A stretch of DNA of 64,000 bases, from contig JAICLE010000004.1 in NCBI GenBank assembly GCA_025927545.1, forward strand, positions 1 through 64,000, read 5' to 3'. This DNA comes from Gemmatimonadales bacterium. GTDB lineage: Bacteria > Gemmatimonadota > Gemmatimonadetes > Gemmatimonadales > GWC2-71-9. How positions within the stretch are numbered: position 1 is the first letter of the stretch; every line of letters begins with the position of its first letter. The notes beneath the pieces are model-generated. The model saw nothing but the letters and a program-made list of their open reading frames with translations, made no database searches and was not told the DNA's origin. Position numbers and translations under genes: made by a program. Of this stretch, positions 1 through 64,000 are shown one piece after another.

Positions 1-23
1 ACGCGGTCGGGGGGGCAGTCTAG

Positions 24-123
24 CCGGGCACTGTCATCCCGAGCGGAGCGAGGGATCTACCCGCCCGGGGCTCGGACGTGGCCCGGCAAGATCCCTCGCT
101 CCGCTCGAGATGACAGTGCCCGG
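24..123. repeat. Long imperfect palindrome: arms 24-58 and 89-123 (34/35 complementary), 30-nt loop
   Basis: Left arm CCGGGCACTGTCATCCCGAGCGGAGCGAGGGATCT; right arm AGATCCCTCGCTCCGCTCGAGATGACAGTGCCCGG. Spurious translation contains 'CHLERSEGS'. Confidence 0.9.
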
Positions 124-141
124 TGCCCGCGCCCCCTTCCC

Positions 142-165
142 TCCTTCCGTCCTTCCGTCCTTCCG
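142..165 (+). repeat. Three tandem copies of 8-mer TCCTTCCG inside a pyrimidine-rich tract
   Basis: Sequence tccttccgtccttccgtccttccg read directly. Confidence 0.8.
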
Positions 166-172
166 CCCGTGC

Positions 173-178
173 TATACT
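173..178 (+). promoter_or_regulatory. Candidate -10 element TATACT upstream of the DinB-like gene
   Basis: TATACT 25 nt before ATG at 204; no convincing -35. Confidence 0.35.
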
Positions 179-203
179 CCGGCAACGCCCTCCGGAGCCC
201 CCT

Positions 204-791
204 ATGTCCATGCAGTACGAGCACGAGTTCATCGCACCGGGCGCCGTGCCGCGCGCCCGCCTCCCGCTGCTGCAGCACCTCGTCACCACCTATGCGTCCG
301 AGATCAACAAGACCGCGTCGCTCTGGAGCGAGCTGACGGACTCGCAGCTCGACTTCCGGCCGCATTCGCGGAGCAGCGCGGTGCGGCAGATCCTGGTTCA
401 TCAGATCCTCTCCGAGCGTCGCTTCTTCGCCGAATTCATCGGGCTGTCGGAGCCGCCCGTCGACAGCCTGCTGCCACGCGGCGACACCCCGGGGCCCGGG
501 GCCTACGTCGAGCGTCTCGTGGCGCTCGCCGTCCCGAGGCTCGCGCCGCTGGCCGCGGGGGACGAGGCCTACTGGCTCGCCGAGGTGCCGTTCTTCGACG
601 TGCGCCGGCAGCGGATCTGGGTCTTCTGGCGCCGTGTCCTCCACACCGCGCACCATCGCGCCCAGGTGGGCGTCGCGCTCCGGTTGCTGGAGGACCGGGT
701 GCCGCCCACCTACGGGCCGACGGCGGACGTGAGCTGGGCGGGCGCCGACCCGACGACGACTCTGGACGCGGCGCGCCGGCAGGGGACATAA
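204..791 (+). CDS. DinB-family protein (putative metal-dependent hydrolase/thiol transferase)
   Basis: Helical DinB-like protein, first His in 'ILVHQILSERRFF' and C-terminal 'HTAHHRAQVGVALRLL'; ATG at 204. Confidence 0.75.
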   Translation: MSMQYEHEFIAPGAVPRARLPLLQHLVTTYASEINKTASLWSELTDSQLDFRPHSRSSAVRQILVHQILSERRFFAEFIGLSEPPVDSLLPRGDTPGPGAYVERLVALAVPRLAPLAAGDEAYWLAEVPFFDVRRQRIWVFWRRVLHTAHHRAQVGVALRLLEDRVPPTYGPTADVSWAGADPTTTLDAARRQGT

Positions 792-839
792 TGGGGGCGG
801 CAACGGGCATCCCTTCCACGGTTTCACGAGAGGTTCGAC

Positions 840-1109
840 ATGGCTGACAAGCAGGAGGGCGAACTCAAGCCGGTGACGCCGGCCCGGGTGGCGGAGGAGC
901 TGCGGCGGCTCAGCTCCCAGCGCGCGAGCGGCGACCTCGAGCCGGACGAGTACGAGCATCGCTTCGCCCGCATGGTGAGCGAGCTGCGCGACCGGCGCAT
1001 CGACGGCTCGCGCCAGGAGATTCTCGCGACGCTCAGCCCGCTGCTCAAGGACGGCGTGGTGACGGCGGAGGACTGGCGCCGGCTCACGAGGCAGCTCGGG
1101 CTGGCCTGA
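840..1109 (+). CDS. Small conserved hypothetical protein (89 aa)
   Basis: ORF in operon-like spacing between DinB and hydrolase genes. Confidence 0.6.
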   Translation: MADKQEGELKPVTPARVAEELRRLSSQRASGDLEPDEYEHRFARMVSELRDRRIDGSRQEILATLSPLLKDGVVTAEDWRRLTRQLGLA

Positions 1110-1849
1110 TGCTCACCCCGCTCGACATGTCCGTGCCGGCCGCGGACGGGCTGGTGCTCAAGGGGACGCTGACCTACCCCGCGGGCCGGCCGGGCGAGGC
1201 GTTCCCGCTGGTGGTGCTGGCGCATCAGTATCCCTCGACGCGCGAAAGCTACGGGCCCCTGGTCCGCGAGCTGCTCGCCGCCGGCGTGGCCACGCTGGCA
1301 TTCGACGAGCGCGGCCACGGCGCGTCGATCGTGGGCGAGGCCGGGCCGTTGGTCGTGGATACGCCCGAGGGGCTGTCTCCGGATGCGTTCGGGAAGGCCT
1401 TCGGGTCCAGCGCGGCCAAGGTGGGATTCGCCCGGATCGAGAACGACGTGCTGCGGGTCGTGAGCTGGGGAGCGTTCCAGAATTTCATCGATGCGTCGCG
1501 CCTGGCCCTGGTGGGCGCCAGCGTCGGTGGCAGCGGGGTTCTGCTCGCCGCGCCGGGCATCCCGGGTCTCCGGGCCGTCGCCACGCTTGGCGCGGCGGGC
1601 GCCCCCGCGTTCGGTGCCGACGGCCCCGCGCGCGTGCGGCAGGCGGTCGAGCGGATCACGGCGCCGGTCTACCTCGCGTCCTCGGCGGACGACCCGTTCG
1701 AGGGCGGTGCCAACGTGCGGCGCTGGAGCGAGGGGCTCCCGGGCGTCACCACCCGGATCGTGCCCGGTGCAGCCCACGCCATGGCCATCTACTTCGACGT
1801 CCGAGACGAGCTGCTCGACTTCCTGAGAAGGTCGCTGAGCGTGGCGTGA
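1109..1849 (+). CDS. Alpha/beta hydrolase
   Basis: 'DERGHGAS', nucleophile elbow-like 'GASVGGSG', C-terminal 'GAAHAM'. Confidence 0.8.
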   Translation: MLTPLDMSVPAADGLVLKGTLTYPAGRPGEAFPLVVLAHQYPSTRESYGPLVRELLAAGVATLAFDERGHGASIVGEAGPLVVDTPEGLSPDAFGKAFGSSAAKVGFARIENDVLRVVSWGAFQNFIDASRLALVGASVGGSGVLLAAPGIPGLRAVATLGAAGAPAFGADGPARVRQAVERITAPVYLASSADDPFEGGANVRRWSEGLPGVTTRIVPGAAHAMAIYFDVRDELLDFLRRSLSVA

Positions 1850-2721
1850 GGCATCGCTCGCTCGGACCCGGCGCTCCGGCAGTTCCCCTGGTGGGCTACG
1901 GCGGGATGCATCTCTCCCTTGAGGGCCGGCCGCCGGACACCGCCGGCGTCCGGGTCATTCAGGCGGCGCTGGACGCCGGCGTCAGGCTCATCGACACCGC
2001 GGACGTCTACTGTCTGGACCAGGACGACATCGGCCACAACGAGCGCCTCATCGCCAAGGCGCTGGCGGGCTGGAGCGGCGACCGGGATGCCGTCCTCGTC
2101 GCGACGAAAGGCGGCATGGTGCGGCCGGAGGGCCGGTGGGAGCGCGACGGCAGCCCGGAGCACCTTCGCGCAGCCTGCCACCGCTCCCTCAGGGCGCTCG
2201 GCGTCGAGCGCATCGACCTCTATCAATTGCATGCGCCGGATCCCCGGGTGCCGTTCGCCGAGAGCGTGGGGGCGCTCGGGGCATTGCGCGACGAGGGAAA
2301 GGTGCGATGGATCGGCCTCTCCAACGTGAGCGTGGCCCAGCTCCGCGAGGCGCGCGACCTCGCGCCGATCACCGCGGTGCAGAACCGGCTGAATCCGTTC
2401 TTCCGGGAGTCGCTGGTGGACGGCATGGTGGCGTACTGCGGCGAGCAGGGAATCGGCTTTCTGGCCTACAGCCCCACCGGCGGCGGCCGGCTCAACCGGA
2501 AGCTTCCCGAGCATCCGGTGGTGTCAGCCATCGCCGCCCGGGTGGGCGCGTCGGCGCACGCCGTCGTGCTTGCCTGGGTGCTGTCGCGCGGGCCGGCGGT
2601 GATCGTCATTCCGAGCGCCCGGTCCGTGGAGCACGCGCTCGATGCCTCGGGTGCGGGTGACCTGGTCCTCGCATCGGACGACCTGGCCGCCATCGATGCC
2701 GCGGAGTTTTCCCGGGCCTGA
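1846..2721 (+). CDS. Aldo/keto reductase
   Basis: 'RLIDTADVY', 'VLVATKGG', 'IDLYQLHAPD', 'WIGLSNVS' typical of AKR family. Confidence 0.9.
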   Translation: MRHRSLGPGAPAVPLVGYGGMHLSLEGRPPDTAGVRVIQAALDAGVRLIDTADVYCLDQDDIGHNERLIAKALAGWSGDRDAVLVATKGGMVRPEGRWERDGSPEHLRAACHRSLRALGVERIDLYQLHAPDPRVPFAESVGALGALRDEGKVRWIGLSNVSVAQLREARDLAPITAVQNRLNPFFRESLVDGMVAYCGEQGIGFLAYSPTGGGRLNRKLPEHPVVSAIAARVGASAHAVVLAWVLSRGPAVIVIPSARSVEHALDASGAGDLVLASDDLAAIDAAEFSRA

Positions 2722-2727
2722 CGATCG

Positions 2728-3735
2728 CTACTGCCAGCGCACCAGGCTCGCCCCGATCGTCAGTCCCGCCCCCACCGCTACGAACACCACCAGGTCTCCG
2801 CGCTCGATCTTCCCCGCCAGCAGCGCGTCCTCGAGGGCGAGCGGCAGCGTCGCCGCGGTGGTGTTGCCGTAGCGGGCGATGACCGACGCCATCCGCTCCT
2901 TCGGCACTCCCAGCCGCTCGGCCGTGGCGTCCAGGATCCGCTGGTTGGCCTGGTGCGGGATCACCATGGCGATGTCCCTCGGCGCGAGCCCCTGGCGCTG
3001 GAGCAGGGTGGTGATGCTCTCCGCCATCTGGGACACGGCGAACTTGAACACCGTCTTCCCGTTCTGCCGCAGGTAGTGCTCGCGGGCGTTCACCGTCTCG
3101 TGGCTCGCCGGGCGGAGACAGCCGCCGGCCGGCATGAGCAGGTCGTCACGCCCGCTCCCGTCCACCCGGTGATAGAAGTCGAGCAGGCCGTACCCCGGCT
3201 CGGCCGGCTCGAGGAGCACGGCGCCCGCGGCGTCACCGAAGAGCACGGCGGTGGTGCGGTCGAGCGGATCGATGATCGCACTCATCAGATCCGAGCAGGC
3301 GAGGATCACGCGGCGGTGCGTGCCCGACGCGACGAGCTGCGCCGCGGTAGTCAGACCGTAGAGGAAGCCGGAGCACGCGGCCGACAGGTCGAAGCCCCAG
3401 GTGTTCCGGAGGCCGACCTGGTCCTGCACCAGGCAGGCGGTAGCGGGGAACAGCATGTCGGGCGTGACGGTGGCCACGATGAGCGCGTCCACGTCGTCCG
3501 GGCCGAGGTCGCGCGCCGCCATGAGCCGTCGGACGGCCTCGGTGGCCATCGTGGACGTGGTTTCGCCCGGCGCGGCGATCCGCCGCTCGCGGATCCCGGT
3601 GCGGCTCACGATCCACTCGTCCGACGTGTCGAGCCGCTCGGCGAACTCGGCGTTCGTCACCCGGCGCTCGGGCACGTACGTGGCGACGCCGGTGATGGCG
3701 GCGCGCGGCGGGACGGACCCGGCAGGGGTGGGCAT
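2728..3735 (-). CDS. fabH: Beta-ketoacyl-ACP synthase III
   Basis: 'ACSGFLYGL' active-site Cys region, 'IPHQANQRI', 'GNTTAATLP'. Confidence 0.95.
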
Positions 3736-3790
3736 GCACGAATCTCACCGCGACCCTGAACTCGGCGCAAGAACGGGCGGCGCGCCGCGT

Positions 3791-3796
3791 TATATT
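3791..3796 (+). promoter_or_regulatory. Candidate -10 element TATATT 7 nt before the ispG start (possible leaderless mRNA)
   Basis: CGCGTTATATTCCCGCCCATG; divergent intergenic region. Confidence 0.45.
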
Positions 3797-3803
3797 CCCG
3801 CCC

Positions 3804-5024
3804 ATGCCTCCCGTCACGCGCCGGCGCACCGTGACCGCCGTCATCGGCGGCGTTCCCGTGGGCTCGAGCCACCCGATCGTCGTTCAGTCGATGACCAATA
3901 CCGATACCGCGGACGTCGACGCCACGGTGCGGCAGGTGGCGGCGCTCGCGCGCGCGGGCAGCGAGCTGGTCCGCGTGACCGTCAACAACGACGCCGCGGC
4001 GGCGGTGGTGCCCGGCATCGTCGAAGGGCTGGACCGGATCGGGGTGGCCGTCCCCGTGATCGGCGACTTCCACTACAACGGTCACCTGCTCCTGGCCCGC
4101 CATCTCGCCTGCGCCCGGGCGCTCGCCAAGTACCGGATCAATCCGGGAAACGTGGGCGGCAAGCGACACGACGAGAATTTCCGCGCCATCATCGAGATCG
4201 CGCTCGCCCACGACAAGCCGGTCCGCATCGGTGTCAACTGGGGCTCGCTCGACCAGAGCCTGCTCACCGAGATGATGGACGCCAACGCGCACGCGGCCGC
4301 GCCGCTCGAAGCACGTGACGTCACCATGCGCGCGATGGTCGAGAGCGCGCTCCGGAGCGCCGCGCTGGCCGAGTCGGTGGGCATGCCGCACGACCGGATC
4401 GTGCTGAGCGCCAAGGTCTCGGGGGTGCAGGACCTGGTGGACGTCTACCGGATGCTCGCCGCCTGCGGCGACTATCCGCTGCACCTGGGGCTCACCGAGG
4501 CGGGACTCGGCGCCAAGGGCATCATCGCCAGCACCGCCGGCCTCAGCATCCTGCTGCAGGAGGGGATCGGCGACACCATCCGCGTCTCCCTCACGCCCGC
4601 GCCCGGCGGCGATCGCACCGAGGAGGTGCAGGTGGCGCAGCAGGTGCTCCAGTCGCTCGGTCTCCGGAGCTTCGCCCCGCAGGTGACGAGCTGCCCCGGC
4701 TGTGGCCGGACCACGAGCACGTTCTTCCAGGAGATGGCCCAGCAGATCCAGGACTACCTCCGCGAGCAGATGCCGATCTGGCGCCAGGAGCGGCCGGGCG
4801 TCGAGGAGATGAAGGTGGCGGTGATGGGCTGCGTGGTGAACGGGCCCGGCGAATCCAGGCACGCCAATATCGGGATCTCGCTCCCGGGCACGTTCGAGGA
4901 GCCCAAGGCGCCGGTCTTCGTGGACGGGCGGCTGGCCGTGACGCTCAAGGGCGACGGCATCGTCCCGGAGTTCCTGGCGATCCTCGACCGCTACGTCGCC
5001 TCCCGCTACGCGGCGGCTCCGTAG
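3804..5024 (+). CDS. ispG: 4-hydroxy-3-methylbut-2-en-1-yl diphosphate synthase (flavodoxin/ferredoxin)
   Basis: '[12 protein letters not shown]', Fe-S motifs 'CPGCGRTT' and 'GCVVNGPGE'. Confidence 0.97.
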
Positions 5025-5062
5025 CGGGCGCGCTCCCGAGGGCGACGGGGAGCACGACGCGT

Positions 5063-5068
5063 TATACT
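5063..5068 (+). promoter_or_regulatory. Candidate -10 element TATACT 7 nt before the GTG start of the CcdA gene
   Basis: CGCGTTATACTCTACGGCGTG; same context and spacing as at 3791. Confidence 0.45.
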
Positions 5069-5075
5069 CTACGGC

Positions 5076-5788
5076 GTGCCTGCGCTGCTGCTCGTCACTG
5101 GCCTGGACGCCACCCTCCGCGATGCGCCGCTGGTCGCCGTGCCGCTCCTGTTCGGCGCGGGGCTCGCGACCAGCCTGACACCCTGCATCTACCCGATGAT
5201 CCCGATCACGGCCGGGATCCTCGGCGGGGCCGGCGCGGCGGGCCGCTCGCGCGGCCGAACCGCGCTCATGACGTTCGCGTACGTGGCGGGGCTGGCGACG
5301 GTCTACTCGCTGCTCGGCCTCCTCGCGGGGCTCACGGGCACGCTGTTCGGCACGGTGAGCTCGAACCCCTGGGCCTTCTTCGTGATGGCCAATCTGCTGC
5401 TCCTGTTCGGCCTCGCGATGCTGGACGTGGTCCCCGTGGCCGCGCCGCGGCGGCTGGCCGACTGGGCGGCACGGCTCGCCGGCGACTCGGTGGGGGCGGT
5501 GTTCGCGATGGGGGCGGTCTCGGGTCTGGTGGCGGCGCCCTGCGGCGCGCCCGCGTTCGCCGCCGTGCTCACGTTCGTGGCGGCCACGCGGAGCGCGGTG
5601 CTGGGAATGCTGTACCTGCTCGTCTTCTCCCTCGGGCTCACGGCGCTGCTCGTGGTCGTGGGGCTCTCGAGCGGGGCGCTGGCCTCGCTGCCGCGCGCCG
5701 GGCGGTGGACGCAGTGGATCAAGCGCGCCGGCGGCGTCCTGATGATCGGAATGGCGGAGTACTACCTCGTGAAGATGGGTGGCGTGCT

Positions 5789-5792
<4 letters not shown>
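5076..5792 (+). CDS. CcdA/DsbD-like transmembrane thiol-disulfide transporter
   Basis: 'LTPCIYPMIPITAGILGG' and 'AAPCGAPAF', the two conserved Cys-Pro TM motifs; GTG start. Confidence 0.9.
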
Positions 5793-6292
<500 letters not shown>

Positions 6293-6321
6293 CCAACCCT
6301 TCGCGCAGGAAGGCTCCCGCC

Positions 6322-6918
6322 ATGTCACACCGTGCAATCGCGTTCGCCGCCGTCGTCCTCTCTCTGCTGGCCGTTCCAGGGTTGTACGCCCAGGAATCCG
6401 CCAAGCCGGCCAAGGGGCCGCCCACCGCCGTGCTGGTCTCCGGCCCGCAGGTCGGCCGTACCGCGCCGGCGATCCGGCTGCCGTGGGCCAACAAGGACGC
6501 GGTCGGCCCGGCCGACCAGCCGTATGATCTCTCGCTGGACCGCGGCAAGACGGTGGTCGTCGCCTTCTTCCCGCGCGACTTCACCAGCGGGTGCACCGCC
6601 GAGATGCGCACTTTTGCCGAGCAATACGACTCGCTGTTCGGCCCCGAGGTGGTGGTGGTCGGGATCAGCACCGACTCGCTCGCGACGCACACCCGGTTCG
6701 CGTCGAGTCTGGATCTGCCGTTCCGCCTGTTGAGCGACCCGCAGCAGGTCGTGGCGCGGCGCTATGGCAGCGGCGATCGGAGCGGCTACCTGCGGCGCAC
6801 CGTGTATGTGGTGGGGCCCGACGGGAAGGTGCAGTACCGGAACCTCAAGTTCAACGCGCTGGACCCGAGCCACTACGCCGAGCTGGGCGCCGCCGTTCGC
6901 CAGTCGCGAGGAGGCTGA
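6322..6918 (+). CDS. Exported peroxiredoxin (AhpC/TSA, Bcp-like)
   Basis: Signal peptide 'MSHRAIAFAAVVLSLLAVPGLYAQ', 'VVAFFPRDFTSGCTAEMRTF'. Confidence 0.88.
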   Translation: MSHRAIAFAAVVLSLLAVPGLYAQESAKPAKGPPTAVLVSGPQVGRTAPAIRLPWANKDAVGPADQPYDLSLDRGKTVVVAFFPRDFTSGCTAEMRTFAEQYDSLFGPEVVVVGISTDSLATHTRFASSLDLPFRLLSDPQQVVARRYGSGDRSGYLRRTVYVVGPDGKVQYRNLKFNALDPSHYAELGAAVRQSRGG

Positions 6919-6950
6919 GCCGGCGCCATCACCCCCTCGCGGAGCCGCCG

Positions 6951-7790
6951 ATGCGTCCTCGTCTCATCCTGGGCCTCATCGCGGTGGCCGCCTGGGCTAC
7001 CGCAGCCGCTCCGCTCGCCGCTCAGAACGACGAGCGGGGACGGGCGACCTGGCAGGTCGAAGGGCTGCGGCGGGGTTTCTGCGTAGAACTGCTGCTCGAC
7101 CCCTCGGCCCCAGTACTGAAGTCTCTTCCTGCCGGCGCCCACCCACTCCCCGCCAACCGCGCGAGCAACCTCCATCCGTCGCTGCGCGGTGTCATCCAGG
7201 GCCAGCCGGAGTACGCCGCCTGGAGCCCGTCCAGACTCTGCCTCGAGGCGATCGACAGCCTGCGCACGGCCGAATCCTACCTCACGAACCGCAAGGGCCG
7301 CCATCCCGCGTTGTTCGCCATCTGGACCGTCTCCGCTACCGACTCCGCGGGTACGGCGCGGGAGGTGGCACTCGGTCTCTTCGCCAGCAGCAGCCATATG
7401 GTCCGCTCGGCACGCCTGGCCGGTCAGGCGACGCAGGAGGCGCGGCTCACGGTGGGCCCCGTGCCGGGCGAGGACGAGAGCGGCGCTCCCCGCACCGAGC
7501 GCCGATTCCAGGTAAAGCTCGAAAAGACCACAATTACCTGGGACGGCCACCCGGCAAGGGATAGCACCGCCGTGCGGGCCCCCGTGGTGATGGCCTGGAT
7601 GGCGCCGGCGGCCCGGGGCGGCGTGGCCCTCGGGCAAATGTCGCTCGACCCCAGGTTCTCCCGGGCCATGGCAGGGTCCCTCACGATTGACGGGAAGAAT
7701 GACTTCGCCAAGGCGCTGAAAGGCTCCCCAACGCGCTTCGTGGGCCCGGAATACCTCGGCGGCACGGGCGTGATCACCTTCGGACATTGA
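6951..7790 (+). CDS. Exported hypothetical protein
   Basis: Signal peptide 'MRPRLILGLIAVAAWATAAAPLAAQ'; no family recognised. Confidence 0.7.
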   Translation: MRPRLILGLIAVAAWATAAAPLAAQNDERGRATWQVEGLRRGFCVELLLDPSAPVLKSLPAGAHPLPANRASNLHPSLRGVIQGQPEYAAWSPSRLCLEAIDSLRTAESYLTNRKGRHPALFAIWTVSATDSAGTAREVALGLFASSSHMVRSARLAGQATQEARLTVGPVPGEDESGAPRTERRFQVKLEKTTITWDGHPARDSTAVRAPVVMAWMAPAARGGVALGQMSLDPRFSRAMAGSLTIDGKNDFAKALKGSPTRFVGPEYLGGTGVITFGH

Positions 7791-7792
7791 AC

Positions 7793-7814
7793 GCGGCCCG
7801 GGCAACCGGGCCGC
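7793..7814 (+). terminator. Strong hairpin just after a stop codon: 9-bp perfect stem, GCAA (GNRA) tetraloop, no U-tract
   Basis: GCGGCCCGG-GCAA-CCGGGCCGC beginning 2 nt after TGA at 7788-7790. Confidence 0.55.
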
Positions 7815-8046
7815 CCTGCGGTACGGAATCGCGCATGTCGAAGATGTTTATATCGGTCGAATCTGAATAAGTTCGCGCGGCATGGCGACACTGTCGCCTT
7901 CCTCGGAACTGTTCAAGGTCAAGATATGTAAGTCTATTCAGCAACGCAGATTGTGGTACAAGCTTCAAGTTACGTATCACGTCCGATTGATCCTCTTTCT
8001 CGCCGTTCCGGCGCAATTCAGATATTCACTTGGCTGGGTTATCAAC

Positions 8047-9654
8047 ATGTGGAAAGCGCCCTCCGGGCCCAGTCACCGTGGCGTAAAGTCGCGTCCAGGC
8101 GCGACCTCTGGCCTGCTCCGAGCGCGCCGGATCCTTACCCTCGACCCGGCCGCCAGGGGCGACGCGGTGTGGTGGCGGGATGGCCGGATCGTCGCGGTCG
8201 GAGGTGCCGTCGAGCTCGCGCGGCGGGTGCCTGCTGGAACCCCGGTCTACGATCTCCCCGATGCGCTGGTGACCCCGGGCTTCGTGGATGGCCACACCCA
8301 TTTTGCGCTCTGGGCGCTGAGCCGCCGGCGGGTGCGACTGGCCGGGGCCGACAGCCGTCAGGCCGCCCTCGGGCGGATCGCCGGCGTGGCTCCGGTGCAG
8401 GGCTGGGTGATCGGCCAGGGGTGGGATGCAAATGGCTGGGAGGAGCCGCCGGACCGCGCGGCGCTCGACGCGGTGCAGGAGGGACCGGTCTATCTGGACT
8501 CGCTCGACGTCCATGCGGCCTGGGTCAACAGCGCGGCCCTCGCGGCTGCCGGGATCACCCGAGACACCGCGGACCCATCCGGCGGCCGCATTGTCCGGGA
8601 CGCGGCGGGCGAGCCGACCGGCCTCCTCCTGGAGCGGGCTGTCGAGGTGATGCTGCCGCACCTGCCCGTCCCGCCTGCGGCACTGCTCGACGCGGCGCTC
8701 CGGGACGCGCAGGCGGAGGCGCACCGACTCGGCGTGACCGGCATTCACGATGTGGAGGACGAGACGGCGCTGGCCGCGTTCGAGCGCCTGGAAGTCCGGG
8801 GCGACCTGACCCTGCGGGTGCTGTTTCATCCACCCGCGGCCTCACTGCCGACGCTGCTGGCGCGCGGTCTCCGGAGCGGGATGGGGTCGGAGCGGCTCCG
8901 GATGGGGGGCGTCAAGCTGTTCCTCGACGGCAGTCTCGGCAGCCGCACCGCGTGGATGCTCGAGCCGTACGCCACGAGCCGTGACCGCGGCATGCCGCTC
9001 ACCTCCGAGGAGGAGGCCGCCGGTGCCATGCGCGCGGCCGCGGACGCAGGGATCGCCGTGGCGGCGCACGCGATCGGCGACGCCGCGGTGCGCCGGGCGC
9101 TCGATCTGATCTCTCCGCTGCCGCGCGTCGCGCTACCGCACCGGATCGAGCACTTCCAGTGTGTCCATCCCGCCGACCTCGGCCGGGCGGCCGCGGCCGG
9201 CATCGTGGTCTCCATGCAGCCCGCGCACCTGCTGACCGACATCCCGCTGATCGAGCGGCACTGGGGAGCGCGCGGCGGCGGCGCCTATGCCTTCGAGACG
9301 CTCCGCCGCCTCGGCTCGCCAATGGTGTTCGGGAGCGACGTGCCGGTGGCGTCCATCGACCCCCGCGAGGGGCTCTATGCGGCGCTCGAGCGGCGCGGCG
9401 ACGCCGGCGGCCCGGCGGGGGGGTGGCGGGCGGAGGAGAAGCTTGCGTTCGACGACGCGGTGCGGGCGTACACGGCGGGCGCCGCACTCGCCGGAGGCGT
9501 GGCCGGGCGTTCGGGTACGCTGGCGCCGGGTCGGGACGCCGACCTGGTGGCCTGGTCGTTCGACCCGGCAGCCGAGCGAGGCGTGGGTGACGCCGTGCGC
9601 GCCGGCGGCGCCGCGCTCACCGTCGTCGGCGGAGAGGTGGTGATGCAGCGGTGA
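8047..9654 (+). CDS. Amidohydrolase (YtcJ-like)
   Basis: 'DGHTHFALWALS', 'GVKLFLDGSLGSRTAWM', 'HRIEHFQ', 'GSDVPV'; start codon uncertain. Confidence 0.88.
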   Translation: MWKAPSGPSHRGVKSRPGATSGLLRARRILTLDPAARGDAVWWRDGRIVAVGGAVELARRVPAGTPVYDLPDALVTPGFVDGHTHFALWALSRRRVRLAGADSRQAALGRIAGVAPVQGWVIGQGWDANGWEEPPDRAALDAVQEGPVYLDSLDVHAAWVNSAALAAAGITRDTADPSGGRIVRDAAGEPTGLLLERAVEVMLPHLPVPPAALLDAALRDAQAEAHRLGVTGIHDVEDETALAAFERLEVRGDLTLRVLFHPPAASLPTLLARGLRSGMGSERLRMGGVKLFLDGSLGSRTAWMLEPYATSRDRGMPLTSEEEAAGAMRAAADAGIAVAAHAIGDAAVRRALDLISPLPRVALPHRIEHFQCVHPADLGRAAAAGIVVSMQPAHLLTDIPLIERHWGARGGGAYAFETLRRLGSPMVFGSDVPVASIDPREGLYAALERRGDAGGPAGGWRAEEKLAFDDAVRAYTAGAALAGGVAGRSGTLAPGRDADLVAWSFDPAAERGVGDAVRAGGAALTVVGGEVVMQR

Positions 9655-9704
9655 CCGGGCGCCCGGGACAAGCAACTTTCGCAAAGCACATTAGACTCCA
9701 GCCC

Positions 9705-11168
<1,464 letters not shown>

Positions 11169-11171
11169 GAC

Positions 11172-11948
11172 ATGCGGTTCACCTTCCTGGGCACCGGGAC
11201 GTCGTTCGGGGTGCCCCAGATCGGTTGCGAGTGCGCGGTGTGCCGGTCGAGCGACCCGCGGGACAAACGGACCCGATCGGCCGCGCTGCTCGAGGTGGGC
11301 GGCCGCACCATCCTGATCGACACCCCGCCGGAGCTGCGGCTGCAGCTCCTCGCGGCCGGGATCACGCGGGTGGACGCGGTGCTCTACACCCACGAGCACG
11401 CCGACCACACGATGGGCATCGACGACCTGCGCATCTTCTCCGTCCGCCAGCGCCAGCCGCTCCCGGTGTACGGCCCGCCGGAGACGCTCGAACGGCTCCG
11501 CACCTCCTTCCGGTACATCTTCGACGATGCCATGCGACCGTACGAGGGCACGTCGAAGCCGACCCTCGAGCTGCACCCGATCGAGCCGGGGCAGCCGGTG
11601 GAGGTGGCGGGAGTGGAGCTGCTGCCGCTCGCCTTCCGCCACGGGCACCTGCGGGTGTATGGCTACCGGATCGGCTCGCTCGCGTACATCACCGACGTGA
11701 AGGCCATCCCCGAGGCTGAGCGGCGCCACCTGCGGGATCTCGATGTGCTGGCGCTCAACTCGCTCTGGTGGCGGCCGCATCCCACGCACCTGAGCATTGC
11801 CGAGGCGGTGCGGACTGCGCAGGAGCTGGGGGCGCGGCGCACCTTCCTCACCCATCTCACGCACGAGACCGGGCACGCCGCGCTGGCCGCGGAGCTCCCC
11901 GAGGGGATCGCGCCCGCGTACGACGGTCTCGTGGTGGAGGTCCAGTGA
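11172..11948 (+). CDS. MBL-fold metallo-hydrolase (PhnP/lipoate-associated type)
   Basis: 'GTGTSFGVPQIGCECAVC', 'THEHADHTMGIDDLR'. Confidence 0.85.
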   Translation: MRFTFLGTGTSFGVPQIGCECAVCRSSDPRDKRTRSAALLEVGGRTILIDTPPELRLQLLAAGITRVDAVLYTHEHADHTMGIDDLRIFSVRQRQPLPVYGPPETLERLRTSFRYIFDDAMRPYEGTSKPTLELHPIEPGQPVEVAGVELLPLAFRHGHLRVYGYRIGSLAYITDVKAIPEAERRHLRDLDVLALNSLWWRPHPTHLSIAEAVRTAQELGARRTFLTHLTHETGHAALAAELPEGIAPAYDGLVVEVQ

Positions 11949-13348
11949 TCCGGCTCGCGTATGGACGGATGTTCCGGGACGCGCTCGATGGCAGCCACGG
12001 GCTGCCGCGCGAGCGATTGGCGGAGCTGGCGGCGCGCTTCGGCGCGATCCAGGCGGAGGTGCGCCGGCGCCGCGGCGCCGGCGACTACGGCTTCTACAAG
12101 CTGGTGGACCAGGCGGAGACGGTGCAGGAGATCACGGCCTTCGCCGAGGGGCTGGGCCAGGCGCACGAAGACGTGCTCGTGCTTGGGATCGGCGGCTCTG
12201 CGCTCGGCGCCCGGGCGCTGCTTACGGCGCTGCGGAAGCCGCTGTGGAACGAGTGGGACGACGAGGGCCGCGAGTTCTTCCCCCGCCTCACCATCCTCGA
12301 CAACGTGGACCCGGGCTCCGTGCGCGCCGCACTGGCGCGGATCGATCCTCGCCGCGTGCTGGTGAACGTCATCAGCAAATCGGGCGGGACCGCGGAGACA
12401 ATGGCGCAGTACCTGGTGGTCCACGCGTGGCTGGAGAACGCGCTCGGCAGCGCCGCCCACCGCCACCTCGTGTTCACCACCGATCCGGAACGCGGCGCGC
12501 TGCGCGAGATCGCGGCGAGTGACGGTGTCGCCACGCTGAGCATCCCGCCCGATGTCGGCGGGCGGTACAGCGTACTATCACCGGTGGGGCTCCTCCCCGC
12601 GGCGCTCGTGGGCGTGGACGTGGCCGGGCTCCTCGCGGGTGCCCGCCGCGCCGTCGAGCGCGCGGAGGCGGACGACCTGCTCCAGAACCCCGCGGCGCTC
12701 TTCGCGGCGCTCCACTGGGCGGCGGACACCGACCTCGGCGCGCACATCCACGTGCTGATGCCGTACACCGACCGGCTGCGCGACGTCGCCGAGTGGTACC
12801 GGCAGCTCTGGGCGGAGAGCCTGGGGAAGCGGGTGGACCGCGAGGGGCGGGAGGTCCACCGCGGCCCGACGCCGGTCGCGGCGATCGGCGCCACCGATCA
12901 GCACAGCCAGGTCCAACTGTTCATGGAAGGACCGTTCGACAAGGTCATCACCTTCGCCGCGGTGGACGACCTGGGGCCGGACGTGCCGATTCCCCCGCTC
13001 AAGGACGTCCCGGGCTCGCGGCCGCTCCCGGCGGAGCTCTCCTATCTTGCCGGCCACAGCCTGGGCGAGCTGCTCCGCGTGGAGTACGAGGCCACCTCGG
13101 CGGCGCTCGCGCAGATGGGCCGAATGAGCTGCACGCTGCGGCTCCGGGACCTGAGCGCCGACAGCGTGGGCGAGCTCCTCATGTTCTACCAGATCGCCAC
13201 CGGCTACGCCGGCGCGTGGTACGGCATCGACCCGTTCGATCAGCCGGGGGTCGAGCTCGGGAAGCGGCTCACCTATGCCGCGATGGGGCGGCCGGGGTAC
13301 GAAGGGCAGGGCCGGACGGCGGCGGAGCCGGATCGGGACGTGGTCTGA
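11945..13348 (+). CDS. pgi: Glucose-6-phosphate isomerase
   Basis: 'VLGIGGSALGARAL', 'VISKSGGTAETM', 'GATDQHSQVQLFMEGP'; GTG start overlapping previous stop. Confidence 0.92.
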   Translation: MIRLAYGRMFRDALDGSHGLPRERLAELAARFGAIQAEVRRRRGAGDYGFYKLVDQAETVQEITAFAEGLGQAHEDVLVLGIGGSALGARALLTALRKPLWNEWDDEGREFFPRLTILDNVDPGSVRAALARIDPRRVLVNVISKSGGTAETMAQYLVVHAWLENALGSAAHRHLVFTTDPERGALREIAASDGVATLSIPPDVGGRYSVLSPVGLLPAALVGVDVAGLLAGARRAVERAEADDLLQNPAALFAALHWAADTDLGAHIHVLMPYTDRLRDVAEWYRQLWAESLGKRVDREGREVHRGPTPVAAIGATDQHSQVQLFMEGPFDKVITFAAVDDLGPDVPIPPLKDVPGSRPLPAELSYLAGHSLGELLRVEYEATSAALAQMGRMSCTLRLRDLSADSVGELLMFYQIATGYAGAWYGIDPFDQPGVELGKRLTYAAMGRPGYEGQGRTAAEPDRDVV

Positions 13349-13444
13349 CGGCGCGGCCGCATCGTTTGACGGTCCCTCCGTTCCGCCCTACCTTTGTCTT
13401 CCCGAGCGGGTGACAGGGCTCCGAAATCACGAGGGTGTCGATTC

Positions 13445-14863
13445 ATGGCTGACGAAATTCAGCGGGCCGTCGCGCTGTTCGAGGGCGCGGTGGCGCTGGT
13501 GCCGGGAGGGGTGACGCTGCGCGACCCGGCCAGGCTCCGCTCCCCGGCGACCGACCGGCTCGTCTGGCAGGCCGTTTTCGGTGGGACCGAGGCGCGCGAG
13601 GCCGCGCGCTGGCTGCTGTGGGAGCTGGGCCAGGTGACGGGCGCGCGTCCCGCCTCGATCCAGGGCCTCTACGAGGCGCGTGGCCGGGGCGACGTGAGCG
13701 GCTTCACGGTGCCCGCCATGAACGTGCGCGTGATGGCGTACGACACCGCCCGCGCCATTTTCCGCGCGGCCCGCGCCCGGAAGGCGGGCGCCATCATTCT
13801 GGAGATCGCCCGGAGCGAGATCGCCTATACCGACCAGCGGCCGGCGGAGTACGTCGCGGTGCTCATCGGGGCGGCGCTCCGTGAGGGCTACGTCCTCCCG
13901 CTCTTCATCCAGGGCGACCACTGCCAGGTCAACGCGAAGAAATACCAGGCCGACCCCGACGGCGAGGTGGGCGAGGTGAAGAAGCTCATCGCCGAGGAGA
14001 TCGGCGCCGGTTTCTACAATATCGACGTGGACACCTCCACGCTGGTCGACCTCGCGCAGCCGACCCTCGCGGAGCAGCAGCGGCTCAACTACGAGCGGGC
14101 CGCCGAGATCACGGCGTTCATCCGGGCGCACGAGCCCGACGGCGTCACGGCGTCGGTCGGTGCGGAGATCGGCGAAGTCGGCATGAAGAACAGCACCGTC
14201 GAGGAGCTGCATGCCTTCATGCGCGGCTACGGGGCGAGCCTCGCGGCGCACGGCCAGGCGATGCCGGGGATCAGCAAGATCTCGGTCCAGACCGGCACCT
14301 CGCACGGCGGCGTGGTGCTGGCGGACGGCTCGATTGCCGAGGTCAAGCTGGATCTGGAGGCGCTGGCCGCGCTGTCCCGCGTGGCCCGCGAGGAGTATGG
14401 ACTGGCGGGTGCGGTGCAGCACGGCGCGAGCACGCTCCCGCCCGAGGCGTTCGGCAGCTTCCCGCGCATCGAGACCGCCGAGATCCACCTCGCCACCAAC
14501 TTCCAGAACATCATCTTCGAGCATCCGCGGCTCCCTGCCGAGCTGCGTAACCGGCTGCGCCGCTGGGTGGACGAGAACGCGGCCGGCGAGCGGAAAGCGG
14601 GGGACAGCGCGGAGCAGTTCTACTACAAGTCGCGGAAGAAGGCCATCGGGCCCTTCAAGCGCGAGCTGTGGTCGCTGAGCGAGGACATCCGCGCCGCGAT
14701 GGCGGCGGACCTCGAGCGCACGTTCGCCTTCCTGTTCGAGCAGCTCAACGTGAACGGAACCGAGAAGGACATCAACCGTTTCGTCGAGGCCCCGATGCAG
14801 CACCACGCGGCGCTCAGCCCCGCGCTGGTGGCCGCGGCCGACGATCCCGACGCCGGGGAATAG
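13445..14863 (+). CDS. fba: Class II fructose-bisphosphate aldolase family protein
   Basis: 'GFTVPAMNVRVM', 'LFIQGDHCQVN', 'GISKISVQTGTSHGG'. Confidence 0.85.
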   Translation: MADEIQRAVALFEGAVALVPGGVTLRDPARLRSPATDRLVWQAVFGGTEAREAARWLLWELGQVTGARPASIQGLYEARGRGDVSGFTVPAMNVRVMAYDTARAIFRAARARKAGAIILEIARSEIAYTDQRPAEYVAVLIGAALREGYVLPLFIQGDHCQVNAKKYQADPDGEVGEVKKLIAEEIGAGFYNIDVDTSTLVDLAQPTLAEQQRLNYERAAEITAFIRAHEPDGVTASVGAEIGEVGMKNSTVEELHAFMRGYGASLAAHGQAMPGISKISVQTGTSHGGVVLADGSIAEVKLDLEALAALSRVAREEYGLAGAVQHGASTLPPEAFGSFPRIETAEIHLATNFQNIIFEHPRLPAELRNRLRRWVDENAAGERKAGDSAEQFYYKSRKKAIGPFKRELWSLSEDIRAAMAADLERTFAFLFEQLNVNGTEKDINRFVEAPMQHHAALSPALVAAADDPDAGE

Positions 14864-14872
14864 GAGGAGCGG

Positions 14873-15271
14873 ATGGCACGTCACGGGAAGGGCCGGGAAG
14901 TGGTCTACGTCGAGCGGGGCGACGCCTCCGCCAAGTGGCTGTTCTGGGGCGCGGTGCTGGGCGCGGGCCTCGCCCTGCTGTACGCGCCCCGGGGTGGTGA
15001 GGAGACGCGTCGGGTGCTCCAGCGCAAGCTGTGGAAGTTCCGCGCCATGACCGAGGAGAAGCTCGACGAGCTCGCCCAGCAGTTCGGCGGCGGCAAGGAG
15101 GCGCTCGACGAGCTGGCCGACGAGGACGACGAGCTCGAGGAGTCGGGCGAGGAGCCGCCACTACGGGCCCGCACCTCGGGCGGCTCCGCCCGCGAGGAGC
15201 TCGAGCGCCGGCTGGCCGAGGCACGCGCCCGCCGCCGCGCGGTCGGCGATTACGAGGAGCCGATCGCCTGA
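14873..15271 (+). CDS. YtxH-domain-like small membrane protein
   Basis: Single TM 'LFWGAVLGAGLALLYAPRGGEETRR'. Confidence 0.65.
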   Translation: MARHGKGREVVYVERGDASAKWLFWGAVLGAGLALLYAPRGGEETRRVLQRKLWKFRAMTEEKLDELAQQFGGGKEALDELADEDDELEESGEEPPLRARTSGGSAREELERRLAEARARRRAVGDYEEPIA

Positions 15272-16194
15272 AACCGGTCCGGCCCGGCGGGTGGCACCGC
15301 ACCCCGGCCGGCTTCCTCCGCCGCACCCTGCAGGCCGCCGACGAAAACAACCTTCCGTTCCTGGCGAGCGCGCTGACGTTCGACGCGATCCTGGCGGCGG
15401 TGCCGTTCGTCCTGCTCGTGCTGATCGGCCTCACCCACCTGGCGCAGGCCATCGCGGGCGGCCCGTCGGTCGATCCCACCGAATTGTTCGATCGGTTCTT
15501 TCCGCCGCACAGCTCCGAGACGTTCGCGGGGGTGCAGCGGCTCCTGGTCGGGGTCGCGCGGAACCGGGGCCAGCTCTCCCTCTATGCCGTCCCGGCGTTC
15601 ATCTGGTTCAGCACCCGGCTCTTCGCGGGCGTCCGGACCGCGCTCAACGACGTGTACGACGTCTCGGCCCGACCCGCACCGCCGCGCAACTTCCTGCTCA
15701 GCTGGCTGGCGGCGAAGCTGCGCGATTCGGCGATGGTGGTGGCGACGGTGGTCCTGTTCCTCGCCAACACCGCGCTCAGCACCGTCATCACGATCGCCTG
15801 GGCGCGCGGCTCGGAGCGGGTGATTCCCCAACTCGCGTTCTTCTTTTCCACCGCGGGCCGCCTGCTGGGCGAGCTGCTGGCCTTTGCCTTCTCGGTGTCG
15901 CTTTTCTATGTGACCTATCGCTACGCCTCGCTCCGCCGGCTCCCCTGGCGCACCGCGCTGCTGGCCTCTACGTTCACGGCCGTCCTGTTCGAGGTCGCCA
16001 AGCGGTTGTACGGGCTCTACCTCACCCACTTCGCCTCGGTGCGGGGCGCGGGGGGCGACGCCAATATCGGCGCCGGGGTGCTGTTCGTCCTCTGGGTTTA
16101 TTACACGGCACTCGTCTTCCTGCTCGGCGGCGTGGTGGCCGAGACCTGGGAGCTGCGCCGGATGCAGCAGCGGCAGCGTACGATCCTCGGCTGA
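15268..16194 (+). CDS. YihY/BrkB-family inner-membrane protein; start uncertain
   Basis: 'LPFLASALTFDAILAAVPFVLLV', 'VLFVLWVYYTALVFLLGGVVAETWE'; no clear ATG/GTG, boundary approximate. Confidence 0.82.
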   Translation: MKPVRPGGWHRTPAGFLRRTLQAADENNLPFLASALTFDAILAAVPFVLLVLIGLTHLAQAIAGGPSVDPTELFDRFFPPHSSETFAGVQRLLVGVARNRGQLSLYAVPAFIWFSTRLFAGVRTALNDVYDVSARPAPPRNFLLSWLAAKLRDSAMVVATVVLFLANTALSTVITIAWARGSERVIPQLAFFFSTAGRLLGELLAFAFSVSLFYVTYRYASLRRLPWRTALLASTFTAVLFEVAKRLYGLYLTHFASVRGAGGDANIGAGVLFVLWVYYTALVFLLGGVVAETWELRRMQQRQRTILG

Positions 16195-16233
16195 CCACCC
16201 GTGTCGGCCGCTCACCCGGAAGCTGGAGGTGGC

Positions 16234-16776
16234 ATGAGCCGTTCTATCCAGGTTTCGCGCCCCGCCGTGCGGGGTGCGCTCGCGGCGCTGCTGGTGATGG
16301 GATGCCGCGCGCCCGGTCGCGAGCGCGCTCCCGCGGCCGGTAGCGCCTCCGGCGCGCCGGAGGCGTTTCCGGCCGCGGACGTGGCCGCCATCCGCGCGGC
16401 CGACTCCAGCTTCGCGGCGGCGGTCACGGCCGGCAACGCGGCTGCCGTGGCCGACGTGTACGAGGCGGCCGCCAAGCTGCTGCCCCCGAACGCGCCGCCG
16501 ATTCAGGGCCGTGAGGGCATCCAGAAGTTCTGGGCCGGCTTCCTCGGCGGGTATGACGTCCGGATCACCCTGGCTACGGACGAGGTGGAGGGGCGCGGCG
16601 ATTTAGGGTATAACCGCGGCCACTATACGCTCGAGGGCACGCCGAAGGCGGCTGGCGGCGCGCCGCTCCACGACGAGGGCAAGTTCCTGGAGGTCATGCG
16701 GAAGCAGCCCGACGGCAGCTGGCGTTACGCGGTGGACATGTACAGCTCGAACCTGCCCGCCTCGAACGGCAAGTAG
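16234..16776 (+). CDS. SnoaL/NTF2-like lipoprotein
   Basis: Lipobox 'LLVMGC'; 'AADSSFAAAVTAGNAAAVADVYEAAAKLLPPNAPPIQGREGI'. Confidence 0.75.
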   Translation: MSRSIQVSRPAVRGALAALLVMGCRAPGRERAPAAGSASGAPEAFPAADVAAIRAADSSFAAAVTAGNAAAVADVYEAAAKLLPPNAPPIQGREGIQKFWAGFLGGYDVRITLATDEVEGRGDLGYNRGHYTLEGTPKAAGGAPLHDEGKFLEVMRKQPDGSWRYAVDMYSSNLPASNGK

Positions 16777-16801
16777 AGAGTTCCCTCCCAAGAGCCCCGG
16801 G

Positions 16802-16809
16802 TATATATT
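16802..16809 (+). promoter_or_regulatory. Candidate -10 (TATATATT) for the SRP RNA
   Basis: TATATATT ending 4 nt before the RNA 5' stem. Confidence 0.45.
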
Positions 16810-16813
16810 GCGG

Positions 16814-16914
16814 GTGCCTCAGGTCCGAAGGGCGCCGGCGCGTGAACCGCGTCAGGACCTCGCCGGTAGCAGCGCTAAGCGATGCCCGGTGTCGCTTCGG
16901 GGAGCCTGAGGCAC
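16814..16914 (+). ncRNA. ffs: Small bacterial signal recognition particle RNA (4.5S-type)
   Basis: Closing stem GTGCCTCAGG/CCTGAGGCAC, inner helices CCGAAG/CTTCGG and GGCGCCGG/CCGGTGTC, core TGAACC...GTCAGG...AGCAGC...TAAG, then TTTTCTTTT; immediately upstream of dnaX, a common location. Confidence 0.88.
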
Positions 16915-16933
16915 TTTTCTTTTCCCTCCGCCC

Positions 16934-18568
16934 ATGACCATCGCACTCGCACGCCGCTACCGTCCCAAGCGCTTCGCCGACCTGCTGGTGCAGGATCACG
17001 TAGCCGCCGTGCTGCGCGGGGCTGTCGCCCGCGGGCGGGTGGGGCATGGTTATCTGCTCACCGGCCCGCGCGGCGTCGGCAAGACCACCGCCGCGCGCAT
17101 CCTCGCGATGGCGCTCAACTGTCCCAATCGCGATGCCGCCGGCGATCCCTGCGGCGAGTGCGAGAACTGTCTGCGCGTGTGGAGCGGCTCCGCCAACCTC
17201 GACGTGGTGGAGATCGACGCCGCGAGCAACCGCGGAGTGGACGACGCGCGCGAGTTGCGCGAGCGCGCCATGTACGCCGCCTCACGCGAAGGCCACCACA
17301 AGGTCTACATCGTGGACGAGGCCCACATGCTGACCCGTGAGGCCTGGAACGCGCTGCTCAAGGTGCTCGAGGAGCCACCGCCCGGCGTGGTCTTCGTCTT
17401 CGCGACCACGGAGCCGCAGAAGATCGCTGCCGCCGCGGCACCTGTGCTCTCCCGGCTGCAGCGGTTCGACTTCCGGCGGATCGGCCCGGGCGCCATCCGC
17501 GACCGGCTCCGCCAGGTGCTCGAGGCCGAGGGGATCGCGGCCGACGACGACGCGCTGACGCTCATCGCGCGGCACGCCGATGGCGGCATGCGCGACGCGC
17601 TGAGCGTGCTCGACCAGTGCCTGAGCTTCGGCGAGGGCGCGGTCACGGCCGCGCGCGTGCGCGAGGTCCTGGGTCTCGTGGGCGACGAGCTGTACGCCGA
17701 AGTCCTGGCGCTCGCCGCCGAGCGGCGGCCCGAGGGCGTGTTCCCGCTGGTGGACCGGCTGGTCGATGCCGGCGCGGACGTGGCCGAGTTCATGGGCGGC
17801 GCGGGGGAGACCCTCCGGGCGCTGCTCATGGTTCAGCTCGGGCACGAGCCGGACGGCCTGACCGAGGCGATGCGCCTCGCGCTGCAGCGCTACCGTGACC
17901 GGCTCGAGCCCGGCGATGTGCTCCGGATGCTCCGCCTGTTGGCGGAGAGCGAGGGCGCCATCCGCCGGAGCACGAACCCGCGGTTGATCGTGGAAACTCT
18001 GCTGCTCCGCTGGACCATGCTCGACCGGATCGTGGATCTGGCGCAGGTGCTGGGGGAGGGTCCCCGCGGCGAGTCAACGGAGCGGCAGCCGCGGGCGTCG
18101 GCCGCTCCGCCGGCGGCACCGGCGGCCCGATCCGCGCCCGTATCGGCGCCCGCCGATCCGCCGCCGGCCGCGATACCGGCCCAGCTCGATGCCATCCGGG
18201 TGGCTTGGCCCGACCTCGTCCGCGAGGTACGCGAGCGGAGCCGGTTCCTCGGCGAGGCGCTCTCGCACACCACCCCGGCGGCGCTGGAGCTCCCCTGGCT
18301 CACCGTGGTCCTCGCCGAGCCCAACGCGTTATTTGTCGAGGTGTTGCAGGCCCAGGCTCAAGTGGTGGAGGAGGCCCTCCGCCAATCGGTCGGTGAGGCC
18401 ATCCGCCTGCGGGTCACCGAGGCCGCGCCGGTGGGCGCAGCCGCCTCGGCGCCCCGCCGCAAGCTCTCCGACACCAGCATCAAGGCCGACCGGCTGAAGG
18501 ATTTCCGGGCCAGGGATCCGTCCCTCGACACGGCGGCCGATGCGTTAGATTTGGAGATCGTGGATTAG
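16934..18568 (+). CDS. dnaX: DNA polymerase III subunit gamma/tau
   Basis: 'LLTGPRGVGKTTAARILA', zinc module 'CPNRDAAGDPCGECENC', 'VDEAHMLTREAWNALLKVLEEPP'. Confidence 0.96.
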   Translation: MTIALARRYRPKRFADLLVQDHVAAVLRGAVARGRVGHGYLLTGPRGVGKTTAARILAMALNCPNRDAAGDPCGECENCLRVWSGSANLDVVEIDAASNRGVDDARELRERAMYAASREGHHKVYIVDEAHMLTREAWNALLKVLEEPPPGVVFVFATTEPQKIAAAAAPVLSRLQRFDFRRIGPGAIRDRLRQVLEAEGIAADDDALTLIARHADGGMRDALSVLDQCLSFGEGAVTAARVREVLGLVGDELYAEVLALAAERRPEGVFPLVDRLVDAGADVAEFMGGAGETLRALLMVQLGHEPDGLTEAMRLALQRYRDRLEPGDVLRMLRLLAESEGAIRRSTNPRLIVETLLLRWTMLDRIVDLAQVLGEGPRGESTERQPRASAAPPAAPAARSAPVSAPADPPPAAIPAQLDAIRVAWPDLVREVRERSRFLGEALSHTTPAALELPWLTVVLAEPNALFVEVLQAQAQVVEEALRQSVGEAIRLRVTEAAPVGAAASAPRRKLSDTSIKADRLKDFRARDPSLDTAADALDLEIVD

Positions 18569-18605
18569 CTCGTCCGTCACTCTCTCCATCTCATGACCGG
18601 ATAGC

Positions 18606-18911
18606 ATGGCAGATCTCCAGCAGCTTTTTCAACTGGGCCAGCAGATGCAGGGCCGGCTGCAGCAACTGCAGACCGAGCTCGCCGGCCGCACCATCGAGAC
18701 CTCTGCCGGCGGCGGGATGGTCCGGATCACCGCCGATGGCCGGGGCACGGTGCGGTCGGTCGTGGTCGACCCCGGCGTGTTCGAAGGCCACGACGCCGAG
18801 TTCCTCGGCGACCTCGTGCTCGCCGCCGTCTCGGAGGCACAGCGCCGGGCCGCCGACCTGCTGCAGGCCGAGATGCGGAAGGTGCCCTCACTGCCGTTCG
18901 TTACCGGCTGA
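18606..18911 (+). CDS. YbaB/EbfC nucleoid-associated protein
   Basis: 'MADLQQLFQLGQQMQGRLQQLQTELAGRTIETSAGGGMVRITADG'. Confidence 0.93.
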   Translation: MADLQQLFQLGQQMQGRLQQLQTELAGRTIETSAGGGMVRITADGRGTVRSVVVDPGVFEGHDAEFLGDLVLAAVSEAQRRAADLLQAEMRKVPSLPFVTG

Positions 18912-18913
18912 CG

Positions 18914-19504
18914 GTGAGCGCCATCGAAGAGCTGATCACGGAGCTTGCCCGGCTTCCGGGGATCGGTCGCAAGACGGCCCAACGCCTCACTTTTCATCTG
19001 TTGCAGCAGCCGCCCGAACAGGCCGCGCGGCTCGCGTCCGCCGTGGGTGCGGTGAGCGAGCGCGTGCATCCGTGCGAGGAGTGCGGCAACCTCACCGAAG
19101 AGCAGCCCTGTAGCATTTGTCGCGATCCGCGGCGCGACCCGGGGCTGCTCTGCGTCGTGGAGGAGGCCTCGACCGTGCTGGCGGTGGACCGGTCGACTGA
19201 TTTTCGCGGGCGGTACCACGTGCTGGGGGGCCGGCTGTCGCCGCTGGACGGCATCGGGCCGGAGTCGCTCCGGCTGGAGCACCTGGTGGCCCGGGTGCGG
19301 GACGGAAGCGTGCGCGAGGTGATCCTCGCGACCAATCCGTCCATGGAAGGCGAGGTGACCGCCACGTACGTCCAGCAGCTGCTGGCCGGCCAGGGCGTGC
19401 GCGTCACCCGGCTGGCTCGCGGCCTGCCGATGGGAGGCGATCTCGAGTACGTCGACGGGGTCACCCTGGCCCACGCGCTGGTGGCCCGGCAGGAGGTGTC
19501 CTGA
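18914..19504 (+). CDS. recR: Recombination mediator RecR
   Basis: 'LPGIGRKTAQRLTFHLL', zinc finger 'CEECGNLTEEQPCSIC', TOPRIM; GTG start. Confidence 0.96.
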   Translation: MSAIEELITELARLPGIGRKTAQRLTFHLLQQPPEQAARLASAVGAVSERVHPCEECGNLTEEQPCSICRDPRRDPGLLCVVEEASTVLAVDRSTDFRGRYHVLGGRLSPLDGIGPESLRLEHLVARVRDGSVREVILATNPSMEGEVTATYVQQLLAGQGVRVTRLARGLPMGGDLEYVDGVTLAHALVARQEVS

Positions 19505-19773
19505 TGCGCTCGCGCGGCTGGCTGTTCACGGGGGCGCTCGCCGCGGGAGCGGTGGGCGGGTGGCTGCTGGCGCAGCGCCGGCTCACTGTGCACCAGCGCG
19601 ACCTGTTCAGTCCCCGGCCACTCCGGCGGCTCGCGGCGCTGGGCTTCCTGGCGGGGCAGAGCGGCGTCGGCACGATCCGCCTGCTGCGCGACTACCTGGT
19701 GTGGGAGCGGCAGCCGGTACTCCGGCGCCGCGCCCAGGCGATCCTGCGCACGCTGGAAGCCACCCTGGCATGA
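19504..19773 (+). CDS. Small hypothetical protein with an N-terminal TM
   Basis: ATG overlaps recR stop; conserved-looking operon position. Confidence 0.55.
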   Translation: MRSRGWLFTGALAAGAVGGWLLAQRRLTVHQRDLFSPRPLRRLAALGFLAGQSGVGTIRLLRDYLVWERQPVLRRRAQAILRTLEATLA

Positions 19774-19783
19774 GGCTGCCCCG

Positions 19784-20275
19784 ATGACCGGTGCGTCGAG
19801 CTGGTCGTTCCGGGAAGAGGACGCCCGGGCCATCCAGACCATCCTGAGCGGCTTCCTGGCCGAGAGCAACGCCCGGACCGCGCTGATCGTGGACCGCACC
19901 GGCCAGATGGTCGCCACGGTGGGCGAGAGCCCGCGGTTCGACCCGACCGCCTTCGCCTCGCTCACGGCGGCGGATTTCAGTGCCAACGACCAGCTCGCGC
20001 GCATGCTGGGCGAGCCCGAGTTCGGGGCGCTGTTCCATCAGGGCGAGCGGGAGTCGATGTACCTGGCGGACGTGGCGCGGCGGGTGATTCTCGTCGTCCT
20101 GTTCGACAACCGCACGACGCTCGGCCTGGTGAAGCTCCGGGTCAAGACTGCCGTCGGGCAGCTCACCCAGGTGTTCACGGAGATGTTCAGTCGGGAAGGC
20201 ACCAGCGCGCCGGGAGTGGCGTCCGAGTTCCTCGGCGAGGCGGAAGACGAGATCGACAAACTGTTCGGGGCCTGA
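19784..20275 (+). CDS. mglB: Roadblock/LC7-domain protein (MglB-like)
   Basis: '[16 protein letters not shown]', roadblock-like fold; directly upstream of mglA. Confidence 0.85.
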
Positions 20276-20289
20276 GGGAGACCGCAAGC

Positions 20290-20964
20290 ATGTCGATGAT
20301 CAACTATGCCTCGCGCGAGATCAACTGCAAAGTCGTCTACTACGGGCCGGGGCTCGGTGGCAAGACCACCAACCTCGAGTTCGTCTACAACAAGGTGGCG
20401 CCGGCGTCGCGCGGCAAGATGATCTCGCTCGCCACCGAGACCGAGCGCACGCTGTTCTTCGACTTCCTGCCCGTCGATCTCGGCAACATCCGGGGCTTCA
20501 AGGTCAAGTTCCACCTGTACACCGTGCCGGGTCAGGTGTACTACAACGCCTCGCGGAAGCTGATTCTCAAGGGCGTCGACGGCGTGGTGTTCGTGGCCGA
20601 CAGCCAGATCGAGCGGATGGACGCCAACATCGAGGCGATGCAGAACCTGTACGAGAACATGGCCCAGCACGGCTACGACCTCACCCGGATTCCGTTCGCC
20701 ATCCAGTACAACAAGCGCGACCTGCCCAATGCGGCGCCGGTCGCCGAGCTCCAGGCGGCGCTCAATCCCGGGTGGCCGGTGGACGATCCCGCGCGGCAGC
20801 GGCTCACCCCCGACCCGAACCGCGAGTCCGAGTACCTCGTGGGCCAGGAGGACGGGCAGTGGATCGAGCGCGCGCCCTACTTCGAGGCGGTGGCACTGAC
20901 CGGGGACGGCGTCTTCGACACCCTCAAGGCGATCAGCAAGAACGTCGTCAAGACGCTGGGGTAG
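20290..20964 (+). CDS. mglA: MglA-like small GTPase
   Basis: '[19 protein letters not shown]', '[31 protein letters not shown]', 'QYNKRDLPN'. Confidence 0.95.
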
Positions 20965-20972
20965 TGGCGGGC

Positions 20973-21611
20973 ATGTGGACGCTTCCGAACGTCATCACGC
21001 TCATTCGGATCTGCTTCACGCCGGTCATCGCGCTGCTCCCGTTCATCGAGGGATACTGGCCCAAGCTGATCGCGTTCTTCGTCTTTCTGGCCGCGGCGCT
21101 GAGCGACGTCTACGACGGGCACCTGGCGCGGAGCCGGAACGAGGTCACTGATCTCGGCAAGCTGCTCGATCCCATCGCCGACAAGCTGCTGCTGTTCGCG
21201 ACCCTGATCCCGATCTACTGGATCTCCCGCCAGCGCCACGATCTCTACGACATTCCGGTGTGGGGCAGCATCCCGCTCTGGGTGTGCCTCCTGCTGATCG
21301 GGCGGGAAGTGGCCATGACGCTGTTCCGCTGGTGGGCCAGCCGGCGCGGGGTGGTGATCCCCGCCGGCAACGCCGGCAAGCTCAAGACGACCATCCAGAA
21401 CATTTTCATCGGCGCCGTGATCCTGTGGTTCGCCTTCCGCGACGCACGGAAGCCGATGGGCTGGGAGCACAGCCGCTTCGCCGATTACTGGAACGAGTTC
21501 CACGGCGGGTTCGTCGCGGTGACGCTGGCGGTGGCGACGCTGCTCACGGTCTATTCATTCGTGCTCTATCTCTACCGTAACCGGGCGCTCTTTTCTCACC
21601 GGCATCAGTGA
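20973..21611 (+). CDS. pgsA: CDP-diacylglycerol--glycerol-3-phosphate 3-phosphatidyltransferase
   Basis: 'LPNVITLIRICFTPVIALL', CDP-alcohol phosphotransferase motif 'SDVYDGHLARSRNEVTDLGKLLDPIADKLL'. Confidence 0.92.
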   Translation: MWTLPNVITLIRICFTPVIALLPFIEGYWPKLIAFFVFLAAALSDVYDGHLARSRNEVTDLGKLLDPIADKLLLFATLIPIYWISRQRHDLYDIPVWGSIPLWVCLLLIGREVAMTLFRWWASRRGVVIPAGNAGKLKTTIQNIFIGAVILWFAFRDARKPMGWEHSRFADYWNEFHGGFVAVTLAVATLLTVYSFVLYLYRNRALFSHRHQ

Positions 21612-21626
21612 GAGGCGGGGATCGGG

Positions 21627-21727
21627 TTCACCACAGAGGCACAGAGGGCACGGAGGTACACGGAGAAAACAACCAGTTGTTTGCTGTGCTCTGTGGTCCT
21701 CCGTGCCCTCTGTGCCTCTGTGGTGAA
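21627..21727. repeat. 101-nt palindromic element with perfect 30-bp inverted arms (21627-21656 / 21698-21727)
   Basis: TTCACCACAGAGGCACAGAGGGCACGGAGG versus exact reverse complement CCTCCGTGCCCTCTGTGCCTCTGTGGTGAA; AAACAACCAGTTGTTT at centre. Confidence 0.97.
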
Positions 21728-21740
21728 TGACAGGTGCCCC

Positions 21741-22979
21741 ATGAATCTCGAACTCCGCCCGATCGGCACCGAGCTGCTGCTCGGCTTCACCACTGACACG
21801 AACGCCGCGGAAAGCGCCCGGGTGCTCTCGGCGGCAGGGGTGCGGGTGGTGCGCCGCGCCAGCGTCGGTGACAATGCGGACGATATCCGGGACGCGGTCA
21901 GCGCAGCCCTCGATCGCACCGGCGCCGTGCTCACCACCGGCGGCCTTGGCCCGACCCGCGACGACGTCACCAAGCGCGCCGTGGCGGAGCTGTTCGGCGC
22001 GCCATTCGCGTTCGATGCCACGGTGTGGGCAGACCTGGTCGAGCGGTTTACCCGGCTCGGGCGAACGCCGCCGCCCAGCAACCGGAGCCAGGCGGAGGTG
22101 CCGCGCGGTGCGACGGTGCTCCGGAACCGGTGGGGTACGGCGCCCGGGTTGTGGCTCGAGGGCGAGCCCGGCCTGGTGATCATGCTGCCGGGCGTGCCGG
22201 GCGAGATGCGGAAGCTGCTGGACCATGAAGTGGTGCCCCGCCTCGCGGGCCGGGCCGGCGGACTGGTGGTGCGCTCTCGCCTGGTGCGCACGACGGCCAT
22301 CGCCGAGTCGGCGCTCGCCGAGCGGATGGGAGAGATCGAACGGGAAATCGCGCCGCTCACGCTCGCCTATCTGCCTGGGCCCGACGGCGTGGACTTGCGG
22401 CTCAGCGCGTGGCGGCTGCCGCCGGCAGAGGCCGAGCGCCGCCTGGACGCCGCGGCGGCGGTGCTTCGCGGGCGCGCGGGCGAGCATGCGTACGGTGGGG
22501 ACGACGCCGACCTCGCGGCCGTCGTCCTCGACGCGGCCCGCGACCGCCACCTGACGATCGCCACCGCCGAGTCGTGCACCGGCGGACTCGTCGGCGGACG
22601 GCTGACCGCGATTGCCGGCAGCTCCGAGATCTACCTCGGCGGCGCCGTGTGTTACGCCGACGCGCTCAAGACGGGGCTGCTCGGCGTCGAACCGTCGCTG
22701 CTCCAGGCACACGGGGCGGTAAGCGAGCCGGTCGCGCTCGCCATGGCGCTGGGTGCGGTCGAGCGACTCGGCGCGGGCGCGGCGGTATCGGTGACCGGCA
22801 TCGCCGGGCCGGGCGGTGGCAGCGCGGAGAAGCCGGTGGGCACGGTGTGGATCGGCGCCGCGGCGGGCGGCCGGGCCGAGGCGCGCCACGCGATACTGTC
22901 GGGTGATCGGCAGGAGATCCGCGCCCGCGCGGCGCAACTCGCGCTGTACCGCCTGCTGGGGGCGCTGCGCACGGGCTAG
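21741..22979 (+). CDS. cinA: CinA-family nicotinamide-nucleotide amidohydrolase / competence-damage protein
   Basis: 'IGTELLLGFTTDTNA', 'TTGGLGPTRDD', 'ATAESCTGGLVGGRLTAIAGSSEIYLGG'. Confidence 0.94.
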   Translation: MNLELRPIGTELLLGFTTDTNAAESARVLSAAGVRVVRRASVGDNADDIRDAVSAALDRTGAVLTTGGLGPTRDDVTKRAVAELFGAPFAFDATVWADLVERFTRLGRTPPPSNRSQAEVPRGATVLRNRWGTAPGLWLEGEPGLVIMLPGVPGEMRKLLDHEVVPRLAGRAGGLVVRSRLVRTTAIAESALAERMGEIEREIAPLTLAYLPGPDGVDLRLSAWRLPPAEAERRLDAAAAVLRGRAGEHAYGGDDADLAAVVLDAARDRHLTIATAESCTGGLVGGRLTAIAGSSEIYLGGAVCYADALKTGLLGVEPSLLQAHGAVSEPVALAMALGAVERLGAGAAVSVTGIAGPGGGSAEKPVGTVWIGAAAGGRAEARHAILSGDRQEIRARAAQLALYRLLGALRTG

Positions 22980-23012
22980 CTCATTGGTGGCTCCCTTCGA
23001 TCCAGCTCGCCG

Positions 23013-23765
23013 TCACCGCAGCCGGAAGCTCAGGCCGAACTCGAGCACCGGGTACAGGTCGATGACGCCCGGCAGGTCGTCGATCCTGTCCTGGATCTCC
23101 TGCTGCTCCAAGAGCCGGTCCCGCTCGAATTTGTCGCGGGCAGCCCCGGCCAGCGTCGTCGCGGCCTGGAGCGAGGCGCGGGGATGGCCGTGGAACATCA
23201 CGCCGAAGTCGAACTCGAACCCCGCTCGACCCTGTCCCATCAGCGCGCCGTTGAATCCGAACCCCGCATAGGGCGCGACGCGGCGGAATGCGACCTTCCC
23301 GGTCAGCGACTGCACGTCGGCACTGGTGTACTCGTTGTCGCCGATGAAAACGCTCTGGCCCACGATGCCGTCTCCGGCCGCCTGGTTACCGTTGATGATC
23401 ACGCCGGTCGAGAGCCGGAAGGCGCCGCCTGCGGGGTGCAGGTCGAGCAGGAGCGGCATGGTCTGCAGCCGTGGCGTCAGGTCGTAGGTGATACCTTCGA
23501 TGTCCTCGTCGCGGCTCAGGCTGAAGTAGTTGAAGCCGGTGCGGACCGCCAGGTGGCGCGAGAGGCTGACCGCCGCCTCGCCGCCCAGGCCGAGCGTGCC
23601 GAACCGGGGGCCAAAGACCACGCGGCCGGCGCGCGGCGCCGTTGCGGGGCCGGTTGCAGTGGCCGTGCCCGTGGTCTGCGCTGGCATCGGCGGCGCGGAG
23701 AAGGCGATGAGCAGCGCCAGCGCGGCCGGGCGTACTCCACTCGCGGCGGAACGAGACCGGATCAT
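23013..23765 (-). CDS. Exported hypothetical protein, outer-membrane beta-barrel-like
   Basis: Signal peptide 'MIRSRSAASGVRPAALALLIAFSAPPMPAQ'; repeated G-aromatic strands. Confidence 0.65.
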   Translation of the reverse strand: MIRSRSAASGVRPAALALLIAFSAPPMPAQTTGTATATGPATAPRAGRVVFGPRFGTLGLGGEAAVSLSRHLAVRTGFNYFSLSRDEDIEGITYDLTPRLQTMPLLLDLHPAGGAFRLSTGVIINGNQAAGDGIVGQSVFIGDNEYTSADVQSLTGKVAFRRVAPYAGFGFNGALMGQGRAGFEFDFGVMFHGHPRASLQAATTLAGAARDKFERDRLLEQQEIQDRIDDLPGVIDLYPVLEFGLSFRLR

Positions 23766-23902
23766 CGGATCTACCTCCGAGGGTGCACGCTGCGGCGCCA
23801 TGGACAACGTCGAGCGCGGCGCATCTTGCGCCGGTTGCCGGCGGACGGAAGCTTGGAGAGCCCATCCGTGCCGCACAGCCGTGTGTACTGGTCCGTCCCC
23901 GC

Positions 23903-24625
23903 TCAGGCCGGGCGCGCCATGGCGGCGGATTCCAGATGAATGCGGAGCCTGGCGCACACGCCCGCGAGTCGCCGGTAGACGTGGAACGGCGTGGGCAGGC
24001 CAAGGAGGGCGGCGATCTCCTTCGCGCTCAGGTCGTCCTCGAACCGGAGCCGGAGCAGGAGCTGGTCACCGGGGGGAAGCGCCCTGGTCGCACGGACGAG
24101 CGCCAGGCGGCGGCGTTCGGCATCGAGCCGGTCGCCGGGGTCGGGCAGGGTGGGATCGGCCAGGCGCGTGAGGTCTTCCGCGCTCTCGGCCAGGTCGCTC
24201 AGACAGCGTCGGGTCATCCGGGCCGCGGCTGCGGCCGGGCGATGGGGCTCATTGCCGCGAGTTCGACCGTATCGCAGCCGATAGTGGTCCAGGCAGAGCC
24301 GCCGGGCCACGACAACGAGCCAGGTGGAGAAGCGGCTGCGCCCGTCGGCGCTGAACCGCCGGAGGCGGCGGCAGTCGTCGCGTCGGAGCTCGTCCAGCAT
24401 GTGGGCGTAGCGGTCGAGCGCCTCGTCGTACCCCGGGCCGAAGGCGGTGGCCACCCGGAGCAGGAGCGCGCTGTAGACCGATAGAAAGGCGCTCCAGGCC
24501 GCCTCGGCCTCCATGCCTGGTGCGGCGGCGAGCAGCCGGGCGACCTCTTCCGGCAGCGCCGCCCGGGACTCCAGCGTAAACGACGCACATGCTGGCGTTG
24601 CGAGCGGGGCGGGCATCGTGGACAT
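23903..24625 (-). CDS. ECF-type RNA polymerase sigma factor
   Basis: Region 2-like 'RFSTWLVVVARRLCLDHYR'; region 4-like 'LPPGDQLLLRLRFEDDLSAKEIAALLGLP'. Confidence 0.82.
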   Translation of the reverse strand: MSTMPAPLATPACASFTLESRAALPEEVARLLAAAPGMEAEAAWSAFLSVYSALLLRVATAFGPGYDEALDRYAHMLDELRRDDCRRLRRFSADGRSRFSTWLVVVARRLCLDHYRLRYGRTRGNEPHRPAAAAARMTRRCLSDLAESAEDLTRLADPTLPDPGDRLDAERRRLALVRATRALPPGDQLLLRLRFEDDLSAKEIAALLGLPTPFHVYRRLAGVCARLRIHLESAAMARPA

Positions 24626-24703
24626 CCTGAGCTGGGGGAACGTTCGCCGCCCAGCTTACCGCGGCCCCGTTAGCGCACTGTCAGGCCGCCGTTATTTCTG
24701 CGT

Positions 24704-26416
24704 TTGGGGGAGCTTCCGCGACCGATGCTGCGGCTGACGACGTTCGGGGGTGTGGCAATCCGGGCCGATGCGGTCGGGACGGCCGAGCCGGCGGGCGAAT
24801 CGCCCGTGCCCCGGCGGGCGCTGGCGCTGCTGGTCCTGCTGGCCGCGGCCCCGGCGGGCGGCGTGAGCCGCGATAGCCTTACGGCCTATCTCTGGCCGGA
24901 GAGCGATGAAGAGCACGCGCGCAGCGCGCTGCGCCAGGCGCTCCACACGCTCCGGCGCGAGCTCGCCCTCCCGGAGCTGGTCGTGGGAGGCGTGACGCTC
25001 CGGGTCAATCCCTCGCTGCTCACCAGTGACATCCGGGAGTTCGACGAAGCCCGCGCCGCCGGCGAGCTCGAGCGGGCGCTGGCCTGCTACCGTGGACCCT
25101 TCCTCGACGGGTTCCACGTGGGTGGCGTCCCCGAGTTCGAGCGTTGGGTCGAGCGGCAGCGAGTGGAGTACACGAGCCGGACCGCCGGCGTGCTGGAGGC
25201 CCTCGCACGGGGGGCGGACCAGCGCGGCGAGGCGGGGACCGCGGCGGAGTGGTGGCGAAGGCTGGCGGCACTCGACCCGCTCAATTCCCGGATCGCCACC
25301 GAGCTCATGCGGGCGCTGGCGGCAGCCGGCAACCCCGCCGGCGCGCTGATGCATGCGCAGGCGCACGAGATGCTGGTCCGAGAGGAACTGGGAGTGGCGC
25401 CGGACGCCGCATTCACGGCGTTGATGGCGCGGATCCGACGCGGTGAGACGGGCGGCGTCGCGCCGGACCCCGAGCCGCAGCCTTCGTCCGCCGCTTCCGC
25501 TCGCCAGTCGCTGGCCGAGGAGGCCCGGCGGTTTCGCGAGCGGCTCGAGCGTGAGCTGGCCGGGCGCTACGCGCTGGAAGCCCCGGTCGAGCCGGGGCGC
25601 GACGGTACCGTCCGGCTCTTCCCGGCCCGCGACCTGCGCCACGACCGGCCGGTCACACTCAAGGTCCTTCATCCCGCCCTGGCCTCCCAGCTCGATATCG
25701 AGCGCTTCCTGCGCGAGATCAAGCTCACCGCCCGCCTGCAGCATCCGCACATTCTCCCCTTGCTGGACTCCGGCGACGTCGGCGGGCGGCCGTGGTATGT
25801 CACGCCCCGCCCAGACGACGCGGAGACCTTGCGGGCCCGGCTGAATCGGGACGTACCACTGGCCGCGGAGGAAGCTGCTCGACTGGCTCGCGAGCTGGCG
25901 GACGCACTGGAGCACGCGCATGCGCACGGCGTTCTCCACCGCGACGTCTCGCCGGAGAACGTACTGCTCGCCGGCGGCCATGCGCTGCTCACCAACCTGG
26001 GCGTCGCGCGTGCGCTCGACGCGGCGGCGGGGCCGAAGCTCACCGAGACCGGCATGCTGCTCGGTTCGGCGGCGTACATGAGCCCGGAGCAGGCGACGGG
26101 AGAGCAGGCGCTCGACGGCCGGAGCGACATCTATTCGCTCGGCGCGGTGCTGTTCGAGATGTTGATGGGGGAAGCTCTGTTCAGCGGCCCGACGCCGCAG
26201 GCGATCATGGCGAAAAGAGCGGCGCCGCCAGGCGCTCCGCTCCGGGAGCGTTTGGCGGCGGTTCCGGGTGGGCTCGCCGGCGCACTGGCCCGGGCACTGG
26301 CTCACCGCCCGGATGAACGGTTCCGCTCGGCGCACGAGTTCGGCGCGGCGCTGGACCCAACCGGCCCGCGCACAACCCGTGCTTCCGCCCGCTGGCGCCG
26401 ATGGCTGGGGATCTGA
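24704..26416 (+). CDS. BTAD (SARP-like) domain fused to a Hanks-type kinase domain with degraded catalytic motifs
   Basis: N-term 'LRLTTFGGVAIRADA...SRDSLTAYLWPESDEEHARSALRQALHTLRREL'; C-term 'LKVLHPALASQLDIERFLREIKLTARLQHPHILPLLDSG...HRDVSPENVLL...NLGVARA...AYMSPEQATGEQALDGRSDIYSLGAVLFEML'. Confidence 0.92.
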   Translation: MGELPRPMLRLTTFGGVAIRADAVGTAEPAGESPVPRRALALLVLLAAAPAGGVSRDSLTAYLWPESDEEHARSALRQALHTLRRELALPELVVGGVTLRVNPSLLTSDIREFDEARAAGELERALACYRGPFLDGFHVGGVPEFERWVERQRVEYTSRTAGVLEALARGADQRGEAGTAAEWWRRLAALDPLNSRIATELMRALAAAGNPAGALMHAQAHEMLVREELGVAPDAAFTALMARIRRGETGGVAPDPEPQPSSAASARQSLAEEARRFRERLERELAGRYALEAPVEPGRDGTVRLFPARDLRHDRPVTLKVLHPALASQLDIERFLREIKLTARLQHPHILPLLDSGDVGGRPWYVTPRPDDAETLRARLNRDVPLAAEEAARLARELADALEHAHAHGVLHRDVSPENVLLAGGHALLTNLGVARALDAAAGPKLTETGMLLGSAAYMSPEQATGEQALDGRSDIYSLGAVLFEMLMGEALFSGPTPQAIMAKRAAPPGAPLRERLAAVPGGLAGALARALAHRPDERFRSAHEFGAALDPTGPRTTRASARWRRWLGI

Positions 26417-26419
26417 GCC

Positions 26420-26632
26420 CTAGCCCGGCCGCGATCCGCCGGGCGGCCGCAACTGCTTCAAGGCCGCGATGACCTCATCGAGGCAGGCGTCGCACACCAC
26501 CAGGTGGGCTTCGACGCGGCGCCGGTGCCCCGCGTCCACCGCGGCATCCAGATATTCGGCAATCTGACCAGGACTGAGATGCCCAGTGTTCGGTTGGGCG
26601 GCACTCGCATGCCCCCGGCGATCCTCTGACAT
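26420..26632 (-). CDS. Small zinc-finger (anti-sigma-like) protein
   Basis: 'GHRRRVEAHLVVCDACLDEVIAAL' HxxxCxxC zf-HC2-type motif. Confidence 0.65.
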   Translation of the reverse strand: MSEDRRGHASAAQPNTGHLSPGQIAEYLDAAVDAGHRRRVEAHLVVCDACLDEVIAALKQLRPPGGSRPG

Positions 26633-26817
26633 TTCGGATTAAACGGGCAACGGGTGGCATTAGAGCGGACGGCCGCTGGTGAGTGTCCCATCCGCCTCAC
26701 TGGCGCCGGTCAATCGCTGACTGCAGGAACGGGTCAGCGTCGGCTCGAGCTGCCGTTCGAGCTGCGGCTCAGGGGAAATAGCAGCAAACGAACGTGCCGG
26801 CCGCCGCCCGCCAAATT

Positions 26818-26844
26818 AGTCGACTGCGGATGCGATAGTCGACG
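26818..26844. promoter_or_regulatory. Paired AGTCGACT / AGTCGACG sites (possible operator) in the long grpE leader
   Basis: AGTCGACT at 26818-26825 and AGTCGACG at 26837-26844; gtcgact/agtcgac arms are also inverted. Confidence 0.3.
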
Positions 26845-27080
26845 ATCTCGATTTCCGAAGAACCGCTCCCGTCCGACCGAACCTGCCAGTCTGGGGTCGA
26901 GGACCTTGACCGCGCGACCGTGCAGCAGGTCATGCGCCGCCCAGAGCAGCCGCGATCCGTGGCTTCGATTCGGTCGAGGAGAATCGGGGGGAAAAACGCC
27001 CTATACTACGGCGACGCACACGGCCCGGCGAGAGTGCCGCTATTATCTTTCCTCGGCCTTCTCAATTGACGAGGTTGCAA

Positions 27081-27761
27081 GTGACCGACAAGCGAAGATT
27101 CAGCGGCGAATATGCGGACGACCCCGAGACCCTCCACACGCCCGGTGGCATGACCGATCCCGCCGCCTCTCGGGGGCGGAGCGCCGACGGCGCCGACCTG
27201 GCGTCTACCGATATGTCCCAGGAGCCCTCCTCCCGCGAAGAGGACACCCAGCCGGTTTTCCGCGGTGGGACGGGCGGGCTGCCGATCGAGCCCTCCGCGC
27301 AGGCCGTGCGCCGGCTCGAATCCCAGCTCGAGGAGGCGAACGACCGACACCTTCGACTGGCCGCGGACTACGACAACTACCGGAAGCGTGTCGGCCGGGA
27401 GCGTGCCGAGCTGGCCGACCGATCGCAGGCCGGCCTCGTCGTCCGCCTGCTCGAGGTGCTCGACGACCTCGACCGACTGAGCGCCGAGGGCGCCGCGACG
27501 CCTGCCCCCGCGCTGCACCAGGCGGTCGAGCTCATCGACCGCAAGCTCCGGAAGGAGCTTCAGACGGCCGGGCTCGAGCCCATCGATCCGGTAGGCTCGC
27601 CATTCGACCCCAACGTGCATGAGGCGGTCTCGACGCTTCCGCCTCCCAGCCCCGAGCTCGACCACACGGTGAGCGCCACCTTCCAGGTCGGCTACCTCTT
27701 CAAGGGCACGCTCGTGCGGCCGGCCCGGGTCCAGGTGTACGCCGAGCAGGGACAGGCCTGA
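27081..27761 (+). CDS. grpE: Nucleotide exchange factor GrpE
   Basis: '[19 protein letters not shown]', '[17 protein letters not shown]', '[17 protein letters not shown]'; GTG start (TTG at 27066 possible). Confidence 0.92.
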
Positions 27762-27763
27762 CC

Positions 27764-28867
27764 GTGGCCGCAAAGGACTTCTACCGGGTCCTTGGCGTCT
27801 CCGACTCGGCGAGTCAGGACGAGATCAAGAAGGCGTACCGGCGACTCGCCAAACAGTACCACCCGGACGCAAATCCGAACAACGCCTCTGCCGCCGAGCG
27901 CTTCAAGGAGATCTCGGAGGCGCACAGCGTGCTCTCCGACGCCGAAAAGCGGAAGCAGTACGATCAGATGCGGCGGCTGGGTGCGTTCGACGGCGCGGCG
28001 GCCGGCGGGCCTCGCCGCGGGGCGGGGGCACGCGGGCCGGGCGCGCAGGGTCCTGATATCGACCTGGGCGGAGCCAAGTTCGGCGACTTCGGGGGTCTGG
28101 GCGACATCTTCTCGTCCATCTTCGGCCGCGGCCGGCAGGAGGCGCCGCGGGCCGAGATCATCGAGACGGTGGTCGAAGTTCCGTTTCGGATCGCGATGCT
28201 CGGCGGCAAGGTGCCGGTCGCGCTCTCGGTCACGGAGCCATGTCCCACCTGCTCCGGCTCCGGCGGCGCACCCGGCGCCACCTGGTCCACCTGTCCCGAG
28301 TGCAACGGTCGCGGCACCATCTCATTCGGGCAGGGGGGCTTTGCGGTGAACCGGCCGTGCCCGCAGTGCCGCGGCCGCGGCCGGATCCCCTCGCAGCCGT
28401 GCCCCACCTGCCGCGGCGCGGGCGAGGTCCGGACCGAGCGGCGTGTGGTGATCACGGTGCCGCCCGCCACCGAGACGGGCACCCGGGTGCGCATCCGCGG
28501 CCAGGGCGAGCCGGGCCAGCTCGGGAGCCCCGCCGGCGATCTCCTGGTCACCTTCCAGGTCCAGCCCGACCGCTTCTTTCGCCGCGAGGGGCTCGACATC
28601 GTATGCGAGGTGCCGCTCAACCTGGCGCAGGCCACGCTCGGCACCCGGCTCCGCGTTCGCACGCTCGACGGCAAGAAGGTCATGCTGCGCATCCCGGCCG
28701 GCACCCAGCCGGGCCGGAAGTTTCGCATCAAGGGGCAGGGAATCGAAAAGAACGGAGTGCGGGGCGATCAGCTCGTGCAGGTGCAGGTTGCCCTGCCGGA
28801 CGAGCTCACGCCGGAGCAGCAGGAGCTGATGAAGAAGCTGGCCGACTCGGCCGGGCTGGCGTACTAG
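27764..28867 (+). CDS. dnaJ: Chaperone DnaJ
   Basis: J-domain '[31 protein letters not shown]'; four CxxCxGxG zinc repeats; GTG start. Confidence 0.96.
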
Positions 28868-28903
28868 CGGGAGTTGTGTACGTCGCTGGACGGCGCCGGT
28901 CGC

Positions 28904-31042
28904 TCACGCTGGCGGGCGCCCGGCCTCTATCAGCATCCGGTGCGTCGCGCGCTCCGGCTCCGCTCCGGCGGACCCGCGCTGCTCGTACGTCCCGTCCGGC
29001 CCGAGCTCCCACGCCTGCCGGTTGTCCTCCAGCATCAGCAGCAGCAGATCGCGCAGCGCCGTCCGGTCCGCGGGATCGTCGATCGGCGTGACCGCCTCGA
29101 TCCGGCGGTCGAGATTGCGCGGCATCCAGTCCGCCGAGCCGATATAGACCTCTTCGTCGCCGCCGTTGAGAAAGTAGAACGCGCGCGAGTGCTCCAGGAA
29201 CCGGCCCACGATGCTGATCACGCGGATGCGCTCGCTCACCCCGGCGAGCCCGGGGCGCAGGCAGCAGATGCCGCGGATGATGAGGTCGATCGGCACGCCG
29301 GCACGGGACGCCTGGTACAGCGCCGCGATGAGCTCGGGGTCCACCAACGCGTTCATCTTGACGATGATCCGCGCGGGGCGGCCCGCCTCGCGGTGGCCGA
29401 TCTCGCGCCGGATCATTCCGAGGAACCGGTCCCGCATCCCGCGCGGCGCCACGATGAGTTTCCGATAGCCGGTCGGCACCGCGAAGCCGGTGAGCACGTT
29501 GAACAGGTCGGTGAGGTCGGCCCCGAGCGCCGGGTCGGCGCTCAGCAGCCCGAAGTCGGTGTAGACCCGCGCGGTCTTCGGATTGTAGTTGCCGGTGCCG
29601 ATATGCAGGTACCGGCGCATCGTGTCGCCCTCCCGCCGCACCACCAGCATGATCTTGGCGTGCGTCTTGAGTCCGGGGACTCCGTAGCTCACGTGGACGC
29701 CGACATCCTCCAGCCGCTGCGCCCAGATGATGTTGTTCTCCTCGTCGAACCGTGCCTGCAGCTCGATCAGCACGGCCACCTGCTTCCCCCGCTCGGCGGC
29801 CTGCGCCAGCAGCCGCGCGATGCTCGAGTCGCCGCCGGTGCGGTAGAGCGTGAGCTTGATCGCGAGAACGTCCGGATCCTCCGCGGCGCTCTGGATGAAG
29901 CGCTCGACCGAGGTCTGGAAGCTCTCGTACGGGTGGTGCAGCAGCAGGTCGCCCTCGCGGAGCACGTCGAAGATGTTGCGCCCCGAGGTGAGCCGTGCCG
30001 GGGTGAGCGGATGGAACACCGGATCCCTGAGCGCGGGCAGGTCGAGGGCCGCGAGGGTGAGCAGGTCGGCCGTGTCCATGACGCCGGCGACCTCGTAGAG
30101 GTCCCCGGCGGTGAGCGCCAGGGCGGGCGGCTCCTGCTGCTCACTGAATTCCATCAGCAGCAGCTCCCGGAGCGAGGCGGGCATCGCCGCGTGCACCTCG
30201 ATCCGCACCACCTCGGCGAATCGCCGGTTCCGGACTTCCTCCTGGATCAGGCTCAGAAGATCCTCGGCCTCGTCGCCATTCTCGATCTGCAGCTCGGTGT
30301 TCCGGGTGATGCGGAAGAGATGCCAGCCGAGAATTTCCACGCCGGGGAACAGCGCCTCCAGGTGCACGCCGATGACTTCCCCGAGCGGCACGAAATGGTT
30401 CGGCGTCGGGAGCGCGATCCAGCGCGGCAGGATCTTGGGCACCTTCACCCGGGCGAACCGCTCCTCGCCATCCGATCCCCGCAGCACGACCGCGAGGGAG
30501 AGGCTCAGGTTGGAGATGTAGGGAAACGGGTGCCCGGGATCGACCGCGAGCGGTGTGAGGACCGGAAAGACGTGCGCCTGAAAGTAGGCGTCGACGTGCT
30601 CGCGGTCGGCAGGGTCGAGCGCGTCGAGCCGCTGGTGGAGCACCACGCCCTGCTCGGCGAGTGCGGGGAGCACGGCGTCCATCAGGCAATCGCGATGACG
30701 CCGCACCAGGTCCCGCACTACCGCCGCGATGGCGGTGAGTTGGTCCTCCGGCGTCATGCCGTCGGCGGTCCGCTCCACGATGCCCGCGGCCACCTGCTGT
30801 TTGAGCCCGGCCACGCGGACCTGGAAGAACTCGTCGAGGTTGCTGCTGAAGATGGCGAGAAACTTGAGACGCTCGAGCAGCGGGGTGCGCGGGTCCACCG
30901 CCTCGTGCAGCACGCGGCGGTTGAATTCGAGCCAGGAGAGCTCGCGGTTGAGGTAGAGCGACGGGTCCCGGAGGTCGGGCGAGGGGGGCGTCTCTGGGTC
31001 GAGGACCTGGGTCACGGGCGGAGCCTCACGGCGGGCGGCCAT
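28904..31042 (-). CDS. ppk1: Polyphosphate kinase 1
   Basis: 'LYLNRELSWLEFNRRVLHEA', 'HHPYESFQTSVERFIQSAAEDPDVLAIKLTLYRTGGDS', 'HIGTGNYNPKTARVYTDFGL'. Confidence 0.97.
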   Translation of the reverse strand: MAARREAPPVTQVLDPETPPSPDLRDPSLYLNRELSWLEFNRRVLHEAVDPRTPLLERLKFLAIFSSNLDEFFQVRVAGLKQQVAAGIVERTADGMTPEDQLTAIAAVVRDLVRRHRDCLMDAVLPALAEQGVVLHQRLDALDPADREHVDAYFQAHVFPVLTPLAVDPGHPFPYISNLSLSLAVVLRGSDGEERFARVKVPKILPRWIALPTPNHFVPLGEVIGVHLEALFPGVEILGWHLFRITRNTELQIENGDEAEDLLSLIQEEVRNRRFAEVVRIEVHAAMPASLRELLLMEFSEQQEPPALALTAGDLYEVAGVMDTADLLTLAALDLPALRDPVFHPLTPARLTSGRNIFDVLREGDLLLHHPYESFQTSVERFIQSAAEDPDVLAIKLTLYRTGGDSSIARLLAQAAERGKQVAVLIELQARFDEENNIIWAQRLEDVGVHVSYGVPGLKTHAKIMLVVRREGDTMRRYLHIGTGNYNPKTARVYTDFGLLSADPALGADLTDLFNVLTGFAVPTGYRKLIVAPRGMRDRFLGMIRREIGHREAGRPARIIVKMNALVDPELIAALYQASRAGVPIDLIIRGICCLRPGLAGVSERIRVISIVGRFLEHSRAFYFLNGGDEEVYIGSADWMPRNLDRRIEAVTPIDDPADRTALRDLLLLMLEDNRQAWELGPDGTYEQRGSAGAEPERATHRMLIEAGRPPA

Positions 31043-31407
31043 CAGCGCTCGGGCTTGGGGACGATCACCGACAGCGCAAGACTCACCATCCCGACCACCA
31101 GACCGCCCCAGAACGCCGCCCAGAACCCCGAGACGGTGAAGCCGAGGTCCCAGCGGGCCGACACCCAGCCCGTCACCAGCAGCATCACCGCGTTGATCAC
31201 CAGGGTGAAGAGACCCAGGGTCACGACGATGAGCGGGCAGGTGAGCACCGTGAGCAGCGGCCGCAGAGTGCTGTTCACCAGGCCGAACACCGCCGCCACC
31301 AGCAGCAGCCGCACGATGCTGCCGTTGAAATCGAGGCCCGGCAGGAGATAAGCCGCCACCCAGAGCGCGACGGCATCCAGCACCCAGTGCAGCAGGAGGG
31401 ACCGCAT
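31042..31407 (-). CDS. Phage-holin-family-4-like membrane protein (DUF360-type)
   Basis: 'MRSLLLHWVLDAVALWVAAYLLPGLDF...LVNSTLRPLLTVLTCPLIVVTLGLFTLVINAVMLLVTGWV'. Confidence 0.82.
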   Translation of the reverse strand: MRSLLLHWVLDAVALWVAAYLLPGLDFNGSIVRLLLVAAVFGLVNSTLRPLLTVLTCPLIVVTLGLFTLVINAVMLLVTGWVSARWDLGFTVSGFWAAFWGGLVVGMVSLALSVIVPKPER

Positions 31408-31412
31408 GGTCC

Positions 31413-32480
31413 TCAGGACGCGTCGGCGATCACGCCGCCCCCGAGCACGCGGCCCCCGGCGCCATAGAGCACGCCCGACTGGCCGGGCGTGATGGCCCTG
31501 ACCGGGAGCGCGAGCGCCAGCTCGAGCGCGTCTCCCTCGGCGCCGATGACGGTGGCGGTCACGGCCCGGGCGCGGTAGCGCACCTGCACCTCGCACGGGT
31601 CGCCCGGGGCGAGCGGGTCGGCGAGCCAGTTGAGCTCTTCGAGCCGCACCCGGTGGCCGGCCAGGTCGTCCGCGGTCCCGACCACCACCTCCCGCCGCTC
31701 GGGCCGGATGGCCACGACGTAGCGCGGGCCGTCGAACCCGCCCGGCAGCCCCTTCCGCTGGCCGATGGTGTAGCGCGCGTAGCCGTGGTGCTCGCCGAGG
31801 ACCTCGCCCGTCGTGGTCACGAGGGGACCCGGCGCGAGCGCCGGCGCGCCGGCCGGCAGGTGCCGCTCGAGCACGCCGACGTAGTCGTCGTCCGGCACGA
31901 AGCAGATCTCGACCGACTCCGGCTTGTCGGCTGTCAGGAGCCCGAGCTGGCGCGCGTAGGTCCTGGTCTCCGCCTTGGTGAGGCTCCCGACCGGCGTGAG
32001 CATCCGCTCCACCACCGCGCGGTCGATGCCCCAGAGGAAGTAGCTCTGGTCCTTGCGCGGATCCTCGCCCCGGTAGAGCGCGCCGTCCCGCGCCACGGCG
32101 TAGTGCCCGGTGGCAAGGTGGCGGCAGTCGAGCGCGTCGGCGTGCGCCAGCAGGTCACGGAACTTGGTGAACGAGTTGCATCGCACGCACGGGATGGGCG
32201 TGCGGCCGCGACTGTACTCGCTCACGAAATTCTGGATGACGTGCAGGTTGAACCGGTCTTCCAGATTGAGGACGTAGTGCGGGATGCCGAGCGTGTGGGC
32301 GACGTCGCGCGCGTCGTTGATGGAGTCGAGCGAGCAGCACGGCCGGTCCGGCACGTCGTCGCCGTAGCAGAACAGCTTCATGGTGGCGCCGACGACCTCG
32401 AAGCCTTCCTCCACCAGGCGCGCCGCGGCTACCGAGCTGTCCACGCCGCCCGACATGGCCACCAGCACGCGCTCACGCAC
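31413..32480 (-). CDS. mnmA: tRNA-specific 2-thiouridylase
   Basis: '[18 protein letters not shown]', '[17 protein letters not shown]', 'DQSYFLWGI'. Confidence 0.96.
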
Positions 32481-33651
32481 GACCGAGCACTCCCGCCAGC
32501 TTCCGCACCTTGGCCACCACGCCGGGCATGACCTCCGCCGCGCGGGTGACGTCGTCGGCGGTGGTGGCGTGCCCCAGGCTCAGGCGCACGGTGCCGAGCG
32601 CCAGTTCCCGCGCCACGCCCATGGCCACGAGCACGTGCGAGGGCTCGACCGCGCCCGTGGAGCAGGCCGACCCGCTCGACGCGGCGACACCGGCGAGGTC
32701 GAGATGCATGAGCAGCGCCTCGCTGTCCGCCCCCGGCACGGCGATGCTCAGCACGTGCGGCGCGCGCTCCGCCCCCTCGGCGTTGACCACCAGGTCCGGC
32801 ACCACCGCCCGAATCCGTGCCGCGAGCTCGTCGCGCAGCTCGCCGAGCCGGGCGGCCTCGTCCGCCTGCTCCACGGCGGCCAGCGCGGCCGCGCGGCCCA
32901 TCGCCACCGCGCCCGGCACGTTCTCGGTGCCCGGCCGGATGCCGTACTGCTGGCCGCCGCCGTGGATGATCGCCTCGATCGCCTTCCGGTCGCGCACGAC
33001 GAGCGCGCCGATCCCCTTGGGCGCGCCGATCTTGTGGCCGGAGAGGCTGGCGAGCGTACAGCCCAGCCCCGCCAGGTCCACCGGCACCTTACCGAACGCC
33101 TGGACCGCATCGGTGTGGAACGCGACGCCCGCCTGGCAGCAGCGCCCCGCGATCTCGCGCACCGCCTGCACGACGCCTACCTCATTGTTCACCCACATGA
33201 CGGATACGACGGCGGGCCGCTCACGCAGCGCGGCGTCGAGCGCGTCGAGCTCGACTCGTCCGTCGGCGTCCACCGGGAGCAGCACCTCGCGGCCGCCCAG
33301 GTGGCAGACGGCGTGCGCGGCGGCCAGGATCGCCTTGTGCTCGATGGCGGAGACCACGGCGCACATCGCGGCGCCGCGGTCCCGCGCGGCGAGCGCCGCG
33401 CCGACGATGCCGAGGTTGTCCGCCTCGGTACCGCCCGATGTGAAGATGACCTGGTTGGGCTCGGCGTCCACCGCCTGGGCCACCTCGCGCCGCGCCTGCT
33501 CCAGTCCCGCGCGTGCGGCCCGGCCGAACCGGTGAGCGCTCGACGGGTTGCCGAACGCCTGCTCGGTGAGGTACGGCAGCATCGCCTCCAGCACCTCCGG
33601 CCGGACCGGAGTCGTGGCGGCGTGGTCGAGGTACACGGGACGGGCGGGCAT
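32473..33651 (-). CDS. Cysteine desulfurase (NifS/IscS family)
   Basis: '[19 protein letters not shown]', '[19 protein letters not shown]', '[18 protein letters not shown]'. Confidence 0.95.
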
Positions 33652-33684
33652 GGGGCGAAAGATAGCGCGGGACCGGGGCGGGCG

Positions 33685-34401
33685 TCACATGCTCTGCACG
33701 CCGAGGGCCATGACGTCATCTACCGCCATGGTCTCGTGGGTGAAGAACGGCTCGCCGTAGCGGGCGCGGATGAGCGAGCCGTAGTGCGCGTTCTGGGTCT
33801 CGACCAGTGCGTAGAAGTCCTGGCCGGTCGGGAAGATCTCGCCCGCGGCCTTGGCGCCGTCGAACTGGCTCGCGTAGCAGTGGATCGCGGCGAGCTTGCG
33901 CTCGAATTGCGCGGTGATGTCCACCACGAACGTGGGCTTCACCGGGTCCTCGCGGTACGAGAGCGCGTACAGCACCTTCGACGGCCGATGCGGCTCGCCC
34001 GGTGCGTCGTAGCGGGAGAGCCCCGCCAGGAAACACGCGTCGCGGCCCAGCTCGCTCGCGATCCGATGATCGGGGTGCCGCCCGACGGGGAACGGCAGGA
34101 TCACCACCCGCGGGGCGAAGTGACGGATCTGCTCCACGACCACGCGGCGGGTCTCGTCGGTGTTGGCCAGGTGCGCGTCCGGCAGGCCGGCGTTCCGGCG
34201 TTCCGTGATGCCCAGAATCCGCGCGGCCTGCTCGGCTTCGCGGGCCCGCAGGTCGGCGCTGCCGCGGGAGCCGCTCTCGCCGGCCGTGAGGTCCAGGATG
34301 CCCGTGCGGTGTCCGGCGTCGCTGGCGCGGACCAGCGTGCCGGCACAGGTGAGCTCGACGTCGTCGCGGTGCGCGGCAATAGCCAGAACGTCCACGGGCA
34401 T
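33685..34401 (-). CDS. bshB1: Bacillithiol biosynthesis deacetylase BshB1-like (PIG-L family)
   Basis: 'VLAIAAHRDDVELTCAGTL', 'DLTAGESGSRGSADLRAREAEQAARILG', 'FPVGRHPDHRIASEL'. Confidence 0.85.
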   Translation of the reverse strand: MPVDVLAIAAHRDDVELTCAGTLVRASDAGHRTGILDLTAGESGSRGSADLRAREAEQAARILGITERRNAGLPDAHLANTDETRRVVVEQIRHFAPRVVILPFPVGRHPDHRIASELGRDACFLAGLSRYDAPGEPHRPSKVLYALSYREDPVKPTFVVDITAQFERKLAAIHCYASQFDGAKAAGEIFPTGQDFYALVETQNAHYGSLIRARYGEPFFTHETMAVDDVMALGVQSM

Positions 34402-34540
34402 GCGGGCTCTCCCGGTCGGGTCGGTGGGGCTGCTGGAGCGACGGCAGGAAGAATATCTCCGGGCCCGCGCTTGCATGGGAGGGGCAAAGGGTCGATCGTC
34501 CGGGAGAGGATTACGTGTCATCCCATTCGAGGAGTCGATC

Positions 34541-35095
34541 GTGCGCCTGCCTGCCTTCATCGTGCTCTCCACCGCTCTCTCCGTCGCGCCGGCCCGGGCG
34601 CAGTCCGGCCCTCCGCCCAGATCCGTGGCCGTGCTCGACGTGGCGCTCTACACCGCGGGCGCCAATCTGCAGGAGGCCAGCGATACCGGCCGCGCGGCGC
34701 TCGCCACCGAGGTGCTCCGCGGGAAGCTCGCCGACCTGTTGGGGCCTGCCCTGGCCGACTCGGCCGCGGTCGCGGCGCGGGCGCACGGGCCCGAGGTTCA
34801 CCGGCTGGCCGGTGACAAGCCGTGCAACGTGATCGTCGCGTGCGCCCGGGCCGTCGGGCGCGGGCTCGGCGCGAACTGGGTGGTGATGGCCAAGGTCAGC
34901 AAGACGAGCAATCTGATCTGGCTTCTCAGCGGGCAGCTCATCGACGTTGGCACGGGTGAGCTCGTGCTCGACGATTCGACCGAGCTCAAGGGCGACCCCG
35001 AGCCCATGATCCGGGCCGGCGTGCGCATCTTCGCGGAGCGGGTGGCTCGGGCGGTTAACGCACGGACGGCGGGCGAGCGGGCGGAACGATCCTGA
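34541..35095 (+). CDS. Exported DUF2380-like protein
   Basis: Signal peptide; 'SVAVLDVALYTAGANL', 'NWVVMAKVSKTSNLIWLLSGQLIDVGTGELV'; GTG start. Confidence 0.7.
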   Translation: MRLPAFIVLSTALSVAPARAQSGPPPRSVAVLDVALYTAGANLQEASDTGRAALATEVLRGKLADLLGPALADSAAVAARAHGPEVHRLAGDKPCNVIVACARAVGRGLGANWVVMAKVSKTSNLIWLLSGQLIDVGTGELVLDDSTELKGDPEPMIRAGVRIFAERVARAVNARTAGERAERS

Positions 35096-35123
35096 CTCAC
35101 CGGTGAATCAACAGGAGGGAATC

Positions 35124-35699
35124 ATGAATGCGCTGAACCATTTCCGCGTCGCCATGCTCGCGACCGACGGATTCGAAGAGACCGAGCTGACCGAACCCAA
35201 GCGGGCGCTCGAGAGCGCCGGCGCGCGGGTGGACGTGATCGCGCCAAAGCCGGACGAGATCCAGGCGTTCCGGCACCACGACAAGAGCATCACGGTGCCC
35301 GTGGACCGTACGCTCGACGAGGTACGGCCGGGGGAGTACGACGCCGTCATGCTGCCCGGCGGTGCCCTCAACGCCGACGCCCTCCGCGTCGAGCCGAAGC
35401 TCAAGCAGTTCCTGCGCGCCATGTGGGAGGCGGGGCGGCCGTTCGCCGTGATCTGCCACGCGCCGTGGGAGCTCGTGAGCGCGGGGCTCGCCGAGGGTCG
35501 CCGGCTGACGAGCTACCATACCATCCAGGACGACCTCAAGAACGCGGGCGCGGACTGGGTGGATGAGCAGGTCGTGGTGGACGGCCAGCTCGTGACCAGC
35601 CGCCAGCCGGACGACCTTCCGGCGTTCAACCGGGAAATGCTGCGGGTGTTCGCGAAGGCGGGCACGCGGGCAGGAACGAAGGCCGGCGCGCGGGGGTGA
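35124..35699 (+). CDS. Type 1 glutamine amidotransferase (DJ-1/PfpI family)
   Basis: 'RVAMLATDGFEETELTEP', 'MLPGGALNAD', 'AVICHAPWELV', 'LVTSRQPDDLPAF'. Confidence 0.92.
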   Translation: MNALNHFRVAMLATDGFEETELTEPKRALESAGARVDVIAPKPDEIQAFRHHDKSITVPVDRTLDEVRPGEYDAVMLPGGALNADALRVEPKLKQFLRAMWEAGRPFAVICHAPWELVSAGLAEGRRLTSYHTIQDDLKNAGADWVDEQVVVDGQLVTSRQPDDLPAFNREMLRVFAKAGTRAGTKAGARG

Positions 35700-35732
35700 T
35701 CATCGTCGGCCCGGCAAGGCCCGAGCGGCCAT

Positions 35733-36983
35733 CTACTCGTGCCGCAGCGCCTCCACCGGGTCCATCCGCGCCGCCCGGTTGGCGGGATAGAGCCCGAACA
35801 CGAGCCCGATACCGATGCTTACCGCGCACGCCAGCCCCGCACTCCAGAGCGGCACCCCAGACTCGAGCTTGAGCGCGGCCTTGAGCACTTCGCCGGCGCC
35901 GAGCCCGAGCAGGATCCCGAGGAGTCCGCCGACGAACGTGAGCGTGGCGGCCTCGACGAGGAATTGCCACAGGATCTCTCGCCGGCTGGCGCCCAGTGCC
36001 TTGCGGAGCCCGATCTCGCGGGTCCGGTCGGTTACCGAAACCATCATGATCGCCATCACGCCGATCCCGCCGACCAGCAGCGCGACGCTCGACAACGAGA
36101 CCATCGCCAGGAAGAAGTAGGTGGTGAACTTGCCCACCACGTCGAGGATCTGGTCCTGGGTGATCAGGTCGAAGGTGTTGGGCGCACCGGGCCGGAGATT
36201 CCGCGCCCGCCGGAGCGCGACCGTAGCCAGGTCGCGCACGGTGGCCGGGTCTTCGCCGGCCCGGGGCCGGACGGCGATGAAGAGGCTGTTGGTCTCGTCG
36301 TACTGGTAGTTCCGCCGAGCGGCCTCGAACGGAATCACGCCGCCGATCTCCTGGCCGGGTGGCTCGAAGATGTTGGCGGGCTTCTGGTAGACGCCGATGA
36401 CGCGCATCGCGGTGGGCCCGATGCGCAGATAGCGGCCGAGCGGATCGAGCCGGCCGAACAGCCGATCGGCCACATCGGATTCGACCACCACGACCTGATC
36501 GCCCGCCAGTTCCCCGCGGGTGAAGAACCTGCCCCGGAGCAGCGTGCCGCCCTGGATGTCCATGAAGTGGTCGTCCGCCCCGAAGACCGTCACCGTCTGG
36601 GTCCGCGCGCCCTGGTATTCCATGCGCTGGAAGAGCTGGACCCACATCCCGGCGTAGGCGATCTGCGGCACCCGCGCGAGCGCCGCGGCGTCGCTCTGGG
36701 CGAGGACGGGGCGGATGCGCACCTCGTAGGGCAGCCGGTCGGGGTTGACCGGCGTCTGCGAGAAGTAGCGGATGACGTAGAAGACGGACGGGCCGGCGGT
36801 CTCGATCGCGTTGAAGATCTGCGTCCGGATCCCCTGCACCATGGAGGCGATCGCCATCACCGTGGTCACGCCGATGACCACGCCGAGGATCGTGAGGCCC
36901 GAGCGCAGCTTGTTGGCGCGCAGCGCGCCGAACGCGATGGCGACCCCCTCGCCCGCGTTCCGAATGCCCGTGACCCATCGCAT
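35733..36983 (-). CDS. MacB-like ABC transporter permease (type B', fourth permease)
   Basis: 'ALRANKLRSGLTILGVVIGVTTVMAIASMVQG', C-term 'RAARMDPVEALRHE'. Confidence 0.92.
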   Translation of the reverse strand: MRWVTGIRNAGEGVAIAFGALRANKLRSGLTILGVVIGVTTVMAIASMVQGIRTQIFNAIETAGPSVFYVIRYFSQTPVNPDRLPYEVRIRPVLAQSDAAALARVPQIAYAGMWVQLFQRMEYQGARTQTVTVFGADDHFMDIQGGTLLRGRFFTRGELAGDQVVVVESDVADRLFGRLDPLGRYLRIGPTAMRVIGVYQKPANIFEPPGQEIGGVIPFEAARRNYQYDETNSLFIAVRPRAGEDPATVRDLATVALRRARNLRPGAPNTFDLITQDQILDVVGKFTTYFFLAMVSLSSVALLVGGIGVMAIMMVSVTDRTREIGLRKALGASRREILWQFLVEAATLTFVGGLLGILLGLGAGEVLKAALKLESGVPLWSAGLACAVSIGIGLVFGLYPANRAARMDPVEALRHE

Positions 36984-36988
36984 GCGGC

Positions 36989-38233
36989 CTACTCGGCCCT
37001 GAGCGCGGTGATCGGATCGAGCCGAGCGGCGCGCGCGGCGGGAAAGACGCCGAAGATGACGCCGGCCGCCCCGCCGAGGGCGAGCGCCACCACGACCGAC
37101 CAGAGGGTGATCCGCGCCGGCAGCGGCGTAAAGGTCGAGACCGCCGCCGCAAGCGCCCAGCCCGCCAGGACGCCCTGGATGCCGCCGAATGACGAGAGCA
37201 CCACCGCCTCGATCAGGAACTGGCGGCGGATGTCGGCCCGGGTGGCGCCGAGGGATTTCCGGAGCCCGATCTCGTGGGTGCGCTCGGTGACGCTCATCAG
37301 CATGATGTTCATGATCACGATGCCGCCCACCACGATGCCGATGCAGACCACGGCCGGGATGGCGGTGAACAGCACCCGGGTGAGCTGGCGCCAGAAGGCG
37401 ACCAGCGCATCGGCCTTGTCCACCGTGAAATCGTTCTCCTCGCCGGGCCGGAGCCGGTGGGCGATCCGCATCGCCTCCTCGGCCCGCGCCATCGCCGGGT
37501 CGATCGCCTCGGACGAGCCCATCTTGACCGATACGACGGTGGTCTTGCGCCGGCCGTAGAAGGACTCGAACGTGGTGAACGGGAGCAACACGAAGGCGTC
37601 GAACGACTGGCCCAGGACCCGGCCCTTCTTGTCGATCACTCCGGTGACGAGCACCTCGCGGCCACCGATCCGGATCTTTCGTCCCACCGCGGACGGCGGC
37701 CGGTCGAACAGCTTCTCCGCGATCTCGAAGCCGATGACTCCGACCAGGCGCCGCTCGCGCACGTCCGGTTCGGTGAGTGGCACGCCGGCCAGCATCTGAT
37801 AGTCCTGGACGATCTGGTAGGGCGGGGTGACGCCGAAGATGGTGACGTTGCCGACCGTGCGGTCGCGATAGGAGACGTCGCTGATCGGGGTGGGCCAGCC
37901 CGATTGGAGGGCCACGGCCTCCGCGTCCGGAAGCGCCCGCTGGACGGCAGCGGCGTCGGCCGGGGTGATGAGCGGCCGCTTGGCGATGGCCCGCACCTCG
38001 GCGTCGTCCATCAGCCCCACCGAGATCGGCGAGCGCCGCACCTGAAAGGCATTGGTCCCGATCACGGCACCGGTCAGGTTCTCGGTGACGTACGCATTCA
38101 TCCCCTGGATGACCGCCACCACCACCACCAGGAATCCGACCGAGACGATGATGCCGAGAAGGGTGAAGAACGACCGCAACTTGGCGCCCCAGATGGCCTG
38201 GAGCGCGAGACGGAGGGCCTCGGCGAGCGGCAT
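36989..38233 (-). CDS. MacB-like ABC transporter permease (type A', third permease)
   Basis: 'IWGAKLRSFFTLLGIIVSVGFLVVVVAVIQGMN', C-term 'RAARLDPITALRAE'. Confidence 0.92.
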   Translation of the reverse strand: MPLAEALRLALQAIWGAKLRSFFTLLGIIVSVGFLVVVVAVIQGMNAYVTENLTGAVIGTNAFQVRRSPISVGLMDDAEVRAIAKRPLITPADAAAVQRALPDAEAVALQSGWPTPISDVSYRDRTVGNVTIFGVTPPYQIVQDYQMLAGVPLTEPDVRERRLVGVIGFEIAEKLFDRPPSAVGRKIRIGGREVLVTGVIDKKGRVLGQSFDAFVLLPFTTFESFYGRRKTTVVSVKMGSSEAIDPAMARAEEAMRIAHRLRPGEENDFTVDKADALVAFWRQLTRVLFTAIPAVVCIGIVVGGIVIMNIMLMSVTERTHEIGLRKSLGATRADIRRQFLIEAVVLSSFGGIQGVLAGWALAAAVSTFTPLPARITLWSVVVALALGGAAGVIFGVFPAARAARLDPITALRAE

Positions 38234-38248
38234 AGCGGGAAGATAGAA

Positions 38249-38345
38249 GCGGTGAGCGGTAAGCGGTAAGCGGTGAGTGGTGACCCCGATCGCCCGCGTA
38301 GCGCGAGCACCTACCTCTCACCGCTTACCGCTCACCGCTCACCGC
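38249..38345. repeat. Imperfect palindrome built of GCGGTRAGCGG units (arms 38249-38278 / 38316-38345, 28/30 complementary)
   Basis: gcggtgagcggtaagcggtaagcggtgagt versus tctcaccgcttaccgctcaccgctcaccgc. Confidence 0.92.
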
Positions 38346-38348
38346 GGT

Positions 38349-39611
38349 TTACTCGTATCGAAGCGCCTCCACCGGATCCATCCTCGACGCGCGGCTCGCG
38401 GGGTAGAGCCCGAACAGCACGCCGGTGAGGATGGAGGCGACCAGCGCGGCGATCACGGACCCGAGCGGCACCGCGGCCGGGATCGGGGAGAAGGTGCGGA
38501 CGGCCCAGGCCACCAGGGCGCCGAGGGCCATACCGATCACGCAGCCCACGAGCGTGAGCGTGGCGGCCTCCACCAGGAACTGGAACATGATCTCCCCCCG
38601 GGTGGCGCCGAGTGCCTTCCGGACCCCGATCTCGCGGGTGCGCTCGGTGACCGAGATCATCATGATCGCCACCACGCCCACGCCCCCCACCAGCAGCGCC
38701 ACGCTCGAGAGCGCGATCATCACCACGAAGAAGGCGGCGGTGATCTTGTTGAAGGCGTCCAGCACCCGGTCCTGCGTCACGATCGCGAAGTTGCTCTCGT
38801 CGGCGGGCCGGAGCCCGCGCTTGCTCCGAAGCGCGGCGGTGACCTCGTCCTGCGCCTCGAGGGTCGTGACCGAGTCGGTCGGCACCACGGCGACCTCCAT
38901 CCAGCCACGCTCGAAATCGGTCACCTTGGTGAAGGTGGTGTGCGGCATGGCGAGGCGGGGGTCGTCGGCGTCGCTGAACAGCGAAGCGGCCTCGGCGTGC
39001 AGCCCGATGACCTCGAACGGGACGCCGAAGATCCGGATCTGCTTCCCGATCGGGTCGCGGCCGGGGAACAGCGACTGGGCCAGCTTGTCGTTGATGATCG
39101 CCACCCGGGCGCTGGCCGCGTATTCGATCGGGGTGAAGTTCCGCCCCGCGAGGATGTCTCCGCCGTTTACCCGGGGCCACGCGGGACTGAACCCGGCCAT
39201 GCGCACGCTGCTGAGGGTGGTGCCCTCGAACGCTACCGGGCCCTCGGTGTACTCGCCGATGTTGATGTCGCGCACGCTCGGAAGCCGGCGGATCATCTCC
39301 GCCTCCTGGGTCGTGATCCACGGCATCCGGCGCCAGGGAGAGAGCTCGTCCGAGCCGTCGTCAATCTCGAGCCCGTCACTGAAGTAGCGCTGGACGTAGA
39401 ACGTCTTGGGTCCGGCCGCTTCGAGGATCGCCGTGATGCTGCGGTTGATGCCGGTGATGGCCGAGCCGATCGCGATCACCACCGTGACTCCGATCGCAAC
39501 GCCGAGGATCGTGAGGGCGGCGCGCACCTTGTTGGCGCGGAGCGCGTCGAGCGCGATGCCTACGCCCTCGGCCATCCGGCTCAGCAGCCCCGCCGGGCGC
39601 GCGGGACTCAC
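38349..39611 (-). CDS. MacB-like ABC transporter permease (type B, second permease)
   Basis: 'ALRANKVRAALTILGVAIGVTVVIAIGSAITG', C-term 'RASRMDPVEALRYE'; GTG start overlapping upstream stop (ATG at 39575 alternative). Confidence 0.9.
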   Translation of the reverse strand: MSPARPAGLLSRMAEGVGIALDALRANKVRAALTILGVAIGVTVVIAIGSAITGINRSITAILEAAGPKTFYVQRYFSDGLEIDDGSDELSPWRRMPWITTQEAEMIRRLPSVRDINIGEYTEGPVAFEGTTLSSVRMAGFSPAWPRVNGGDILAGRNFTPIEYAASARVAIINDKLAQSLFPGRDPIGKQIRIFGVPFEVIGLHAEAASLFSDADDPRLAMPHTTFTKVTDFERGWMEVAVVPTDSVTTLEAQDEVTAALRSKRGLRPADESNFAIVTQDRVLDAFNKITAAFFVVMIALSSVALLVGGVGVVAIMMISVTERTREIGVRKALGATRGEIMFQFLVEAATLTLVGCVIGMALGALVAWAVRTFSPIPAAVPLGSVIAALVASILTGVLFGLYPASRASRMDPVEALRYE

Positions 39612-40849
39612 TCGGCCCTCAGCGCCACGATCGGGTCGAGCCGCGCGGCACGGCTCGCCGGGTACACCCCCGCTACGACCCCCACCCCGACGCCGAGCAC
39701 CAAGCCCACGACCACCGACCACGGCGCGACCGCCGCGGGGAGCGGGGTCGCCGCCTTGACCACGAACGCCAGCGCCAGTCCGAGCCCGATCCCGAGCAGC
39801 CCGCCCGCCGCGGAGAGCGTCGCCGACTCGACTACGAACTGGGCGAGGATGTCTCGCCGGCGGGCGCCGAGCGCCTTGCGCACGCCGATCTCACGGGTCC
39901 GCTCGCTCACGGCCATGAGCATGATGTTCATGATGACGATCCCGCCAACCACCAGGGAGATCGCGACCAGTCCGGGAAGGGCGACGAACAGGATCGCGGA
40001 GATCTTCCGCCACATTCCCAACGCGCCCTCCGCTGTCTGGAAATCGAAATTGTTCCCCTGCCAGGGCTTGAGCCCGCGGTGGCTGCGCATGATCGCCTCG
40101 GTCTCGGCCATGGCCTGCTGCATCGAGGTCGGATCGGCCGTTTTCACGATGAGCGCGTCGAGGATATTGATCGGGCAGATCAGCCGCCGGCCCGGCGCGC
40201 TGAATGGCATCACGGCGAACTTGTCGAGCGAGAGGCCGAACAGCGCCCCCTGCTTTTCGACCACCCCGATGATGCGGTAGGGAAGGCCGCCGATCCGCAC
40301 GGTCTTCCCCACCGGGTCCAGGTTCGGCAGGAGCCGTTGGGCGAGCTCGTACCCCGCGACCAGCACCGGCGCGGTGGTGGCCACCTCGGCCGGCGTGAAC
40401 GCCCGTCCCGCGGTGATGCGGTAGTTTCGGATATCGAAGTAGCTCGCCTCGGTCCCGACCAGGTGGATGTCCTTCGCGGTCCTCCCCTCGTAGTGGACGG
40501 CGACCCGGTCTTCGCAGAACTTGGCAAAGCTCGCCGGCGTGCGGACCCGGCCGCGCACCTCGTCGGCGTCCGCGTAGCTGATGCGCGGCCGGCGGCGCCA
40601 GGCCAGCCAGGTCTCCTCGCTCACGTTGCCGCTGGTGATGCCGGGCCGCTGGCGCAGCTCGAAGGTGTTGGCCCCCACGAGGGTGTTGGCGAACCGGTCG
40701 ACCATGTAGCGGTTCATTCCCTGGACGATGGAGACGACCGCGATGAGAAAGGTCACCCCGATCAGCACGCCGATGAGGGAGAAGAAGCTCTTGAGCTTCT
40801 GCGCACGGATCGTCCGGAGGGCCAGCCGGACCGCCTCGAGCAGGCGCAT
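39608..40849 (-). CDS. MacB-like ABC transporter permease (type A, first permease)
   Basis: 'TIRAQKLKSFFSLIGVLIGVTFLIAVVSIVQGMN', C-term 'RAARLDPIVALRAE'. Confidence 0.92.
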   Translation of the reverse strand: MRLLEAVRLALRTIRAQKLKSFFSLIGVLIGVTFLIAVVSIVQGMNRYMVDRFANTLVGANTFELRQRPGITSGNVSEETWLAWRRRPRISYADADEVRGRVRTPASFAKFCEDRVAVHYEGRTAKDIHLVGTEASYFDIRNYRITAGRAFTPAEVATTAPVLVAGYELAQRLLPNLDPVGKTVRIGGLPYRIIGVVEKQGALFGLSLDKFAVMPFSAPGRRLICPINILDALIVKTADPTSMQQAMAETEAIMRSHRGLKPWQGNNFDFQTAEGALGMWRKISAILFVALPGLVAISLVVGGIVIMNIMLMAVSERTREIGVRKALGARRRDILAQFVVESATLSAAGGLLGIGLGLALAFVVKAATPLPAAVAPWSVVVGLVLGVGVGVVAGVYPASRAARLDPIVALRAE

Positions 40850-41548
40850 CTACGCCGCGGCGCCCCGGGTGAGCTGGTCGCTCTCGACCCGCCCGTCGCG
40901 CAGCACCACCACTCGCTCGGCGTGCGCCGCGATGTCGGGCTCGTGGGTCACCATGATCACGGTCTGGCCGCCCGCGTGGAGGTCGCCGAAGACCCGCATG
41001 ATCTCCTCGCTCGTGGCGCTGTCGAGGTTGCCCGTCGGCTCGTCGGCGAGCAGGATCGAGGGATCGTTCACCAGCGCCCGCGCGATCGCGACGCGCTGGC
41101 GCTGGCCGCCCGACAGCGCGTTGGGACGGTGCTCCAGCCGGTTGGCGAGCCCCACCCGCTCGAGCGCTGCCACGGCCCGCTCGCGCCGCTCGCGCACCCG
41201 GGCGCCGGCGTAGACGAGCGGCAGCTCCACGTTGTGGAGCGCCGTGGCGCGGGGCAGCAGGTTGAATGTCTGGAACACGAAGCCGATCTCCCGGTTCCGC
41301 ACCCGGGCCAGCTCGTCGTCGGTGAGGCGGGAGACCTCCTGCCCGTTGAGCCAGTACTCGCCGCCGGTGGGTGTGTCGAGGCAGCCGAGCAGGTTCATCA
41401 TGGTGGACTTGCCGGAGCCGGACGGGCCCATGATCGCGACATACTCGTTGCGCCGCACGTCCAGTGTGACGGTCCGGAGCGCGAGGATGCGCTCCTCACC
41501 CATCCGGTACTCCCGGCTCAGTTCCCGGATGCGGATCACCTCGCTCAT
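40850..41548 (-). CDS. ABC transporter ATP-binding protein (LolD/MacB-type)
   Basis: '[20 protein letters not shown]', '[15 protein letters not shown]', '[13 protein letters not shown]'. Confidence 0.97.
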
Positions 41549-42819
41549 GTTTCGGCCGCCTTCCGCTTGGTGGTGTCGGCCGGGGTCACCCTGGCGCCGT
41601 CCCGGAGGTCCCGGATGGCCTGGTAGGTGCCGGCCACGATCGTCTCCCCTCCGCGGAGCCCGTCCCGGACCTCGAAGTACTCGTCGCCGGCGATCCCCAC
41701 CTTGACCGGCCGGAACGTGGCCTCGCCGCCCCGGACCACGAACACGCCTTCGGTCTCGTGCTCGGGCCGGCGGAGCCGGGTCGTGTCCACGTTGGGGTCC
41801 GACTCGTTCGGTAGCCGTTCGTCGTCCCGCACCGTGAGGGCGATGATCGGAATGCTGAGCACCTGGCTCCTCGTATCCGTCACGATCCGCGCGGTGCAGC
41901 TCAGGTCGGGCCGCACGTCGCGCGGCGGGTTTTCGAGCGTCACCTCGACGTCGAAGTCCACCGCCCGGTCGTTCGACCCCGAGGCGGTCTGAGTCGCCGT
42001 CAGCTTGGCGCTGTGGCTGATCTTGGTCACGCGCCCCACGAACGAGGTGTCCGGGTAGGCGTCGATCGTCACCTGCACCGAGTCGTTCGGGGAGAGCCGC
42101 ACGACGTCGGTCTCGTCCACCTGCACCTTCCCCAGGATGACCGACAGGTCGGCGATCGTCATCAGCAGGCCCGTCTCCCGCGAGAACGTTCCCGGCACCG
42201 CCACCTCGCCCTCCTCCACCGCGAGCCGCACGACCCGTCCGGTGATGGGAGAAGTCAGCCGGGTCTTGGCCAGGTTGTCGCGCGCTTCCTGCAGGCTGGC
42301 CCGCGACTGCTCGAGCTGGGCCCGGGTGGCCTGGTAGGTGGCCTGGGCCACCTCGTACGCGGTCTGCGCCTGCTCGGCCGACTCCGGCGTGATCAGGTTG
42401 GGCCCGAGCTGGCTGAGCTCGCGGGCGCGCTTCCAGGCCCGCTCGGCCTGGTCCAGGCTGGCCCGAGTCTGGGCCAGTGTCGCCTCGGTCGAGGCCACCA
42501 CGCCCTGGGCCCGCGACACCGCCGCCTGGTACTGCGCCGGGTCGATCTGGAGCAGGAACTGGCCCTTGGTCACCCGATCACCCTCGCGGACGGCAATCCG
42601 GATGATCCGGCCGGTGATGTCGGCGCTGATGTCCACCGAGGTCTTCGCCTCGATCTTCCCGCTCGCCGTCACGGCGCTCACGAGGTCGCGCCGCGTCACC
42701 TGCTCCATCCGCACTTCGGTGCCGGCGTGCTTCTTCCGGTTGATCCGGTAGGCCACGGTGCCACCCAGGACCAGCGCGACCATGACGATGCCCAGCCCGA
42801 TCTTCATCCCGCGCGACAT
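41545..42819 (-). CDS. MacA-like periplasmic adaptor (HlyD/MFP family)
   Basis: '[26 protein letters not shown]', coiled-coil hairpin, '[21 protein letters not shown]'. Confidence 0.94.
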
Positions 42820-42831
42820 GTGCGTTCCTCG

Positions 42832-44358
42832 TTAGCGAAGGGGACGACCGACCGCCGCCTCGAGCGCCGCGATCGCCTTGTGATAGTCGTACACCGCATT
42901 GACGTAATCACCCTCGGCACGCTGCACCGCGTTCTGGGCATCCGACAGCTCCAGCGACGTTCCCGCGCCGAGCCGGTAGCGCTCCTGCGCCAGCCGAAGC
43001 TGGTCGCGGGCCGCTTCGCGGTTGGCGGCCTGGACCGCGATCGCCTGATAGGCGGTCTGGAGGCCGAGGTAGCGGGCGTGCACGTCGCTGCGGACCTGGA
43101 GCCGCCGGGCGCGGGCGCTCTCGTCGGCGTCCGCCTCCTGCGCTCGCGCCTGCGACAGCCGGAGCGAGCGGCCGAAGCCGGTGAAGATCGGGAGCGAGAT
43201 CCGCAGGCTCGCCTGGAATGGCTGACCCGTGTAATCGAAGGGGAAGACGTTGTTCGCGTCGCGGATCTGGCGGCTCACCGGGTCGAGCAACGCCGTGCCC
43301 CCATCGGTGAGCCCGGCGGAGGCGAAGCAGTTGTCGACGACGCCGCCCAGGGCGAGCGCGCTCCGGACCTGGTTGTCGTACTGACAGGCGGCGGCCTGCT
43401 CCCGAGCGCTCCCCAGTTGCTGGTCGAGCAGGAAGCCTTCGTTGGTGAACTGCTGGGTGAACCCGCTCCAGCCCGCCTGGACCGACAGGGTAGGGAGGAA
43501 CTCGCTCTTGGCCGACCGCACGCCGTAGGAGGCCGCGGTCCGGCGGGCACGGAGTGATCGCAGCGCCGGGTTCTGCACTTCGGCGAGGGCGAGCAGCGAA
43601 TCGAGCTGGAAGGCCGGGGGCGTCACGGGGAACGAATCGCTCAGCGCGATCTGGTCCACGGGCACCGCGGGCTCGACGCCCATCCGGCGTAGAAGGTCCA
43701 GCTTGGCCTCGTTCTCCGCCTGGACCGCGCGGAGCAGCGCCACGTCGCTCTGCCCCTTGGCCACCTCCGCCTGCCGAACATCGAGCAGCGTGGCCTGGCC
43801 GACCTTGTAGCGCGCATCCGCGAGCCGCAGGAACTCCGCGTTTCGCACTACCTGCTGCCGTGCCACCGCTACCTGCGCCGTCGCCTGCAGGGTGGTGAGA
43901 TACTGGGTCTCGATCTCTACGCGGAGCGACACCCCCGCGCCGCTGATGTCCTCGTCCGTGGCGCGCTGCAGTGCCTTCTGCGTCGCGGGCGCGGTGAGCG
44001 TCCTTCCGTCCAGTTGCCACTGCAGGCTGAGGCTGTAGCCCGAGGTCACGAACGCCGAGGTCGGCCGGACGAAACCGCCCCCGAAATTGGATTGGCCCGA
44101 GCCGGTGTAGCCAAGATCGGAGCTGACGTTGAAGGAGGGGAGCAGGCTGCCGTAGGCGTTCCGGACGCCCCAGCGGGCGGGGCCGGCGTCGTTCAGCGTC
44201 TGCCGGTACGTGGGGCTGTTGGCGCGCGCCTGCCGCAGCGCCTCGTCGAGCGACAGGGTCACGGCGGGGACCGGCTGCAGGGCCGCCGTCGTGTCCTGCG
44301 CCGCCGCCAACCGGGGGCAGAACGCGAGCAGCGCGAGGAAGCCGTACGGTCGGATCAT
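42832..44358 (-). CDS. TolC-family outer membrane efflux protein
   Basis: Signal peptide 'MIRPYGFLALLAFCPRLAAAQ', 'LSLDEALRQARANSPTYRQ', 'LRLAQERYRLGAGTSLELSDAQNAVQRAEGDYVNAVYDYHKAIAALEAAVG'. Confidence 0.94.
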   Translation of the reverse strand: MIRPYGFLALLAFCPRLAAAQDTTAALQPVPAVTLSLDEALRQARANSPTYRQTLNDAGPARWGVRNAYGSLLPSFNVSSDLGYTGSGQSNFGGGFVRPTSAFVTSGYSLSLQWQLDGRTLTAPATQKALQRATDEDISGAGVSLRVEIETQYLTTLQATAQVAVARQQVVRNAEFLRLADARYKVGQATLLDVRQAEVAKGQSDVALLRAVQAENEAKLDLLRRMGVEPAVPVDQIALSDSFPVTPPAFQLDSLLALAEVQNPALRSLRARRTAASYGVRSAKSEFLPTLSVQAGWSGFTQQFTNEGFLLDQQLGSAREQAAACQYDNQVRSALALGGVVDNCFASAGLTDGGTALLDPVSRQIRDANNVFPFDYTGQPFQASLRISLPIFTGFGRSLRLSQARAQEADADESARARRLQVRSDVHARYLGLQTAYQAIAVQAANREAARDQLRLAQERYRLGAGTSLELSDAQNAVQRAEGDYVNAVYDYHKAIAALEAAVGRPLR

Positions 44359-44481
44359 GGCAGGAGCCCTTTGTGGTGTGGGACGTGACCGGGCCACAAT
44401 ACGGCCGATCGTCGCCAGGGTTTCAGGTTGCGACGACAGTTCGAGGTCAGGGCTGTCGGAGAACGGCTTCGGGGAAGGGAA

Positions 44482-45135
44482 TTACTCGGCGCCTGCGCGG
44501 GTGACGATCGTGTTCCGCGCGGGCAGCTCGAGCCGCTCCAGCCGACCCTTTGCATCGGTGGCCAGAGTCCCCGCGATGTCGCCGGCCAGCGAAACGCGCG
44601 AGGCTCCGCCCGCGGTGCCGGACTCCCGCCGTGCGGTGATGGTCGCCCGCCGGCCGGAGCGGGGGAAGATCGCCGTCAGCGTCCGGCCCGCGGGCGTGGC
44701 GAGCTCCGCTACCGGCATGTACAGCGAGAACACCTGATCGTCGAGCAGGACCACGTCCGGCCCGCCCGGTAGCTCCCGCCCCGACTCGGAACCCCTGGCG
44801 ACGGTGCGCACGATCAGCCGGGCGCCGGAGCCGGCGGCGAGGATGACGGTGACCGCGCCCTCGCTCTCCACGTCGAGCTGGAACTTGGCGAGGGCGGAGT
44901 CGGGCGTACGCTCGAGCGTCGCGGCGAGTCGGGTGGTCGGGCCGGTGGACGGATAGCGGGCGGCCGCGATGATGGTCGAGCCGGGCAGCCCGCGGGCGCG
45001 GGTGGGGCGAAGCGTGAACTCTTCGCGCCCGATCTCCTTGCCGCCCTGGCTGACCACCAGCTTGGTCTCCAGCGGCTCCTGCGTGCCCGTCCCGAGGAGG
45101 GGGAGCATCATCGTGAGAAGCAGTGCGCTTCGCAT
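44482..45135 (-). CDS. Exported hypothetical protein
   Basis: Signal peptide 'MRSALLLTMMLPLLGTGTQ'; DUF-like secreted protein. Confidence 0.6.
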   Translation of the reverse strand: MRSALLLTMMLPLLGTGTQEPLETKLVVSQGGKEIGREEFTLRPTRARGLPGSTIIAAARYPSTGPTTRLAATLERTPDSALAKFQLDVESEGAVTVILAAGSGARLIVRTVARGSESGRELPGGPDVVLLDDQVFSLYMPVAELATPAGRTLTAIFPRSGRRATITARRESGTAGGASRVSLAGDIAGTLATDAKGRLERLELPARNTIVTRAGAE

Positions 45136-45151
45136 GCCGTCTCCACTCACC

Positions 45152-45871
45152 TCAGGGTCCGGTGAGGCAGCTACTGATCCGGTCGAGAATGAATCTATAC
45201 AGCAGCTCCCCCTTTTGGGCGGACGCCAGACTGGGGAATCCGATCGAGCCGGGTGAGCCCTCGGGGAGCCGGCGACTGTGCCCCGGACGGTAGCGGGCCA
45301 GCATTTCCGGCGTGATGGCGAAGTCGCGCGCGAGATCCATGCGGACGGTGTCGGGGGCCAGGAAGAGGAGCAGCGACGTGTCGAGCTCGCCCCCCTGGAT
45401 CGGCGCGCCGGGCCGCTCGAGCAGGGCCCCGAAGTCCAGGCTGAAGACGTCCATCACCTGCAGCGTGGCCTCGTCGGTCCGGACGGTGCTCAGCGCCTCG
45501 AGATGGGCCTCGCTGGCCTGAGCGGTCAGAATGATGAACTCGCGGACGCCTGCCCCCTCCTCCCAGGACTCGATAAGTTCGTTCATGACACGGTGCAGCG
45601 TGCGGCGCCGGAGCGTGGCGCCGCCCGGGAACGCGTGCGTCGGCGCGTGGACACCGTACTCCAAGGTGGGCGCCCGCAGGATCCCGAACTCCGCCGAAAG
45701 GTCGTCGGCGAGGTGCTCCACGATGATCGTGTCGCAACCGAGCGGCAGGTGGGGGCCATGCTGCTCGGTGGTGCCGACGGGCACCACCATCCCGGGGCGC
45801 TCCTTCAGCCGCTCGCGCACCGCGCCCGGAGTCATCTCCTTTATCCGCCAGGGACGTCCCGCTTGAGTCAT
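45152..45871 (-). CDS. Creatininase-family amidohydrolase
   Basis: 'VVPVGTTEQHGPHLPLGCDTIIVEHLADDL', 'ALLERPGAPIQGGELDTSLLL'. Confidence 0.9.
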   Translation of the reverse strand: MTQAGRPWRIKEMTPGAVRERLKERPGMVVPVGTTEQHGPHLPLGCDTIIVEHLADDLSAEFGILRAPTLEYGVHAPTHAFPGGATLRRRTLHRVMNELIESWEEGAGVREFIILTAQASEAHLEALSTVRTDEATLQVMDVFSLDFGALLERPGAPIQGGELDTSLLLFLAPDTVRMDLARDFAITPEMLARYRPGHSRRLPEGSPGSIGFPSLASAQKGELLYRFILDRISSCLTGP

Positions 45872-48800
45872 CGCGCGTGGTCGTGGGTGATGGTGGTGAT
45901 GGCACTGGTCGCCGCCTCGGCCGAATGGCTGCGCCGCCCCGCCTGGGGCTGGGTCGTGGCTGTGGCGCTCGCGCTGGCCGCCGTGCTGCCGCTTCTCCGC
46001 CCGCTCTCCGGGCGGTGGCGCGGCGCGCTGGCGGGGGCGCTCGCCGGGCTGCTCGTCGCGATGGTCGTTTCGGAGTGGCGCCTCTCGGCCATCGAGCACC
46101 ACTGGCCCGACCAGCGCGCGCGGCGGGTCGAGGCGGCCTCCCACCGGCTCTCGGGTGATCTCCACGCCGCCTTCCGCCGGGCCGAACGGCTGGCACAGGC
46201 CGCCGCGTCCACCGGCGATACCGACCGCGAGGCCGCCTTCGCGGTGCTCGACCGGTTGATCCCCCGCGGCGGCCCCGAGATGAGCGTCGTCATCCTCGAC
46301 GCGCACGGGCTCCCCTGGGCGTGGGCGGGCCGGCACCGGCTTCCACCCAGCGCGCTCAGCGATTCGATCGGTTCGCGGGCGACTGGATATTACGTCGAGC
46401 TCGAGGCCAGGCGCCACACCGGGGACGGCCGGCTCGCGGTGGCCGGCGTGCTCATCTGGGCACACCCGGCTGTTCCGGACGGCGGCCGGAGCCTCGCCGA
46501 GCTCTTCCGGCGGCGCACCGAGGTGGGCCTCACCGTCTATCCGCCGGGCGCCGCACCGGACAGCGCCGACGTCTTCGACTACGAGGAGCCCACTACGGCG
46601 GGCCCGCGCCTCCTATTCAGCGTGCGGCCGGTCCCGCCGGAGCAGGGGGCTGCCAAGGAACTGGCGTACCGGCGCGGCAGTCTGGCGGTCACGTGGCTGC
46701 TGCTCGCGGTGCTCGGGCTGGCGCTCGGAGCGGAGCGGCGGCCGGCGGAGCGCGTGGCCCTGCTCGCCGCGCTGGTGTGGCTCGCCGTGCGGGCCCCGGT
46801 CGGCCAGGCGCTCGGCCTGCAGCCGCTCTTCTCACCCGCGACGTTCTTCCGGCCGCTGCTCGGCCCGCTGTCCGGCTCGGCCGGCGTGCTGGCGCTCGCG
46901 TCCACGCTGCTCACGATCGGCGGCGTGTGGCTCTGGCGCCTGCAATTGCCGCGGCGGTGGCCGGGGATCGCACTGGGCGGCGCCCTGCTGCTCACGTCGC
47001 CCTACCTGATCAGCAGCCTGGGGCGCGGCATCACCCCACCGGCCGATGGCGTCTCGATCGGGCTGTGGTTGAGCTGGCAGCTCGCGCTGATGGTCGCCGC
47101 CGCCGCGCTCATCGTGCCGACGGCCGCGCTCTTCCGGGGCACGGCCCGCGATCGCCGGCGCTGGGGCCACATCGCGCTTGGCGTCGGCATCGCGCTCGCG
47201 GCGTCCGTCATCGGCGTGGCCGTCTGGAGCCCGCGCGGCGGCTGGCCCGGCTGGTACACGTTTCTCTGGACGCCGGCGCTCCTGCTGGTCACGTTGCCGG
47301 CCCCGCGCTGGGCGACGATTACCGGCATCGCGCTGGTGGCGGGGAGCGCGTCCGCGCTGGTGACCTGGGGCGCGGAGCTGGCCGGGCGGATCCAGGTGGC
47401 GCAGCGCGACGTTGCCCGCCTCGGAAACGAGCCGGATCCGCTCGCGGTCCCGCTGCTCGAACGGTTCGGCGAAGCCGTCCGCCGGAGCCCGCCACCCGCC
47501 ACGGCGTCCGAGATGTACGCGCTCTGGCGCGGGTCGGCGCTGGGCACGCAGCAGTATCCGACGTCGCTCGCGCTGTGGTCGCCCCGCGGCGCGCTGCTCG
47601 ACGAGCTCGCGCTCGATTCGCTCGACCTGCCGCCCTCGCTGCTCTCGAGCATGGTGCAGCGGCTGGGCCCGGCCGACACTCTGCAGCTCGTGCAGACGCT
47701 CCGGGTCCCGGGCATCCACTATGTGCTCGTGGTGCGCGTCTCACCCGAGGAGGTCATGACGGCGGCCATCGGGCCACGGTCCGAGCTCGTGCTTCCGGGA
47801 AGGGTGGGGCGTTTGCTCGATCCCGGGAGCCCGCAATCGCCGCTCTACCGGCTCACGCTCAGTCCGCCGGCGGATCCGTCGGCCGCGGTGCCGGTTCCAC
47901 GCTGGCGGCGCGAGGGGTGGTCGGTGCGAAACGAGTACCCGCTCGAGCTGCCGGGCGGCCGGCGCACGGTGCACGTGGCCATCGACCTGCGGGGCCCGCT
48001 CCCGCTCTTCGTTCGCGCCGTGCTGGTCGTGCTGCTGGACGCGGCCGTGCTCGCGCTGCTGTGGTTCGTGGCCGAGCTGATCGCCGGTGCCCGGCTCCGA
48101 CGGCCGCGGTGGCGCAGCCTCATTCGCTCGTTCCGGATCCGGCTGGCGGTCACCCTGGGCGCCTTCTTCCTGGTGCCGGCCATCGGTTTCACCGCCTGGA
48201 GCTTCGCCCGCCTGGCCCAGGAGGTCCAGCGCAGCCGCGACCTGCTCATCACCCAGACGTTGCGCGACGCGGTCCTCACCGCGGGGGAACTGGTCCGGGG
48301 CGGCAGCCCCGCGCCCGATGAGCGGCTGCGCGAGCTGAGCCGGCGGATCGACGCCGACCTGGCCCTCTACCTCGGCGGCCGCCTGGCGGGAACCAGCACG
48401 CAGGTCCTGGAAGACCTCGGCGTCATGCCGCAGCTCATGGATCCGGAGGCGTACACCGCCCTCGCCCTCGGCGGAGACCTGGAGATCACGCGCGACGGCT
48501 CGATCCCGGCGCTCGCGGAGCGGGTGGGCTACCGGGTTCTCCAGCCCGGGAGCCCGACCGACATCAGCGTGCTCGCTACGCCGCAGCTCGCCGACGACTC
48601 GTCGCTCGCCGTGCGGCAGCTCGATCTCGCGCTCGTGCTCCTCCTCACGACCCTGATCGGTGTCGCGGCGGCGGTGGTGGGCGCCCAGCGAGCCTCGCGC
48701 GCGCTCTCGCGTCCCGTCGCCGAGCTCCGCCGCTCGGCGCTCGCCCTCGGCCGCGGGCAGCCCATGCCCGCACACGCGGGCAGTCCGCCGCTGGAATTCG

Positions 48801-49846
48801 AGCCCGTGTTCGGTGCCTTCGAACGGATGGCGGCGGATATCCGTTCCAGCCAGCACGCTCTGGAGGAAGCGCGGCGACGCACCGCCGCGGTGCTCGGCAC
48901 CGTCGCCACCGGCGTGGTCGGCATCGACCCGGCGGGCCGGGTGCTGATCGCCAATCGTCAGGCCGTAGATCTCCTCGGCGCCGAGCTCGAGGAGGGCGCC
49001 CCGTTCTTCGATCGGCTCGATCCCGAGTGGGAACCGTTCGCCGTGGCGGTGCGGCGGTTCCTGGACGAGCCCTCGGCGGAGGCCGCGGCCGAGCTCGAGA
49101 CCGGCGGCCGCCGGATCTCCTTCCAGCTCGCATCGCTCGGTCCCGACGTGCAGGGCGTTGTCATCGCGCTCAACGACGTGACCGACGTGTCACGTGCCGA
49201 GCGGGTGCTCGCGTGGGGCGAGATGGCCCGTCAGGTAGCCCACGAGATCAAGAACCCGCTCACCCCCATGCGGCTCGGGATGCAGCACCTGCAGCGGGTC
49301 TATCGGGATCAGCGCACGGATTTCGACGCGGTGCTCGAGGAGACCGCCGCGCGCGTGTTGGGGGAGATCGAGCGGTTGGACACCATCGCGCGCGCCTTCA
49401 GCCGGTTCGCTGCTCCGGCCGGCGACCTTCAGCCGCTCCGCCGGATCGACCTCGCCCCGGCCGTAGGCGAGGTGGTGCAGCTCTACCGGCTGGCCGAGGA
49501 GAGTTGTGACGTGCGGCTCATCAGCCGCCCGGGGGCGTACGGCGCGGCACGGCCCGACGAAGTGAAGGAGGTGGTGGTGAACCTGCTGGAGAATGCGCGG
49601 AACGCCGGGGCCCGCGTGGTGGAGGTAACGGTCGCGCCGAACCGCATCACCGTGGCCGACGACGGCTCGGGGATTCCGGCGGACCTCCTCCCGCGCATCT
49701 TCGAGCCGCGCTTCTCGACCACCACGAGCGGGTCGGGGCTGGGGCTGGCGATCGTGCGACGGCTGGTGGAGGGATGGGGCGGAAGTGTCGAGGTCGAGAG
49801 CGAAGTCGGCCGCGGCACCACCGTCGTGGTGGCCCTGCCGGCCTAG
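45863..49846 (+). CDS. Very large NtrY-like sensor histidine kinase (multi-TM, HAMP, PAS, HisKA, HATPase)
   Basis: 'WGEMARQVAHEIKNPLTPMRLGMQHLQRVY', 'NLLENARNAGA', 'VADDGSGIPADLLPRIFEPRFSTTTSGSGLGLAIVRRLVEGWGG'; TTG start (ATG 45890 alternative). Confidence 0.9.
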   Translation: MSHRAWSWVMVVMALVAASAEWLRRPAWGWVVAVALALAAVLPLLRPLSGRWRGALAGALAGLLVAMVVSEWRLSAIEHHWPDQRARRVEAASHRLSGDLHAAFRRAERLAQAAASTGDTDREAAFAVLDRLIPRGGPEMSVVILDAHGLPWAWAGRHRLPPSALSDSIGSRATGYYVELEARRHTGDGRLAVAGVLIWAHPAVPDGGRSLAELFRRRTEVGLTVYPPGAAPDSADVFDYEEPTTAGPRLLFSVRPVPPEQGAAKELAYRRGSLAVTWLLLAVLGLALGAERRPAERVALLAALVWLAVRAPVGQALGLQPLFSPATFFRPLLGPLSGSAGVLALASTLLTIGGVWLWRLQLPRRWPGIALGGALLLTSPYLISSLGRGITPPADGVSIGLWLSWQLALMVAAAALIVPTAALFRGTARDRRRWGHIALGVGIALAASVIGVAVWSPRGGWPGWYTFLWTPALLLVTLPAPRWATITGIALVAGSASALVTWGAELAGRIQVAQRDVARLGNEPDPLAVPLLERFGEAVRRSPPPATASEMYALWRGSALGTQQYPTSLALWSPRGALLDELALDSLDLPPSLLSSMVQRLGPADTLQLVQTLRVPGIHYVLVVRVSPEEVMTAAIGPRSELVLPGRVGRLLDPGSPQSPLYRLTLSPPADPSAAVPVPRWRREGWSVRNEYPLELPGGRRTVHVAIDLRGPLPLFVRAVLVVLLDAAVLALLWFVAELIAGARLRRPRWRSLIRSFRIRLAVTLGAFFLVPAIGFTAWSFARLAQEVQRSRDLLITQTLRDAVLTAGELVRGGSPAPDERLRELSRRIDADLALYLGGRLAGTSTQVLEDLGVMPQLMDPEAYTALALGGDLEITRDGSIPALAERVGYRVLQPGSPTDISVLATPQLADDSSLAVRQLDLALVLLLTTLIGVAAAVVGAQRASRALSRPVAELRRSALALGRGQPMPAHAGSPPLEFEPVFGAFERMAADIRSSQHALEEARRRTAAVLGTVATGVVGIDPAGRVLIANRQAVDLLGAELEEGAPFFDRLDPEWEPFAVAVRRFLDEPSAEAAAELETGGRRISFQLASLGPDVQGVVIALNDVTDVSRAERVLAWGEMARQVAHEIKNPLTPMRLGMQHLQRVYRDQRTDFDAVLEETAARVLGEIERLDTIARAFSRFAAPAGDLQPLRRIDLAPAVGEVVQLYRLAEESCDVRLISRPGAYGAARPDEVKEVVVNLLENARNAGARVVEVTVAPNRITVADDGSGIPADLLPRIFEPRFSTTTSGSGLGLAIVRRLVEGWGGSVEVESEVGRGTTVVVALPA

Positions 49847-49853
49847 CGGGCCG

Positions 49854-51431
49854 TTACCTGATGCGGCCCGAGAGCTGGACCTTCATGGCGGCGGTGAGTG
49901 CCTCATCCTGGGTGCGAACGCCCCGGAGAACCTGGAGCGCAGCCTGAAGCTGGCGGTCGGTCCGGGCCTTCCGACGGAGCAGCGAGTCGCTGCCGAAGAA
50001 TGCCCGCGCCAGCTCGTCACCGAGTTGGGCCGCGACGAAGTCGCCGGCCGCATCATAGGTGTTCCGGTCGATATGGACGCCCGCCTCTTCCATCCGCGCG
50101 AACAGAGTGTCGCGCCGTTCCGGCGTCAGCGCCGGGGCCTTGGGCGGCTCGACCTGCTCGGCGCGGAGCTCGGCGGCGTACCCGGCGAGCACGTCGCGGA
50201 AGCGGTTCATATCGGGCCCGAGCCGCGCGGCCAGGAGACGTTCCCCGTCCGAGCGGCTGGTGGCGCGCACGAGCAGGTCGGGGAGGATGCCGCTGGCGTC
50301 GGGGACGACCCGGCCACGCGAGCTGTAGAATACCCGTGGCCGGGTGGACGGAATCCGGTTGCCGGGTCCGCCGGCGCTGTCCGGCCGCGGCCGCTGGACC
50401 GAGCGTCCGCTCGGCGTGTACCACCGGGCGGTGGTCAGCTTGATGGCCACCTCATCGCCGATCGGATACGTCGTCTGGAGCACGCCTTTGCCGTAGGTCG
50501 GCGAGCCGACGATGACCGCGCGGTCGTGGTCCTGCAACGCTCCGGCGATCAGCTCGGCCGAGCTGGCCGTGCCGCGGTTCACGAGCACCGCCAGGCGCAG
50601 ATCGTCCCAGCCCCCCGGAGTGTGGGCCAGGTAGGTCTTCCGTGCGCGCGACGACCGGCCGATCGAGGTCGCCACGGTGTCGCCGGGCTGGAGGAAGAGT
50701 CCCGCTGCGGCCACACCCTCGCGGATCAGACCGCCGGGATCGGACCGGAGATCGAGCACGAGAGAGGTCATGCCCTCGCTCACGAGTGTATCCACCGCGG
50801 CTCGGAGCTCGTCGGCGGCACCTTGGCTCATCCGGCGGAGGATGATGTAGCCCACCTTGTCGGTCAGCATGACCCCGCGCGACGCGGCCGGGATGTGGAC
50901 CTCGGTGCGGGTGAGTTGGCGGACGACAGGCTGTGCCGCCCCCCGTGGGCGGATGACCAGCGTCACGGTCGGCGTCGTCCCCTGCCGGAGCACCTCGTCC
51001 ACCCGCTCGGGCGACCAGCCGGTCGTGTTCCGGCCGTCGATGCTGAGCACCTCGTCGCCCGGCGCGATGACGCTCCCGCCCGCGCGGCCCTCCCAGCCCG
51101 ACTCCGACGGGCCGCGCTCGAGGTCGATTTCCGTCCCGGCCATCTGGCGCTGGTACTCGCGGTATGCGTCCCTGATCAGCAGCTCGGCGTAGGGATCGTG
51201 CAGCGAGCCGACCAGGGCGCCCGCCGCGCGCTGGTAGAGGTCGCCTTCGCCGAGCGAATCGATGTAGTGCTGATGGATGGCGCCGACCACGCCTTCGAAC
51301 AGCCGGGCCTGCTCGTAGATGCCGCCTTCGGCGGCCGGCCGGGGCCGGAGCAGCCAGCCACCACTCAGGAACGTGACAACCAGAATCGAGGCGAGCGCGG
51401 CCCACCGGGCCCGGGGGACGGATCGCATCAT
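49854..51431 (-). CDS. S41-family C-terminal processing peptidase with PDZ domain
   Basis: 'PYAELLIRD', PDZ 'IAPGDEVLSIDGRNT', 'LVLDLRSDPGGLIREGVAAAGLFL', 'NRGTASSAELIAGALQDHDRAVIVGSPTYGKGVLQ'. Confidence 0.94.
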   Translation of the reverse strand: MMRSVPRARWAALASILVVTFLSGGWLLRPRPAAEGGIYEQARLFEGVVGAIHQHYIDSLGEGDLYQRAAGALVGSLHDPYAELLIRDAYREYQRQMAGTEIDLERGPSESGWEGRAGGSVIAPGDEVLSIDGRNTTGWSPERVDEVLRQGTTPTVTLVIRPRGAAQPVVRQLTRTEVHIPAASRGVMLTDKVGYIILRRMSQGAADELRAAVDTLVSEGMTSLVLDLRSDPGGLIREGVAAAGLFLQPGDTVATSIGRSSRARKTYLAHTPGGWDDLRLAVLVNRGTASSAELIAGALQDHDRAVIVGSPTYGKGVLQTTYPIGDEVAIKLTTARWYTPSGRSVQRPRPDSAGGPGNRIPSTRPRVFYSSRGRVVPDASGILPDLLVRATSRSDGERLLAARLGPDMNRFRDVLAGYAAELRAEQVEPPKAPALTPERRDTLFARMEEAGVHIDRNTYDAAGDFVAAQLGDELARAFFGSDSLLRRKARTDRQLQAALQVLRGVRTQDEALTAAMKVQLSGRIR

Positions 51432-51454
51432 CGTCGCCGGCTCCCGCAGGCCGC

Positions 51455-51910
51455 TCAGCGGCCCTGAGGATTGGTGGGGTCCACCCGCATCGTCGAATCC
51501 CGCCAGACGTCGACGGAGGCCAGGTGGCACGCGTCGACGAACTGCCTCGTGGGATGCGACCCGCGCTGCAGCAGCGCGTGGAGCATCTCGTGCCGCACCA
51601 GCCACTCCTCACCCAGGGCGTTGGCCGGGAGGTAGATCCGGTTGCCCTGCCGCACCCACCAGCCATGGGCCACCGTGCCGTTCAGTCCGATGGCGCCGTT
51701 CGGCGCGTCCACCGCGTAGAAGGTGACCTCGCTCATGTCGGCCTTGCGCCCGGAGCATGCCTCGGTCTTGCGCCACCAGTCGCTGTAGAGCTCGAGCGTC
51801 GGCACCTCCCAGGCACGCTCGACCGGCGCCAACGGGGCGCCGGCCGCCCGCGGCACGGCACACCCCATGGTCGAGGAGAGCAGCATCATTCCCGCGATGA
51901 ACCGGCGCAT
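51455..51910 (-). CDS. Putative lipoprotein with HExxH metallopeptidase-like motif
   Basis: Lipobox-like 'SSTMGC'; 'EEWLVRHEMLHALLQRGSHP'. Confidence 0.65.
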   Translation of the reverse strand: MRRFIAGMMLLSSTMGCAVPRAAGAPLAPVERAWEVPTLELYSDWWRKTEACSGRKADMSEVTFYAVDAPNGAIGLNGTVAHGWWVRQGNRIYLPANALGEEWLVRHEMLHALLQRGSHPTRQFVDACHLASVDVWRDSTMRVDPTNPQGR

Positions 51911-52020
51911 CCAGCAGCTCCTGTGGTGAACGCGTGTCGGGGGACCGGACGGCGGGCGCGGGGTCCGCGCGCCGTCGGGGTGGTACGGTAACGTCTGAGG
52001 AACCTCACCAGGTGCCCCGC

Positions 52021-53559
52021 ATGCTTGCCCGCGTCTGCTCTGCCGCTGTCCTCGGTATCGACGCCTATCCGGTGGACGTCGAGGTGGACATCACCAATGG
52101 CCTGCCCTCGTTCGCCACGGTGGGCCTGCCGCACGGCGCGGTGCGGGAAGGCCGCGAGCGCGTCGGGGCCGCGCTGGCCAATGCCGGGTTCCAACTTCCG
52201 CTCAAGCGAATCACCGTGAACCTGGCCCCCGCCGACATCCGCAAGGACGGCTCCGGACTCGATCTCCCCATCGCCGTCGGAATCCTGGCCGCGAGCGGCC
52301 AGCTTCCCGATGGCGGTCTCCGCGGCCTCATGGTGGCGGGCGAGGTGGGCCTCGAGGGCGATCTCCGCCCGGTCCGCGGGGCCCTTCCCATGGCGCTCGC
52401 CGCGCGTGCCGCCGGTTGCCGTGGGCTGCTGCTCCCGCAGGACAACCTGTCCGAAGCGGCGGTGGTGGAAGGGCTCGAGGTGCGGGGCGCCCGGACCCTG
52501 GTCGAGGTCTGCGCCTACCTGGCCGGCGATCTCGAGCTGGCGCCGGGCCGAGTCGATCTTCCGGCCCTCATGGCGGAGCGCCACCGGGACGACTGCGACT
52601 TCTCCGACGTCCGGGGCCAACCCGCCGCCAAGCGCGCGCTCGAGGTGGCCGCGGCCGGGGCGCACAACCTTTTGCTCATCGGGCCACCCGGGGCGGGGAA
52701 GACCATGCTCGCCCGTCGGCTTCCGACCATCCTGCCATCCATGACCCTCGACGAGGCCCTCGAGACCACCAAGATCCACAGCGTTGCCGGGGTGCTGGAG
52801 GGTGGCCGGGCCCTTTGCGTCCTGCGGCCGTTCCGCGCACCTCACCATACCGTCAGCGATGCGGGACTCATCGGAGGCGGGTCGGTGCCGCGCCCCGGAG
52901 AGGTCAGTCTGGCCCACGGAGGCGTGCTGTTCCTGGACGAGCTGCCCGAATTCCGACGTAACGTGCTCGAGGTGCTGCGCCAACCACTGGAAGACGGCGT
53001 GGTGACCCTCAGCCGGGCCGCCGTGAGCCTCACGTTCCCTGCACGTTTCATGCTCGCGGCCGCCATGAACCCCTGTCCCTGCGGCTACTTCGGCGACCCG
53101 GTCCACTCCTGTCGCTGTGCGGAGCTGGACGTCGAGCGATACCGCGCGCGGGTGTCCGGCCCGCTGCTGGACCGGATCGACATCCATCTCGAGGTCCCCA
53201 CGGTTCCCTACCGGGATCTCGTAGGTCCCGGCGCGGAGGAGGCGAGCGCCACGGTGCGCCAGCGGGTCGAGCTCGCGCGCATACGTCAGCGCGAGCGATT
53301 CCGGGATCGGCGCGGGCTGCACGCCAACGCCCACATGAGCGCCCGGGACCTGCGCCGCTATTGCCCACTGTCGGAGCCCGTCCAGCGTCTGCTGCGCGAC
53401 GCGGTCGGGCGGCTGGGACTCTCGGCCCGGGCCTACCACCGCGTGATCAAGATCGCGCGCACCATTGCCGATTTGGCGGGCGCCGATGAGCTCTCCCCGT
53501 CCCACGTGAGTGAGGCAATTCAATATCGCAGTCTGGATCGGCGGAGGGCGGCGGCGTAA
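52021..53559 (+). CDS. comM: YifB/ComM-family Mg-chelatase-like AAA ATPase
   Basis: 'VDVEVDITNGLPSFATVGLPHGAVREGRERV', 'GPPGAGKTMLARRLPTILP', 'MNPCPCGYFGDP'. Confidence 0.95.
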   Translation: MLARVCSAAVLGIDAYPVDVEVDITNGLPSFATVGLPHGAVREGRERVGAALANAGFQLPLKRITVNLAPADIRKDGSGLDLPIAVGILAASGQLPDGGLRGLMVAGEVGLEGDLRPVRGALPMALAARAAGCRGLLLPQDNLSEAAVVEGLEVRGARTLVEVCAYLAGDLELAPGRVDLPALMAERHRDDCDFSDVRGQPAAKRALEVAAAGAHNLLLIGPPGAGKTMLARRLPTILPSMTLDEALETTKIHSVAGVLEGGRALCVLRPFRAPHHTVSDAGLIGGGSVPRPGEVSLAHGGVLFLDELPEFRRNVLEVLRQPLEDGVVTLSRAAVSLTFPARFMLAAAMNPCPCGYFGDPVHSCRCAELDVERYRARVSGPLLDRIDIHLEVPTVPYRDLVGPGAEEASATVRQRVELARIRQRERFRDRRGLHANAHMSARDLRRYCPLSEPVQRLLRDAVGRLGLSARAYHRVIKIARTIADLAGADELSPSHVSEAIQYRSLDRRRAAA

Positions 53560-53624
53560 GTGCGTCGGCCCTGTGTGGAAAGATAACAAGGGCTGCCGCC
53601 GTGGGCACCCGACCCCGCCTGGTA

Positions 53625-55093
53625 TCAGGCGGGCAGCGGTCCCACCAGGAAGTCGAGCACGTCATCGGCGGTGTAGGCCGCGCGCCCGGCCAGGAAGCCG
53701 CCGATTTCCATCAGGTCGTCGCCGCTCGTGAGCAGCGGCGGCTCCCGCCGCGCATCCGCGCGGACCTGCGCATGGCCCGCGTTGGCCATGAGTGCGTTAC
53801 ACAGGCAGCGTCGACCAACCGTGTCCTCCGCTCGCCCACCCTTGTCCACGTAGGCGGCCACCGGCGCCGCGGGGCAGCGATAGCCAACGCGCCGGTCGGC
53901 ACGGGCGTACGGCACGCGCAAGTATCCCAGGTCGCACACGCGCTCACGCTGCTCGCCGTCGACGACCGGATCGCCCGGCCAGCGCACCGTCTTGAATGGA
54001 TCCCCGGTCGGCGAGGCGAGCGGGTCGGTGAACACGTCCACCGCGCCCTCCGCCGCCGCCGTGAGTACGGAAACCTTGTAGTCGGAGGCAAGGCGCGACT
54101 CGGCGCATCGGCGAACAGCGTGCCCACCTGGATCCCGGCCGCCCCAGCCGCCTGAGCCGTGCGCAGGGCCTCCGGCGATCCGGTGCCGCCTGCCAGCCAG
54201 AAGGGCAAGCCGAGCTCGCGCACTTTGGCCAGATCCACCTCGTCGCGCTCGCCGTACACCGGCTCGCCCCGATCGTTGAGCTGCAAGGCTCCGCGCGGCG
54301 GGGCGTTGTGGCCTCCCGCCTTCCAGCCCTCGACTACGAACCCGTCGATGCCGCTGCCGGCCTTGCGAGCCAACATGGCAGCGAGCGAGTTGCTGGCGAT
54401 AATCGGCAGGACGCGGGGACGACTGAGCGGCGGCGGCGTTGCTCGCCAGTGGTCGCGCGGGTCGAGCAGGATCCTCGCGTCCATGCCTTTTTGCGCGCCC
54501 TCTATTTCGAGTCGGATCGTTGCCGGCTCCTGCGCCGCGAACGCGTCGAGCACGGCGGGTATCTCGCGCGGGATGCCCGCCCCCATGAGCACGTAGTCCA
54601 CCCCGGCGAGCATCGCACCGTATAGCGCGGCGAGGTTGGGAAGCTGGAGCTTGGTGAGCAGGTTGAGTCCCGCCAGGCCGCCGTGACCCTCCTTTGCGAG
54701 CCACACCTCGGCGAAGCTGGCGAGCATGGTGAGCTGCTCGCGGCTGCGGTTGGCGCCCTTGCGGTACATCGGCAGCATGCGGTACGGCGCGCCGGCGGCG
54801 CCGCCGGCCACGCGGAAATAGCGGCGGAGGGCGCTCGCGGCGGCTTCGGGAAAGGGAAAGTGCGTGATGACGCGCCGCAGATGCCCGCCCGGGTCGCCGT
54901 CCTGGAGCCGGCGCACGAAGAGCGAGTCGATCGCAGTGCCGAACACCACGCCGAGCTGCCCGCGGAGCGAGACGGCGCGAGCGAGGCGCCAGCCCGAGAT
55001 GCCGATGCCCATGCCGCCCTGGATAACGGCGGGGAGCGCGATGGCGGTCACTGAGCGGAAGCGCGGCCGAAGACGGGATGAAATCTCCTTCAC
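53625..55093 (-). pseudogene. Nitronate monooxygenase-like gene interrupted by a frameshift near 54095-54110
   Basis: N-part 'ALPAVIQGGMGIGISGWRLARAVS...IASNSLAAMLARKAGSGIDGFVVEGWKAGGHNAPP...VGTLFADAPSR' in one frame; C-part 'ESRLASDYKVSVLTAAAEGAVDVFTDPLASPTGDPFKTV...GRRCLCNALMANAGH...EPPLLTSGDDL' in another. Confidence 0.85.
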
Positions 55094-55106
55094 GCCCTCC
55101 CGGCGC

Positions 55107-55544
55107 CTACTCCTCCTGGCGCGGCGGCTTGCGGTCGCGCTTGAGGGCGGCGCGCCGCCGCTTCTCCTCGAGTCGCCCGGCCTTCGCCGCGCGCGACGGC
55201 CGCGTACGCTTGCGTGCCTTGGGCACCACGAGCGCCGCGGCCACCATCTGCCGCAGCCGCTCCGTGGCCTCCTCGCGGTTCCGCAACTGGCTGCGCGAGC
55301 CGCCGGCCACGACCCGGAGGCGCCCACTGCCATCGAGCCGAGTCGCCAGCCGATCGAGCAGCCGGCGCCGCTGCTCGTCGCTCAGCGTGGGCGAGTTCGC
55401 CACGTCCCACCACAGCTCGACCCGGGTCGAGGAGGTGTTCACGTGCTGGCCCCCCGGCCCGCCAGACCGCGAGGCCCGGAACTCGAGCTCGGCCAGCGGA
55501 AGGCGCAAGTCGGACGCGACCTCGAGAGACGCGGTCTCCGGCAT
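55107..55544 (-). CDS. arfB: Alternative ribosome-rescue peptidyl-tRNA hydrolase ArfB/YaeJ-like
   Basis: 'RASRSGGPGGQHVNTSSTRVELWWDV' GGQ motif; basic C-terminal tail. Confidence 0.92.
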   Translation of the reverse strand: MPETASLEVASDLRLPLAELEFRASRSGGPGGQHVNTSSTRVELWWDVANSPTLSDEQRRRLLDRLATRLDGSGRLRVVAGGSRSQLRNREEATERLRQMVAAALVVPKARKRTRPSRAAKAGRLEEKRRRAALKRDRKPPRQEE

Positions 55545-55603
55545 CCCGCAACATAGCCGAGGCGGCCTCTCACTTGGTACGGTATCACATTACGTTACTG
55601 GCC

Positions 55604-56413
55604 ATGGCTCCGCTCGATCTCCTGCGCGCGCACCTGCTTGGCTACGGACGGGTGCTCCTCGGCTATTCCGGCGGGGTGGACTCCGCGCTGCTCGCCGTCG
55701 CTGGTCAGCAGGCGCTCGGCCCCGAGCGCTTCCTGGCCGTGATCGGCCGGAGCGCATCCTATCCCGAGGTGCAGTGGCGGGCCGCGGTGGACCTCGCGCG
55801 ACGCTTCGACGTGCCGCTGCTCGAGGTGGACACCCGCGAGCTCGCCGACCCGCGCTATCTCGAGAATTCCACGGAGCGTTGCTACTTCTGCAAGTCCGAG
55901 CTGTGGACCCGGCTGGGCCACGTGGCGCAGACCCGCGGATTCGACACGATCATCGACGGCACCAACGCCGACGACCTCGGTGAGCACCGGCCGGGGCACC
56001 GGGCTGCGGGCGAACGGCTGGTGCGCTCGCCCTTCGCGGAGCTCGGCTGGCGCAAGGCGGCGGTGCGCGAGGCGTCGCGCGCACTCGGCCTTCCCACGTG
56101 GGACGCGCCGGCCGCCCCCTGCCTCTCGAGCCGGGTGCGGTACGGGCTCGAGATCACCCCGGAGCGTCTGCGCCAAGTGGAAGACGCGGAGTCGTACCTT
56201 CGCGGCCTCGGCATCTCCGGCGATCTCCGGGTGCGCCATCTGGGTGACCGGGCGCGCATCGAGGTTGCGCCCGGCCAGTTCCCCGTCGTGCGGTCGGAGT
56301 GGGACGCGCTCGAGGCGCACTTCGCCGGGCTGGGGTTCGCGGCGGTCGAGCTCGATCCCGCGGGCTACCGGCGGGGTGGGCTGCTCGCGCTGACCGCGCC
56401 ATCCGCGGACTGA
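55604..56413 (+). CDS. larE: ATP-dependent sacrificial sulfur transferase LarE-like
   Basis: PP-loop 'LGYSGGVDSALLAVAG', 'YLENSTERCYFCKSELW', 'DGTNADDLGEHRPGHRAAGE', 'APCLSSRVRYG'. Confidence 0.92.
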   Translation: MAPLDLLRAHLLGYGRVLLGYSGGVDSALLAVAGQQALGPERFLAVIGRSASYPEVQWRAAVDLARRFDVPLLEVDTRELADPRYLENSTERCYFCKSELWTRLGHVAQTRGFDTIIDGTNADDLGEHRPGHRAAGERLVRSPFAELGWRKAAVREASRALGLPTWDAPAAPCLSSRVRYGLEITPERLRQVEDAESYLRGLGISGDLRVRHLGDRARIEVAPGQFPVVRSEWDALEAHFAGLGFAAVELDPAGYRRGGLLALTAPSAD

Positions 56414-56967
56414 TGCGGCTGTTCGCCGGCATCCCGATCGTCGACGAGGCGCGGCGGGAGATCGTCGCGTTGCTCGCCCACCTGCGCGAGCGCGACTGGC
56501 CGGTGCGCTGGGTGCGGGAGGAGGGGCTCCATCTCACGCTCAAGTTCTTCGGCGAGGTCGCGCCGGAACGGCTCGAGGTAATCGAGGAGGCTGTCCGCTT
56601 CGCCGCCCAGGGCACCGGCGCGCTCGCGCTCGGGCTCGACCAGCTCGGCGCGTTTCCGAGCGCGGCCCGCCCCCGCGTGCTCTGGCTCGGCATCGCCGGC
56701 CCCTCGGCGCTCGAGCTGCTGCAGGACCGGCTCGAGCGCGGCGGCGAGGCCATCGGCTTTCCTCCCGAGGGGACGCCATTCCAGCCCCACGTGACGCTCG
56801 GCCGGGTGCGCGAGGGACATCGGCTGCCGCCCCGTGCGCTCGATGACTTCGAGGAGCAGTACGCGCGGGTGCCGTTCGTGGGCACCCGGCTGGTACTGTA
56901 TGAAAGCGTGCTGACCACCGGCGGGCCGCGATACGATTCCCGACTTACGCTGGAGCTCACCGCGTGA
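56413..56967 (+). CDS. thpR: RNA 2',3'-cyclic phosphodiesterase
   Basis: 2H motifs 'HLTLKFFGE' and 'HVTLGRVRE'. Confidence 0.93.
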   Translation: MRLFAGIPIVDEARREIVALLAHLRERDWPVRWVREEGLHLTLKFFGEVAPERLEVIEEAVRFAAQGTGALALGLDQLGAFPSAARPRVLWLGIAGPSALELLQDRLERGGEAIGFPPEGTPFQPHVTLGRVREGHRLPPRALDDFEEQYARVPFVGTRLVLYESVLTTGGPRYDSRLTLELTA

Positions 56968-57628
56968 TCGGCTGCCTGACCGCCCCGTTCCGCGCGCTCG
57001 GGTGCCTCGTGCTCCTGGCGCTCCTCGTCGGCGCCTGGCTCTATCGCGACCGCGTCGTGAGTGAGGCGCACCGGCTGCTCGACCGCGTCGAGTCGCCGGC
57101 CGCCCCTGCTGCCGGAGCGCCCGCGCAACCCGCGGGGCGGCCGGGTACGCGGGCCCTGGCGTCGGCACGCGCCAAGATCGACTCGCTCAACGGCTCGCGC
57201 GCGGATTCGGTGGTGCTCACGCCATCGGAAGTGGCCTCACTCCTGGGCAGCGCGCTTGCGCCCACGGTGCGGCAGGAGCTGGATTCACTGCGGGTCGAGC
57301 TGCTGGACAACGAGGTGCTGGTGCACGCCCGACTCCGCACGGCGAAGCTGCCGAAGGATGCGCTCGGCCCGCTCGCGCTGGCGCTCCGACCCACCGAGCC
57401 GGTCGAGGTCGGCGGCCCCTTGCGCGTCACCGCGCCGGGCCGCGGCGAGTGGGCGGTGCGGTCGTTCCGGATTCGCGACTTTCCGGTGCCGGCGCCCGCG
57501 GTGTCCCACCTGGTGTCGCGGGCGCTCGGCGAGCCCGGGCGGGAAACCGTACCGCTCGAGCTGCCCCCTGGGATCCGCGCGATCGCGATCCATCCCGGCC
57601 GCGCCACGCTTCTCGGAGCAGCCCGACC

Positions 57629-57632
<4 letters not shown>
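56964..57632 (+). CDS. Membrane-anchored hypothetical protein
   Basis: N-terminal TM; overlaps neighbours by start/stop codons. Confidence 0.6.
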
Positions 57633-58992
<1,360 letters not shown>

Positions 58993-58996
<4 letters not shown>

Positions 58997-59496
58997 CCGA
59001 GCAGCCGAGGGACTGGGACCGCGAGCTGGCCGATGTCGACCGGGCTATCGCCAAGCAGGGGAGCGCCGGCCCCGGGGGCGCGCTCCCGGCGGGGCCGGCG
59101 CCGGCAACGAGAGTGCCGATCGTCCCGAGTGCGCACCCGGTCCGCAAACGATCGGTCGCGCTCACCTGGTTCTGGGTCGCGCTGGCCGTGGCGCTCGGCG
59201 TGGCCCTCGCGGTCTGGCCGTATCAGCGGGGTTGCGGACTGCAGCTCAGCTTCTTCCTCGGCGCGGCGGCCGTCACCGCCATCATCGCGCGTCTCGGGGC
59301 GCTCGCGAGCTGGTCACACCGCCGGGGGTTCGCCCACGTACTGTCGCTGCTCGTGATCCTGTGGGTCGGATTCGTCGCGCTGCGCGAGGTGCTGCCGCGG
59401 GTGGGGTACGCCAAAGTGAGCCGGAACTGGATGTGCGAAGCGGCGCCCACGGTGGCCGCCCCCGCCGCGCCGGCACCGGCGCCGGCAGCGCAGTAG
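58993..59496 (+). CDS. Hypothetical membrane protein
   Basis: Three hydrophobic segments; ATGA overlap with regulator gene. Confidence 0.6.
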
Positions 59497-59550
59497 CCCG
59501 ACGGCGGACCCGCGGACGCGCGTCACCCTTTCTTCTCAACCTGGGATCGT

Positions 59551-61041
59551 ATGGCCAAGAGCTTTCGCAACTTCATCGGCGGCGAGTGGGTGGCGCCGGC
59601 CGGCGGCGCCTTCCTCGAGAATCGCAACCCGGCGGACACCGGTGATCTGATCGGCCGCTTCCCCGATTCGGACGCGCGCGATGTCACCAGGGCCGTCCGC
59701 TCGGCCAAGCGGGGCTTTGCCGCCTGGTCGAACACGCCGGCGCCGCAGCGCGGTGACGTGCTCCGCCGGGTCGGTGACCTGATGGTCGAGCGCAAGGAGG
59801 CCATCGCCGACGCCATGTCCCGCGAGATGGGCAAGGTGCTCGCCGAGACCCGGGGCGACGTGCAGGAGGGAATCGACACCGCCTACTACGCCGCGGGCGA
59901 GGGGCGCCGGCTCTTCGGCCGCACCGTCCCGTCCGAGCTCGGCGCCAAGTGGGCCATGAGCTGGCGCCGGCCGATCGGCGTCGTCGGCCTCATCACGCCG
60001 TTCAACTTCCCGATGGCGATCCCGACCTGGAAGATGTTTCCCGCGCTGCTGTGCGGAAACTCGGTGATCATCAAGCCGTCGGAAGACGTGCCGCACACCG
60101 TGCACCTGCTGGTCGAGATCCTGCTCGAGGCGGGGCTGCCGCCGGACGCGGTCCAGCTGGTGCATGGACGCGGCGAGACGGTGGGCAAGGCACTCGTGGA
60201 GCACCCGGAGGTGCCGGTCATCTCCTTCACCGGATCCACCGCGACCGGTGCCATCATCGGCGAGACCTGCGGGCGCATGCACAAGCGCCTCTCGCTGGAG
60301 ATGGGCGGCAAGAACGCCATGATCGTCATGGACGATGCCGATCTCGACCTCGCTCTCGAGGGGGTGTTGTGGGGCGCGTTCGGCACCACCGGGCAGCGCT
60401 GCACGGCCACCAGTCGGCTCATCCTTCACCGGAAGGTGCACGACCGCTTCCTGCGCCGGCTGGTGGAGGCGGCAGAGGGGCTCCGGCTGGGCGACGGCCG
60501 GGCCGAGCGGACCGACGTCGGCCCGCTCATCCACGAGGCGTCGCGGGCCAACGTGGAGCGGTACGTCGAGATCGGTCGCGAGGAAGGCGCCGAGCTCCTG
60601 ACGGGCGGCAAGGCACCGGGCGGCCGGCTGGCCGCCGGGTGGTTCTACCGGCCCACGGTGTTCGCCGGGGTGCGCGCGGGAAACCGCCTGGAGCAGGAGG
60701 AGATCTTCGGGCCGGTGCTGAGCGTGATCCGGGTGGGCTCGTTCGACGAAGCCGTGCGCGTCAACAACGGCGTGCGCTACGGGCTCTCGAGCAGCGTCTA
60801 CACGCGCGACGTGAACCTCGCATTCCGCGCGCTGCAGGCGCTCGACAATGGAATCACCTACATCAACGCGCCCACGATCGGCGCGGAGGCGCATCTGCCG
60901 TTCGGCGGCGTGAAAGCCACCGGCAACGGGCATCGCGAGGGCGGCTGGGGAGTCTACGAGTTCTATTCGGAGACCAAGGTGGGCTACGTGGACTACTCGG
61001 GCCGGCTGCAGCGGGCCCAGATCGACACGTACGACGTGTAG
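59551..61041 (+). CDS. NAD(P)-dependent aldehyde dehydrogenase
   Basis: 'ITPFNFPMAIPTWKMFPAL', 'FTGSTATG', 'LEMGGKNAMIV', 'GTTGQRCTATSR', 'EEIFGPVLSV'. Confidence 0.95.
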   Translation: MAKSFRNFIGGEWVAPAGGAFLENRNPADTGDLIGRFPDSDARDVTRAVRSAKRGFAAWSNTPAPQRGDVLRRVGDLMVERKEAIADAMSREMGKVLAETRGDVQEGIDTAYYAAGEGRRLFGRTVPSELGAKWAMSWRRPIGVVGLITPFNFPMAIPTWKMFPALLCGNSVIIKPSEDVPHTVHLLVEILLEAGLPPDAVQLVHGRGETVGKALVEHPEVPVISFTGSTATGAIIGETCGRMHKRLSLEMGGKNAMIVMDDADLDLALEGVLWGAFGTTGQRCTATSRLILHRKVHDRFLRRLVEAAEGLRLGDGRAERTDVGPLIHEASRANVERYVEIGREEGAELLTGGKAPGGRLAAGWFYRPTVFAGVRAGNRLEQEEIFGPVLSVIRVGSFDEAVRVNNGVRYGLSSSVYTRDVNLAFRALQALDNGITYINAPTIGAEAHLPFGGVKATGNGHREGGWGVYEFYSETKVGYVDYSGRLQRAQIDTYDV

Positions 61042-61239
61042 TGCACCGCACTGCACGTGTGATGGATGACCGGCGCGCGCGCCGCGGGCGCGGAAGCGGT
61101 TGCGCGGCGTCTGACCGGAGAGTAAGGTTCGTCAGGATTTTCGTCGTGAGTCGTAGTCTTATCGGTGTGGTGAGGGGTTGGGCCTGGCATGCCGCGCCGC
61201 TGCACGAGTCCCGCCCCATCCAGTCCGAGGTCGATTCGC

Positions 61240-62109
61240 ATGCGTCCAATGCAGGTTGGTGCCGGCCGGCGTGGTCCCTCGTTCGACGAGGGATCGCTGG
61301 ATCAGTATCTCCGCGAGATCAGCAAGTATCCGCTGATTCCGCAGGAGGAGGAGGTGCGCCTCGCCCAGCGGATCCGCACGGGCGAGGCGGAGGCGCTGGA
61401 CAAGCTCGTGCGCAGCAATCTTCGCTTCGTGGTGTCGGTGGCCAAGAAATATCAGAACCAGGGCGTCTCGCTCGCCGATCTCATCAACGAGGGCAACCTC
61501 GGGCTCATTCGCGCGGCGCACAAGTTTGACGAGACCAAGGGCATCAAGTTCATCTCGTACGCCGTCTGGTGGATCCGCCAGGCCATCCTGCAGGCGCTGG
61601 CCGAGCAGAGCCGCATCGTGCGGGTGCCGCTCAACCGCGCCGGGACGCTCCACCGGATCGGCAAGCGCTCTTCCGCGCTGCTCCAGGAGCTGGGGCGCGA
61701 GCCCACCCCGTCCGAGATCGCGGAGGGAATGGACATCTCGATGGAGGAGGTCCAGAAGACGCTCTCCATCTCCCAGAACCATCTCTCGCTCGATGCGCCG
61801 CTCACTCCCGGTGAAGACAACAAGCTCCTCGACTACCTGCCCGACACCCAGAATCCGGGCCCTGACTCCGAGACCTTCGAGCATGCACTCACCGAGTCGA
61901 TCGAAGAAGTGCTCTCGACCCTCAAGGAACGCGAGGCCAAGATCCTGCGGCTGTATTTCGGACTCGACGGTCCCGAGCCGATGACGCTCGAGGAAATCGG
62001 CAGCCTTCTCGGCATCACCCGCGAGCGGGTACGCCAGATCAAGGAGAAGGCGCTGAGCCGGCTCCGGCACGTGAGCCGGGCGCGGGCCCTGGAGAGCTTT
62101 CTCGCCTAG
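61240..62109 (+). CDS. rpoD: RNA polymerase sigma-70 factor, short primary type (no region 1.1)
   Basis: 'DQYLREISKYPLIPQEEEVRLAQRI', 'DLINEGNLGLIRAAHKFDETKGIKFISYAVWWIRQAI', 'LGITRERVRQIKEKALSRLR'. Confidence 0.9.
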   Translation: MRPMQVGAGRRGPSFDEGSLDQYLREISKYPLIPQEEEVRLAQRIRTGEAEALDKLVRSNLRFVVSVAKKYQNQGVSLADLINEGNLGLIRAAHKFDETKGIKFISYAVWWIRQAILQALAEQSRIVRVPLNRAGTLHRIGKRSSALLQELGREPTPSEIAEGMDISMEEVQKTLSISQNHLSLDAPLTPGEDNKLLDYLPDTQNPGPDSETFEHALTESIEEVLSTLKEREAKILRLYFGLDGPEPMTLEEIGSLLGITRERVRQIKEKALSRLRHVSRARALESFLA

Positions 62110-63182
62110 GTGCGCGCGGAGTGGGGAGCCGTACTCCGCAGTATTCCTTCCACCTGCTCCCACTCGATGAGGAACGCGTCGTGCCCCGCGACCGACGCGA
62201 TCTCCCGGTATTCGGCCGCCGCGCCGGCCGTGCGGTAGGCCTGGGTCCAGCTTCGTACCTCCTGCGCCGGGTAGAGAAGGTCCGTGTCCACCCCCACGCC
62301 CACCACCGTTCCCACCCGCTCCGCCGTCTCGCGCGCGGCCTCGCCCAGATCGCCCATGTCATGCAGATCCATGGCGCGCATCAGCGCGACGTAACTCGCC
62401 GCGTCGAATCGCGCCACCAGTTTGTCGCCCTGTCGGCGGAGGTAGTGGTCGACGTCGAACCGACCCGGCGTGCGTGATGAGACGCGGCCGAACCGGGTGT
62501 CGAACTCGATTCCGCTCCGGTAGGTGATCATCGCAAGCGCCCGTGCGGCGGCGAGACCAGCCGCCGGCCCCTCGCCGGGTGGGTAGCGTCCGCTCTGCCA
62601 CCCGGGATCCGCCTCGATGGCCATGCGCTGCACGGTGTTCCAGGCGATCGCCTGGGGCGAGGTGGCCGTCGGCGCGGCGAACACCACCAGCCGGTCCACC
62701 GGGACACTCGAGTGGCGGCCCCATTCGAGCGCCACCATGCCGCCGAGCGATCCGCCGGTGGCGAGTGCGAGCCGTTCGACACCGAGTTCGTCCAGAAGCG
62801 GCACGTGCGCCGCCGCGAGGTCCGCGGGGGTGAGGTCGGGGAAGGGTTCGTGGTGCGCGTCGGCCCATTCCCGGGGACCGGTGGAACCGTAGCAGCTTCC
62901 CAGCAGGTTGGCCGAGACGACGGCATGCCGGGACGTGTCGAGTGCCTTGCCGGGCCCCAGCAACGGCCCCCACCACTGCTCCACGTCGGCACTGCCCGTG
63001 AGGGCGTGGAACACGAGAATCCAGCCGTTATCGCGCGCCGCCTCCGGATTGCCGACGACACGGTAGCGCAGCCGAAGCCCCCGAAGCACTCGCCCGTTGG
63101 CGGTGACGAAGGGGGCCAGCTCCAGATCGCGGGTGGACGGATGGCCCCCGATGGCGTGCGGCGGTTCATCCGTGGCAGGCAT
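62106..63182 (-). CDS. metX: Homoserine O-acetyltransferase
   Basis: 'LVFHALTGSADVEQWWGPLLGPGKALDTSRHAVVSANLLGSCYGSTGP', 'ATGGSLGGMVALEWG', 'DTDLLYPAQEV'. Confidence 0.93.
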   Translation of the reverse strand: MPATDEPPHAIGGHPSTRDLELAPFVTANGRVLRGLRLRYRVVGNPEAARDNGWILVFHALTGSADVEQWWGPLLGPGKALDTSRHAVVSANLLGSCYGSTGPREWADAHHEPFPDLTPADLAAAHVPLLDELGVERLALATGGSLGGMVALEWGRHSSVPVDRLVVFAAPTATSPQAIAWNTVQRMAIEADPGWQSGRYPPGEGPAAGLAAARALAMITYRSGIEFDTRFGRVSSRTPGRFDVDHYLRRQGDKLVARFDAASYVALMRAMDLHDMGDLGEAARETAERVGTVVGVGVDTDLLYPAQEVRSWTQAYRTAGAAAEYREIASVAGHDAFLIEWEQVEGILRSTAPHSART

Positions 63183-64000
63183 GGACCCGCTCGTCCAGGG
63201 CGGCCGGCGGGAGCACCCCGGCGGCGACCGCGTGCAGCGTCCGGAGCAGCCGGCTCCCTTCGGCCGCGGGAACCAGAAAACCGACAGCGTGCGGCCGGTG
63301 CGCCGTGCGGAGCACGAGCGCCCCTGTGCCCGCGGCCTCGAAGGCGGCGGCCGCGGCAGCGCGAGGCGTCTCACCGCCGCCGGCGGCGGTCACGAGGGAC
63401 ACGGTCGCCACCTCGGGCGGGTCGCCGGCCGCAGGGAGGAGCCCGCGATGACCCGCCCCCAGCACGACCGCGTACATGCGCGCGTCATCCATCATGGCAC
63501 GCCCGACATCCGTCGCGGGCTCGCCATCGCCGTGCAGCGACGTGAACCGCAGCCGCACGCCATCATGTTCCGCCCGTCTGGCCGCAAGATGGTGGATGAC
63601 GCGGGCCCCCGCGAGCGCGATCTCGGTGACGAAGCGGTGGGTGGCTCGTTCGATCGGGCGGGCGTCCGCCACGAGTCGCGGGTCGGCCGTATGCAGGGCG
63701 CCCGGATCCTTCACCAGCTCGCAGCCGTCGGCCCCCAGCGCGCCCGCCAGGGCGACGGCCGTGATGTCCGAGCCGCCGCGGCCGAGCGTCGTGAGCCGGC
63801 CCCGGTGCCAGCCCTGAAAGCCGGTCACGACCGGTGTGAGTCCCCGGGCCAGCAGTCGCTCGAGCCGGGCCGGCCTGAGCGTGGTCAGGGACGCGCCGCC
63901 CGCGTCGCCGGTGGTATGCAGCCCGGCCTCCCGTGCATCCAGCACGACGGCGCGGAGCCCGAGCTGCCCCAGGGCCACCGCGAGCAGCGCCGCCGCCACC
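63166..64000 (-). CDS. Aspartate kinase (partial; 5' end lies beyond the window)
   Basis: 'VVTGFQGWHRGRLTTLGRGGSDITAVALAGALGADGCELVKDPGALHTADPRLVADARPI' plus ACT-like C-terminus. Confidence 0.85.
   Translation of the reverse strand, partial: VAAALLAVALGQLGLRAVVLDAREAGLHTTGDAGGASLTTLRPARLERLLARGLTPVVTGFQGWHRGRLTTLGRGGSDITAVALAGALGADGCELVKDPGALHTADPRLVADARPIERATHRFVTEIALAGARVIHHLAARRAEHDGVRLRFTSLHGDGEPATDVGRAMMDDARMYAVVLGAGHRGLLPAAGDPPEVATVSLVTAAGGGETPRAAAAAAFEAAGTGALVLRTAHRPHAVGFLVPAAEGSRLLRTLHAVAAGVLPPAALDERVHACHG

Follow-up and report, generated by a model that had tools for sequence, protein, structure and literature searches.

The hairpin that lies between a pgsA-like gene and cinA in the window (the whole stretch of 64,000 nucleotides that was analysed) very probably belongs to a family of short, MITE-like relatives of a small element encoding the protein GxxExxY. 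A fuller reading, in which these hairpins are MITE-like copies whose movement is driven by the GxxExxY nuclease, is given a probability of about 0.5. GxxExxY is by association the best candidate for the mobiliser, and we infer that it moves the elements. Such intergenic palindromes often go unannotated or are recorded as junk ORFs, and we know of no mobiliser for them. The arms are common to the short repeat and to a GxxExxY locus; therefore, a candidate partner protein can now be named for an unannotated repeat.

The initial annotation described perfect 30-nt arms, a 41-nt loop and a central motif at 21627-21727, and this description was borne out. The inverted arms are exactly complementary over 30 nt, the loop measures 41 nt, AAACAACCAGTTGTTT is found at the centre, and the repeat extends imperfectly to 39 nt with a 92% match (Table 1). 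The region has an RNA minimum free energy of -94.8 kcal/mol vs. -48.5 ± 4.4 kcal/mol for 200 shuffles (z = -10.6), and none of the shuffles equalled it. The hairpin starts 15 nt after the pgsA stop codon (21609-21611), and 13 nt separate its end from the ATG of cinA (21741); both flanking genes are on the + strand. This intergenic copy contains no ORF and is the only arm-core copy in the window.

Table 1. Features at and around the hairpin between pgsA and cinA (positions in the window).
Feature	Position	Strand	Remarks
pgsA-like CDP-alcohol phosphatidyltransferase gene, upstream	20970..21611 (start approximate)	+	Named from translation
Left arm, perfect 30-nt inverted repeat	21627..21656	+	Tandem units ACCACAGAGG CACAGAGGG CACGGAGG; arm type that also brackets GxxExxY on contig C6
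Interior, 41 nt	21657..21697	.	Imperfect stem extension (to 39 nt) and central AAACAACCAGTTGTTT
Right arm	21698..21727	-	Exact reverse complement of the left arm
cinA, downstream	21741..22979	+	Named from translation; hairpin leaves the ATG and the likely ribosome-binding site free

Copies were counted in the genome that contains the window (G000; 3.48 Mb, 181 contigs, 91% complete) by pattern searches with the 21-nt arm core TTCACCACAGAGGCACAGAGG, allowing up to 3 mismatches. The core was matched 52 times (25 forward and 27 reverse), with 0 and 0 matches for the reversed pattern used as a control, and almost all of the cores stand in facing pairs, about 26 in number. The genome-wide census proposed in the initial annotation thus reveals a dispersed repeat, and the case in which it would be unique to this locus does not hold. 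Among congeners, the number of core matches ranges from 0 to about 50. Short copies are about 54-200 bp in length (about 62-158 bp in G000 and G001); the 24 paired copies of G000 are mostly about 83-158 bp, with one pair 442 bp apart. The centre AACAAC-n-GTTGTT recurs in the subfamily of about 100 bp, and the class of about 149 bp has a different one. The 21-nt arms are identical in 10 of the 24 copies, and a 30/30 arm match is seen in two, including the copy at pgsA-cinA. Being short, multicopy, bounded by terminal inverted repeats and free of ORFs, these copies display the features of MITEs; no relics of GxxExxY were recognised in the short copies of G000.

A long copy was found on contig C6 of the same genome, where facing arms at 3334 and 3775 enclose the only GxxExxY gene detected in G000 (C6:3378-3728), a partner that the initial annotation had missed. 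Since the start codon of the gene is located at the left arm (ATGATTCACCACAGAGG...), this arm encodes the N-terminal leader MIHHRGTEGTEE (MIHHRGTEGTE). The protein scores 146 bits against TIGR04256, for which the cut-off is 35, and matches PF13366 (PDDEXK_3) with E = 2e-41. Judged by its sequence, GxxExxY is a predicted Cas4/RecB-like PD-(D/E)XK nuclease. Like the Cas4/RecB enzymes it has the D, ExK and QxxxY motifs, which are invariant in GxxExxY (D78, E88-x-K90 and Q102-xxx-Y106), and its similarity to Cas4 profiles is weak but repeated; unlike them, it is shorter and occurs alone inside palindromic arms. AlphaFold, given an alignment of 12 sequences, produced a poor model (pLDDT 56), and no homologue was found in the PDB by sequence search. 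To our knowledge, PD-(D/E)XK nucleases do not carry out transposition on their own. There is a case in which the GxxExxY annotation falls on a gene that another pipeline names cas4 (PMC8934634).

The gene is under purifying selection. In a sample consisting of one locus common to four congeners and one other locus in G006, differences per site amount to 0.55-0.71 at third codon positions vs. 0.13-0.26 at second positions, the former far exceeding the latter in all pairs. The dN/dS ratio is about 0.26 in two pairs at the common locus, locus A (dS near 1.4), and dS is saturated in the remaining pairs. In G008, perfect 22-nt arms surround a GxxExxY gene that lacks about residues 44-80. Such a deletion derivative is what one would expect midway between the long and the short forms.

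The association of arms with GxxExxY extends over four phyla. The loci came from Gemmatimonadota relatives, a scan of named genomes, and whole genomes of Bacteroidota, Planctomycetota and Verrucomicrobiota reached from those loci; an inverted repeat was sought between the 120-nt flanks up- and downstream of each gene, with ORFs in the same DNA as controls. Strong inverted arms were found at 27 of 57 GxxExxY genes vs. 1 of 111 control ORFs, in a set of loci that is partly non-independent, with some fragments and several species of Larkinella in it. Arms were not detected at about half of the 57 genes. The arm sequences vary by genome (CACAGAGG, CACGAAGG, CGCAAAGG, CACGAATCA, CGCAGATGG, GCGGAGTTAA). 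Most of them are nevertheless built of tandem 8-10-nt units, roughly C[AG]C[AG][AG]A followed by 2-4 nt, and the purine-rich strand of the units is the coding strand, upstream of GxxExxY. A strand-aware motif for the unit, derived from part of the loci on which it was later tested, occurs upstream of 36% of GxxExxY genes vs. 1% of controls and at both ends of 19% vs. 0 of 113. The statement in the initial annotation that the repeat is present in unrelated bacteria is consistent with these related arms in other phyla.

The reverse test leads to the same gene. A search of 395 Gemmatimonadota genomes for facing arms with an interior of 385-415 nt gave 6 sites and 0 in the control, and all 6 enclose GxxExxY in uniform orientation; because the size window was taken from the known element, this indicates only that there is no common alternative cargo of that size.

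GxxExxY was detected in 9 of 11 Gemmatimonadota genomes with an excess of arm motifs and in 5 of 17 without it. No GxxExxY gene was detected in G002, a 97%-complete genome with 242 arm motifs, or in G009, an 81%-complete one with 67. These two genomes contradict a strict dependence of the repeat on GxxExxY. In view of G002 and the 5 of 17, the gene may be a passenger, may act from outside, or may disappear once an expansion has taken place. The copies of G002 (L236-L265) have their own CACGGAGG arm type with longer conserved outer flanks, AAAGCGAACCACGG.

The initial annotation took the perfect arms as a sign of recent insertion or gene conversion. Comparison of slots by joined-flank searches and alignments showed that the pgsA-cinA site is empty in G002, G003, G004, and G026, in agreement with insertion. 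Recency is not simply implied, since in G001 another member of the family fills the slot and the sharing of occupied slots across the genus is strong; in G006, the site contains a different hairpin. Testable slots are also filled in 7 of 8 cases in G001 and 6 of 7 in G005, vs. about 1-4% of background tiles. The elements in common slots often differ in arm type, and some are wholly unrelated hairpins. At locus E (L022 in G000, orthologues L168-L172), five congeners have five kinds of hairpin, with arms of CACAGAGG type in G000, CACGGAACC in G002, GTCATCCTGAGCG in G003, CACGAAGG in G005, and GGAAGCGGGG in G006. The locus is empty in G004, a genome in which the hairpin is absent from every tested slot and the repeat is not in excess. 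Since slots are common but element types differ, either these slots are hot spots or one hairpin replaces another where it stands. Repeated insertion at such hot spots fits at least as well as recent insertion, and so does homogenisation of both arms. A check for target-site duplication, also proposed at the outset, gave no exact direct repeats of at least 3 nt in 24 copies, and 2-nt matches were at chance level.

GATC occurs within 20 nt outside the left end of 12 of the 24 G000 copies (background 12%) and outside the right end of 4 of 24; it is a possible target or terminal motif. In two copies, L011 1476-1674 and L245, the palindrome reaches about 20-25 nt outward past the usual ends. As both are near the end of a contig, the extension may be an assembly effect.

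The reading in which GxxExxY drives the movement has to be compared with other explanations. Against it stand the motif-rich genomes G002 and G009, the presence of the gene in genomes without excess motifs, the GxxExxY genes that lack arms, the short G000 copies in which no relic was recognised, and the fact that PD-(D/E)XK nucleases are not known to transpose on their own. It is conceivable, if unlikely, that the palindromes arise by a host process: hairpins of inverted tandem units would spread by replication or repair slippage or by template switching at intergenic hot spots, whatever protein they encode, and the GxxExxY and four-helix-bundle genes would be cargo that gains from the hairpin. 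The unrelated hairpin families that fill the single slot of locus E across congeners are in line with this, as are the absence of target-site duplications and the abundance of copies in G002 without GxxExxY. The four-helix-bundle genes deserve attention here. Among the PF05635 (23S_rRNA_IVP) genes L193-L203 of the same genus and order, strong inverted arms are present at 9 of 11 vs. 0 of 12 controls, and these arms are mostly tandem 7-9-nt units other than those of GxxExxY. Their presence in elements of the same architecture counts against the nuclease-driven reading, as a common host mechanism could do the moving; it also suggests that the architectural class is wider than the GxxExxY branch. 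However, a host process leaves unexplained why one unit class brackets one gene family with fixed polarity in four phyla and why GxxExxY is inside 6 of 6 long-interior arm pairs.

A classical MITE or REP element could also be moved in trans by a transposase encoded elsewhere, be it a RAYT/TIRYT tyrosine transposase or that of another IS. The repeat resembles MITEs in its size, copy number and terminal inverted repeats, and RAYT genes with long flanking terminal inverted repeats are on record (PMC3733652). Nevertheless, this route is judged improbable: target-site duplications are absent, and the targeted size search found no ORF between arms except GxxExxY. The ends of the short copies are common to the GxxExxY nuclease element, and the transposase survey covered the Y1 family. 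No Y1 (PF01797) gene was detected in G000, which is 91% complete, and the single genes in G001, G004 and G006 are not flanked by arms. RAYT/TIRYT as the mobiliser is not supported on these grounds, and the RAYT transposase suggested in the initial annotation was not encountered in G000. Lastly, RNA or DNA hairpins may be selected at intergenic boundaries for mRNA processing, termination or as boundary elements, with occupancy under selection and sequence turned over by arm homogenisation. The very stable fold, the position between co-directional genes with the cinA start left free, and the genus-wide sharing of slots in G001 and G005 far above background would suit such a role. It is very improbable given that copy number varies from 0 to many inside one genus and that G004 is empty at all tested slots, with no excess of the repeat; moreover, an Rfam search of the hairpin returned nothing above the gathering score, the matches below it being one snoRNA and generic hairpins of miRNA precursors.

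If movement is driven by GxxExxY, the sequence of events may be as follows. The complete element would be a single ORF, GxxExxY, inside inverted arms of tandem 8-10-nt units, and the hairpin at pgsA-cinA would be a non-autonomous MITE-like copy in this family of small genomic elements. The nuclease would recognise the repeated arm units, either as a duplex or as an extruded hairpin. Cleavage would then let host repair copy the element into intergenic breaks without strand transfer by a transposase, and could also permit homogenisation of the two arms. The short copies would be moved in trans or left as relics.

Spread by phage or plasmid was considered and rejected. GxxExxY is present in 8 of 72,556 plasmids and was met once among viral contigs in a pattern scan, and neither plasmids nor E. 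coli gave a match to the hairpin.

Several known systems resemble these elements in part. Prokaryotic MITEs (PMC10969869) are likewise short, multicopy and mostly ORF-less with terminal inverted repeats, and here too a deletion derivative connects long and short forms; unlike in MITEs, target-site duplication is absent and no transposase was identified in the survey of Y1. REP/REPIN-RAYT and TIRYT/TIRtron systems (PMC3733652, PMC3116915) share dispersed intergenic palindromes and one partner gene with copies of the repeat on its flanks, but the partner here is a predicted PD-(D/E)XK nuclease in place of an HUH/Y1 enzyme, and the arms are long arrays of tandem units. The 23S rRNA intervening sequences (IVS) with S23p are of sporadic distribution and also comprise a stem-loop around one small ORF with tandem units before the start codon; in Coxiella burnetii, a stem-loop of about 430 nt contains one S23p ORF, and GACAGAT heptamers stand just before its ATG (PMC4990558). 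In contrast to IVS/S23p, the protein here is a putative nuclease instead of a four-helix bundle, the arm units are other ones, the site is between protein genes and not in rRNA, and the GxxExxY family has many short ORF-less copies. The hairpin is not itself an IVS, namely a PF05635 protein inside 23S rRNA, as the copy at pgsA-cinA is ORF-less and the long form encodes GxxExxY.

A broader proposal, which we regard as tentative, is that these elements form a cross-phylum class of mobile elements without a transposase. Each would have one ORF (GxxExxY or a four-helix-bundle S23p-like protein) inside inverted tandem 7-10-nt units, spread without target duplication by nuclease- or hairpin-driven repair, and shed ORF-less palindromes that lie behind many unannotated intergenic repeats of environmental bacteria. 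The IVS/S23p elements, the mobility of which is unexplained, would be placed in the same architectural class. With the arms tied to a named, conserved nuclease, the spread of hairpins to distant phyla becomes a biochemical question, i.e., whether GxxExxY binds or cuts its own arms. If it does, this would be a transposition-like system without a transposase.

In the open literature (5.39 million papers), arm strings gave two matches, both by chance, and the repeat appeared to be undescribed. GxxExxY is named there in two papers, neither of them concerned with repeats, and no description of its link to the arms was found; subscription papers or preprints may already describe either one.

Other palindromes were seen along the way. 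On contigs C20, C207 and C220 of G022 the arms are concentric, with an outer CACGAAG pair about 20-40 nt beyond an inner CACAGAG/CACGGAG pair, as if stacked. The window itself contains a second tandem-unit palindrome at 38248-38345, with GCGGTGAGCGGTAAGCGGTAAGCGGTGAGTGGT arms (8-nt units) that resemble in style those bracketing the PF05635 four-helix-bundle genes of relatives. A third strong hairpin is located at 24-123 and has 40-nt arms of the GTCATCCCGAGCGGAGCGAGGGATCT type; in G003, hairpins of this type also occupy the orthologous slots at loci E and I.
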